Assembly (NCBI GenBank): GCA_009695095.1 | Contig: SIBQ01000019.1 | Coordinates: 1-43,501, forward strand | DNA from: Lacunisphaera sp. | GTDB lineage: Bacteria; Verrucomicrobiota; Verrucomicrobiia; Opitutales; Opitutaceae | Length of the DNA stretch: 43,501 nucleotides | Direction of reading: 5' to 3' | Shown here: in pieces, positions 1-43,501 of the stretch | Layout: each line of letters begins with the position of its first letter | Position numbering within the stretch: position 1 is the stretch's first letter | Translations under genes and position numbers: made by a program | The notes under the pieces: model-generated | Told to the model about the DNA's origin: nothing | Seen by the model: only the letters and a program-made list of their open reading frames with translations | Database searches by the model: none

Positions 1-546
1 GGCAAGGGCGGGCGGTACCGGATGGCGCGGTCGCGCGGCGGCGCCCGCGAGCTGGACAGCGAGGAGCACGCCGCGGTGCTGCTTGACTGGCTGCGGCGCT
101 ACCCGATCGTCGCCATCGAGGATCCCCTGGCCGAGGACGATGCGGAAGGTCTGGCGCAATTCACCCGCGCAGCGGGCAAGCACGTGCAGGTGATCGGCGA
201 CGATTTCCTGGTCACCAATGCCGCCAGGGTCGAGAGGGCGGCAGCGCTCGGCGCCTGCAACACGGTGCTGGTGAAGCCGAACCAAGCCGGCACTCTGACC
301 GAGGCGAAGGCGACCTGGGACACCGCGCGCAAGCTGGGCTGGGGCGCCATCGTGTCGGCCCGCTCCGGCGAAACCGAGGACGTCACGATCGTGCACCTGG
401 CCGTGGGCTGGGGGGTGCCGCAAATCAAGGTCGGCTCGTTCGCCCGATCCGAGCGCATGGTGAAGTGGAACGAAGGATTGCGCTTGGCGGACCAGCTCAG
501 CGGCGGGTGCCTGCCACCGCGATCCGCCTTCCCGTGGGGGCGTTAG
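1..546 (+). CDS. Enolase-superfamily protein, C-terminal part (enolase paralogue; 5' end outside the window)
   Basis: The reading frame is open from base 1, so the gene starts upstream and only about 181 C-terminal residues are present. They match the enolase barrel: YPIVAIEDPLAEDD (metal-binding Glu/Asp strand), the GDD strand, VLVKPNQAGTLTE (the lysine corresponding to the catalytic base), RSGETED, and QIKVGSFARSER with the second active-site lysine. Canonical enolase has His before RSGETED; here the residue is Ala (VSARSGETED). The sequence is also more diverged than a housekeeping enolase and ends in PPRSAFPWGR. Family knowledge: enolase interconverts 2-phosphoglycerate and phosphoenolpyruvate in the cytoplasm. 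The missing His suggests a paralogue with altered or reduced activity, or a different 2-phospho-acid substrate. Membership in the superfamily is certain; the function is not. It ends with TAG and converges on the PHP gene. Confidence 0.85.
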   Translation, partial: GKGGRYRMARSRGGARELDSEEHAAVLLDWLRRYPIVAIEDPLAEDDAEGLAQFTRAAGKHVQVIGDDFLVTNAARVERAAALGACNTVLVKPNQAGTLTEAKATWDTARKLGWGAIVSARSGETEDVTIVHLAVGWGVPQIKVGSFARSERMVKWNEGLRLADQLSGGCLPPRSAFPWGR

Positions 547-602
547 GCATGCGCCTGTAGTTGCATGGAGCCACCGGCCCGGCCGTAAGAGGGAGCCGCC
601 GC

Positions 603-631
603 CGCCGTGCCCGCAGGTTGCCGGCACGGCG
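603..631. terminator. Hairpin between convergent genes
   Basis: A perfect 9-bp inverted repeat, CGCCGTGCC (603-611) and GGCACGGCG (623-631), encloses an 11-nt loop. It lies between the stop of the enolase paralogue (546) and the stop of the oppositely oriented PHP gene (674), where a bidirectional terminator would be expected. No T-tract follows on either strand, so intrinsic termination is an inference. Confidence 0.4.
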
Positions 632-673
632 ATGTCACCGAGCCCGCGGATATTCTCAGTCTGGCTGGCCGGG

Positions 674-2044
674 CTACTTCCCCGCGTTCACCAACGGCTG
701 GGTCCAGGCGGTTTCTAATTCGCCCGCGACGCTGCCGTTCTCCTTTGGTTTCGAGGAGATAATTTTGGCGCGAACGTAAATCTCGTCGCCTTTCAAGGTG
801 TAGGCGGCATGCGTGCCTTGCACTTCGGCGAGCACGGTGCCGACGTCCTTGCTGTAGCGGTGATGCGGCAGGCCCTTTCGCGCGGGTTCGCCGGCGGGCG
901 ATGGCATGATCTGGCTGGTTGGGTCGTAGCCTTTGCGCGTGCCGATGAACTTCGTCACATACGTGACGCCCGGCTCCGGCTGAATCTCAACCGCGAGCCG
1001 GTTGTCACTGCGCACCACCTCAGACAGCGTGACGCCGGAACTGGCGTAGAAGTCGCCGGCTTCCATTGCGTGGATGATCGACTCGGGCGTGAGCTGCATC
1101 GCGCGGACCATGACCCAGCCGCGGCCCGCGTTGCTCCTGCCGATGCCGATCGTGTGATAGTGATGCGAGTCGTCGACACCGACGCCATACATCACGCCGA
1201 GTTTCAACTCGCTAAGCCGGCGCGTGAGAATGGCGTCCCACATGGCGTCGGTGCTGAGTCGCGTGGCGTCGCCGTCGTTGTTCACCTTAGGGTGGCCGCT
1301 GTAGACCTCGAAGAACCGCTCGTTGTGCAGCTGCATCAAATCCTCCGCCGTGACGCCCCAGACGAAGTTCGGATGATTCAGGTGCGGGAACATCGGCTGC
1401 CCCGTTTTCTGCCGCTGCTCGAGGACGGCATCAATCGTGCGCTGCATGACGTCGAGCGCGTTGTCTCCGGTGACCGGCGCGATGAAGTCGCGCGGGTTGG
1501 TGACGTTGAGGTGCACCGGACCACCGCGCTCCGGCTCGGTCGCGGTCCTCTCGCGTTTCCAGTCCGAGGTGATTTCCTCGCTCGGGATCATCAGGAACCG
1601 GCCCGGCTCCTCGAAAAACGAGCGGTATTCCGCGAGCGGCTTCAATCGCACTTCTTTTTTGCCGTCGGCCTCGCGCTGCTCGACCCAAGCGGAGCCGAAG
1701 CGCCGCAGATATTTTTGAAACACGTCGCCGCCACCGGGCTGGATCATTTCGCCCTTCATCAACACGGGCGGCGGCAACTCGAGCCAGCGCTGACCATCTT
1801 GCATCACGTTGTGATCGGACAGCGCGAGGAAGTGGTAGCCGTGGCTCCTATACCAGTCGGTCACCATTTCGGGATAATCGTCACCATCGCTCCACAGGGT
1901 GTGGGTATGCAGGTTGCCCTTGAACCACCGTGGCGCCGAGGTGGCAGGCATGGACTGGCCGCAGACGGCCGACGACATGAGCAGCAAGGCGCACGCGAGC
2001 AAAGCGGAGGCGCAAAACCACAGCGCGGAGGCGGGAGAATGCAC
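674..2044 (-). CDS. Secreted PHP-domain metal-dependent phosphoesterase-like protein
   Basis: 456 aa from a GTG start. The first ATG inside would remove the signal peptide, so GTG at 2044 is preferred; no clear Shine-Dalgarno is seen. Residues 1-30 form a classical export signal (hydrophobic ALLACALLLMSSAVCG, then small residues). The mature part starts with the PHP signature NLHTHTLWSDGD (His46, His48, Asp53), followed by LALSDHN near residue 77, then HLNHPNF and GVDDSHHYH, the remaining metal-ligand strands of the PHP fold. PHP proteins hydrolyse phosphate esters or diesters with two or three metal ions. A periplasmic or extracellular location suggests nutrient scavenging, but the substrate cannot be read from the sequence. 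The gene stands alone, converging with the enolase paralogue. Confidence 0.85.
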   Translation of the reverse strand: MHSPASALWFCASALLACALLLMSSAVCGQSMPATSAPRWFKGNLHTHTLWSDGDDYPEMVTDWYRSHGYHFLALSDHNVMQDGQRWLELPPPVLMKGEMIQPGGGDVFQKYLRRFGSAWVEQREADGKKEVRLKPLAEYRSFFEEPGRFLMIPSEEITSDWKRERTATEPERGGPVHLNVTNPRDFIAPVTGDNALDVMQRTIDAVLEQRQKTGQPMFPHLNHPNFVWGVTAEDLMQLHNERFFEVYSGHPKVNNDGDATRLSTDAMWDAILTRRLSELKLGVMYGVGVDDSHHYHTIGIGRSNAGRGWVMVRAMQLTPESIIHAMEAGDFYASSGVTLSEVVRSDNRLAVEIQPEPGVTYVTKFIGTRKGYDPTSQIMPSPAGEPARKGLPHHRYSKDVGTVLAEVQGTHAAYTLKGDEIYVRAKIISSKPKENGSVAGELETAWTQPLVNAGK

Positions 2045-2790
2045 GGAAGCCGGAGGGTTGGATGCGCCGCACGGGCGCGTCAGCGAGCAAAACAGGGCCG
2101 ATTTCGTTTGCGAGCTGAATTGCCGTCACGCCGTGCAAGCCGTTGCGCTAGTTGGGAGCGGTGGAATCGGAAGGTGGTTTCATTAAGGAAGAAATCCAGA
2201 TGATCGCCCGCTCAGCTCCGCGTACGCGCGGAATATACCGGCCATCTATGTGAAATGCCGCGGTGCCGGCGGCATCGAGCCGCGCGACATGCGCGCCCTT
2301 GAACGCGGTCTGCGCCACATGCTGCAGTGGACCGGCGTGTTGCCCGGCCAGGTGCTGGGAGCGGTGCTCGCCCTTGACGGCTTGAAGCAAGAGCACATGA
2401 AGGCCGAGTGCGGCGGTCGCGTCGTGCTCACACGTAATCAGCGTTCAGGGAGCAAGCGCGACGCGCTGTTCACCCTTGCACCGATCTGAGTCCAAACGGC
2501 TCCGCCGCAGGGCCCGACCCGGCAAACAGGATTCCCGATTCATGCCAGCAGCCAGCGACGACTCACGCTGAGCGGGTGAAATCACAGACCTTCGGATCGG
2601 AAGTGGCAGCAGCCATGGGAAAAGGGTGCACAGGAAGCGAACCCCGATTCCCGCGGATGGCCGCCGGCTCAAAGCTGCTTAACTGGTCTTAATATTTTCC
2701 CAGTTTTAGAGCTTCACTGGTCAACATACCTGACCAATGGTGGCGGACAAAATGCCGCTCTTGTTGCCATCATCCGTCCGTCTGCAGTCA
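2045..2790. other. Gene-poor 746-bp region
   Basis: Neither strand has a convincing gene. A short open stretch around 2250-2489 on the plus strand would encode 79 aa, and an overlapping minus-strand stretch (2148-2396) 82 aa; neither shows a motif I recognise. The right part (about 2680-2740) is locally A+T-richer than its surroundings. This may be decayed coding sequence. Confidence 0.4.
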
Positions 2791-3705
2791 TTAAGCCGCC
2801 GGCGCGCTAGCCGCGTAGCGCTCGATGAAGGCCTTGCATTCGTCGGTCAGTGGATAACCGAGGAAGCTGGTCGCGGTCGTGAAGAGCCCACGACGCACCA
2901 TGTAATACTTCAACCCGGTCAGCCAGCAGGCGATCGACTCGCCGCCATAGATCCCAAACAGCACTTTCTTCGTCTCAGCCTCCACCGCCCGGGCCTCATC
3001 CCGCTTGCCGGCCTGGAAAAGCGCCACGATCCGGTTGAGCTGGGGCGCCACCGAGGCGGCGCCACCAAACAGGCAGCCATCGTAGCCGGCCTCCAAATAA
3101 TCGAGGCAATGGAATTCGTCGCCGTTGAACAGCTGCAAGCCCGGCTTCTCTGCGCGGGCGGCGAGCGCAATCGCCCGCCGCTCGGGCGAGCCGGAACTGT
3201 CCTTCGCCAGCTGCACCTTCGGCAGCAGGTAAATTTCCTTCAGCCGGGCCTCCGGAATCATCACCGGCCGGTGCCGGCCGAGGTCGTAGATGCCCACCGG
3301 CAAGGGGCTCGCCTCTGCCGCCTCGGTGAAGAGCGCCACAATGCGCTCCGGGGTTGCGTTCATGAAAGTGGCTGGCGCGGCGATGATGGCGTAGTTCGCT
3401 CCGGCCTCAGCGGCGGCGCGGGCGTTATCGAGGATGCGCGGAACAGAGTTGTCGGAAACCTGCACCGCAATCTTCAGCCGCCCACCCGCGGCCTTGACGG
3501 CGGCTTGCGCCAGCCGGCGGCGTTCGCGATCGGGCAGCCACGGCCCCTCGCCGCAGGTGCCGGCCAGGAACAGCCCCTTGATCCCGTCGCGGAGGGCATC
3601 GTGCACCATTCGCTCGACGGAGGGCTCGTCCACCCGGAAGTCGGGGGTGAGCGGCGTCGGCACGGCGGACCAGATTTGCACAGCGGGCACTGGCTTTAGT
3701 TTCAT
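2791..3705 (-). CDS. Dihydrodipicolinate synthase / N-acetylneuraminate lyase family protein
   Basis: 304 aa from ATG at 3705. A TTG six codons upstream is possible but would sit deeper in the divergent promoter. The class I aldolase (beta/alpha)8 barrel of the DapA/NanA family covers the whole protein. Visible landmarks are WSAVPTPLTPD at the N-terminus, GTCGEG (the GTTGE/GSTGE carboxylate-binding loop, with Cys in the second position), GIYDLG with the catalytic Tyr, and VQLAKDSSG with the Schiff-base Lys. True DapA would keep an Arg soon after the Tyr motif and normally sits in lysine-biosynthesis contexts. Here it diverges from a sugar-type regulator and faces catabolic genes, so a 2-keto-3-deoxy-acid or related aldolase/lyase/dehydratase role is more likely. 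The exact substrate is unknown. Ends with TAA. Confidence 0.85.
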   Translation of the reverse strand: MKLKPVPAVQIWSAVPTPLTPDFRVDEPSVERMVHDALRDGIKGLFLAGTCGEGPWLPDRERRRLAQAAVKAAGGRLKIAVQVSDNSVPRILDNARAAAEAGANYAIIAAPATFMNATPERIVALFTEAAEASPLPVGIYDLGRHRPVMIPEARLKEIYLLPKVQLAKDSSGSPERRAIALAARAEKPGLQLFNGDEFHCLDYLEAGYDGCLFGGAASVAPQLNRIVALFQAGKRDEARAVEAETKKVLFGIYGGESIACWLTGLKYYMVRRGLFTTATSFLGYPLTDECKAFIERYAASAPAA

Positions 3706-3745
3706 CGTCCACGAGAGAACCAAACCACTCCCACGCCCGCTAGCC

Positions 3746-3763
3746 TAAACTACTGGTAATTTA
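3746..3763. promoter_or_regulatory. Putative operator of the GntR/LacI-type regulator
   Basis: TAAACTACTGGTAATTTA is an imperfect palindrome: 7 of 9 base pairs are symmetric. It lies in the 60-bp divergent intergenic region, only two bases upstream of the regulator's ATG, and is A+T-rich within GC-rich DNA. Such a position fits autoregulation and control of the divergent aldolase gene. No second copy was found by eye in front of the aminotransferase gene. Confidence 0.45.
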
Positions 3764-3765
3764 AT

Positions 3766-4869
3766 ATGAACAGCTCCCAGCCACCCTTCGACATTCCACT
3801 GCGTCTCTCGCTCTCGGTGCAGGCCGCCACCTCGATCAGCAAGGGGATCGCCGAGGGGGCGTGGCAGGATTACTTGCCCAGTGAGCGGCGCCTCTGCGAG
3901 ATGTTCCAAGTCAGCCGTCCTACCATCCGCACCGCCCTGCACCAGCTCGCCAAGAACGGGTTGATTGAGATCCGCCAGGGCCGCCGCAACCGCCTGCTCG
4001 CCCGGCCCAACCCGGCCGCCCGTAGGCGGAGCCATCTGGTCGGCCTGGTCACGCATGAACCCATCGCGCACATGTCGAGCACGACCTACCAGATCATCAG
4101 TAAAATGAGTGCGCACCTCGCGCAGCATGGCTTCTCCACCGAGGTGCTGGTCTGCCAGTCGTTCGGTGCCCGCGCGCAGCGGCGCAGGCTCGAGGAGTTC
4201 GTCCGCCAAAACCGGGTGCTTTGCTGCGTGCTCCTCTCCGTCCGCAAGGATCTCCAGCAATGGTTCTCCGAGCACTCGGTGCCGGCCCTCGTTATCGGCT
4301 CCTGCCACCCGGGAGTAAAGCTGCCCTCGCTCGACATCGACTATCATTCGGTCTGCCGCCACGCGGGCGGGGTCTTCCTTTCCAAGGGACACCGCCACAT
4401 AGCGCTCATCGTGCCATATTCCGGTGTGGCCGGCGATCTCGCCAGCGAAAAAGGATTCCTCGAGTCCATCCCGCTCAACCGCAGCAGCGACATACGGGCG
4501 AGCATCGTCCGCCACAACGGCACCGCCCAGAACATCACAGCGAAACTCGACGGCCTCTTCAATTCCGTCAGCGCTCCCACCGCCCTGCTGATTGCGAAAA
4601 CACAATTCGTGTTCGTGGTGATCATCTATCTGCTTAAACGCGGCCTTACGGTGCCCGATACCGTCTCACTCATCGCCCGAGACCACGACCATATTTTCGA
4701 AGTCGTCAGCCCTCCCCTTGCCCACTATACTAATGAGGGTGGTGCCTTTGAACATCGGCTTTTGCGTCTCATGCTCCAGATGGTCAGCCAAGGTTACCTC
4801 TCGACTGAGCCCAGTCTGATCTTCCCAAAATATTTCGAGGGCGGGACTATCAAAAAAGCCATAGGTTAA
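3766..4869 (+). CDS. Transcriptional regulator, GntR-type DNA-binding domain plus LacI/XylR-type ligand-binding domain
   Basis: 367 aa. Residues about 15-80 are a GntR-type winged helix (SISKGIAEGAW, LPSERRLCEMFQVSRPTIRTALHQL, then the wing GLIEIRQGRRNRLLA). Residues about 90-367 form a periplasmic-binding-protein-like sensor of the LacI family (HLVGLVTHEP, AHLAQHGFSTEVLVCQ, ALVIGS, LPSLDIDYHSVCRHAGGVFLSKGHRHIALI). This hybrid architecture usually senses a sugar or sugar-acid in the cytoplasm. It is divergent from the aldolase and upstream of the aminotransferase/M81/RidA cluster, so it probably controls both sides. Start choice: ATG directly after the A+T-rich palindrome at 3746-3763; there is no Shine-Dalgarno. 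The ligand cannot be predicted. Confidence 0.85.
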   Translation: MNSSQPPFDIPLRLSLSVQAATSISKGIAEGAWQDYLPSERRLCEMFQVSRPTIRTALHQLAKNGLIEIRQGRRNRLLARPNPAARRRSHLVGLVTHEPIAHMSSTTYQIISKMSAHLAQHGFSTEVLVCQSFGARAQRRRLEEFVRQNRVLCCVLLSVRKDLQQWFSEHSVPALVIGSCHPGVKLPSLDIDYHSVCRHAGGVFLSKGHRHIALIVPYSGVAGDLASEKGFLESIPLNRSSDIRASIVRHNGTAQNITAKLDGLFNSVSAPTALLIAKTQFVFVVIIYLLKRGLTVPDTVSLIARDHDHIFEVVSPPLAHYTNEGGAFEHRLLRLMLQMVSQGYLSTEPSLIFPKYFEGGTIKKAIG

Positions 4870-5272
4870 ACTGGATTGATCACTTACCCCGTGCTTTATT
4901 GCATTACGTGTCTCCGCTTTGGCTCGCGCAGCTTGGGGTATGTCACATTCAGCCGGAAAATAGATCGGGCGGCCGCCTTTCCATTGATGGATCATGCCCG
5001 GCGGCGGGACGTGGTGTTTCCGGATACGGCCCCCACCTATGCCAATGGCATTTCGAAAAAAATTGTCGGCGGGGGCTGGTTGGCCGCCACGTGCTGAACC
5101 CCAACGGTCGAAGCATGCCGAAACCCACCGGACAAGCAATCTTACCAGCATCGCTCCCTCGCCTTACCGTCGGCGACCAGGCGCCATGGCAACTGTCAAA
5201 GTTCACCCGAAATACTCCGCCGCCATAACCTTCCAGGAAATCACGCAAACCAGAACTCATCCCGCCTGTTTT
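4870..5272. other. 403-bp leader region of the catabolic cluster
   Basis: No gene is supported. The frame of the downstream aminotransferase is open through much of it (from about 4994), but that upstream translation is Arg/Pro-rich and does not resemble the enzyme family, so it is probably leader DNA. It presumably carries the promoter of the plus-strand cluster; no clear operator palindrome or riboswitch is visible. Confidence 0.35.
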
Positions 5273-6616
5273 ATGCCCTACACCTTTGCCGAGTCGCAAA
5301 AGCTATTCATCCGCGCCGCCCGCTCCATTGCCGGCGGTGTCAACAGCGGCATCCGCAAGCTCGAGTTGCCCGTGCCGGTCTATTTCACGCACGGCCGTGG
5401 CGCCCGCCTCTGGGACGTCGATGGCAACGAATACATCGACTACCAGCTCGGTCAGGGTGCCCTGCTCTACGGCCACGCCCCTGCCGGACTCGCCGCCGCC
5501 CTCGGCGAACAGGCCAGGCGCGGCACGCACTGGGCAGCCCAATCGCTGCTCGAGATCGAGGTCGCCGAGCGGATTCAAAAACTCATCCCCTCCGCCGAGC
5601 TGGTCCGGTTCAACAACTCCGCGACCGAAGTCGTTGGCGCAGCGCTACGCCTCGCCCGCGCCCACACGGGCCGGCCGCTCATCCTGAAATTCGAGGGACA
5701 CTACCACGGCTGGGGCGACGAGGGCCTGGTCGGCTTCGCCCCCCCGGCGGATCGCTGGGGCCCGGACGACACTCCGAGCCAGCTGCACCCGAGCCAGGGC
5801 ATCATCCCCGAGGTGCCGACTAAATTCGTGGTCGCGCGCTGGAACGATCCCGCCCACCTGCGGCAGCGCGTGAAGCAATACTCCGGGCAAATCGCCGCCA
5901 TCATCTTCGAGCCCGTGCTCTGCAACACCAGCTGCATCGCGCCCTGCGCCAGCCTGCTCGAGACCATCCGCGATCTGTGCGACCAGGAAAGCATGTTGAT
6001 GATCGCCGACGAGACTATCACCGGATTCCGGTTCGGCGGCGCGGGGGCGCAGGGTTACTTAGGATTCTCATCCGACCTCACCATCCTCGGCAAGGCGGTC
6101 GGCGGCGGCACGCCGTTTGCCGCACTCGCCGGCAAGGCGAGGTTCATGGAGAAAATCATCAAGGGCGAGATCGTCCACGCCGGCACGCTCAATGGCAACC
6201 CCCTCTGTCTCGCGGCCAGCAAGTGGTCCCTCGATTACGTGCTGGAGCACATGAAGGAGCATCCGGGGCGTATCAACAAACTCGGTCAATCCCTGATGCG
6301 GTCTCTGGAAGACTGCGCCCGACGCCACCATATCCCGTTGCATCCGCAGGGGCCGGGCCTCGTGTTTCACACCACCATGCTCAAGCCCGGCGCACCTCCC
6401 GGCCCGATTAACGACTACCGCGACTACGTCCGCCGGCACGATGCCCCCCGCTGGGCGCACCTGCGCCGCTACCTGCTCGAGGAAGGTGTCCGCGCCATCG
6501 AACGCGGCCTGTGGTTTGTGAGCATGGCGCACACCGATCAGGATCTCGCGGAAACCCTCCCCCGGATGGAACGCGCCTTCGCGCTCCACGCCCAGACTTG
6601 GCAGGCCCCCGCCTGA
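5273..6616 (+). CDS. Class III PLP-dependent aminotransferase, glutamate-1-semialdehyde aminomutase-like
   Basis: 447 aa from ATG 5273, chosen because family similarity begins at once (FAESQKLFIRAARSIAGGVNSGIR). The fold-type I class III features are in order: GARLWDVDGNEYIDYQLGQG, FNNSATEV (phosphate-binding loop), EGHYHGWGDE, IFEPVLCN, MIADETITGFRFG (Asp that contacts the PLP ring nitrogen) and LGKAVGGGTPFAALAGK (Schiff-base Lys). HemL-type enzymes move an amino group within glutamate-1-semialdehyde, but the motif FNNSATE in place of FVNSGTE and the setting inside a catabolic cluster argue against tetrapyrrole synthesis. A transaminase or aminomutase acting on the cluster's substrate is the better guess. 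RidA, two genes downstream, fits because PLP enzymes often release reactive enamines/imines. The stop is 7 bp before the M81 gene. Confidence 0.85.
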   Translation: MPYTFAESQKLFIRAARSIAGGVNSGIRKLELPVPVYFTHGRGARLWDVDGNEYIDYQLGQGALLYGHAPAGLAAALGEQARRGTHWAAQSLLEIEVAERIQKLIPSAELVRFNNSATEVVGAALRLARAHTGRPLILKFEGHYHGWGDEGLVGFAPPADRWGPDDTPSQLHPSQGIIPEVPTKFVVARWNDPAHLRQRVKQYSGQIAAIIFEPVLCNTSCIAPCASLLETIRDLCDQESMLMIADETITGFRFGGAGAQGYLGFSSDLTILGKAVGGGTPFAALAGKARFMEKIIKGEIVHAGTLNGNPLCLAASKWSLDYVLEHMKEHPGRINKLGQSLMRSLEDCARRHHIPLHPQGPGLVFHTTMLKPGAPPGPINDYRDYVRRHDAPRWAHLRRYLLEEGVRAIERGLWFVSMAHTDQDLAETLPRMERAFALHAQTWQAPA

Positions 6617-6623
6617 TTTCCTC

Positions 6624-8138
6624 ATGCCCAAGCGCGTTCTATTGGCCGGTCTCTTTCACGAGAGCCACACCTTCCTCACTGCGAAGACCCCGCGGGCGGA
6701 TTTCTCCACGGCCCTGGGCCGCGACATTCTCGCGATGGAGGGCAATGGCTCACCCATCGCAGGTTTCCTGAGTGTCGCCCGGGCCATGGACTGGGAGGTG
6801 CTGCCGACTGTCGACATGCGCGCCATGCCGAGCGGTCTGGTCGAGGAATCGGCCATTGACTATTTCTGGTCGGAGTTCTCCACCCGCGCCCGGCCCTGGC
6901 TGGAGGAAGGCATCGACGCCATCTTCCTCGTGCTGCACGGCGCCATGGTGTCCGAAAAGAACCTCGATGTGGAAGGCGAGCTGCTGGCCCGCATCCGGCA
7001 ACTGCCCGGCGCCGCCACGCTGCCCGTTTTTGCCGTGCTCGATCTGCATGCCAACGTTTCTCCGCGCATGGCCGAGCATGCCGATGCGCTCGTGGCCTAC
7101 CGGGAGAACCCGCATACTGACGCCTATGATACCGCCGGCCGCGCCGCCAACCTGCTGGCCCGATGTCTGACAACGGGCATCCGCCCAAAAACCATCCTGC
7201 GCCGGCTGCCGGTTATCTGGGCGCCGCCCGGGACCGGCACGGCGACTGACCCAATGCTGGCGCTGATGCTCATGGCCAGCAAGATGGAGTCGACGGATCC
7301 GACCGTCTGGGCCGTGAACATCGCCGCCGGCTTCTCCTTCGCCGATACCCCCGATACCGGCGTTTCCGTGAGCGTGGTCGCCGACGGTCCGGGCAAGAGA
7401 CTCACGGCGCAGTTGGAGGCCATCGCCCGCAAGGCCTGGGATCTGCGCAGCACGGGCGAAGCTCGTTACCCCACAGCAGACGATGTTCTTCAGCGCATCA
7501 TGCCCATCTCGAACGGCCCGGTGCTCCTGGTAGATCCTGCCGACAACATCGGCGGCGGTGCGCCCGGTGATTGCACCGGCGTCCTGCGTGCACTGCTCAA
7601 GCATGATGTGCCCGACTCTCTCGTGGTCATCAACGACCCTGCAGCCGTTCACCTCACCCAAGCCAGCCGGGTTGGAGGTACGCTGACGCTTGCCATCGGC
7701 GGCAAAGGTTCCCCGCTTGACGCCGGCCCGATCACACTGGCGGTCACCTTGATTTCTCGCAGCAATGGCCAGTTCGATCTCGAGGATGCGCACAGCCATC
7801 TCGCGTCAATGGTCGGACGTCATTTCGACATGGGCGACTGCGCTGTGGTCCGCCATCGCGGCGTCACCGTCCTGCTCACAAGCAAGAAAACCCCGCCGTT
7901 TGACCTGGGCCAGCTCCGCAGCCAGAGCATCGAGCCGAAGGACTTTAAAGTGATCAGCGTGAAGGCGGCGGTCGCCCACAAGCGCGCCTACGACCCGATC
8001 GCCCGCGCGAGCCACCTCATCGAGGCCCCCGGGCCGTGCTCCAGCGACTTCGGGCGCTTTGTCTACCGGCACGTGCGCCGCCCGGTGTTTCCCCTCGATG
8101 CTGGGGCCGGCCTTGATCTTTCGTCCCTCCGCCCATGA
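6624..8138 (+). CDS. M81 family metallopeptidase-like protein (MlrC/microcystinase family)
   Basis: 504 aa. The N-terminal half carries the MlrC signature: AGLFHESHTF (residues about 8-17), VLHGAMVSE, VLDLHANVS and YRENPHTDAYDTAGRAA, which supply the zinc ligands. The C-terminal half has the conserved LVDPADNIGGGAPGDCTGVL segment. MlrC of sphingomonads cleaves linearised microcystin fragments, but most M81 proteins lie in amino-acid, amidase or sugar-acid catabolic clusters and their substrates are unknown. No signal peptide, so it is cytoplasmic. It lies 7 bp after the aminotransferase, and its stop overlaps the start of ridA by four bases (ATGA), which indicates translational coupling. Role inferred: hydrolysis of an amide or peptide bond in the imported substrate. 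Confidence 0.85.
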   Translation: MPKRVLLAGLFHESHTFLTAKTPRADFSTALGRDILAMEGNGSPIAGFLSVARAMDWEVLPTVDMRAMPSGLVEESAIDYFWSEFSTRARPWLEEGIDAIFLVLHGAMVSEKNLDVEGELLARIRQLPGAATLPVFAVLDLHANVSPRMAEHADALVAYRENPHTDAYDTAGRAANLLARCLTTGIRPKTILRRLPVIWAPPGTGTATDPMLALMLMASKMESTDPTVWAVNIAAGFSFADTPDTGVSVSVVADGPGKRLTAQLEAIARKAWDLRSTGEARYPTADDVLQRIMPISNGPVLLVDPADNIGGGAPGDCTGVLRALLKHDVPDSLVVINDPAAVHLTQASRVGGTLTLAIGGKGSPLDAGPITLAVTLISRSNGQFDLEDAHSHLASMVGRHFDMGDCAVVRHRGVTVLLTSKKTPPFDLGQLRSQSIEPKDFKVISVKAAVAHKRAYDPIARASHLIEAPGPCSSDFGRFVYRHVRRPVFPLDAGAGLDLSSLRP

Positions 8139-8518
8139 AAATTGAATATCCCTGCCGCACCGACACTCCGACCTCGCACCTCCCCTTCAGTCCCGCCGTC
8201 ATAGTGGGCGGCCTGATATTTGTCTCCGGCCAGGCCTCCGTGGACGTAACCGGGAAGATCGTGCCCGACACCTTCGAGGGCGAGTTCCGCCGGTCGATGG
8301 AAAACCTGCGTAAAGTCCTCGAGGCGGCCGGCAGCGACCTGCGCCATGTTGTGCAGATGCGCAACTACGTCCGCGACGACGACGACGTGGCGCAGTTCAA
8401 CCAGCTCTACCGTGAATACTTCACCGCCCCCTACCCCGCGCGGGCCACCATCACCAACTGCCTGCCGGCCACCCTCCGCTATGAGGTCGAGTGCGTAGCC
8501 GTGCCCGCGAGAAAATAG
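8135..8518 (+). CDS. RidA family protein (reactive enamine/imine deaminase)
   Basis: 127 aa, the usual RidA length. The YjgF/YER057c/UK114 features are a beta-rich start, GGLIFVSGQASVD, MENLRKVLEAAGSDLRHVV, FNQLYREYF, PARATITNCLPA (the Arg that binds the carboxylate of the imine) and a C-terminal EVECVAV strand. Most family members hydrolyse 2-aminoacrylate or similar enamine/imine products of PLP enzymes to the keto acid and ammonia. Co-transcription with a PLP enzyme and the ATGA overlap with the M81 gene support a deaminase step or protective role within this pathway. Ends with TAG, 17 bp before the FAH-family gene. Confidence 0.88.
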   Translation: MKIEYPCRTDTPTSHLPFSPAVIVGGLIFVSGQASVDVTGKIVPDTFEGEFRRSMENLRKVLEAAGSDLRHVVQMRNYVRDDDDVAQFNQLYREYFTAPYPARATITNCLPATLRYEVECVAVPARK

Positions 8519-8535
8519 AGCGCCCTGCTTCGCCC

Positions 8536-9349
8536 ATGAAAATCATCCGTTACCTGGACAAGTCCAGCCAAGCGCACCTCGCCTCGGAAGTCGCCCCCGG
8601 CCTCCACCAGGTCATCCGCGGCGATCTCTTCGGTCCGCGCGAGGTCACGGACGAACCCGCCAAGATCGGCCAGCTGCTCGCCACGCTGGTCCCGGCGCAG
8701 ATCATGGGTATCGGCCTCAACCACCGCCGCCACGCCGCCGAGAGCGGCGCCAAGGAGCCGGTCCACCCCGTCCTCTTTTTCAAGGGCCTGAACACGCTGC
8801 AACATCCGGGCGCGCCCATCGTCCTGCCGCGCAAGCTCGCGAGTGCCGAGGTCGACTACGAGTGCGAGCTGGCCGTCGTGATTGGCGGCACGTGCAAAAA
8901 TGTCCCGCGCAAAAACGCCCTCGACTACGTGCTCGGCTACACCTGCGCCAACGACGTCTCCGACCGCGACTGGCAGTTGAAATTCGGCGGCAGCCAGTGG
9001 TGCCGCGGCAAGACCTTCGACACTTTCAGTCCGCTCGTGCCTTATCACCACCGACGAGATCCCCAACCCCGCCGCGCTCAAGATCCGCACCGTGCTCAAC
9101 GGCGCCGTCATGCAGGACTGGCACACCAGTGACATGATCTTTGATGTGCCCACCATCATCGAATTTCTCAGCGGCAGCACCACCCTGCTGTCCGGCACGG
9201 TGATTCTCACCGGCACGCCGCACGGCGTCGGCATGGCGGCCAAGCCGCCCCGCTGGTTGCAGGCCGGCGACCGCGTCAGCATCGAAATCGACCGCATCGG
9301 CGTGCTTACCAATCCCGTGGTGGAGGAAGCCACCTCCAGCCCCATATGA
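8536..9349 (+). pseudogene. Fumarylacetoacetate hydrolase (FAH) family protein, frameshifted
   Basis: The frame starts at ATG 8536 (MKIIRYLDKSSQAHL), runs to about 9040, and then must shift to another frame that continues to TGA 9349. Family motifs straddle the break: IMGIGLNHRRHAAE, VDYECELAVVIG, GYTCANDVSDRDWQ and [14 protein letters not shown] lie before it; [30 protein letters not shown] and [11 protein letters not shown] lie after it. At the junction the family normally reads TFxPLGP followed by a short hydrophobic run; here PL is followed directly by the shifted frame, which fits a 5-nt deletion of the Gly-Pro codons (about 9037). FAH enzymes cleave C-C bonds of diketo acids or hydrolyse acylpyruvates with Mg/Mn. 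The stop overlaps the start of the next gene (ATGA), so the cluster was built as one unit. It could be a real mutation or a sequencing error. Confidence 0.85.
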
Positions 9350-10356
9350 GCCCGCGCAGGCACCGGATCCTTGTCATCGGCTGCGGCTCGATTGGTGAGC
9401 GGCATGTGCGGACTTTTCTCGCCACCGGGCGCACTGGCGTCGCCGCCTGCGACAACCGCCCGGCCATCCGGCAGCAGATGATCGAAAAATACGGCGTGGC
9501 AGCCTTTGAGGACTGGGAGGCGGCTCTGGCCGACCCCGCCGTCACCGGCGTCGTTGTCGCCACCCCTGCACCACTGCACGTGGACATCGCACACAAGATC
9601 CTTTCGACCGGCCGGCATGTCCTGATCGAGAAACCGCTTGCCATCAAGCTGGCGGGGACCCGCCGGCTCCTCGCCGCCCGCGCCCGCTCCGGCAAATTCA
9701 CGGCCGTCGGCTATACCCGGCACTGCCAGCGCACATTTCTCGACGCTCGGGATTTTATCCGCTCCGCCCAATTCGGATCCGTCAAGCACGTCATCATCAC
9801 CACGGGGCAAGACTTCCCCGCCGCCCGCCCGGCCTACCGTGAGATCTACTACCGCGACCATGCACAGGGCGGCGGGGCCATCCAGGACGCCCTGACCCAC
9901 ATGGCCAACGCCGTGGAATGGATCCTCGGACCAACCACGCGGGTTTGTTGCGACGCCGCGCACCAGGTGCTGGCGGGCGTGGAGGTGGAGGACACGGTGA
10001 ACGTATCGGCCCGCAACGGCGGCGCCCTGGTGAGTTATGCCCTCAACCAGTTCCAGGCACCCACCGAGTCGCGCCTGGATTTTCATGCGGAGCACGGTTC
10101 CGTGCGCATCGAGATGGATCCCGAGCGCTGGGGCACGCTGGCCCGGGGCGACAAGGACTGGAAGTGGCGCCTCTCCCTCCCGGCGGTCCGCGACATCATC
10201 TACATTGCCCAGGCCAATGCCTTCCTCGACGGCTGTGAGGGCAAACCCCAGCCGCTCTGCACCCTCGAGGAGGGCATCCAGACGCTGCGTTTCAATCTCG
10301 CCGCCCTGCAATCCTGGCGCCAAGGCACGCCCGTCGCGATCAAATCCACGAAGTGA
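9346..10356 (+). CDS. Gfo/Idh/MocA family NAD(P)-dependent oxidoreductase
   Basis: 336 aa. The N-terminal Rossmann fold carries [13 protein letters not shown] (residues 8-20), ATPAPLHVD, and the family's EKP motif (residues 95-97, [11 protein letters not shown]), whose Lys is part of the catalytic site. The C-terminal half is the beta-sheet substrate domain ([21 protein letters not shown], with the usual His/Asp region). These enzymes oxidise or reduce sugars, inositols, sugar acids or aminosugars. ATG overlaps the stop of the FAH gene. In this cluster it probably oxidises a hydroxyl of the substrate before aldol or hydrolytic cleavage. The substrate is not determinable. Confidence 0.87.
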
Positions 10357-10387
10357 CCGAAAAGTCCCGTCCAGCCTTCTCCCTGCC

Positions 10388-11182
10388 ATGAGCGCCCAGC
10401 CCCACCCATCACCGCCCGCGGAATTCTCGCTGCACGGTAAAATCATCGTGCTGACCGGCGGAGCCGGCATTTACGGACGCGGTCTGACCGCCCAGATCGC
10501 AGAAGCCGGCGCCACGTTGATTCTCGCCTCGCGCAATGTCGAGGTCTTGGGAAAAGTCGCCGCCGAGGAGCGCGCCCTCGGTCGCACCGTGCACGCGCGC
10601 GCGCTCGATCAGGCGGAAGAATCCTCCATCATCCGTCTGCGCGACAGCGTGCTGGATGAGTTCGGGCACGTCGACGGCCTCGTCAACAACGCCGTCGCCC
10701 GCCCGATGAAGACCGCCGACGCCCCACTCGCCGACTGGGAGGCGTCAATGAAGACCAACGCGACCGGTCTCTTCGCCATCACCCGCGCCTTCGGCGAGGC
10801 CATGGCCGGGCGCGGCGCCGGCAGCATCGTGAACATCGGCTCGATCCAGGGGATGGTCGGTCCCGACTACTCGCTCTACGAGGGGCTCAACATGGGCACG
10901 GTCCCCGACTACTTCTTCCACAAGGCCGGCATGGTGAACCTCACCCGCTTTTTCGCCGCGCACTACGGACCCCGCGGTGTCCGCGTGAACTGCCTCTCGC
11001 CCGGCGGATTCTATACCGGCCAGCATCCGACCTTCGTCGAACGTTACGCCAAGGCCACTTTCCTTCGCCGCATGGCAGATGACCGTGATCTCGGCGGGCC
11101 AGTGATCTTTCTGCTGAGCGCTGCGGCACGTTACGTTACCGGTGTGAATCTGCCGGTAGATGGTGGCTACACGGCGCATTAG
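10388..11182 (+). CDS. Short-chain dehydrogenase/reductase (SDR)
   Basis: 264 aa from ATG 10388, 31 bp after the upstream oxidoreductase. Classical SDR features: cofactor loop VLTGGAGIYGRG (residues 21-32), LVNNAVARP (NNA motif), IVNIGSIQG (catalytic Ser), YFFHKAGMVNLTRFFA (Tyr-x3-Lys), VRVNCLSPGG, and the C-terminal YVTGVNLPVDGGY. The segment between the catalytic Ser and Tyr is a little longer than usual (MVGPDYSLYEGLNMGTVPD), as seen in SDRs acting on large polar substrates. It is probably an NAD(P)-dependent dehydrogenase for the second oxidation step of the pathway, comparable to 2-keto-3-deoxy-acid dehydrogenases that pair with FAH-family hydrolases. Last intact gene of the cluster; ends with TAG. 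Confidence 0.87.
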   Translation: MSAQPHPSPPAEFSLHGKIIVLTGGAGIYGRGLTAQIAEAGATLILASRNVEVLGKVAAEERALGRTVHARALDQAEESSIIRLRDSVLDEFGHVDGLVNNAVARPMKTADAPLADWEASMKTNATGLFAITRAFGEAMAGRGAGSIVNIGSIQGMVGPDYSLYEGLNMGTVPDYFFHKAGMVNLTRFFAAHYGPRGVRVNCLSPGGFYTGQHPTFVERYAKATFLRRMADDRDLGGPVIFLLSAAARYVTGVNLPVDGGYTAH

Positions 11183-11209
11183 TTTCATACTGTCCAGTAA
11201 AGATCGCCG

Positions 11210-11301
11210 GAGCAAGCTCGAGGGCATTTGGGGCAAATACTCTCGGTGTTGTGGGGCGAGCTTGCTCACCCGTTATCAAATCAAGCCGAAGCCAGCTTCG
11301 G
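11210..11301. repeat. Inverted repeats downstream of the catabolic cluster
   Basis: Two palindromic elements follow the SDR. GAGCAAGCTCG (11210-11220) is perfectly complementary to CGAGCTTGCTC (11257-11267) across 36 nt. CCGAAGC-CA-GCTTCGG (11286-11301) is a short tight hairpin. They could terminate the operon or be REP-type mobile repeats; no T-tract is present. Confidence 0.45.
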
Positions 11302-11440
11302 GGTATTGGACCCAAAGGGAATAAATTCATGAGCTCGGATGAAACTATCCCTCTGGTCGCCATTGTCGGCACCAGCCTCATCGGTTCGAGCGGGGCGGCG
11401 CCTATTCTCGCTCGCAACTTTAATGCCACCGCCACCGACC

Positions 11441-11648
11441 ACGCGCCGACTGGACACCTCGGCCACCGGCGGAGCGAAGCTCGCCACCGCGCTGACCCAC
11501 TTAAGCCGGCTTCACGGCAAGCCCATTGCGGTCGCCGTCGATGCCGGGACCTGTGGCGAGACCTACCGCCGCGCTTTCAGTGCCGCCCGGCCTGCCGGTC
11601 TTCGATCGGGCGGAAAAGGCATTGCGCGGCCTGCGGGTGCTCAGCTGA
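11441..11648 (+). pseudogene. Remnant of the C-terminus of an NDP-forming acyl-CoA synthetase-like protein
   Basis: In one frame TSATGGAKLATALTHL followed by GKPIAVAVDAGTCGETY is readable. After about 11590 the continuation jumps by one base to LPVFDRAEKALRGLRVLS and a TGA at 11646. The pattern 'KPxAVxVDAG ... GLPVFxxAEKALRxLR' recalls the end of a subdomain of NDP-forming acetate/acyl-CoA ligases. Upstream, a short in-frame stretch from about 11330 shows no continuous similarity. It is too short and broken to function, so it is read as a relic converging on opcA. Family assignment is tentative. Confidence 0.4.
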
Positions 11649-11668
11649 CCAAGGGCAAGCGGGGTGCC

Positions 11669-12634
11669 CTATAAAAACATCGCCTCGGACAGGGCCATCT
11701 CCGGGGTGAGGAAATAGGCACCGCCGGTGAGCGCGGTGCGGCCAGTGCCGAGGTCGCCGGTGAATTCGGCGTGATTTTTGGTGAGGTCGGCCGACCAGTG
11801 GAAAATCTTCCTCGGGTCCGCATAGGCAAACTCCATCGAGATGCAGCCGGAGCATTTCTCGGGTGTGACCAAAAAGGCGATGGCCTGGTCGAGCTTGGCG
11901 CCGGCGCGGACGAGGCCCTTCCGCACCCAGCCGAGCAGGCAGCTGGCCTCGGCGGCCAACTGGGCGCGGTGGTAGATGGTCACCTGTTGCAACCCGCCGA
12001 TGATGAGCGGCGGCGCGTAGCGGCTGAGAAACTGGCCGAGGTTCTGCCGCAGGGGCAGCGTGCGGGTGTAGGCAAGGTCGCGCACGGCGGAAATATTGGG
12101 CCAGGCAAACGAGAGGGTGTCCGTGGCTACTAGGGCACTGTCGAACATCACGCGCTTGGAGCGGGCGAGCAGTTGTTCGTAGGCGCTCAGCCGTTTGCTC
12201 GAAGTGAAGCTGTGCGCCCAGTAATAGAGCGGCAGGTCGGCCGAGAGGCAGACCGACACCTGGTCCTGCAGGTGGGCCTTGGCCGCGAGAGGATAGCTGA
12301 GCGCGACAAACTCGACGCAGCGCGTGTCATCCTTGGATTTACCAAGAAAGCATTCGCCGTAAATTTTGGCCCGAAACTCCACTTGGGCGGTGTCCTCCTC
12401 GTCCGGGCAGAGCACCACGACGCGGCACGGGTAGCGCTGCGCGAGGCGCGTGGCGATCTGGAACTGCGCGCACGCGTCGCTCACCGTGGTGGCGAGGCCG
12501 AAATGCAACACGAGGTTGAGCTGCATCGCCTTTTGCGCCCCCACGTCGGTGTCGGTCCAGAGCTTGGCAAAGCCCGGAGAGATGCCGCCGACGGGCACCT
12601 CCATGCCGGGCAGAGCTGAAAAAATCCTCGACAT
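11669..12634 (-). CDS. opcA: OpcA-like glucose-6-phosphate dehydrogenase assembly/activator protein
   Basis: 321 aa from ATG 12634. The frame is open further upstream to 12688, but MSRIFSALPGMEVPVGGI is the more family-like start. The protein looks like the OpcA/G6PD assembly family: ATTVSDACAQFQIATRLAQRYPCRVVVLCPDE near the N-terminus, LSADLPLYYWAH, and the C-terminal EFAYADPRKIFHWSADL. In cyanobacteria and actinobacteria OpcA binds G6PD, promotes its active oligomer and mediates redox control. It lies 93 bp downstream of zwf on the same strand, which strongly supports this role. Cys residues in KCSGCISME could be metal- or redox-related; that is an inference. Ends with TAG. Confidence 0.8.
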   Translation of the reverse strand: MSRIFSALPGMEVPVGGISPGFAKLWTDTDVGAQKAMQLNLVLHFGLATTVSDACAQFQIATRLAQRYPCRVVVLCPDEEDTAQVEFRAKIYGECFLGKSKDDTRCVEFVALSYPLAAKAHLQDQVSVCLSADLPLYYWAHSFTSSKRLSAYEQLLARSKRVMFDSALVATDTLSFAWPNISAVRDLAYTRTLPLRQNLGQFLSRYAPPLIIGGLQQVTIYHRAQLAAEASCLLGWVRKGLVRAGAKLDQAIAFLVTPEKCSGCISMEFAYADPRKIFHWSADLTKNHAEFTGDLGTGRTALTGGAYFLTPEMALSEAMFL

Positions 12635-12678
12635 ATCAGAGTGTGAAGTGCGACAGGTGTCGTGTGCTGAGAGCATTG

Positions 12679-12707
12679 GACTTGTCACATTTCACATGCC
12701 ACAAGTC
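12679..12707. repeat. Inverted repeat between zwf and opcA
   Basis: GACTTGT (12679-12685) and ACAAGTC (12701-12707) form a 7-bp stem with a 15-nt loop in the 93-bp gap between zwf and opcA. It might attenuate or process the zwf-opcA transcript, or be a small intergenic repeat. Confidence 0.35.
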
Positions 12708-12727
12708 ACAGCGCACCCGCGGTGCGT

Positions 12728-14275
12728 TCAGGGTTCGCGCCACCCGTGACCGCTGGTAGCCAGCAGCGCCGCGGAGGACGCCGGCCCCCACGAACCGGCC
12801 GCGTAGGTGTCCATGCCGGTGCGGCCCTGCGCCGCCCAGTATTCGAGGATGGGCGTGATCAGCTGCCAGGAACGGTCGGTCTCGTCGCCGCGGATGAACA
12901 GTGTGCCGTCGCCGATCATGGCGTCGAGAACAAGGCGCTCGTAGGCCTCCGGTGTGTTGGAGCCGAAGGTGGTGGCGTAGCGAAAATTCATTTTCACAGG
13001 CTGGGTGCGCGTCTCGAGGCCGGGCACCTTGGCGTTGAGGATGAGGCTCAGGCCCTCGTCGGGCTGGATCTGGAACGCGAGCGTGTTGGGCGCGAGGTTG
13101 AAGCGGTCGGACTCGGCAAAGATGTTGCCGGGGGTGGGCTTGAAGCGGACGGCGATCTCGGTGACGCGGCGCGCCAGGCGCTTGCCGGAACGCAGGTAGA
13201 ACGGCACGCCCTGCCAGCGCCAGTTGCTGATGCTGAAACGGAGGGCGGCGAAGGTCTCGGTGGCCGACGCCGGGGCAATGTTCTTCTCCGCGATATAGCC
13301 GGGCACTTTCTTGCCGCCCACCATGCCAGCGGCGTATTGGGCGCGCGCCACGTCACTCGGCCGGGAGTCGCTCATGAGCCGTAGCGGATGGATGGCCTTG
13401 AGCAGTTTCACCTTCTCGTCGCGGATGGACTCGGGGTCGAATGACACGGGCGGCTCCATCGCGGTGAGCGCGAGGAGCTGCATGGCATGGTTCTGGATCA
13501 TGTCGCGCAGGCAGCCGCTCTGCTCGTAATAACCGGCGCGGGAGCCGACGCCCACCTCCTCGGCCACGGTGATCTGCACGTGGTCGATGTAGTTGCGGTT
13601 CCAAAGCGGCTCGAAGATGGAGTTGGCGAAGCGCTGCACGAGGAGGTCCTGCACGGTCTCCTTGCCGAGGTAGTGGTCGATGCGGAACACCTGTGACTCC
13701 TCGAACTCGGTGGTCAGCGCCTGGTTGAGCGCCCGGGCGCTGGCGAGGTCCTTGCCGAAGGGTTTTTCGATGATGACCTTCGACTGGGTGGTCTGACGCA
13801 GGTGGCGCGTGGCCAGCCCGCTGGCGCCCAGGTTCTTGATGATCGACGCAAACACCGTCGGCGGCGTGGAAATGTAGAACAGCGACTGCAATTGCTGGCC
13901 GATCTCATTTTCTAGGCTGGCGATGCGCGCGCTGAGGCGGTCGTAGGCGGCCTTTTCATCATAACCGCCGCTGACGTAGAGCGTGCGGCCGGCGAGGTGC
14001 GCCCAGACCTCGGGACTCATCTCGCGGCGGGAAAATTCCTTGATGGCGTCCGCCGCTATTTTCTGAAACTCGGCGTCGGGGATGGATTTGCGGCCGAAGC
14101 CGATGAGGTAGAAGTCCGCGGGCAGGAGCCCGTCATGCGCCAGGTTGTAGATGGCGGGGATGAGCTTGCGGGCAGTGAGGTCGCCCGAGGCACCGAAAAT
14201 CACGACCACCGTCGGCGGGGAACCGCGGTGCTTGCTCAGGCCGTGCAAAAACGGGTGGCGGGGTTCTTCAGCCAT
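12728..14275 (-). CDS. zwf: Glucose-6-phosphate 1-dehydrogenase
   Basis: 515 aa from ATG 14275; a further in-frame start 12 codons upstream is less family-like. The N-terminal NAD(P)-binding Rossmann domain holds VVVIFGASGDLTARKL and the cofactor-contacting VIIEKPFGKDL. The catalytic signature RIDHYLGKE contains the active-site His region and substrate-binding Lys. The C-terminal beta+alpha domain continues through FANSIFEPLWNRNYIDHVQIT and PFYLRSGKRL to the end; length is typical. The enzyme oxidises glucose-6-phosphate to 6-phosphogluconolactone, producing NADPH, the first step of the oxidative pentose phosphate pathway. It is followed by opcA, its assembly factor, on the same strand. No gnd or pgl lies in the window. 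Ends with TGA. Confidence 0.97.
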   Translation of the reverse strand: MAEEPRHPFLHGLSKHRGSPPTVVVIFGASGDLTARKLIPAIYNLAHDGLLPADFYLIGFGRKSIPDAEFQKIAADAIKEFSRREMSPEVWAHLAGRTLYVSGGYDEKAAYDRLSARIASLENEIGQQLQSLFYISTPPTVFASIIKNLGASGLATRHLRQTTQSKVIIEKPFGKDLASARALNQALTTEFEESQVFRIDHYLGKETVQDLLVQRFANSIFEPLWNRNYIDHVQITVAEEVGVGSRAGYYEQSGCLRDMIQNHAMQLLALTAMEPPVSFDPESIRDEKVKLLKAIHPLRLMSDSRPSDVARAQYAAGMVGGKKVPGYIAEKNIAPASATETFAALRFSISNWRWQGVPFYLRSGKRLARRVTEIAVRFKPTPGNIFAESDRFNLAPNTLAFQIQPDEGLSLILNAKVPGLETRTQPVKMNFRYATTFGSNTPEAYERLVLDAMIGDGTLFIRGDETDRSWQLITPILEYWAAQGRTGMDTYAAGSWGPASSAALLATSGHGWREP

Positions 14276-14332
14276 GCGGAGAAATTTCGGCCCGTTGGAA
14301 AGCCCCGGCAAGGCTATTCAGCAGCGGGCGGG

Positions 14333-14818
14333 TCACAAGCCCCCGGGCACCGAGCCAAGCGACCCGCTCTGCCTCACCACGTGGTAACCCTTGGGAAAAA
14401 GCGGGAGATTCTTGAAATGCAGCACCTGCGACGGCAGCCGGCCGCTGAGTGTGACCTCGGCGATGTCGAAGCGAAAGGTGCGCGGCGGGCGCGTCAGCCC
14501 GGCCAGGTAGGTATGCACGGCGCGACGCAGCGCGCGCCGCTTGCGCTCGTCGACCGCGTGGTAGCCGGATACCTGTGCGCCCTCCGCCCTAGCCTTGACC
14601 TCGACAAACACCAGCACGTCACCGTCGCGGCACACCAGATCGAGCTCGTCGCGCCGGTCCCGCGAACTGTGCCAGTTGCGTGTCACAATCGTGAAACCGT
14701 GCCGGGCTTGGAGAAAATCAGCGGCAGCCTGCTCGCCCCGGGCTCCGTCCGCCGCACGGGCTGAGCGGGTGTCGCGCCGCCCGACCCGATCCCAGACATT
14801 TTTAAGCCAGCTAAGCAT
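14333..14818 (-). CDS. yraN: YraN/UPF0102 family endonuclease-like protein
   Basis: 161 aa from ATG 14818 (MLSWLKNVWDRVGRR); an upstream in-frame ATG would add 14 residues with no family similarity. The YraN core is present: GEQAAADFL near residue 45, then VTRNWHSSRDRRDELDLVCRDGD and VFVEVKAR, i.e. the E/D-x(n)-ExK arrangement of the restriction-endonuclease-like fold. The Gly that usually precedes the Glu in 'GEIDLI' is replaced by Asp. YraN proteins are widespread single-copy proteins of uncertain role, probably Holliday-junction or DNA-processing nucleases. It is divergent from the pilB gene and runs in the same direction as zwf-opcA. Confidence 0.85.
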   Translation of the reverse strand: MLSWLKNVWDRVGRRDTRSARAADGARGEQAAADFLQARHGFTIVTRNWHSSRDRRDELDLVCRDGDVLVFVEVKARAEGAQVSGYHAVDERKRRALRRAVHTYLAGLTRPPRTFRFDIAEVTLSGRLPSQVLHFKNLPLFPKGYHVVRQSGSLGSVPGGL

Positions 14819-14936
14819 TTTCAAATTCGCCCTCGGCCACATGAAAATTTGCTCATACAAGCAAGTGCGTTTTCAATCGCTAGTCTGCCGGCCATTCGGT
14901 CCCGGCCGGTCGGCCCCTCAACTCCACCCTTTCCTC

Positions 14937-17164
14937 ATGGCTACCTCAAGCAATCTTACCGGCACGCTGCGGCGGTCCCTGCTCATCAAGGTCATCTCGA
15001 AACCGGCTCCCAGCAAGGAGGACGTCAACACCGTCCTCGAGCTTACGGCCAGCAAGGTCGTCGAGTCGCTCCAGGCCCAGTCGATGACGCTCTACCTCGT
15101 CGAGAGCGGTGAGATCGCGTTCAAATAGGTGTATTACTCGCCCACCCTCTGGGGCGCCGACAAAGGCAAGGAAGTGTCATTCCGCGAGACCAGCAAAAAG
15201 CTGCTGGCCCTCAAGCTGCCGGCCGGCACGGGCAACGTCGGCAAGGTCATCGCGTCCGGCGAGCCGCTCTTCTTCAGCGGCAAGGGCGCCGACGCCGCCA
15301 CCCTCAAGAAAATGGAAGTGGGGTTTGAGGTGAGCTCCATGCTCACGGTGCCGCTCAAGACGAACATCGTCATCGGTGCCATCCAGGTGCTCAACAAGGA
15401 GCTGTCCGCCGGCACGGGTGGCTCGTTCACCCCCAAGGACCTCAGTGTGCTGATGGAGGTGGCCGAATACTCCTCCACCCTCATCCAGCGCATGCTAGAC
15501 CCGAAGTTTCAGCTCACGCCCGAGGACACCGCCAAGTTCATCTCCAAGTTCACCGAGCTGCCGCTGGTCACCAAGATCGATGACATCGACATGGACGAGA
15601 AGCTGGTCGAGATCACTGGTGACGCCATCATCCGCCGCGAAGCCATCTTCCCCTACAAGAAGACCGGCACGAACTCCTGCTCGGTTCTGATGATCAACCC
15701 GCTGGATTACGCCAAGCGCGAAGCGTTCTCCCAGGCCACTGAGATGTCGATCGACGACGTCAAGGTCATCCCCGCCAGCCTACTCGACGCCCTGCTCAAG
15801 AAATGCTTCGGGGAGAAGGCTGAGGTCAAGAAGGCCGGCGCAGACGCCCAGGAGGAGGTGGACATCGACGAGGTCAAGGATCTCATCGCCGGCGCCTACA
15901 CCGAAGGTGGCACGGGCGAGGTCAAGGCCGCCGACCTCGAAAGCGAGGACTCCGCCCCCATCATCCAGCTCACCAACCGCATCATCGAGGACGCCTACGT
16001 TTGCGGCGCGTCCGACATCCATGTCGAGCCAATGGAAAAGGACCTGCTCGTCCGCTACCGCGTGGACGGCATGTGTTCCGAAAAAATGCGCCTCTCCAAG
16101 CAGGTCTCCTTCACCATGGTCGCCCGGCTGAAGATCATGTGCAACCTTGACATCTCCGAGCGCCGCCTGCCGCAGGACGGGCGCATTATCTTCAAGAAGT
16201 TCACCGATAAAAACATCGATATCGACTTGCGCGTCGCCACCGGGCCGATGAACCACGGCGAGAAGGTGGTCATGCGTATCCTCGACAAATCGAAGTCCAC
16301 TCTGCCGCTGACCTCGCTCGGCTTCTCCGAGGAGAACCTCGCCAAATACCGCGAATGCGTCCGCCAGCCCTACGGCATGATCCTGCACTGCGGCCCCACC
16401 GGCTCGGGCAAGTCCATGACGCTCTACTCCGCACTCGGCGAGGTGAACACGCCCGACGTGAACATCCAGACCGCCGAGGACCCCATTGAATACACCCTTG
16501 CCGGCATCAACCAGATGCAGATGAACAAGCAGATCGGCCTCACCTTCGAGCGCGCGCTACGCTGCTACCTCCGCATGGACCCCGACATCATCCTCGTGGG
16601 CGAAATCCGCGACAAGGAAACAGCGCAGATCGCCTGCGAAGCGGCGCTCACCGGTCACTTGCTCGTCTCCACCCTCCACACAAACGACGCCCCGTCGACC
16701 GTCTCCCGCATGGGTGAAATGGGCGTCGAGCCCTTCAACATCTCCGCCTCGATGGTCTGCGTCTGCGCCCAGTGCCTCCTCCGTCGCGTCTGCAAGAATT
16801 GAAAAGTCAAGTATGTCCCGGAGGGGCGCGAACTGGAGATCATCCAGATTGCGCTCGGCGAGAAGGGCCCCTTCGAGACCTTCAAAGCAGCCCCCGGCGG
16901 CTGCCACATCTGCGGCGGCAACGCTTACAAGGGCCGCGTAGGCATCCACGAGCTGATGACCAACTCCGAGGAGCTGACCGAAGGCATCAACAAGGAGGTC
17001 GAGGTCGCCGACCTCAAGCGCATCGCCATGAAAAACGGGATGAAGACCCTCCACCAAGACTCGATTCTCAAGGTCAAGCTGGCATGACCACGATAGAGGA
17101 CGCCCTGTCCAATGTGCCCCCTGACATGATCTCGGTCGGGGGAGCGGCAAGCAAGAAGCACTAG
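14937..17164 (+). pseudogene. pilB: GAF domain plus PilB/GspE-type secretion ATPase, interrupted by two in-frame stops and one frameshift
   Basis: The frame starts at ATG 14937 and is interrupted by TAG at 15126 (codon 64, where the GAF domain continues as VYYSPTLWG; Gln fits, one base from CAG) and by TGA at 16800 (codon 622). It then loses one base near 17078, so that the true end ([16 protein letters not shown]...) lies in another frame and stops at 17164. Domains: GAF (about 10-190), a PilB N-terminal-like region (about 190-340), then the ATPase with Walker [16 protein letters not shown], Walker [14 protein letters not shown] and the His box [11 protein letters not shown]. The TGA replaces the second Cys of the first CxxC of the zinc tetracysteine motif (RRVCKN-stop; partner pair CHIC). 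PilB powers type IV pilus extension at the inner membrane. Unless the lesions are sequence errors, this copy yields only fragments. Confidence 0.88.
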
Positions 17165-17300
17165 CCCTCAACTCCCCGTCCACCGCTCTCTGAATTGCCG
17201 GCCACTACCCCGGCTGGACAAGCAAAGCAGGCGCGATCCCGCCAGAGGTCGTGTCTATTATGCCTCAATTTCGCTCAGCAAGAATTAAGGACATTCACCG

Positions 17301-17318
17301 GGCTGCCCGCAGGCAGCC
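17301..17318. terminator. Hairpin between convergent pilB and smc
   Basis: GGCTGCC-CGCA-GGCAGCC is a perfect 7-bp stem with a 4-nt loop between the ends of the plus-strand pilB gene (17164) and the minus-strand smc gene (17337). It is a plausible bidirectional terminator, although no T-tract follows. Confidence 0.45.
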
Positions 17319-17336
17319 GCCGGTGCCATGCCCCCC

Positions 17337-20300
17337 TCAGGTCACTGACGGCTGGGCGTTGCGCACCGCGTCGGCGATCGTCGCCGGCACCACCTCGGCT
17401 TCGCCCTTCGTCTGGTCGAATCGCATGGACAGCGTCTTCGATACGCCGCGCTCCTGCATCGTCACGCCGTAGATGGCGTCCGCCGAGGCGATGGTCGTCT
17501 TGTTGTGGGTGATGATGATGAACTGCGAGTCCTTCACGAACTGCTTCAGCAGATTGGTGAAGCGGTGAATGTTCGACTCGTCGAGCGGGGCGTCGAGTTC
17601 GTCCAGCAGGCAGAACGGCGATGGCTTCACCATGTAGAGTGCAAAGAGCAGCGCCACCGCGGTGAGCGTCTTCTGCCCGCCTGAGAGCAACGTGATGCCC
17701 TTGAGCTTGGTGCCCGGCGGCTGCGCCACGATCTCGATGCCGCTCTCCAGCGGATCCTCGGCGGTCACCAGCTCGATCTCGGCCCGGCCGCCGCCAAACA
17801 AAATCTGGAAGGTGTAGGCAAAATTCTTTCGAATCTGGTCGAAGGTCACCTGAAACTGCCGCAACGAGGTCCCGTTGATGTCCTCGATCGCCTTCAGCAG
17901 CTGCGTCTTCGCCCCGGTCAGGTCGTCGCTCTGCGTCCTCAGAAATTCAAAGCGCTGCTTCAGCTCGGAGTATTCCTCGATGGCCACGAGGTTGACCGCG
18001 CCCATTGCGCCGATGCGCTGGCGCAGCGCCTCCACCTCGGCTTTGATCTCGTCCCAATTGCTCCGATCAAGCGCGGCGAGGTCGGTCTCGGCCGGTTCGC
18101 CCTTCGCCCCCTTCTCCTTCCGGCGCTGCTTCGGCACCGCCTCCGCGGGCGCGACGCCCTCCCCCTCCTCGTCGAGGCCCAGCGCCTTGAGTCCCTCGGG
18201 CTCGTCGTCCGCCCGCCAGAGCAGATGCTTCCAGTCGAGCGCGGCCACGTCGGCTTGAAACTCCCGGGTTATCTCCTCCGCGAGGAATTGGGCACGGGCC
18301 CGGGTCTCGGCCACCTTAACCTCGTGTTTGGTCAGCTCGGTCTGCGAGCTTTCCGCCTCGGTGCGGATGGAAGCCAGTCCGTCCTCCCCGGCCGAAATCT
18401 GCTGCTCAATGGTCTGCAACTCTCCCCGGATCTTCTCGACGGCCGTCAGCGCAATCCCCAGGGTCTTGCCAACCTCACCGGCACGCTCCTTCTCCGTGGT
18501 GGCTTCCCGCTCAAGTGCCGCGACCTGATCCGTCCAAGTGTCCAATTCGGTCTGACGCTGGGTGAGCAGCTCCTCGAGCTGCGCCCGGCGGCGCTCCATC
18601 TCGTACAGACCGCGGTCCAGCATCTCCACCTTCTGGCGGCGCTCGGCCAGCTCCAGTCGGGCCGAGGCGAGGGTTTCCTTCTGCTGGTCGCGCGCGGCAC
18701 GCTTTTCGACGATGGCTGTCTCCGCGGTGTAAATTTTCTGCTTCTGCGCGTCGAGGCCGGACTCGGCCTCCGCCAGCTGCGCCTGCGCCCGGGTCAGGCG
18801 GGACACGGCCTCATCGTGGTTGCGCTTGAGGTTGTTCAGTTCATTCTCCATCCGCGCGAGCCGGCCGGTGGCCTCATCGTGTGATCGCTGGGCGTTTTTC
18901 TCCTCGGTATGGATGGCCGCGGCGTGCTGCGCGGTGGTCAGCACTTCTTTCCGCTTCTGCTCCAGTGATTGCTCGGTGGCGGTCAGCGCGGTGTTAAGCT
19001 GGTCGATGAGAGCGCGCTGCTCGTCGTGGGCCTTCTGGTCCGCCCCGACGCCCTTGGCCGTCTCGCGAAGATCAACCTCGCGCTGTACGATGCTGTTCGC
19101 GGGTTTTTTGTGGTGGCCGCCGAAAATCAACCCGCGCCGGTCCACCAGGTCGCCCTTGGTCGTCGCCACCATCAGGAAGCTGAACGCGGGGTTGGCCCGC
19201 CAGAAATCAATGAACGCCCCGAGGTCATCGGCTATATAGCAGGCGGAGAGCACACTCGCCGCCGGATGCGAGGCGTCGAGATTGGCAATTGCCTCGGTGG
19301 CGGGCCGCAGCCCGGTCGGCAGTCTGGCTCCCTGCTCCCTGCTCCCTGCTCCCCGCTCGGTCACCTGCAGGCACACGCTGCCGATCTTGTCGGCCTCGAG
19401 CTGCGTGAGGATTTTCTGCGCCGTGGCGAGATCGGAGACCGCGATGGCCTCGACCGAGGCGCCGAGCAGCGCCTCGAGGGCCTTGGCGTATTCCGCCTTC
19501 ATCTCCAACCCCTGCGTGATCGGGGCGAATTTCTGCCCGCCACCCAGCCGGCCCGACAGCAACGCCTTGGCGCCCTCGCCGAAGCCCTCCCACTTTTCCT
19601 GCAGTTGCTGCAGCAGTTTCAGGCGGGCGGCCTTCTGGGCCAGGTTGCGGTCAATGTCCTGCAGGTTGCGCTGCGCATCGCGGAATTTTTGCGTGGCGTC
19701 GAGCAGCGCGGCCTGCGTGGCCTGGGCCTCGTTGTTAGAACGGCTCTGGTCGGCACGGGCTTCCTCGACCTTGTCGCGCACCGAGGCAAGGGTCTGCGCG
19801 GCGGCATCCACGGCCGAGCGCACCTCGGCGATCTCGGCCACTACCTGATCGTGCCGGTTTTGGCTCGTGCGGGCGTCGACCTCAAGGCTGGAGCTTTCCG
19901 TGCGATGGCGTGTCCCTGTGTTCTCCAGTTGGGCCAATTGCAATTTGTCCGAGCTGAGTTGTTGCTCGGCCCGGGACAACTCACCCTCCGCCACGGCAAG
20001 CTCGCGGTTGCGGTCCTGGAAAACAGCGTCGGAGCTCCCGAGCAGGCTGAGCTGCACCTGCTTGTCCTGCGCCCCGGTGTCCACCTGTGTGGCGAGCTCC
20101 ATGCGCTGCATTTCCAATTCAGCGAGGTCACCCTGCCCGGATGCGATGCGCTCGGCGAGGCCGGTGCGCTTCACCTGCGCCAGACTCGCGGCGTTCTCGG
20201 CCTGCTCCTTCTGCGAGCGGAGGTCGAAAACCGCCTGCTGGGCGTCCTGCACGCGCTGGTTGAGCGAGCTGCGCGCAAACTTTTTTTCGTCGAGCGAACG

Positions 20301-21098
20301 GGTGCGCGCCTCCAGCGACGTGCGGCGGGTGTCGGCCGCGCTCCGTAGCACGGCAACGCGTCGGTCAAGCTCGGCCAGCGTGGCCTTGAGCTGGCGGTGC
20401 TGGAAATTGCTTTGGGCCAGCGCGAGCTGCCGCAGGCGGAAGCTGAGGCGCTTGTAGCGCACGGCCTTCGACGCCTGCCGCTTCAGTGAGCCGATCTGAC
20501 GGGCGACCTCGATGATGACGTCGGACACGCGGGCGAGGTTCTGCTCGGTGAGCGCGAGCTTGTTCATCGCCTCGCGGCGCTGGCTCTTGTATTTGGTGAT
20601 GCCGGCGGCCTCCTCGAACACCACGCGGCGCTCCTCGGGCTTCGACGACAGGATCTGGTCGATCTGGCCCTGCGCCATGATCGAGTAGCTCGTGTGGCCC
20701 ACGCCGGTGTCCATGAAAAGCTTGTGGATGTCCTTCAGGCGGCAGGGCGATCCGTTGAAGTAATACTCACCCAGCCCGTCGCGCCCGACCCGGCGCATGA
20801 TCTCGATCTCGTGAAAATCACTGCCCAGCTGTTTCTCGCACTCGGTCAGCAGCAGCGCGACCTCTGAAAACTGGGCGGACTTCCTGGTGTCGGCGCCCTC
20901 GAAGATGACATCCTGCATCTTGCCGCCGCGTAGGGCCTTGGCGCTCTGCTCGCCCAGTACCCAGCGGATGGCGTCGGCGATATTGCTCTTGCCGCAGCCG
21001 TTGGGACCGACGATGGCGGTAAAGCCAGGCTGGAAACTGAGGGTGGTGGGGTCGGCGAAGCTTTTGAAGCCGTGGAGTTTTAGCGCCTTAAGATACAT
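17337..21098 (-). CDS. smc: Chromosome partition protein SMC
   Basis: 1253 aa from ATG 21098 (MYLKALKLHGFKSFADPTTL, the canonical SMC start); the frame remains open upstream without similarity. The head has Walker A GPNGCGKS (residues 31-38) and the Q-loop region IMAQGQIDQIL, followed by the N-terminal coiled coil. The hinge lies around residues 520-660 (GAKALLSGRL, MKAEYAKALEALLG, LVDRRGLIFGG), then the second coiled coil, the ABC signature LLSGGQKTLTAVALLFA, and Walker B FCLLDELDAPLDESN. SMC with ScpAB organises and compacts chromosomes; scpA/scpB are not in the window. A four-unit heptanucleotide repeat (19327-19354) encodes a Gly/Ser/Arg/Glu/Gln insert (RGAGSREQGARL) in the hinge region. 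The gene is intact throughout. Confidence 0.97.
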   Translation of the reverse strand: MYLKALKLHGFKSFADPTTLSFQPGFTAIVGPNGCGKSNIADAIRWVLGEQSAKALRGGKMQDVIFEGADTRKSAQFSEVALLLTECEKQLGSDFHEIEIMRRVGRDGLGEYYFNGSPCRLKDIHKLFMDTGVGHTSYSIMAQGQIDQILSSKPEERRVVFEEAAGITKYKSQRREAMNKLALTEQNLARVSDVIIEVARQIGSLKRQASKAVRYKRLSFRLRQLALAQSNFQHRQLKATLAELDRRVAVLRSAADTRRTSLEARTRSLDEKKFARSSLNQRVQDAQQAVFDLRSQKEQAENAASLAQVKRTGLAERIASGQGDLAELEMQRMELATQVDTGAQDKQVQLSLLGSSDAVFQDRNRELAVAEGELSRAEQQLSSDKLQLAQLENTGTRHRTESSSLEVDARTSQNRHDQVVAEIAEVRSAVDAAAQTLASVRDKVEEARADQSRSNNEAQATQAALLDATQKFRDAQRNLQDIDRNLAQKAARLKLLQQLQEKWEGFGEGAKALLSGRLGGGQKFAPITQGLEMKAEYAKALEALLGASVEAIAVSDLATAQKILTQLEADKIGSVCLQVTERGAGSREQGARLPTGLRPATEAIANLDASHPAASVLSACYIADDLGAFIDFWRANPAFSFLMVATTKGDLVDRRGLIFGGHHKKPANSIVQREVDLRETAKGVGADQKAHDEQRALIDQLNTALTATEQSLEQKRKEVLTTAQHAAAIHTEEKNAQRSHDEATGRLARMENELNNLKRNHDEAVSRLTRAQAQLAEAESGLDAQKQKIYTAETAIVEKRAARDQQKETLASARLELAERRQKVEMLDRGLYEMERRRAQLEELLTQRQTELDTWTDQVAALEREATTEKERAGEVGKTLGIALTAVEKIRGELQTIEQQISAGEDGLASIRTEAESSQTELTKHEVKVAETRARAQFLAEEITREFQADVAALDWKHLLWRADDEPEGLKALGLDEEGEGVAPAEAVPKQRRKEKGAKGEPAETDLAALDRSNWDEIKAEVEALRQRIGAMGAVNLVAIEEYSELKQRFEFLRTQSDDLTGAKTQLLKAIEDINGTSLRQFQVTFDQIRKNFAYTFQILFGGGRAEIELVTAEDPLESGIEIVAQPPGTKLKGITLLSGGQKTLTAVALLFALYMVKPSPFCLLDELDAPLDESNIHRFTNLLKQFVKDSQFIIITHNKTTIASADAIYGVTMQERGVSKTLSMRFDQTKGEAEVVPATIADAVRNAQPSVT
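19327..19354. repeat. Heptanucleotide tandem repeat inside smc
   Basis: Four consecutive 7-nt units on the plus strand: GCTCCCT three times, then GCTCCCC. In the smc frame (minus strand) they encode part of the insert RGAGSREQGARL within the hinge. Since 7 is not a multiple of 3, gain or loss of one unit would shift the smc frame. Confidence 0.85.
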
Positions 21099-21309
21099 TG
21101 AGCGTAAACGGCAGACTAGAGGCACCGCGTTTCCACGGTGCAATGGAAAAAGTGTCCTCCTCCCTTCAGAATACCATCCTTTCCCGTCACTTTTGAGCTG
21201 GCCAAACGGCCAATCCAGTTCCAACGACAGCCGGAAATCAGGACGAGGTGGAGCGCGGCCTCCGGACGATCTGCACCCGTACGGAGCCCGGGTTCCATCC
21301 ACTGCCACC

Positions 21310-22746
21310 TCATTTGTGATCCCACGGCAGCTTGATCTGTAGTTTCGGGTATTTCCAAATCCGGACGACACTGAACATCTTGCCTGGATTGAGGATGCCG
21401 CGCGGGTCGAGCGCCCGCTTGACCGCCTGCATCGCCCGCACCTAGGCCGGATTGTGCTGAAGCCGGAGAAACGGGGTCTTGGCCAGACCGATGCCGTGCT
21501 CACCGGAGATGGCTCCATCGAGCGCCACGACCGCTTCCATCAGCCGCTGCACCGCCGTCTCGGCCGCGCGGGTCTCTCCGGCGTGGTCCCGGTGATACAT
21601 GATATTCACGTGCAGGTTGCCGTCGGCGAGGTGGCCGAAGGTGGGAATCGGCAGCCGGGTCTCGCGCTTCAACCGGTTGAGAAAACGGGCAAAGCGCTCG
21701 TAGTGGCGCATCGGCACAACGACGTCCTCGTTGAGCTTGGCGTCGCCCAGCTCGAACATGGCCCCGGAGCACTTGCGGCGCACGGTCCACAGTGCTTCCG
21801 CCTCGGTCCGGGTGCGTGCCTCCTTGAAAGCCAGGGTGCTCGTCCGCGCCCAGGCCAGCACTGCCGACCGGGTCTCTTTCACCTCGCCGGCTGAGCCCGC
21901 CAGCTCGAGCAGGATCACTGGCCGACCGGCCTGGCCGGGAAACACGGTCTTCCCGGTGGCCCGCTCGGCGCAGAGCACGCTCTCGCGATCGAGGAACTCG
22001 CAGATGGCTGGCTGCACACGCGACCGGAAAAGCTTTCGAGCCGCACCCGGCGCGGCGACTTCGCTGGTAAACGAAGTGAGCAGGGTCCAGCGCGCCGCCG
22101 GTTGCGGGATGAGCTTGAGCACCGCGCCGGTCACCACGCCGAGCATGCCCTCACTGCCGATCCAGAGATCGCGCAGGTTGAAGCCCACGGCAAATTTCTT
22201 GGTAGCCGTCCCCCACTTCACCAGCTCGCCCGTCGGCAGAAACCCGCGCAGGGCGATGACAAAATCGCGCGTCACGCCGTATTTCCCGCCATGCATACCG
22301 CCGGCATTGCACGCGATATTGCCCCCAATGGTGCAGTATTCTTTTGAGGAGGGATCGGGCGGATAAAACCACCCTTTCGCCGCGGCGGCGCGTTGCACCG
22401 TCGCGGTGGTCGCGCCGGCTTCGACGTGCGCCAGGCCGGCGTCGCCATTAATCCGCACCTTTTTCAACTTCAGCATGTCGATGACTCAGCCGCCGCGCAC
22501 CGGCGCCGCCGAGCCCATCAACGTCGTGCCGCGTCCGCGCACTGTGACGGGGACGCGATGTTTGTTCGCCAGCATCAACGCCGGGCCAATGTCTTTCTCT
22601 GTCTGCGCCGTGATGACGGCCACGGGCAGAAAGGAAATTTTGCTGCTGTCGAACGAGGCGGCCCAGCAACCCTTCGCCGAGATATCAACGCGCGCTCCCG
22701 GGCGCCTTTTCAGCTGTCGGGTGGCGAGCGCGTGCGACGAGTTCAT
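21310..22746 (-). pseudogene. GlcD-like FAD-binding oxidoreductase (2-hydroxyacid dehydrogenase family) with two in-frame stops
   Basis: The frame runs from ATG 22746 to TGA 21310 (478 codons, normal for the family) but is broken by TGA at 22486 (codon 87, in PVRGG-stop-VIDML; Trp fits, TGG to TGA) and by TAG at 21442 (codon 435, in LQHNPA-stop-VRAMQAVKRALDP; Glu fits, GAG to TAG). FAD_binding_4 features: VTVRGRGTTLMGSAAPVRGG, PPDPSSKEYCTIGGNIACNAGG, GSEGMLGVVTGAVLKL. The C-terminal FAD-oxidase domain has FGHLADGNLHVNIMY and SGEHGIGLAKTPFL, then RGILNPGKMF. These enzymes oxidise D-lactate, glycolate or similar acids and pass electrons to quinone or an Fe-S partner. Without readthrough no full protein is made. 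It is 55 bp upstream of, and divergent in function from, the lipid gene. Confidence 0.87.
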
Positions 22747-22801
22747 GGGAGAGCAAGTTAAATGGACCCGCCCAGAGCCGTGCAAGTGCACGATGAACCG
22801 C

Positions 22802-25800
22802 TCAGGTTCCCGGAGCGTCCTTCGTCAGCTCAATTGCAAGGGTGCGGCAGGCCTTCAAGTCGATCTTGCCGGTGCCGAGCATCGGGATTTTGTCGACGCA
22901 CCGGATGAGGCGCGGAATCCATAGGTTGGGCAGGCCCGCCTCGAGCAGCTTTGTCCGCAGTTGCTCGGTGGTGACCTCGTGCCGGGTCAGCAGGACGATG
23001 GCCTCGCCCTTGGAGGGATCCGGCACGCCGGTGATGATCGCCACCGGGCCGTCAGACTGGTCCCAGCCAAAAATCTCGATGATGCGCTGCTCCACTGTGC
23101 CGTGTGGCACCATCTCGCCGCCGATCTTGGAAAAGCGAGACAACCGGCCCTCGATGTAGAGGAACCCGTCGTCGTCGAAGCGCCCGAGGTCGCCGGTGAT
23201 AAACCAGCCGCCCTTCAGCGCGGCGGCGCTTTTCTCCTCGTCCTTGAGGTAGCCTGGAAAAATATTGGGGCCGCGCAGCCAGAGCATGCCGGTGGAGGTC
23301 AACGGCAGCTCCTCGCCGGTATCGGGATCCATGATGCGGGCCGACGTGCCGGGCAGCAGGCGGCCGACTGCGCCGGTCTTCTTGCCCAGTTGCGGTATCG
23401 TCGTCGAGGTGGTGATGGGCGGGTGATACTGGTTGATGCACGCCGCCGGCGTCGTTTCCGTGAGCCCGTAACCCTGCAAGATCTCAATGCCGAACAACGA
23501 GAGGAAGCCGTCGTAGAGGTCGATAGGCAGCTTTTCCGCCCCGGTGACCACAAGGTTGAGCGACCTGAGTTCCTCCCGGGTGGCCTTTTTGAGGAACGGG
23601 CGGACGAAGGTCGGCGCTCCGATCAGCACCGTGGCTTTTTCCTGGTGAATCGCCTCGATGATTTTCTTGGTGTCAAGGGGGCTGGGCAGAGTTATCACGC
23701 GGCAGCCGCGCAGCAGCGGATACCAGAGCGTGACGGTGAAGCCGAAGGAATGGAAAATGGGCAGGCACCCGATCATGGTCGCGGTGTTTGGCAGAATGGA
23801 GAGCGATGAAATCTGCGCACAGTTGGCTAAAATGTTGCGATGCGTCAGCACCACGCCCTTCGGTTCGCCGGAGCTGCCGCTGGTGAACAACAGGGCCGCC
23901 TCGGTGCGGTCACCCTCGCGTGGCAGCCCCAGCAGCGCCGCCAGCCACTGATTGGGCAACAGGTGGGCGGCCAGCAACCACGGCACGATGGCGCGCTTGC
24001 CCCCTGCAGCCTCGATTTCCTTATTCAGGTCGAGGGTGTTGTCGGGAAACGGAAAAGTAGGGATCTTGGTCCGCATAGCGACGGCCGTGAGCACGGTCCG
24101 GATCTCCCCCACCCGGAGGCTGGCCTCGATGGCGGTGCGGCCGGCAGTGAAGTTCAGGTTGACCGGCACTTTGCCGGCGCAGGCCACAGCCAGGTTGGCG
24201 ATGTGGGCGCCGGCGCCGGACGGCAGCACGATGCCCACGCGCTCGTCCGGAATGGTCCGCCGGATGCGCCGCGACAACGCGATGGCTACGCCGAGCAGTT
24301 GCGCCGCGGTCAGGGCGCGCCGCTCGCCGGTGCGATCCACGAGCACCTCGTGCCACGGGCGCTTGGCCAGCGAGCGCACCGCCTCCCGGGCCAGATGGCG
24401 GCGCAGCACCGGACGCTGCTGGAAGGCCTCCTCGCCGAGATCGAGCATGGCCTTGCGCACGCGGCCCGTGTCGGCCTGGTCGAAAGGCAGCGGCGATCCA
24501 AACACCACGCAGACCGGCGTCGGCATCAGCCGGGGCGATTTCCAGAGGTATTTGTTACCGGCAAAGGAGTAGATCGAGCCCCAAAGCCCGTCGAGCGCCG
24601 CCGGCACCACCGGGACGCGGGCCTGCCGGGCCATCGCCTCGAAGCCGGGCTTCAGCTCCATCAACTGTCCCGTACGCGAGATGGCGCCCTCGGGAAAGAC
24701 GCACACCAGCTCGCCGCGCTCCAGAGCCTCGACGGCGAACCGGATGCCCTTCAACCGCTTGTTGGGTGCCACAGGAATCACCCCCGCGGCGCGGAAAAGG
24801 TATCGTACGGTCTGGCTGCGCGCCAATCCGGCGAACGCTAGGAAGCGCAACGGGCGCGGCGAGGCGATCTGCATCACCACGGCATCGACGTAGGACAGGT
24901 GGTTGCACAGGATGAGCGCGCCGCCCGCGGGAACGTGCCGGTGCCCGAACACCTTCACCCGGTAGAAAACCGGGCCGATGAGCCGCATTACCGTGCAAAC
25001 CGTTTGATGCGGCAGGTGCCAGAGCCCGTAGCAAAGCATCACGAGCGTGCTGGCCGCCAGGGCGAAAAGCTGCGTCGCCGCATCCCAGTTCAGCAGCCCC
25101 TCGCCGGCAAAAATCACAAACAGACCGTTGGCCGCCAGACCCGCGATGCTATCGAGCAGGCCGATCGCCGCCAGCACCCGGCCGCGCCGGTGGTCGCCCG
25201 ATGTTTCCTGAATAAAGGCATAGAGCGGCACGAGGAACAACCCCGAAGCAAACCCCGCCACGATGAGCCAGATGTGAAAGGCCTGGTTGGCGTGGCCGAT
25301 CAGGGCCATGGCTAGCAGCGACACCAGCAGCAGCAGGCCGCCGATCGGGGCCAGCCCGAGTTCCACCCCGCGGCGCGAGAGCAAGCCCGCAGCCAGGTTG
25401 CCGAACATGGTGCCGACACCCAGCAATAGTGCCATGATGCCCGCTGCCGTGGCCGAGCCGACGCCGCCGTCTTCGTGCAGGCTGGCGCCCATCTGGATCA
25501 GCAGCACCAGCAGGTAGCCTCCGATGGCGTAGAAAAACATGATGCCAAAGGTCGCGCGCAGCAACGGCCGGTCGCGCCAGAGCTCCTTGATCTGCGCGCG
25601 ATGCCGCCAGAACAGCGCCAGATGGAACGGCTCGGTGTTCTGGGCCTTGGTCCGCGCCACCAGTTGGAAAACCAGCCAGGACAGCAATGCCATCACCGCC
25701 AGCACCACGGCGGTGAGCAACGCGCCCTGCCAGGCGGCCCCGGTTCCCGCCACGCCCCCGCGAATCTCGCGGGCCACCAGGACGTCAAACACCTTACCGC

Positions 25801-26272
25801 CGGCGAAAATGCCCGTGAGAATGGCCGTGACTGACAGCATTTCCATGACGCCCACCGCACGCGATAGTCCGGCGGCATCCACCAGTTCGCGCAGAACCCC
25901 GCGCTTGGCTGGGGCAAAGATGGTCGCCTGCAGTGCGAGCAGTACAAAGCACGCCACGGCGCCCCAAAGCGACTGCAGCCACAGCGCCGCGACCAGCAGC
26001 ACCATGATGCCGGCCTGCGACCCCAGCGACGCGTTGAGCACGGTGCTTTTGGGGAAACGGTCGACCACCCAGCCCGCCACGGGGGAAAAGAGGATGAACG
26101 GCGCGATCAGCAGCGCACCCAGCAGGCCGCGGATCAGATTGGCGTCCGTGTCCGGCAGCACGCCGGGATACTGGGCCAGCGCGATGAGCATGAACCTGGC
26201 GGCGTTGTCATTGAAGACAACCTGGGCCTGAGCGACCATCAGCGCGGTCAGCGAAACTCGGGGTGATTTCAT
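22802..26272 (-). CDS. MFS transporter / 1-acylglycerophosphate-type acyltransferase / acyl-CoA (acyl-ACP) ligase fusion, Aas-like
   Basis: 1156 aa from ATG 26272 (MKSPRVSLTALMVAQAQVVFND); the open frame upstream lacks similarity. Residues about 1-420 are a 12-helix MFS domain like LplT (lysophospholipid flippase). Residues about 430-640 are a PlsC acyltransferase with the NHLSYVD (HX4D) catalytic box and FPEGAISRTG. Residues about 660-1156 are an AMP-binding ligase with FTSGSSGEPKGVVLTHRN, QGYGLTETTPAA and the C-terminal GRFDDDGFLYIEGR and KIGGE hinge. In enterobacteria LplT and Aas are two proteins that import and re-acylate lysophosphatidylethanolamine; here all three activities are joined. 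The protein acts in the inner membrane in phospholipid repair or recycling. The gene is intact and apparently monocistronic. Confidence 0.92.
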   Translation of the reverse strand: MKSPRVSLTALMVAQAQVVFNDNAARFMLIALAQYPGVLPDTDANLIRGLLGALLIAPFILFSPVAGWVVDRFPKSTVLNASLGSQAGIMVLLVAALWLQSLWGAVACFVLLALQATIFAPAKRGVLRELVDAAGLSRAVGVMEMLSVTAILTGIFAGGKVFDVLVAREIRGGVAGTGAAWQGALLTAVVLAVMALLSWLVFQLVARTKAQNTEPFHLALFWRHRAQIKELWRDRPLLRATFGIMFFYAIGGYLLVLLIQMGASLHEDGGVGSATAAGIMALLLGVGTMFGNLAAGLLSRRGVELGLAPIGGLLLLVSLLAMALIGHANQAFHIWLIVAGFASGLFLVPLYAFIQETSGDHRRGRVLAAIGLLDSIAGLAANGLFVIFAGEGLLNWDAATQLFALAASTLVMLCYGLWHLPHQTVCTVMRLIGPVFYRVKVFGHRHVPAGGALILCNHLSYVDAVVMQIASPRPLRFLAFAGLARSQTVRYLFRAAGVIPVAPNKRLKGIRFAVEALERGELVCVFPEGAISRTGQLMELKPGFEAMARQARVPVVPAALDGLWGSIYSFAGNKYLWKSPRLMPTPVCVVFGSPLPFDQADTGRVRKAMLDLGEEAFQQRPVLRRHLAREAVRSLAKRPWHEVLVDRTGERRALTAAQLLGVAIALSRRIRRTIPDERVGIVLPSGAGAHIANLAVACAGKVPVNLNFTAGRTAIEASLRVGEIRTVLTAVAMRTKIPTFPFPDNTLDLNKEIEAAGGKRAIVPWLLAAHLLPNQWLAALLGLPREGDRTEAALLFTSGSSGEPKGVVLTHRNILANCAQISSLSILPNTATMIGCLPIFHSFGFTVTLWYPLLRGCRVITLPSPLDTKKIIEAIHQEKATVLIGAPTFVRPFLKKATREELRSLNLVVTGAEKLPIDLYDGFLSLFGIEILQGYGLTETTPAACINQYHPPITTSTTIPQLGKKTGAVGRLLPGTSARIMDPDTGEELPLTSTGMLWLRGPNIFPGYLKDEEKSAAALKGGWFITGDLGRFDDDGFLYIEGRLSRFSKIGGEMVPHGTVEQRIIEIFGWDQSDGPVAIITGVPDPSKGEAIVLLTRHEVTTEQLRTKLLEAGLPNLWIPRLIRCVDKIPMLGTGKIDLKACRTLAIELTKDAPGT

Positions 26273-26369
26273 GCGGGCAAACCGGGCAAAACTGTGCGTG
26301 ACTTGCCGCCGCGGGCAAGACCCATTGTCCAATGCAAAGCGTGTTGTTCCGATGAGCCGCGGCTTGTAG

Positions 26370-26390
26370 GGCGGGATCGGTGATCCCGCC
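26370..26390. repeat. REP-like palindrome
   Basis: GGCGGGATC-GGT-GATCCCGCC is a perfect 9-bp stem with a 3-nt loop, preceded by TGTAG. It lies between the start of the fusion lipid gene (26272) and the end of the TOPRIM-like gene (26502). The shape is typical of dispersed REP elements of GC-rich bacteria. A second TGTAGGG followed by a GC-rich, partly palindromic stretch occurs at 28291, on the other side of the two-gene module. Confidence 0.55.
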
Positions 26391-26501
26391 ATGTGCCGAT
26401 ACCCGGGCGAGTTCGCCGTCTAGTAATCTCCAATCGGGGCTGGGCCTGTTTGCCAGCTTAATAGACTACTTGAATGCAGGCGGAGCAGGTGACCCCCCAT
26501 C

Positions 26502-27140
26502 CTACCCTGTCCGCCAGCTCCGCAAATCCCGCGCCAGCGAGCCGAAGCCCTGCGGAAAATCATTCTCCAGCCGGCGCAAGTCGCCGTGGTGGCGTGTGAC
26601 TTCCTGCACTGCGCGACTGATCTCGTGCGGCAGCGACGGCCGCTCCGTGCCATAGACGCGCCACTTCAACTCGCGGCGCGTATAGGGTGGCCGGCCAATT
26701 GCCTGTCCGGCCACCCACGCGGCTTCGGTGATCGAAGTGTCGCGACCGCAGAGCAGCCACGCCTCCAAGGCCGGCACGCACACGCCGACTGCGCGCAACA
26801 CCCGGTCGCGGCCTTGCGCCGGCGGCAGGCGCTTGGTCGCACGCCGGAAGACCGCGCGTAACCGGCAGATCCGGCAGAAGGGATGATGATAGCCCGGCGC
26901 CTCGTGCTCCGCTGTGTGGACCGGCGAGTCGTCCGAGTCCACCACCACCACGAGGCCGTCGGCGTTGGTGGTGAAATGCAAATGCCGGATAACCGGCGGC
27001 AGCACCTGCTCGACCGACGGCCAGCCGCGCGCCCGCAGCGTCGCCTGCACCTGAGTGAACGGTCCGCCCAGGACGTATTCCACCAGCACGCGCAACGCCG
27101 CCTCGTCCGCCGGCGATTCGCTGAGCAGCACGATGTTCAT
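26502..27140 (-). CDS. TOPRIM-like (DUF4276-type) putative nuclease, partner of the upstream ATPase
   Basis: 212 aa from ATG 27140 (MNIVLLSESPADEAAL); an in-frame start seven codons upstream is less likely. TOPRIM hallmarks: an N-terminal strand ending in Glu8 (LLSESPADEAAL, the E-x-P-x-D-E pattern of TOPRIM nucleases) and the DxD strand GLVVVVDSDD (Asp68, Asp70, Asp71). A further conserved-looking VPALEAWLL (Glu126) is typical of DUF4276-type proteins. A FCRIC pair (Cys89, Cys92) next to two His could bind a metal. The gene follows the ATPase gene by 90 bp on the same strand. Pairs of an OLD-like ATPase with a separate TOPRIM protein occur in phage-defence systems. The nuclease role is inferred from motifs; a primase-like or regulatory role is possible. 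Confidence 0.65.
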   Translation of the reverse strand: MNIVLLSESPADEAALRVLVEYVLGGPFTQVQATLRARGWPSVEQVLPPVIRHLHFTTNADGLVVVVDSDDSPVHTAEHEAPGYHHPFCRICRLRAVFRRATKRLPPAQGRDRVLRAVGVCVPALEAWLLCGRDTSITEAAWVAGQAIGRPPYTRRELKWRVYGTERPSLPHEISRAVQEVTRHHGDLRRLENDFPQGFGSLARDLRSWRTG

Positions 27141-27150
27141 CGGAGGGTCG

Positions 27151-27227
27151 CCACGAACCACCCCAAATACACAAAAGAAAAAGCCAGAGATACCCTCATA
27201 TTTTTGAGTCTTTCGGGTATTTCGTGG
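27151..27227. repeat. Inverted-repeat element between the ATPase and TOPRIM-like genes
   Basis: CCACGAA (27151-27157) pairs with TTCGTGG (27221-27227), and AAATAC (27165-27170) pairs with GTATTT (27217-27222), so nearly the whole 90-bp gap is one imperfect, A+T-rich palindromic element. The TTTCG...GTATTTCGTGGT style resembles intergenic repeats seen in many environmental bacterial genomes. It may also fold in the mRNA and tune expression of the second gene. Confidence 0.55.
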
Positions 27228-27230
27228 TGA

Positions 27231-28238
27231 CTACTCTCCCGGCACGCCGCCGAGGATGCCGCTATACCAGAGATCGCCGAGGTGTGCCTCTTTCATCAGT
27301 TCCGACAGATCGGCGCGCTCCGCCAGCCGCATGAAGGTCGCGGTGTTGCCGTGCTTGCTGGCCAGCACCACCTCCTCCGGATGATCTTTGAACTGGTCCA
27401 AAAGGTAGGGGGAATGGGTCGTCGTAAAGACCTGCACCGCCGGACGCGACTCGCCAACATCCTGCGGGTAGCTCAGCCGGTAGAGCGCATCGCGCACCTC
27501 GCGCAGCATCCGCGGATGCACGCCGCGGTCGGCCTCCTCGAGACACACGATGCTCGGCGGCGACGGCGCATGAGCCAAAGTGAGGATCGCCAGCAGATAA
27601 AGCGTGCCCTGCGCGAGGCTGTCGGCTGCGATCACTTCGTTGCCCTCCGCCAGCCGCGCAATCAGCTCCACCCGGCCCTCACCCGCTTCGCAAAAATCCA
27701 GCCCGCCAAATTCCGGCGTGATCCGGCAGAATTCCACGACCAACCGGGCCATCGCCTCTGGTGCCTGCTCACGGCGCAGTGCGAGCACGGCGGCGAGATT
27801 GCCGGCGTTGGAAGCCAACTCGGCACCCTCCGTGAGTTTGCCAGGCATGGCCATGGCGTAATGATCGAACAAAAAGGCCCGGATACCCTGCAATTTCGTC
27901 CGCAACTCCGCCCACTGCCCCTCGCCCGCGATGCCGGCTGGATGGTCCACCACGAGGAGATTGCAGACGAGCTCGTCGGAGCTGCAGCCAAGTGTCACGC
28001 GCACATCCTGGAACGGCGGACTGAAGTGAAACTCGATCTGCGGGCCCTCGGGCTTCTGCCCCTTCAGCTCATGGGCATGCACTACCGGGAGGCCCGAGAG
28101 CGTTCGTAACCGCAGCAGCGCCTGGATGAGGCTCGTCTTGCCGCTACCGTTGGGGCCGATGAACAGGTTGAACGGTCCCAGCTGCACCGCCGCCGAGCGC
28201 AGCGCCTTGAAATTCCTGAACTGGACCGCAGCGATCAT
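27231..28238 (-). CDS. AAA/ABC-type ATPase (AAA_21, RecF/OLD-like), first gene of a two-gene module
   Basis: 335 aa from ATG 28238 (MIAAVQFRNFKALRSAAVQL); the frame is open upstream but without similarity. Features: Walker A IGPNGSGKTS (residues 28-35 are GPNGSGKT), a central lid region without a long coiled coil, the signature-like DSLAQGTLYLLAILTLA, Walker B SIVCLEEADRGVHPR, and the switch histidine in VFTTTHSPYLLDQF. This is the compact head-only form of OLD/RecF-type ATPases. Its C-terminus has no TOPRIM domain; that activity seems to be supplied by the next gene. Function inferred: nucleotide-dependent sensor or clamp controlling the partner. Alternative: a stand-alone predicted ATPase of unknown role. 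Ends with TAG. Confidence 0.85.
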   Translation of the reverse strand: MIAAVQFRNFKALRSAAVQLGPFNLFIGPNGSGKTSLIQALLRLRTLSGLPVVHAHELKGQKPEGPQIEFHFSPPFQDVRVTLGCSSDELVCNLLVVDHPAGIAGEGQWAELRTKLQGIRAFLFDHYAMAMPGKLTEGAELASNAGNLAAVLALRREQAPEAMARLVVEFCRITPEFGGLDFCEAGEGRVELIARLAEGNEVIAADSLAQGTLYLLAILTLAHAPSPPSIVCLEEADRGVHPRMLREVRDALYRLSYPQDVGESRPAVQVFTTTHSPYLLDQFKDHPEEVVLASKHGNTATFMRLAERADLSELMKEAHLGDLWYSGILGGVPGE

Positions 28239-28381
28239 GGCTGGCAGCCTTGCACATTGGAGAGAGTACGACAAGCCGTCTTGGCTCGACTGTAGGGCCG
28301 CCGCTGGTCGCGGGCCGCTCAACACAGAAAAGGCGACCCGGCAACTAGCGCCAACCCCACCCATACCATCAGCAAGTTGAC

Positions 28382-28679
28382 AACCCGCGGGTGAAATTAT
28401 TCGGCCAGCCCGGATCACCCCGGCGCCCAAGCTTGGTGGCGGCAACTACATTGCCGCGCGCCTTGGTCATTTTGAGAAATTTGCCGATGAGCGACTGCTG
28501 CGGCCGTCGCCTAGACATCCGCTGTGTCGAAGAACTTCGGGGCCCGACACGCCGGCTGCGCGCAGCATGGCCAGCGCCGCCGCGTCGGTCCTGTCGCCCC
28601 ACCCCGCCCCGAGTTGCCCGGTGCCGGGCCTGACTTCGCTGACTTTCCATCCCGACTTGGCAAAAATGCACGTCTTCAT
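28382..28679 (-). pseudogene. Aldo/keto reductase, N-terminal fragment with several frameshifts
   Basis: Reading the minus strand from ATG 28679 gives MKTCIFAKSGWKVSEV and GQLGAGWGDRTDAAALAMLRAA. The frame then changes to KFFDTADV, changes again through a missing base to GDGRS, and changes once more to LIGKFLKMTKARGNVVAATK and LGRRGDPGWPNNFTR. Together these reproduce the first 100 or so residues of an aldo/keto reductase, including the cofactor/catalytic strand FFDTADVYGDGRSE. The remaining two thirds of the enzyme are absent. At least three indels plus truncation mean a dead gene, next to the ATPase/TOPRIM module. Confidence 0.75.
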
Positions 28680-28730
28680 CGCCGGGCAACCTGTCGGTTT
28701 GCCGGATGACGGCAACACACTCCTGATGAG

Positions 28731-29288
28731 TCACAAAGTGGCTTTGTCCTTAATCTCGTCCGCGGGGCCAAAAATCATCTCCAGCTGAGCCTGGGTCAGG
28801 GGCATCCGATAAAATGCGTTGGATTGCGCCGTGCCAATCTCCGGGTTGTAGGTTTTATTGGGCAGCCGGATCCAATTGGCGCGAAATGCCACGCACTGCT
28901 CAGCAAGGAAAACAAAAGCCATGCCTTCAAAGTTGTATTCCACTGCACCCAGGCCCCATTCCTATTTCTTCAGGATCAACTTATTCGATGCCGCCAGGGC
29001 GGCGATTTTGGCGGCGGTGAAACCAGCGGATTCCATCACCTTTCCGCTGCTGAGACGGATGTAGAAAGGCGTTCCCTCATTCAGAGGTTTCTGCGGATGG
29101 CCAATGCTGAGTGAAACATAACTCCCCTCCCCATTGGGCTTGATGGGCCCGCGAGCCTTCATATTCCCGCGCAAAAATGTCCGGTATTGCATCTTCACCG
29201 GCTGGGCCACACCGCCCAGCAGCAGGCAGACCATCAGCGCGGCCAAACAGCGGCTGATCATTCCGGGAAATCCGTGACGGCTTTTCAT
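28731..29288 (-). pseudogene. Small exported protein of unknown function with an in-frame TAG
   Basis: The frame runs from ATG 29288 to TAA 28731 (185 codons) with one in-frame TAG at 28962 (codon 109, in LILKK-stop-EWGLGAVEYNFEG). The start MKSRHGF is followed by a hydrophobic stretch (ISRCLAALMVCLLLGGVA) typical of a signal peptide or anchor. The rest looks like one continuous domain across the stop: YRTFLRGNMKARGPIKPNGEG, SLSIGHPQKPL, GTPFYIRLSSGKVMESAGF before it, and FLAEQCVAFRANWIRLP, YNPEIGTAQSNAFYRMPLTQ after it. I do not recognise the family. Composition matches its neighbours. It lies 25 bp upstream in map order of the AsmA-like gene end. It could make a truncated 108-aa protein. 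Confidence 0.7.
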
Positions 29289-29313
29289 GTCAGCTTCGGT
29301 TGCGTTGCCCTCG

Positions 29314-32300
29314 TCAATTTTCCGGCGCGAGGAAATCCGTGAGTTTGGACGTGGCGATCCGGGCGAAGAAGACCGACAGGTCGGGCTTGGCGAGCGAGCC
29401 GCCGAGGATGACCGGCGCCTGGGTCTTCGCGTAGCCGAGTTCGTCCCGCGCGCCGTCAAGCAACTTGAGTTTGCCGAGCAGTTGCTCGATTTTGCCCCGG
29501 CCGGCGAACGAAAGCGAAACGCTGAGCGGCTGCTCGAGCAGCGGCTTGTCCGCCACGTAGGTCACCGTGCCTTTGCCGAGCAAACGGATGTCCGGCGTGA
29601 CCAGGATGATGTCCTCCAACATCATGTTGAGCGACTCATCCCGGATCAGCCGGACGTTCAACTGGTCGTAGTTCAATTCGCCCACGCTCTGCGCAAGCTG
29701 GTCCACAAAGTAGGCCTGCCCCGCCACTTTCTCCGCCGCTTTGCTCACTTTTTCCGAGCCGAAGATGGAGCCGAGCACCGAGGCGCTCAGCTCGACCGCC
29801 TTGGAGGTCATCGACACCTTGCTGGTCGTGCGCTGCAGTCCGCGGAAAATCCCCTGCCGGCTGGTCAGTCCGAACTGGCCGCGGGTGCGCTCCAGAGTCC
29901 GGTCAATGGTCTCGCCGTTGCCGGCGATAAGGCCGGTCACGTTGAACACGCCCTCGACCGTTGCGGGCTTGCCGGGCTCGATCGCCTTGAAAAGCCGGCC
30001 GGCGTCAAATTCGGTCAGCGAAAAATTGCCGCCCAGTTGATAGGGCTGGGCACCGCCGGTGAACTTCACCTCGCCCTGCGCGGCAAACCGGCCTTTTTCC
30101 CCGAAGGCCGCCTCCAGTTTCAGCAGCGAGACCCGCGTCGTTTCAATGGCGACCGAGCCGTTCAACCCGGTCATGGCCCACTCGGTGCCGCGAGTAACCG
30201 ACTTGACGTCCAGCACCAGCTGGCCGTTGAACCGCGACCAGGCCGGCACGGTGTCGGCCGGCACTTTGGCGTCCGCGGCCGCTGGCGCCGGTGTGGCTAC
30301 ACCCGGGGCGGGCGAGGCCAAAAAAACACCCAGCACAGACCAGGCGTCGGCCAGCTCCACGTGCTCCCCCGTCAATTTCCCGTCGAGCCCAAATACGCCC
30401 GCCGCCGGGGTCAGCTCCAGCGAGAAATTCAAATCTGAGCGCTGGCCGGCGCGGTCCAGCAGCAGTGGCGCCTGCACCGACAGCCGGTCGCCCTGGGCGA
30501 CGGCGCGAAAACTCAAGTTGGCCACGGGCAGGGTCAGGCCGTCATCACTGGCGACCAAGCCGTTCACCGTCAGGCGGGCTTCCAACTGGCTGGCCCCGCC
30601 GGCGCCAAGGCCGGGGCTGGCCGGCGCGCCGAAGGCGGCGCGAATCTCGCCGCTCGCGCGTCCGGCCGAGACCGTTTGCGTGCCGGCGAAGAGCGGCTGG
30701 GTGGCAAGCGCGGGAACTTCCAGGTTGAAAGTCAGCGTCCCGCGCCAGCCTGCCTCAGCCGACCGCGTCGCCTCGCCTTTGAAGGTGAGCAAAGTCGCGC
30801 CCGCGGAAGTCCGGACCGCCACGTCGCCGGTCTGGATCTTCGCCGCGGCTCGGCTCGTTACCTCGATCACCGGCTGCGCCTCGATGCCCAAGCCAGTTAG
30901 CGCGGGTTGTCCGTCCCGCGTGAGGGAGAGGTTGGCCAGCCTGAAGGGTGCCGCGGCACGCAAGGTCAGTTGCTCGCCGTTGGCCGCGAGCACGAACTCG
31001 CCTTGCGTCACCACCCCGCCCAGTCTGGCGCCGGATTGGTTCAAGGGCAGGCGGTAGAGCGGAATGCGACCCAGTGTAAAGCGCACCAGATCAGCGGTGG
31101 CCCTCTCACCGGTCGTGGCGCGACGCGTGGCCAGATCGAGACTGAACGGGCGCAGCGACACGGCCTGAAACAAGGCAACGCCGCCACCATCGGTCACCTG
31201 GGTGTTCAAACGGCGCAGCTCGATAGTGCTGCCGGTCAGCGTGAAGTCGGCCTCACCGGTTGCCTTGACGTGGCCCAGCGGCTGCCACGGCGCGAGCAGC
31301 TGGGGCAGGTCGGCGGTGCAACTGGCCGAGACGGCGATGGGCGGATCCGGCAAAATCGGCACTGTGACACTGGCTTGAGCAGTGAACGAGTCGCTCGCGG
31401 GTGTTTTGACGGTGAGTTCACTGATTTCGGCCTGCAGCTCCTGCTTGGTCAGCACCGCGGCGACGTTCAGCGTGATATCGGCCTTGGACAGCAGCAGTTC
31501 GCCGTGTTGTACGATAGTCAGCTGGGCAATGTGCAGCGGCTGCACAGCGCGGAGCAGCAGACGGTCGGTCTTGCCGGTAACCGAAAACTGACCGGTGATC
31601 ATTCCGCCCGATAAATCGGCCACATGCACGAAGGGGCGCACCCACGCGAGCGGGAGGCCGTGGAGTTGCAGGTTCAGGGCTTCACCCGGCACCGGGCCCC
31701 CCGCTTGCAGGCGGCGTTTCTTTAAATTAAATTCAAGTGCACCGTTCGTCGACAACTCAAGCACCGGCTGCGTGCCGTCAATCCGCAGGTTGAACTGGTG
31801 CAAGCGGCCGATGCCTGCCGACTCGGCGAGATCAAATTGCGCCTCCAGCTTCACCGGTCCAATGGCCCGGAGCGCGGGCTCAACGGCCTCCAGCCGGCTG
31901 ACATCCGCCGACAGGCTGCCCTGCAAACCGGCGCCGGAGGTTGCGGGGTTAAAGGCAAAGCGTCCCCTGCCACGAACGTCGATGTCTGGCAACGAGCCGC
32001 CGAGGAAGAACGGTTCCAGCTGCGCCGTGCGAGCTTTCAGCGTCCACTCGCCGATAAAATCCTTCTGGCCGGCGGGCAGCGTGGCGCGTCCCGCCAGCAC
32101 GTTTTCCGTCGCACCGCGCATAAGTGTGTCGATATTTATTGAATAATTTTCCCCGGCGGCATCCCTCACCAGCTCCGCGGTAATCTTCAACTGGCTCTGC
32201 TCCGGTAAATTCCTGCCCTCCGCGTCCACCACCGCGCTCAGGCCGACGCGGCGGAAGGTGTGTTGCGCCGTCTGGGTCGCCCGCAGGCTGAGCTGGGCAT

Positions 32301-32895
32301 GAAGCGTGGTGACCCGGGCCTCCGCCCCCGGGTTTTTCAAAACAGCCACGAGGAGCAGCTCGCCTTCCTGATCCGGGGCAAACCTGCCCCCGGTGATTTT
32401 ATACCCGGCCTCGACTGGCGGCTTGTCGGGCGCACCGGGCAGCAACGCGCGGCCCTCGATCCGGACGTCATCGAGTACCAGCTCAACCGGCAGGTGAAGC
32501 TGCGCCAGCAGGCCCGGGACTGCGACGGGTGCGCCGGCTGCCGCCGCCTGCGTCTGCGCCGGAGAAAGCCGGCTGGCGTCCACCACGAGTCCGCTGCCCT
32601 CGAGCCGGCGGATGGTCAACCGGCGGTTGATTAGCAACTGCCACGGCGAATAGTCCGACTCCAGGCGATCGAGCTGCACGCGGAGCCCGCCTTTTTCCAC
32701 TTGCACGCCCCGCAGCGTGACACTCGAAAAACCGACCGAGACCGACGCAAGTTCGAGCTTGAGGCCCGGCGTGGAGCCGGTGGCCCGCCGCACCGCCCAG
32801 CGCTGGACGGCGGGAGTCAAGACCAGCGCGAGACCCGCGGCGCCAAGGACGCCAATGGCCCCGAGGGTGATAAGCAGCGGGCGAGCGGGCTTCAT
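29314..32895 (-). CDS. AsmA-like large envelope protein
   Basis: 1193 aa. A single N-terminal membrane anchor (residues about 7-28: LLITLGAIGVLGAAGLALVL) is followed by VQRWAVRRATGSTPG, LELASVSVGFSSVTLRGVQV and a very long beta-repetitive body with amphipathic strands, typical of AsmA/TamB-like bridge proteins. The C-terminal 250 residues carry the AsmA features (FNVTGLIAGNGETIDRTLE, GQFGLTSRQGIFRGLQ, INLDIILV-like MLEDIILVTPDIRLLGKGT). Such proteins span the periplasm and move phospholipids or assist outer-membrane assembly. The gene is intact, downstream of the efflux operon on the same strand but separated by a hairpin. It is probably its own transcription unit. Confidence 0.8.
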   Translation of the reverse strand: MKPARPLLITLGAIGVLGAAGLALVLTPAVQRWAVRRATGSTPGLKLELASVSVGFSSVTLRGVQVEKGGLRVQLDRLESDYSPWQLLINRRLTIRRLEGSGLVVDASRLSPAQTQAAAAGAPVAVPGLLAQLHLPVELVLDDVRIEGRALLPGAPDKPPVEAGYKITGGRFAPDQEGELLLVAVLKNPGAEARVTTLHAQLSLRATQTAQHTFRRVGLSAVVDAEGRNLPEQSQLKITAELVRDAAGENYSINIDTLMRGATENVLAGRATLPAGQKDFIGEWTLKARTAQLEPFFLGGSLPDIDVRGRGRFAFNPATSGAGLQGSLSADVSRLEAVEPALRAIGPVKLEAQFDLAESAGIGRLHQFNLRIDGTQPVLELSTNGALEFNLKKRRLQAGGPVPGEALNLQLHGLPLAWVRPFVHVADLSGGMITGQFSVTGKTDRLLLRAVQPLHIAQLTIVQHGELLLSKADITLNVAAVLTKQELQAEISELTVKTPASDSFTAQASVTVPILPDPPIAVSASCTADLPQLLAPWQPLGHVKATGEADFTLTGSTIELRRLNTQVTDGGGVALFQAVSLRPFSLDLATRRATTGERATADLVRFTLGRIPLYRLPLNQSGARLGGVVTQGEFVLAANGEQLTLRAAAPFRLANLSLTRDGQPALTGLGIEAQPVIEVTSRAAAKIQTGDVAVRTSAGATLLTFKGEATRSAEAGWRGTLTFNLEVPALATQPLFAGTQTVSAGRASGEIRAAFGAPASPGLGAGGASQLEARLTVNGLVASDDGLTLPVANLSFRAVAQGDRLSVQAPLLLDRAGQRSDLNFSLELTPAAGVFGLDGKLTGEHVELADAWSVLGVFLASPAPGVATPAPAAADAKVPADTVPAWSRFNGQLVLDVKSVTRGTEWAMTGLNGSVAIETTRVSLLKLEAAFGEKGRFAAQGEVKFTGGAQPYQLGGNFSLTEFDAGRLFKAIEPGKPATVEGVFNVTGLIAGNGETIDRTLERTRGQFGLTSRQGIFRGLQRTTSKVSMTSKAVELSASVLGSIFGSEKVSKAAEKVAGQAYFVDQLAQSVGELNYDQLNVRLIRDESLNMMLEDIILVTPDIRLLGKGTVTYVADKPLLEQPLSVSLSFAGRGKIEQLLGKLKLLDGARDELGYAKTQAPVILGGSLAKPDLSVFFARIATSKLTDFLAPEN

Positions 32896-32976
32896 GCGGT
32901 GTAGATAAGACCCAACAGCCTTGTAGAAGTTGCGCCAGCGGTGCGAATGAAAATGGCCGCATCGGGGAAACGATAA

Positions 32977-32995
32977 CAGCGGTCGATGGCCGCTG
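32977..32995 (-). terminator. Candidate terminator after the efflux operon
   Basis: CAGCGG (32977-32982) and CCGCTG (32990-32995) form a stem that can be extended by a wobble and one more pair. On the minus strand it is followed by a T-rich stretch (TTATCGTTT), about 70 bp after the tolC stop. Confidence 0.45.
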
Positions 32996-33063
32996 AATCT
33001 TTTAAAACGGCGCGGATAGAAAACCGCGATAGCAAACGAAAAATCATCTCCTCCGGCAGCGCC

Positions 33064-34449
33064 TTATTGGGTGGGATACGCCAGCTCCCCGGTCGGCTGC
33101 ATCTCGTCCGCCAAGCCCATCGCCTTGCGGGTGGTGGCGACGGCCACGTTGTAACTGTAGTAGGCCTGCAGCTGGTTGAGGCGGGCCGTGGTGAGCTCAA
33201 CCTGAGAGGTGAGCACGTCGAGTTGCGTCGCGGTGCCGGCATTGTAGCGGGCGTTGGCGAGGCGCAGGGCCTCCTCGGCCTGTTCGACGACCTTCTTGGA
33301 AGCCTCGGCCAGTTCCGTGGCCTGCTGGAAGGTGGAGATGGCTCGGCGGACTTCGACATCCACGCTAAGCTGCGCCTCGGCGACGGCGAGCTTCGTCTGC
33401 TCGAGGAAAGAGCGGGCCTGGGCGACGCGACCGGCGGTGGCCCGGCCATCGAAAATATTCCATGCCGACTGGAGGCCGAACGTCCAGCCGGAGAGCGTGT
33501 CGCCAAAATCATTTGACCCCGGGTTCTTGCGCCAATCGTAGCTGCCGAACGCGGAGAGGTTTGGATAATAGTTGGAGCGGCGAGCGAGCACGCCCTCCTC
33601 GGCGGCGGTCTCGAGCTTGCGCAAGCGCAAGAGGTCGGGACGCTTCTCGCGGGCCGTGGCCAGCGCGGAACGCAGCTCAAAGCTCGTGGAGGTGAACTTG
33701 AGCGTCCCGAGGAACTCGGGAATCTTTGTGAGGTTCGCCTCGGCGGCGTTGGTGAAGCCGAGCGCGAGGAGCAACTCCTCGATGGCGAGGCGGTGATCGT
33801 TGCGCGCGGTGATGAGCGGCGTCTTGGCATTGGCAAGTGCGACCTCGTCGCGGAGCACCTCGAAGTTGGAGACGGTGCCGGCCTCGTAGCGGTTCTTCAC
33901 GTCCCGCAACCGGCGCTGGATGAGTTCGACGTTCTGCTCCTGCACCGTGATTTTCTGGCGGTTGAGGAGGACGGTGTAGAACCGGGTGCGGACATCAAGC
34001 AACGCGTCGTTGATGACCGCCTGGAGGGCTAAGACGGCCGCATCGAGGGCGAACTTCTGGCTTTGCACGCTGGCGCTAACGCCGCCCGCGGCGAACAGGA
34101 GCTGGGTCGCCCTGATGGAGTAGCTCCAGTTGCGGTCGCTGGCGTCGAAGTTGGAGCCGTCGAGCGCCTTCTCGTTGCGCGAGTAGAAGCCGGAGCCGGA
34201 GACGTTGGGAATCTGCGGCCCGCGCACCTCGAGGACGACGCCCTCCTGCTGGCGGATGCGCTCCTTGGCCTGGCGAATGGCGAAGTTGTTATCGAGGGCG
34301 AAGGCCAGCGCGTAAGGCAGGTTGAGTGCTTCCGGTACGGCGAATTCCGGGTCGGGCTTGCCGTCGTTGAGCTGGGCTGGTGCAGGGAGGGGCGCGAGCA
34401 GGCTCGCTGCGAGAATGGGCAGGGTGAGCGGGCGCATGAATTTTCTCAT
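33064..34449 (-). CDS. TolC family outer-membrane efflux protein
   Basis: 461 aa from ATG 34449 (MRKFMRPLTLPILAASLLAPLPAPAQ, a signal peptide with AxA-like cleavage site). An upstream in-frame start would overlap the pump gene. Two outer-membrane-efflux repeats are visible: PEALNLPYALAFALDNNFAIRQAKERIRQQEG, VLLNRQKITVQEQNVELIQRRLRDVKNRYEAGTVS in the first (positions given loosely), and KLAVAEAQLSVDVEVRRAI with ALRLANARYNAGTATQLDVL in the second, all helical heptads ending in the typical RYxAGT turn. It forms the trimeric exit duct for the RND pump. It is the last gene of the marR-adaptor-pump-tolC operon, 16 bp after the pump. Confidence 0.92.
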   Translation of the reverse strand: MRKFMRPLTLPILAASLLAPLPAPAQLNDGKPDPEFAVPEALNLPYALAFALDNNFAIRQAKERIRQQEGVVLEVRGPQIPNVSGSGFYSRNEKALDGSNFDASDRNWSYSIRATQLLFAAGGVSASVQSQKFALDAAVLALQAVINDALLDVRTRFYTVLLNRQKITVQEQNVELIQRRLRDVKNRYEAGTVSNFEVLRDEVALANAKTPLITARNDHRLAIEELLLALGFTNAAEANLTKIPEFLGTLKFTSTSFELRSALATAREKRPDLLRLRKLETAAEEGVLARRSNYYPNLSAFGSYDWRKNPGSNDFGDTLSGWTFGLQSAWNIFDGRATAGRVAQARSFLEQTKLAVAEAQLSVDVEVRRAISTFQQATELAEASKKVVEQAEEALRLANARYNAGTATQLDVLTSQVELTTARLNQLQAYYSYNVAVATTRKAMGLADEMQPTGELAYPTQ

Positions 34450-34465
34450 GGGAGGGAATTGCGGG

Positions 34466-37400
34466 TTATTTGGCAAGACTGGGTTCGGCGAGGGACGCGG
34501 GGACAGCCTGGCGTTCCTTGGCGTAATCGCGTGCGATCAGCATATAGACGGCCGGCACGACAAACAGCGTGAACAAGGTGCCGACCGACATACCGGTCGC
34601 GATGACGATGCCCATGTTGAAGCGGCTGGCCGCGCCGGCGCCGGTGGCGACGATCAGTGGCACAACACCGAATACCATCGCCGCGGTAGTCATCAGGATG
34701 GGGCGCAGCCGGACCCCAGCCGAGTGATCGATCGCCGCGCGCTTGCTCATGCCCTCCTCCTGCAGCCGGTTCGCGAATTGCACAATAAGAATGCCGTGCT
34801 TGCTGATCAAGCCGACGAGCGTGATCAAGCCGACCTCCGTGTAGATGTTGATCGAGGCCGCGCCAAGGAACAGGAATACTAGGGCGCCGACCAGCGTCAT
34901 CGGCACGCTGCCGAGCAGGATGATGAAGGGGTCGCGGAAACTCTCAAACTGCGCCGCCAGCACCAGAAAAATGATGATGGCGCCGAAGACAAACGCCACC
35001 ACCAGCGAACTGCCTTCTTGCACATACTGCCGGGATTGGCCGCCGTAGTCGAAATTGTAGCCCTGCGGCAGGGCGGTGGCGACCTGGGCGTTCAAGAAAT
35101 CGAGTGCCTGGCCGAGCGAAACGCCCTGGCGCGGCACGGCCGAGATGGTGGCGGCGTTGAGCTGCTGAAAATGCTTTAGCGACTGCGGCTGCACCTTATA
35201 TTTAACCGAGGCGAAAGTGGACAACGGCACGAGTTTGCCGCCGCCGCCGCTGACGTAGTAATTGCCCAGCTGCTCCGGCGTGAGGCGGAAGGAACGGTCG
35301 ACCTGCGGGATCACCTTGTAGCTGTTGCCCTGGATGTTGAAATAATTCACGTAGCCGCCGCCAAGCATCGAGCCCAAGTCGGCGGCCACCTGCTGCATGT
35401 TCACGCCAAGGTCGGCCGCCTTGTTGCGGTCAATCTCAATGTCGCCGCGCAACTGGTCAAACTTGAGGTCGCTGTCGGCGAAATAGAACAGGCCGCTCTG
35501 CATGGCGCGGTCGACCAGCTCATCCGCCACATGCGCGATGCTCTCCGGCGCGTCGGTGGAGAGAAGGACGAACTGCACCTGCGGACCGGAACCGCCGCCT
35601 GGCAGAGGCGGACGCAGAAAGGCAAATGTCTTCAGGCCGGCCACGTTGTTGAGCTTGCCCGAGACTTCCGGCAGCAGCTCGAGCGTGCTGCGCTTGCGCT
35701 CCGGGTCGCCCCACGGCTTGAACACCATGCCATTGATGGCAGTGTTGGTCCCGGAAAACCCGACAATCTGGAAGATGTTCGCCGTCTCGGGATAGCTCCG
35801 TAAGATTTTTACGTTCTCATCCGCGAAAAGCGCCGTCTGGTCGATGTTGGCATTCGGCGCGGACGTGGAAAAGGCGAGGATGATGCCCTGGTCCTCGTCC
35901 GGGGCCAGTTCGTGCTTGGCCATCGACCAGAACGGGTAGATCAGGAGGATCGAAACGATCGGAATGACGAGCAGCACCGCCCACGTTTGCATGGCGCTGT
36001 CGAGGTAGCGTTCGTATTTGCACTGCAATTTTTCAAAGGCAACATCGAGAAAATGGGCGAAGCCTTGCTTGCTGGTGTCATGCCGGAGGAGCCGCGAGCA
36101 CATCATCGGCGAGAGCGTGAGTGCCACGATGCCGGAAATGATGACGGCGCCCACAAGTGTAAACGCGAATTCGCGGAAGAGCGTTCCCGTCAGGCCGCCC
36201 TGAAAGCCAATCGGCGCATAGACCGCGGCGAGCGTGATTGACATGGCGACGACCGGTCCGCCCAGTTCGCGCGCGCCCTGCAGGCTCGCCGCCATCGGGG
36301 ACAGCCCCTCCTCAACGTGCCGGTGGATGTTTTCCACCACGACGATGGCGTCGTCCACCACGAGGCCGATGGCCAGCACCATCGCCAGCAGGGTCAGCAG
36401 GTTGATGGTGAACCCCATTACCAGCATGAGAAACCCGGCGCCGACGAGCGAGAGCGGCATGGCCACCAGCGGGATGATGACCGAGCGGATCGAGCCGAGG
36501 AACAGGAAGATCACTACCATGACAATAACGAGTGCCTCGGCGAGGGTGACGATGACCTCGTGGATGGCGCCGTTGATGTAGGCCGTGGCGTCATAGGGGA
36601 TGTTGGACTTCAACCCGGAGGGCAAATGCGCCACGATTTCGGGGTAGATGTTGCGCACCCCGGCGATCACGGTCAGCGCATTCGCCGTCGGCAGCACGTT
36701 GATGCCGATGAAGGTCGCGTCCTGGCCGCCATAGTGCACGACCGTATCGTAGCTCTCAGCACCCAGCACGACGTCGGCGACGTCCTGCAGCCGGATGATC
36801 GCGCCATCCTGCTGCCGGATCACCAGCTGCTTGAATTCCTCGGCGGTGTGCAGGTCCGTGGCCGCATTGAGGTTGACGGAAATGAGCGAGCCCTTGGTCG
36901 CGCCCACCGCCGCCAGCGAGTTGTTACTCGCCAGCGCCTGCCGCACCTGCGCCGGGCTGACCCCGTAGGCCGCGAGCCGGTCGGGCTTGAGCCAGATGCG
37001 CATGGCGAAGGTGCGGCCGCCGAGGACCTGGGCACTCTGAACGCCGTCGACCGCGGAGAGCTTGGGCTGCACGACGCGCGTGAGGTAATCGGTAATCTGG
37101 TTGGAATCGAGCTCGGTGCTGTAGAAACTCATATACATCGACGCCGTCGTCTCGCCCACCCGGACGTCGATCGTCGGGTCAAACGCCTCGGCGGGCAGCT
37201 GGTTGCGCACCTTGTTCACCTTGGAGGTGATCTGCGTGAGCGCCGCGTTGGGATCGTAATTGAGCTTCAGGTGCGCGGTGATGATGCTGACACTCGGCAC
37301 GCTGCTGGACTCAAGGTAGTCGATGCCCTCGGCGCTGGCGATTTGCTTCTCGAGCGGCGATGTGATGAAGCCCTGGATGAGGTCGGCGCTGGCACCCGTG

Positions 37401-37552
37401 TAAACCGTGGACACGGTCACGACCGCGCTGTTGCTCACCGGATACTGCCGGACGCTGAGCAGCGTGAACGAACGCCACCCGACGAGCAGAATCAGCAGAC
37501 TCACGACCGTCGCGAGCACTGGCCGCTTGATGAAAATATCCGTAAAATTCAT
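34466..37552 (-). CDS. RND efflux pump, inner-membrane permease (HAE1/AcrB type)
   Basis: 1028 aa, full length for HAE1 pumps. It starts MNFTDIFIKRPVLATVVSLL (first membrane helix) and shows two repeated halves, each with six membrane helices and a large periplasmic porter loop. The proton-relay pair is present in helix 4 (GLVVDDAIVVVENIHRH, AcrB Asp407/Asp408 equivalents). The second half has AQFESFRDPFIILLGSVPMTLVGA and GLISKHGILIVQFANRLQ, with the Lys of the relay. It exports hydrophobic compounds by proton exchange, together with the adaptor and TolC genes on either side: 12 bp after the adaptor and 16 bp before tolC. Substrate range cannot be told. The gene is intact. Confidence 0.95.
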   Translation of the reverse strand: MNFTDIFIKRPVLATVVSLLILLVGWRSFTLLSVRQYPVSNSAVVTVSTVYTGASADLIQGFITSPLEKQIASAEGIDYLESSSVPSVSIITAHLKLNYDPNAALTQITSKVNKVRNQLPAEAFDPTIDVRVGETTASMYMSFYSTELDSNQITDYLTRVVQPKLSAVDGVQSAQVLGGRTFAMRIWLKPDRLAAYGVSPAQVRQALASNNSLAAVGATKGSLISVNLNAATDLHTAEEFKQLVIRQQDGAIIRLQDVADVVLGAESYDTVVHYGGQDATFIGINVLPTANALTVIAGVRNIYPEIVAHLPSGLKSNIPYDATAYINGAIHEVIVTLAEALVIVMVVIFLFLGSIRSVIIPLVAMPLSLVGAGFLMLVMGFTINLLTLLAMVLAIGLVVDDAIVVVENIHRHVEEGLSPMAASLQGARELGGPVVAMSITLAAVYAPIGFQGGLTGTLFREFAFTLVGAVIISGIVALTLSPMMCSRLLRHDTSKQGFAHFLDVAFEKLQCKYERYLDSAMQTWAVLLVIPIVSILLIYPFWSMAKHELAPDEDQGIILAFSTSAPNANIDQTALFADENVKILRSYPETANIFQIVGFSGTNTAINGMVFKPWGDPERKRSTLELLPEVSGKLNNVAGLKTFAFLRPPLPGGGSGPQVQFVLLSTDAPESIAHVADELVDRAMQSGLFYFADSDLKFDQLRGDIEIDRNKAADLGVNMQQVAADLGSMLGGGYVNYFNIQGNSYKVIPQVDRSFRLTPEQLGNYYVSGGGGKLVPLSTFASVKYKVQPQSLKHFQQLNAATISAVPRQGVSLGQALDFLNAQVATALPQGYNFDYGGQSRQYVQEGSSLVVAFVFGAIIIFLVLAAQFESFRDPFIILLGSVPMTLVGALVFLFLGAASINIYTEVGLITLVGLISKHGILIVQFANRLQEEGMSKRAAIDHSAGVRLRPILMTTAAMVFGVVPLIVATGAGAASRFNMGIVIATGMSVGTLFTLFVVPAVYMLIARDYAKERQAVPASLAEPSLAK

Positions 37553-37564
37553 TATGGCGGCGCC

Positions 37565-38704
37565 TCAGGTGTTTGGCAGCTTCGGCGCCGGGCTGCTCTC
37601 CGGAACCACCGTGTTGTTGATCTGCACGGCTGCCCCGTTGCGCAGTTTGAGCTGGCCGGTCGTGACCACCTCCTCGCCGGGCTTGACGCCCTTGAGCACC
37701 GCCACCTGATCACCGCGCCGGTCGCCGAGCTGAACGAATTGCTGGCGCACGGTGAGCACGGGCTGGCCTTGCGGATTCTTGCCCTGGTCCTCCACGACGT
37801 AAACCGAGTTGCCGTAGGGATTGTAGCTGATCGCGGTCTGGGGAAGCGTGACATAGTTGTCCTGTTGCGGGAGAATGACATCAATGCTGGCGAACATGCC
37901 GGGTTTGATTCGCTCGTCGGCGTTGCTGATTGTGGCCTGCACCTGCACGTTGCGGTTGGAGTCGTCGACCTTGGAGTTGATGGCGTTGATCGGGCCCGCG
38001 AACACCGTGCCCGGGTAGGCATCAACTGCCACCTGCGCAATCTGGCCAACCTTCAAATCAACCAGACTCTGCTGCGGCAGGGAGAAGTTCATGTAGAGAG
38101 GGTCAAGCGCCTGAAGTGAAACCATGGCGGTCCCGGCCTTCAGAAACTGGCCCAAGCTGATCTGCCGGATGCCCAGCCGGCCGGCAAACGGCGCCCGGAT
38201 GGTCTTCTTGGCGATCACAGTGCGGATGATGTCCACACTGCCGGCGGTCTGGCGGGCCAAGGCCTCCGCCGCATCTAGGTCCGACTGGGAATTGGTGTTC
38301 TGCGCCCGAAGCCCTTGCGCTCGCTGGAGATTGATGCGGGAGAGATCGGCGGCGGCTTCGGCACTGGCCAGCTGGGCCTGTTCGGTCGACACATCCAATT
38401 GCACGAGCAAATCCCCCGGGTGAACTGGCGCACCGGCCGCGAAGGCGATGCTGGCGACGGTGCCATCAAGTTCGTTGCTTACCGTCACGCCCTGGACTGC
38501 GGCAAAGCTGCCCACCGCATGGAGCCGGCGCTGCCAGGTTTCCACCGGTGCCTTGAGGGATGAGACCACAGTCGGGGTCGGTTTCACCGCTGCCATTTTT
38601 TTGATGACCGCGCGGATAATGATGATCTTCCAGGCCGCGATTACACCAACTACGAGGATCACACCGCAAACCATGCCGATGATGCGTTTGGTTAGTATTG
38701 TCAT
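37565..38704 (-). CDS. RND efflux periplasmic adaptor (membrane fusion protein, HlyD/MexA type)
   Basis: 379 aa from ATG 38704 (MTILTKRIIGMVCGVILVVGVIAAW, a membrane anchor rather than a lipoprotein signal). The domains follow in order: barrel-sandwich half (VTVSNELDGTVASIAFAAGAPVHPGDLLVQLD), an alpha-helical hairpin (about residues 95-160), the second lipoyl half (TIRAPFAGRLGIRQISLGQFL), a beta-barrel (YMNFSLPQQSLVDLKVGQ) and a membrane-proximal domain. It bridges the RND permease and TolC in the periplasm. It begins 158 bp after the marR stop and ends 12 bp before the pump start. Confidence 0.93.
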   Translation of the reverse strand: MTILTKRIIGMVCGVILVVGVIAAWKIIIIRAVIKKMAAVKPTPTVVSSLKAPVETWQRRLHAVGSFAAVQGVTVSNELDGTVASIAFAAGAPVHPGDLLVQLDVSTEQAQLASAEAAADLSRINLQRAQGLRAQNTNSQSDLDAAEALARQTAGSVDIIRTVIAKKTIRAPFAGRLGIRQISLGQFLKAGTAMVSLQALDPLYMNFSLPQQSLVDLKVGQIAQVAVDAYPGTVFAGPINAINSKVDDSNRNVQVQATISNADERIKPGMFASIDVILPQQDNYVTLPQTAISYNPYGNSVYVVEDQGKNPQGQPVLTVRQQFVQLGDRRGDQVAVLKGVKPGEEVVTTGQLKLRNGAAVQINNTVVPESSPAPKLPNT

Positions 38705-38862
38705 GGGAATTATCGTGAAGGATTCAACTGGATCGTGTGTCGGTCCGGAAGGCACCTGGTGGCCGCCATTGTAGTGTGATTGCTGCCTCCAGAACGGCGA
38801 AGGGGAAGCTTGGGCCAGCCATGGAAGTTCGGGAGTTGTCTGGGGTTAAACAGGAGAAACGC

Positions 38863-39447
38863 TCAGGAAGCAACGGACACGGTGTGTTCGCGATAAGGAT
38901 TGAGAATCGCGACCTGCTGCTGGACCTTGACGAGCAGGCTCACGAGCCTCTTGCGCTCGGTCTCCGTCAGCGTGTACATGATCGCGCCGATCACCTTGAA
39001 ATGTCCGGGGAGAAACTCGCGCAGGAATCCTTCACCCTTGGCGGTGAGGCGCACGGACATCATGCGCCGGTCATCGGGATCGGGTTCGCGGGTCACGAAG
39101 CCGTCGCGCTCGAGCGTGTCGACCAGGCCGGTCATGGTCGCACGGGTCACCCCCGCCGCCTCGGCCAGTTCGGCCGGCGTTCGCGGGCCAGCTACGCCAG
39201 CGGCGTCCCCCATCAGGGCGGCGATCCTCGGCTGACAGCTCCGCCGCAGCAGCATCAGCACACCGAAGCGACCATGGGAAATATTGTGCGCATTGAGATT
39301 GTGATCGGTCACAGAAAACACCTCATCGCCGGTGCGGAGAAGGTGCAGGAATGCCTCCATGGCCGACGGGTCGAGATCGGGGAATTCTTTGGCCGCTTTG
39401 AGCAGGCAATCGTAGCGCGGGAGGTCTTTCAGGAGCAGGTGCGGCAT
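38863..39447 (-). CDS. MarR family transcriptional regulator
   Basis: 194 aa. The winged helix spans about residues 60-150: RFGVLMLLRR, TPAELAEAAGVTRATMTGLVDTLERDGFVTREPDPDDRRMMSVRLTAKG, which contains the recognition helix and the Asp-Arg-rich wing. Helices at both ends form the dimer interface. The N-terminus is longer than in E. coli MarR by about 30 residues. MarR proteins repress efflux genes and are released by phenolic or other ligands. As first gene of the marR-adaptor-RND-tolC operon it very likely represses this pump and itself, through the palindrome at 39465-39480. Confidence 0.9.
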   Translation of the reverse strand: MPHLLLKDLPRYDCLLKAAKEFPDLDPSAMEAFLHLLRTGDEVFSVTDHNLNAHNISHGRFGVLMLLRRSCQPRIAALMGDAAGVAGPRTPAELAEAAGVTRATMTGLVDTLERDGFVTREPDPDDRRMMSVRLTAKGEGFLREFLPGHFKVIGAIMYTLTETERKRLVSLLVKVQQQVAILNPYREHTVSVAS

Positions 39448-39464
39448 GAAGTAAGGGGCCAGAC

Positions 39465-39480
39465 AGTTAGCCTCCTAATG
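39465..39480. promoter_or_regulatory. Putative MarR operator
   Basis: The sequence AGTTAGCCTCCTAATG contains TTAG-CCTC-CTAA, a 12-bp palindrome that fits the TTAG(n4)CTAA pattern of MarR/SlyA sites. It lies 18 bp upstream of the marR ATG on the minus strand, where binding would block transcription of the whole efflux operon. Confidence 0.45.
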
Positions 39481-39516
39481 AAATTCGCAAGAATAGTTTT
39501 GTGCGCTTAGCCGAAG

Positions 39517-39556
39517 GGCCAGTGCTTCGCAAAAGCAATCCAGTCTGACACTGGCC
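39517..39556 (-). terminator. Hairpin downstream of transketolase
   Basis: GGCCAGTG (39517-39524) and CACTGGCC (39549-39556) form an 8-bp stem with a 24-nt loop about 30 bp beyond the tkt stop, before marR. It probably separates the two transcription units. No T-tract is seen. Confidence 0.4.
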
Positions 39557-39586
39557 GGCTGGATGGCAACAGAGCTATAAAATTGC

Positions 39587-41575
39587 TTAGAGCGACTTAG
39601 CCGCGACCACCACGGCCTCGGCGGTGATGCCGAGCTCCTTCATGGCGATAGGGCCCGGGGCGCTGAGGCCGAAGCGATCGATGCCGACCACCCTGCCGTC
39701 GAGCCCGGCATATTTGTACCAGAGAGCGCTCACGCCGGCTTCGATGGCGACGCGCTTGCGGCACGAAGCCGGCAGGATCGCGTTGCGGTAATCAGCCGGC
39801 TGGCGGTCGAAGCGAAAAAATGACGGCATCGAAACCACGCGTGCACCGGCGCCGAGAGTCTTGGCGGCGGCGGCGGCCAACTGCACCTCACTGCCACTGG
39901 CGAGAAGGATATGGGTCAACGGGGCGGTCTCCTGAATCAGGATGTAGCCCCCCTTGAGCACGCCGGCCCGCCGTTCGTGCGGCGGGCACTCGTTCAGCAT
40001 CGGCACGGCCTGACGACTCAGCGACAGGAGGGTCGGGCCATCCGTGCGCTCCATCGCGGCGGCAAAGGCCCCAGCGGTCTCTTCCGGATCGGCGGGACGA
40101 ATGACGTCGAGATTAGGAATCACGCGCAGGCCGGACACGGTCTCGACCGGCTGATGGGTCGGACCGTCCTCGCCGACGCCCACGGAGTCATGGGTGTAGA
40201 TATAAACCACCGGCAGCTTGGAGAGCGCCGCGATCCGCATCGCGGGACGGGAATAATCGGCAAACACGAGGAAGGTTGCGCACGAGGTGCGGAAGATTCC
40301 ATCGTAGGCCACGCCATTGTTGATGGCCGCCATGCCGTGCTCACGGATGCCATAGCGCAGGTTGCGGCCGGCGCGGTTGGTCTTGTCGAAATCCTTGTCG
40401 GCGGCGATGTAGTTGAGGGTCGAACCATGAAGGTCGGCCGAGCCCGAAATCAGGAGCGGCACCTCTGCCGCGATGGGCTGAAGCACATCCTTGCCGGCGG
40501 CGCGGGTGGCGAGCTTGGCGTCAGCGGGGAAGAGTGGAATTTTCCCGAGGAGATGCGCCGCGCTCGGCGCCTGACCGGCGCCGTCGAGAAGCGCAGCCTT
40601 GTCGGGATGGGCCTGGCGCCAGGCAGCAAAGGCCTTCTTCCATTTGCCATGGGCGCGCTTGAGGCGTTTCTTGTGGTCGGCAAAGTAGGCGCGAACCGGC
40701 TCGCTCACGTAGAAATGCTCGGCCGGCAGACCGAGACCCTTGCGCGCAGCGTCGGCGAACTTCGCCCCGCCCTCGCCGTGCCCCTTGGAGGTGCCGGCGA
40801 CCTCGGGAATGCCTTTGCCAATGACGGTTTTGGCAATGATGAGCTGCGGTTTGCCGGTCTTGGCTTTCTTCGCCTTGTTCACCGCCTTGAGAATGGCGGC
40901 CAGATCGTGGCCGTCAGCGAGGGTCTGCACGTCCCAGTTCATCGACTTGAAGCGCGCGGCGGTGTTCTCACTCTGCGTCTTGTCGGCCATGGCGTCGAGC
41001 GTGACATCGTTCGAGTCGTAGATCAGGATGAGATTGTCGAACCCTTGGTGACCGGCGAACTCGACCGCCTCCATCGCCACGCCTTCCTGCATGCAACCGT
41101 CGCCCGCGAGGCAGATGACGTGGTGGTTGAAGATCTCGTGGCCCGGCGCATTGAAACGAGCTGCCGCCATCTGTCCCGACATCGCGAGGCCGACGGAATT
41201 GCCGATGCCCTGACCCAGCGGGCCGGTCGTGCACTCTACTCCGGAGGTCTCATGAAATTCCGGGTGGCCGGGCGTCTTGCTGTGGAGCACGCGGAAATTC
41301 TTGACCTCGTCGAGTGACAGGTCGTAGCCGCTCAGGTGCAACCACGTGTAGAGAAACATCGATCCGTGCCCCGCGGAGAGCACGAAGCGGTCGCGGTTGA
41401 GCCAGCGGGGCTCGTCAGGGTTGTGCACGAGGACATGGCCGTAGAGCACTGCGCCGATTTCGGCCGCACCGAGCGGCAGTCCGAGGTGGCCGGAGGAGCA
41501 CTTGTGGACGGCGTCGATGGCCAGGCCTCGGGCCTGGGCGGAAGCTTGGGCGAGAATATCGGTTTGGAGTTTCAT
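39587..41575 (-). CDS. tkt: Transketolase
   Basis: 662 aa from ATG 41575; the frame is open upstream but the family start is [22 protein letters not shown]. The thiamine-diphosphate domain has [30 protein letters not shown] and GDGCMQEG with the ThDP/Mg Asn in [10 protein letters not shown]. The pyrimidine domain carries the catalytic Glu in [13 protein letters not shown] and the Asp/His [15 protein letters not shown]. The C-terminal domain follows. It transfers two-carbon ketol units between sugar phosphates in the non-oxidative pentose phosphate pathway, complementing zwf/opcA elsewhere in the window. It appears to be monocistronic. Ends with TAA. Confidence 0.97.
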
Positions 41576-42115
41576 GGGTTCAAAAGTGGAGGAGGCGGGA
41601 GAAAGTCCATTTACGTCGCCCGGCAGCGGTGTGCAAAGCCCATTTTTGGGATAATTATTTAGAGAGGCGGTTTGCCCGGGTGCCCTTTTCTCCCAGGACC
41701 GGATCTGATTGGAATTGCCGTCCTGGGGCAAATCGTCTGGTTGTACATCCACAGGCCCGGGCCGCCCAGTCCGTCCACCACCGCCACCGATCCGCGCCAA
41801 GGATCGCTCTTCCCTGACTACGCCTGCCAATCCAGCCCGCCCGATGGCGAACCCGTGTTTGCCATCACTGGAAGGCAGGCCGATCCAGCGAACGACTCCA
41901 TTCAGCCCGATGCGCCCGACTGTTTCGGGGCGTAATCGCTTGCGCAAAATCAGAGCCCCGACAACTTGGCTGCATGAGCTTTGCAGTCACGAGTGGGAAA
42001 TCGGCCAATTATTTCCCCCACTGTCTCGTTCGCTTCATGGCCCAGAGAATCTGAACTCTATAAGCTCCTGTCTTTTCTCTGTTAAACCCCTTCCCGCCAA
42101 ACCATGCTTCCCCCA

Positions 42116-42133
42116 AAAATCCTGTTTCCTGTC
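42116..42133 (+). repeat. 18-bp repeat, copy 1 (copy 2 at 43484-43501)
   Basis: AAAATCCTGTTTCCTGTC recurs at 43484-43501 with 17 of 18 bases identical (A in place of T at the eighth position), in the same orientation. The two copies flank the beta-propeller-like gene and its neighbouring inverted repeat. The second copy reaches the last base of the window, so the repeat may be longer. Confidence 0.55.
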
Positions 42134-42305
42134 GGTAAACGGGCGGCATCCCGGTGCGGTGAAGCCGCAACCGGTTGAATAATCGAAGGCGTTGGCCAGG
42201 GATGAGCGCGGATGACATTCAGCCCCAATCGGTTCCTAGCCGGGTAATCCACCTGGCTGTTCCAAACCCCCCAACGTCTGCCGTCATGACAAGGCCAGAT
42301 CTCAA

Positions 42306-42378
42306 CGCAGAGGACGCGGAGATCACAGAGAGGCAAAACCGCCGGTAAAAGCTGGACTCCGCCTCTGCGTCCTCTGCG
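42306..42378. repeat. Long inverted repeat
   Basis: CGCAGAGGACGCGGAG (42306-42321) is nearly complementary (15 of 16) to CTCTGCGTCCTCTGCG (42363-42378). The arms are about 40 bp apart and continue as less perfect GAGAGG/CTCTCT runs. The element sits at the 3' end of the beta-propeller-like gene. It could act as a terminator for that gene, but its form matches the dispersed 'GCAGAGGACGCAGAG' repeats found in many environmental bacteria. Confidence 0.55.
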
Positions 42379-42407
42379 CTCTCTGCCTTGCAAAGATTGG
42401 AGGATTG

Positions 42408-43427
42408 CTATTCCACCTGCACGATCATCTGCCGGTCATCCGCCAGCTTGATCCGGATGACCATTTGCCCGGCGGCATTGACCGAGACGGGATTGAGTGC
42501 GAAACCGGCGATCGTCGAACCGAGGAAGAGGTCGCCCATCGCGATGACCTTGTCGGCCACCGGGTCTGGCCCGGCGTAGATACCGAGTTTTCCGCTCCTC
42601 GGCGTGGCGGCGAAGACCACGGTGCCTGCATTGTTGATCAGGGCGCCACGGAAGCTCTCAAAGGGGCCACTCCCATCGATCACGGTGGTGAGCGTGCCAG
42701 CGGTCGCGGTGAACACGCCGGCGCCCCCCGCGTTGAGGGTGGCGCCAAACGCGACCGTTTCCTGATCGTTGATACTGGGAAACGACGCGAAGTTGCGAAA
42801 GCGGTCGCCGGTTTCAGCGATCGGAACAAACGAACCACCGCTGCCCACATAAACTCCCTTGCCTCCGTCCCCTCGATCTGCCCGGAAGACGACCCTGCCT
42901 TGGCGGCTGATCACGGGGAGCCCCTCGAAGCCACTCAAGAGATCATGGGTGTCAGCGATGGTCGTGACTGCTCCACCGCTGCCGGTGAAAATGCCGCTTC
43001 CCCCCGATTTGAGATCAGCTCGGAAGGCCACCACATCCGCGTCGTTCATCGTGGGACCCAAGGGGCCAATGCCACCAAACAACCCGCCGGTCGTGGCAAT
43101 GGCCAGCAGCCTTCCTCCGCTGCTCTTGAAGACCCCCTGGTCTCCTAACTCCACGCCGGCATAAAAACACACGGAATCCCTCATGTTGATATCCGGGTGG
43201 CTGCAGATGTCGCCCGGGAAGCCGCCCTTGGTGCGGGTGGCGATCTCGATGATCGGCCCGCCGCGGGCCAGTGACTACCGCCGTCCCCCCTCCCGCAGGG
43301 CCGCTTGCAGGGCCACGACGCCCGTGTCGTTAATCGAGGCAACGTAGGCCGTGAAGTCGCTGAATCGGTCACCCGTTTCGGCGATCAGCGTGAACTTGAA
43401 TGACCCGATCGGCAAAGAGGTTTCCAT
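42408..43427 (-). pseudogene. Seven-repeat protein of the 'NxxGxxxxxxA' kind (probable beta-propeller) with an in-frame TAG
   Basis: The frame runs from ATG 43427 (METSLPIGSFKFTLIAETGD) to TAG 42408 (340 codons) with one in-frame TAG at 43275 (codon 51, in REGGRR-stop-SLARGG). Seven repeats of about 45 residues are visible, each built around a pattern such as INDxxxVAFxAxLxxGGxGVFxG and often followed by TTIADTHD-like strands: SINDTGVVALQAAL, NMRDSVCFYAGVEL, TMNDADVVAFRADL, ISRQGRVVFRADRG, SINDQETVAFGATL, LINNAGTVVFAATP and VNAAGQMVIRIKLA. Seven such units suggest a seven-bladed beta-propeller. No signal peptide is evident at the chosen start; a longer N-terminus may lie beyond the window. 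Role unknown, perhaps surface-associated. Confidence 0.75.
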
Positions 43428-43501
43428 TGGCGTTCGTTCGAGGGTGAGGACCGCGATCAAGAAACCGCAAGCAGAGTCACCTTAAAATCCAGTTTCCTGT
43501 C

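Follow-up and report, generated by a model that had tools for sequence, protein, structure and literature searches.

Split pairs of an ATPase and a TOPRIM protein are usually taken as anti-phage systems, and two adjacent genes of this description in Lacunisphaera sp. raise the question of whether they serve as immunity genes, travelling or resident, or do other work for the cell. The window analysed here is the whole of contig C19 (43 501 nucleotides), part of a 2.14 Mb assembly in 41 contigs. The initial annotation read the locus as a two-gene OLD/RecF-type ATPase with a separate TOPRIM-like partner, forming a candidate defence module in an accessory islet. Both ORFs lie on the minus strand where it placed them, encoding 335 and 212 aa, in the order P1, 90 nt of spacer and P2. 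The features used below, in window positions, are the following.

17340-21200: chromosomal SMC gene; matches the PADLOC mad3 model
21442-22791: FAD-linked oxidase beside the Aas-like gene; two ORFs, 21442-22476 and 22486-22791
22802..26272, minus strand: Aas-like gene, downstream neighbour; MFS, acyltransferase and AMP-ligase domains; recurrent beside the pair
26502..27140, minus strand: P2, partner gene; 212 aa, TOPRIM-like/DUF4276-like motifs E8-D12-E13, D68-x-D70-D71 and E126-x-W128
26865..26906, minus strand: P2 codons 79-92; invariant H79, H86, C89 and C92, a probable zinc site with putative metal binding
27141..27230: P1-P2 spacer; 90 nt with an imperfect hairpin inside
27231..28238, minus strand: P1, ATPase gene; 335 aa, SMC/OLD-type ABC ATPase (AAA_21/AAA_15)
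28381..28679, minus strand: aldo/keto reductase remnant upstream of P1; pieces of 69% and 40% identity
29314..32895, minus strand: large AsmA-like gene, upstream neighbour; also close to this site in relatives, whether or not they have the pair

The products of 22802..26272 and 29314..32895 are what we take to be Aas-like and AsmA-like proteins; a Pfam search with the latter at 1e-5 gave no match. The FAD-linked oxidase gene appears to be interrupted in this assembly. The best named records for P2 come from Lacunisphaera sp. and Opitutaceae bins (82-86% identity in P2). Comparison of the window with five congeners gave NG86 dN/dS values of 0.14-0.21 for both P1 and P2, which places both genes under purifying selection.

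Pfam assigns P1 to AAA_21 (1.5e-23) and AAA_15 (6e-17), and the ATPase motifs noted initially were confirmed: Walker A (GPNGSGKT), a signature-like segment (SLAQGT), Walker B (CLEE) and a switch histidine (His275). An alignment of 55 orthologues shows the key positions to be kept: K34, G211 and H241 never vary, residue 235 is glutamate in 51 and aspartate in four, and residue 275 is histidine in 53. A search with Foldseek using the predicted model (pLDDT 89, pTM 0.88) gave Rad50 (2.5e-11), retron PtuA-type ATPases (3e-11) and a Thermus OLD protein (1.2e-10), and a profile search gave OLD 6p74 (2.2e-10). The chain stops with the ATPase fold, at residue 335. In PADLOC, whose output carries no curated cut-off, P1 matched HEC-01A (PDLC04183; 4.7e-37), PDC-M07A (2.5e-28) and AriA (6e-23); the first match identifies it as an ATPase of HEC-01A type and, together with the AriA match, bears out the two-gene description. 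NCBIfam scores were 86.9 bits for MAD3 against a cut-off of 420 and 34.7 bits for RecF against a cut-off of 172. PADLOC names on ATPases prove little, since the SMC protein of the window itself matches mad3 at 2.6e-67 and AriA at 2e-15; such matches are weak evidence of defence and need context. The SMC match to the mad3 model is also a possible source of false MADS calls.

TOPRIM domains are defined by a conserved glutamate after the first strand and a DxD motif after a later one. The corresponding P2 residues E8, D68 and D70, already singled out in the initial annotation, are invariant in 60 of 60 orthologues, as are D12, E13, E126 and W128; D71 is kept in 59. The predicted model (pLDDT 86, pTM 0.83; 21 sequences) places E8 after the first strand (residues 2-7), D68-x-D70 after strand 62-68 and E126 after strand 116-122, an order that fits a TOPRIM domain. 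Structure prediction had been named as a check on the fold: motif order and predicted secondary structure agree with it, and Foldseek supplied no confirmation. No significant match to the P2 model was found in the PDB or among viral models, no TOPRIM protein is named among the best 50 PDB matches, and a phage primase at E 0.18 is the only TOPRIM-type name among the viral matches listed.

Family models reach P2 poorly. At E<=1 neither Pfam nor NCBIfam matches the window protein, and none of the 60 orthologues matches DUF4276 (PF14103) at that level, so that P2 falls outside the family as Pfam gathers it; neither DUF4276 nor a TOPRIM family occurs among the Pfam matches of the 60. In PADLOC, the window P2 scored 0.0036 with mad4 and 0.059 with HEC-01B (PDLC04202), and the latter model matched 29 of the 60 orthologues at E<=1 (best 9e-6). 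No PADLOC match of these orthologues is named AriB, from a library that may contain no AriB model.

Between D70 and E126 lies a further set of invariant residues, H75, H79, H86, C89 and C92 (60/60), the two cysteines belonging to the FCRIC segment, which was rightly called unusual. With the distance between the histidines loosened to 3-9 residues, the pattern H-x6-H-x2-C-x2-C occurs in all 60 orthologues and in none of 27 partner proteins from relatives (a set with one truncated protein, one wrong-strand reading and one gene counted twice). Judged by this pattern, H79, H86, C89 and C92 probably bind zinc. The sole PDB profile match of P2, HNF4-alpha at 0.51 over the CRxC segment, was taken as chance.

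Of 60 distinct loci, 59 have P1 and P2 side by side in the same orientation (L050, on the same contig as L077, was excluded from the count). The two are separate ORFs in all 59 loci that hold both and overlap by 4 bp in 25 of these. Locus L037 has an open P2 frame before the Aas-like gene with no P1 upstream, and its genome (G005, 590 contigs) gave no P1 match. Within Opitutaceae the P2 profile finds matches in 37 of 49 genera: 164 of 252 genomes have one, or 108 of the 165 good genomes, and 161 of the 164 have it once; a few matches are fragments. No match was found in the other 88 (57 of the good ones), among them four genomes of the genus of the window (G004, G009, G012 and G016). Absence is mostly joint: P1 is missing (E<=1e-20) from 19 of the 20 P2-lacking genomes tested out of the 88. 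G004, which lacks P2, has kept part of P1. With about a third of the family genomes lacking it, some of them with an empty site, the pair is not essential; it is dispensable. A second ATPase match was seen in genome G412.

Beyond the family no match to P2 turned up. A draw of 387 genomes across the phylum contained P2 in 28, all Opitutaceae, and the ~350 genomes of other families had no match; listing the draw by kinship brought out nine more members of Opitutaceae without P2. No relatives of P2 were found in plasmid and phage collections, and 18 pattern matches in viral contigs yielded no confirmed case. A search of literature listings turned up no paper on the P1-P2 pair.

The chromosomal site recurs. 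In the 53 loci whose flank measures 3 kb or more, the Aas-like gene follows the pair directly on the same strand in 39 and occurs somewhere in the stretch in 45; it is not immediately downstream in 14. Among all 60 loci, whose flanks are unequal, the FAD-oxidase was present in 23, the AsmA-like gene in 25 and the SMC gene in 11, and seven, some of them short stretches, show none of the neighbours sought. In the window the pair sits among SMC, FAD-oxidase, lipid and efflux genes, and PADLOC at 1e-5 gave no match for six of the seven neighbours scanned, the seventh being SMC. Of 21 genomes lacking the pair and having an Aas match, 12 loci were fetched: the AsmA-like gene stands directly before the Aas-like gene in six, other genes lie between them in three and a short ORF in one, and the AsmA-like gene was not found in two. 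At two loci of the genus of the window (L147 in G009 and L148 in G012), other genes occupy the place of the pair between these neighbours, including an ORF that we presume to be fucosidase-like. L148 also has an aldo/keto reductase ORF there, and a remnant of such a gene adjoins the pair in the window; the pseudogene reported beside the pair (28381-28679) is real.

Quick trees were built for 29 of 30 genomes, G064 being left out with P1 matched in pieces only. Tree distances correlate between rpoB and P2 (Spearman 0.69), between rpoB and P1 (0.50) and between P1 and P2 (0.58), each value higher than any from 2000 permutations. The rpoB tree has seven of 26 splits in common with P2 and six with P1, against 0.2 expected by chance and a maximum of two in 200 shuffles of the P2 labels; P1 and P2 have five in common. 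The descent of the pair is largely vertical. Most splits disagree between the three trees, which leaves room for transfer within Opitutaceae. Rates were compared over 190 pairs of 20 genomes chosen from those with Aas nearby. Mean identity was 55% for P1, 68% for P2 and 64% for the Aas-like protein; P2 exceeded P1 in all 190 pairs and Aas in 149, and P1 exceeded Aas in eight. A conserved P2 beside a faster P1 would fit an effector with a constant target and a sensor that meets changing triggers.

The recurrent synteny and the largely vertical signal led us to reject an accessory islet: the pair was found in one family only, is usually present once per genome and keeps company with lipid, transport and SMC genes. 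A mobile islet fares no better, given no plasmid, phage or viral-contig match (the search of the loci covered genes other than transposases and integrases). A survey of neighbourhoods had been proposed as a test of the defence reading; the adjacency of P1 and P2 came out as expected, and the usual context proved to be housekeeping-like.

Palindromes had been offered as marks of the islet. One with 9-bp arms does exist at 26370-26390 (the search pattern was composed after it had been spotted), and the P1-P2 spacer of the window holds a hairpin with a z score of -4.25. Their role as boundaries is not supported, since a scan of 59 loci met comparable hairpins at 58 places other than the P1-P2 spacer. 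Ungapped hairpins occur in nine of the 14 loci with a spacer of at least 80 nt. In 876,823 bases the CACGAAATACACGAAA-type motif was matched eight times, always within the P1-P2 spacer (four spacers), and the TTTCGTGTATTTCGTGGT-type motif was likewise found only there (eight matches, four spacers). Palindromes of sequence families that differ between species were seen in the spacers of the window, L032, L035 (by folding only), L036, L038, L039, L049, L067, L071 and L074; L034, L040, L041 and L072 score weakly or not at all. The elements look as if they had been swapped at one place. A special spacer RNA was discarded as an explanation, as the arms change in sequence from one species to the next and the spacer is missing from many loci.

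Relatives of P1 outside Opitutaceae provide the link to a known kind of pair. Thirteen regions around such ATPases were fetched, three from one search and the full ten outside genomes of another, and the partner motifs were read by eye; in 12, the next ORFs carry vEG.tE, DxD and ExEAW-like motifs, split over two overlapping ORFs in L123 and L127. In the opposite direction, DUF4276 and mad4 models picked out 16 genes, and an ORF carrying Walker A lies upstream of 13 of them, the exceptions being a wrong-strand reading (L133), a gene at a contig edge (L140) and one whose upstream ORF lacks Walker A (L142). Ten partners were scanned, seven beside ATPase relatives plus L138, L143 and L144. Six of the seven (L119, L122, L124, L125, L129 and L130) match HEC-01B strongly and also match PF14103, five above the cut-off; the seventh (L121) has weak PDC-B matches only and a sub-threshold OLD-like TOPRIM match. 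L138 and L143 match HEC-01 models, and PF14103 by construction, having been found with it; the L144 partner is mad4.

Alignment of the P2 family with hhalign gave probabilities of 84% to the DUF4276 members L138/L141/L143, 84% to L121 and 53% to L129/L130, groups assembled by hand and tiny (three, one and two sequences), with E8, D68/D70 and E126 in register; reversed controls reached at most 3%. The main DUF4276 group (ten sequences), a VEGGGE group (three) and mad4 (two; 0.2%) stayed below 1%. L123, L126 (the same gene as L136), L127, L133, L137, L142 and L145 were excluded from the groups. P2 is thus probably a remote DUF4276-type relative beyond the reach of the Pfam model, as far as such alignments can tell. 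The earlier suggestion that P2 looks closer to DUF4276 holds in this form: DUF4276/HEC-01B-type genes follow most of the distant ATPase relatives and hhalign reaches some members. On these two grounds the pair looks like a divergent split module of an ATPase and a DUF4276-type partner. At the thirteenth of the fetched loci, from another family of the same order (L118 in G098, ~3370-3694), a P2-like protein of 108-109 aa follows the ATPase without its middle part: the SESEADE start and the YGTE...FPLGF end are kept, DxD, the H/C site and E126 are missing, and the adjoining ATPase frame is open. This is either real degradation or an assembly fault.

RecF and RecR offer a partial parallel, an SMC-type ATPase head with a zinc site and TOPRIM domain in a separate protein, as RecR carries both. 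However, P1 falls far short of the RecF cut-off and NCBIfam gives nothing for P2 at E<=1. MADS likewise combines an ATPase (mad3) with a small partner (mad4), which P2 matches at 0.0036, but the P1 score is well below the MAD3 cut-off, the hhalign probability of P2 to two mad4 proteins is 0.2%, and no other MADS component was found among the seven neighbours scanned, so the gene set is not that of MADS. The closest counterpart is HEC-01, a PADLOC candidate whose make-up, read here from the scans, is a HEC-01A ATPase and a HEC-01B DUF4276-type partner: there are two adjacent genes in the same order, P1 matches HEC-01A and the partner motifs are in the same register. P2 differs in its weak match to HEC-01B and its invariant H/C site, and the pair in its restriction to one lineage. 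Several HECs, including HEC-06, are antiviral according to the accessible portion of PMC12988326, which holds nothing on HEC-01.

In OLD classes 1-3 the ATPase and TOPRIM domains are fused in one chain, unlike the separate P1 and P2. Class 4, to which PARIS is assigned (accessible portions of PMC10568477 and PMC12796447), is closer, with AriA and the TOPRIM(-like) nuclease AriB on separate genes; in PARIS, an AriA hexamer holds AriB until a trigger comes (available sections of PMC12409363). P1, however, fits HEC-01A better than AriA, and P2 has the extra H/C site and no AriB-named match (with an AriB model perhaps missing from the library). Class 5, Cran1, resembles the pair as an OLD-type system kept across one lineage: the available text of PMC12796447 describes it as conserved in Sulfolobales, impossible to delete and seemingly not antiviral. 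Its example shows that conservation of this sort may go with a role outside defence. Cran1 is a single fused protein, whereas P1 and P2 are split and missing from a third of Opitutaceae genomes.

We propose, with a probability of about 0.6, that P1 and P2 work together as a nuclease of the OLD/HEC-01 kind, made of two proteins and gated by ATP, that has long resided in Opitutaceae. The ATP-gated, metal-dependent activity is one that we infer by analogy with PARIS (PMC12409363) and OLD proteins (PMC10568477), as set out in the accessible parts of these sources. P1, an SMC-like ATPase head, would dimerize on ATP and sense a DNA end, a phage protein or a nucleotide state. P2 would be a small DUF4276-type TOPRIM-like nuclease in which E8/D12, D68/D70 and E126 hold catalytic Mg2+ ions, with a structural zinc site (H79, H86, C89 and C92) added in the stretch from the DxD to the final acidic motif. 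P1 may restrain P2 or bring it to its substrate, and P2 would be activated by ATP turnover or by binding of the trigger. Long residence, mostly at one site and mostly by vertical descent, points to surveillance that stays with the lineage instead of travelling.

Two roles for such a unit can be set side by side. A defence role is plausible, and a chromosomal, perhaps abortive, anti-phage system comes close to even odds: P1 would sense a phage trigger and free or activate P2, which would cut a nucleic acid (such as tRNA, the target of AriB) so that the cell stops, the system being kept by descent. The relatives found are candidate defence pairs of HEC-01/DUF4276 type, the pair is dispensable (88 of 252 genomes and 57 of the 165 good ones have no P2) with the AsmA-like gene directly before Aas in half of the fetched pair-lacking loci, and the presumed sensor is less conserved than P2 in every genome pair, as an arms race would give; AriA/AriB supply a precedent for the mechanism (PMC12409363, available sections). 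It sits less well with confinement to one family without phage, plasmid or viral relatives, with a housekeeping-like site and largely vertical trees, with neighbours that, SMC apart, lack PADLOC matches, and with a P2 more conserved than the adjacent Aas protein in 149 of 190 pairs. The restriction to one family and the recurrent site, together with the single match in 161 of 164 genomes, the presence in 108 of the 165 good genomes and in 37 of 49 genera, and the rpoB-P2 agreement (0.69, reached in none of 2000 permutations; seven of 26 splits against 0.2 by chance), would suit a cellular role. The pair might then have been recruited to maintain the genome, to check RNA quality or to control the cell cycle, much as archaeal Cran1 seems to act outside defence (PMC12796447, available text). 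We hold such a role to be a tentative alternative, as a third of the family, including G004, G009, G012 and G016 of the same genus, does without the pair and its relatives are defence candidates.

In a bolder form of the cellular reading, a DUF4276/HEC-01-type pair, elsewhere a scattered defence candidate, might have been captured early in Opitutaceae, have gained a zinc-binding insert in the TOPRIM-like subunit and now serve genome or RNA surveillance as a counterpart of the non-defence Cran1, a history that we regard as possible but less likely than not. It is improbable that P2 is no TOPRIM nuclease at all and that its acidic motifs are look-alikes in a different Rossmann-like metal enzyme or in a zinc protein with a regulatory task; the silence of Foldseek and the lack of DUF4276 or TOPRIM among the Pfam matches of the orthologues would be explained, but not the hhalign link to DUF4276-type partners with motifs in register, set against the reversed controls, nor the matching gene order beside the same kind of ATPase or the invariance of E8, D68, D70 and E126.

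An ATPase with a DUF4276-type partner is a known kind of pair; notable here are its residence in one family and the H/C site. The invariant H/C site offers a target for mutagenesis in a TOPRIM-like partner that differs from its relatives. A pair that is family-wide, mostly inherited, dispensable and mostly held at one site would allow a direct test of whether modules of this kind are retained as chromosomal immunity or put to other work.
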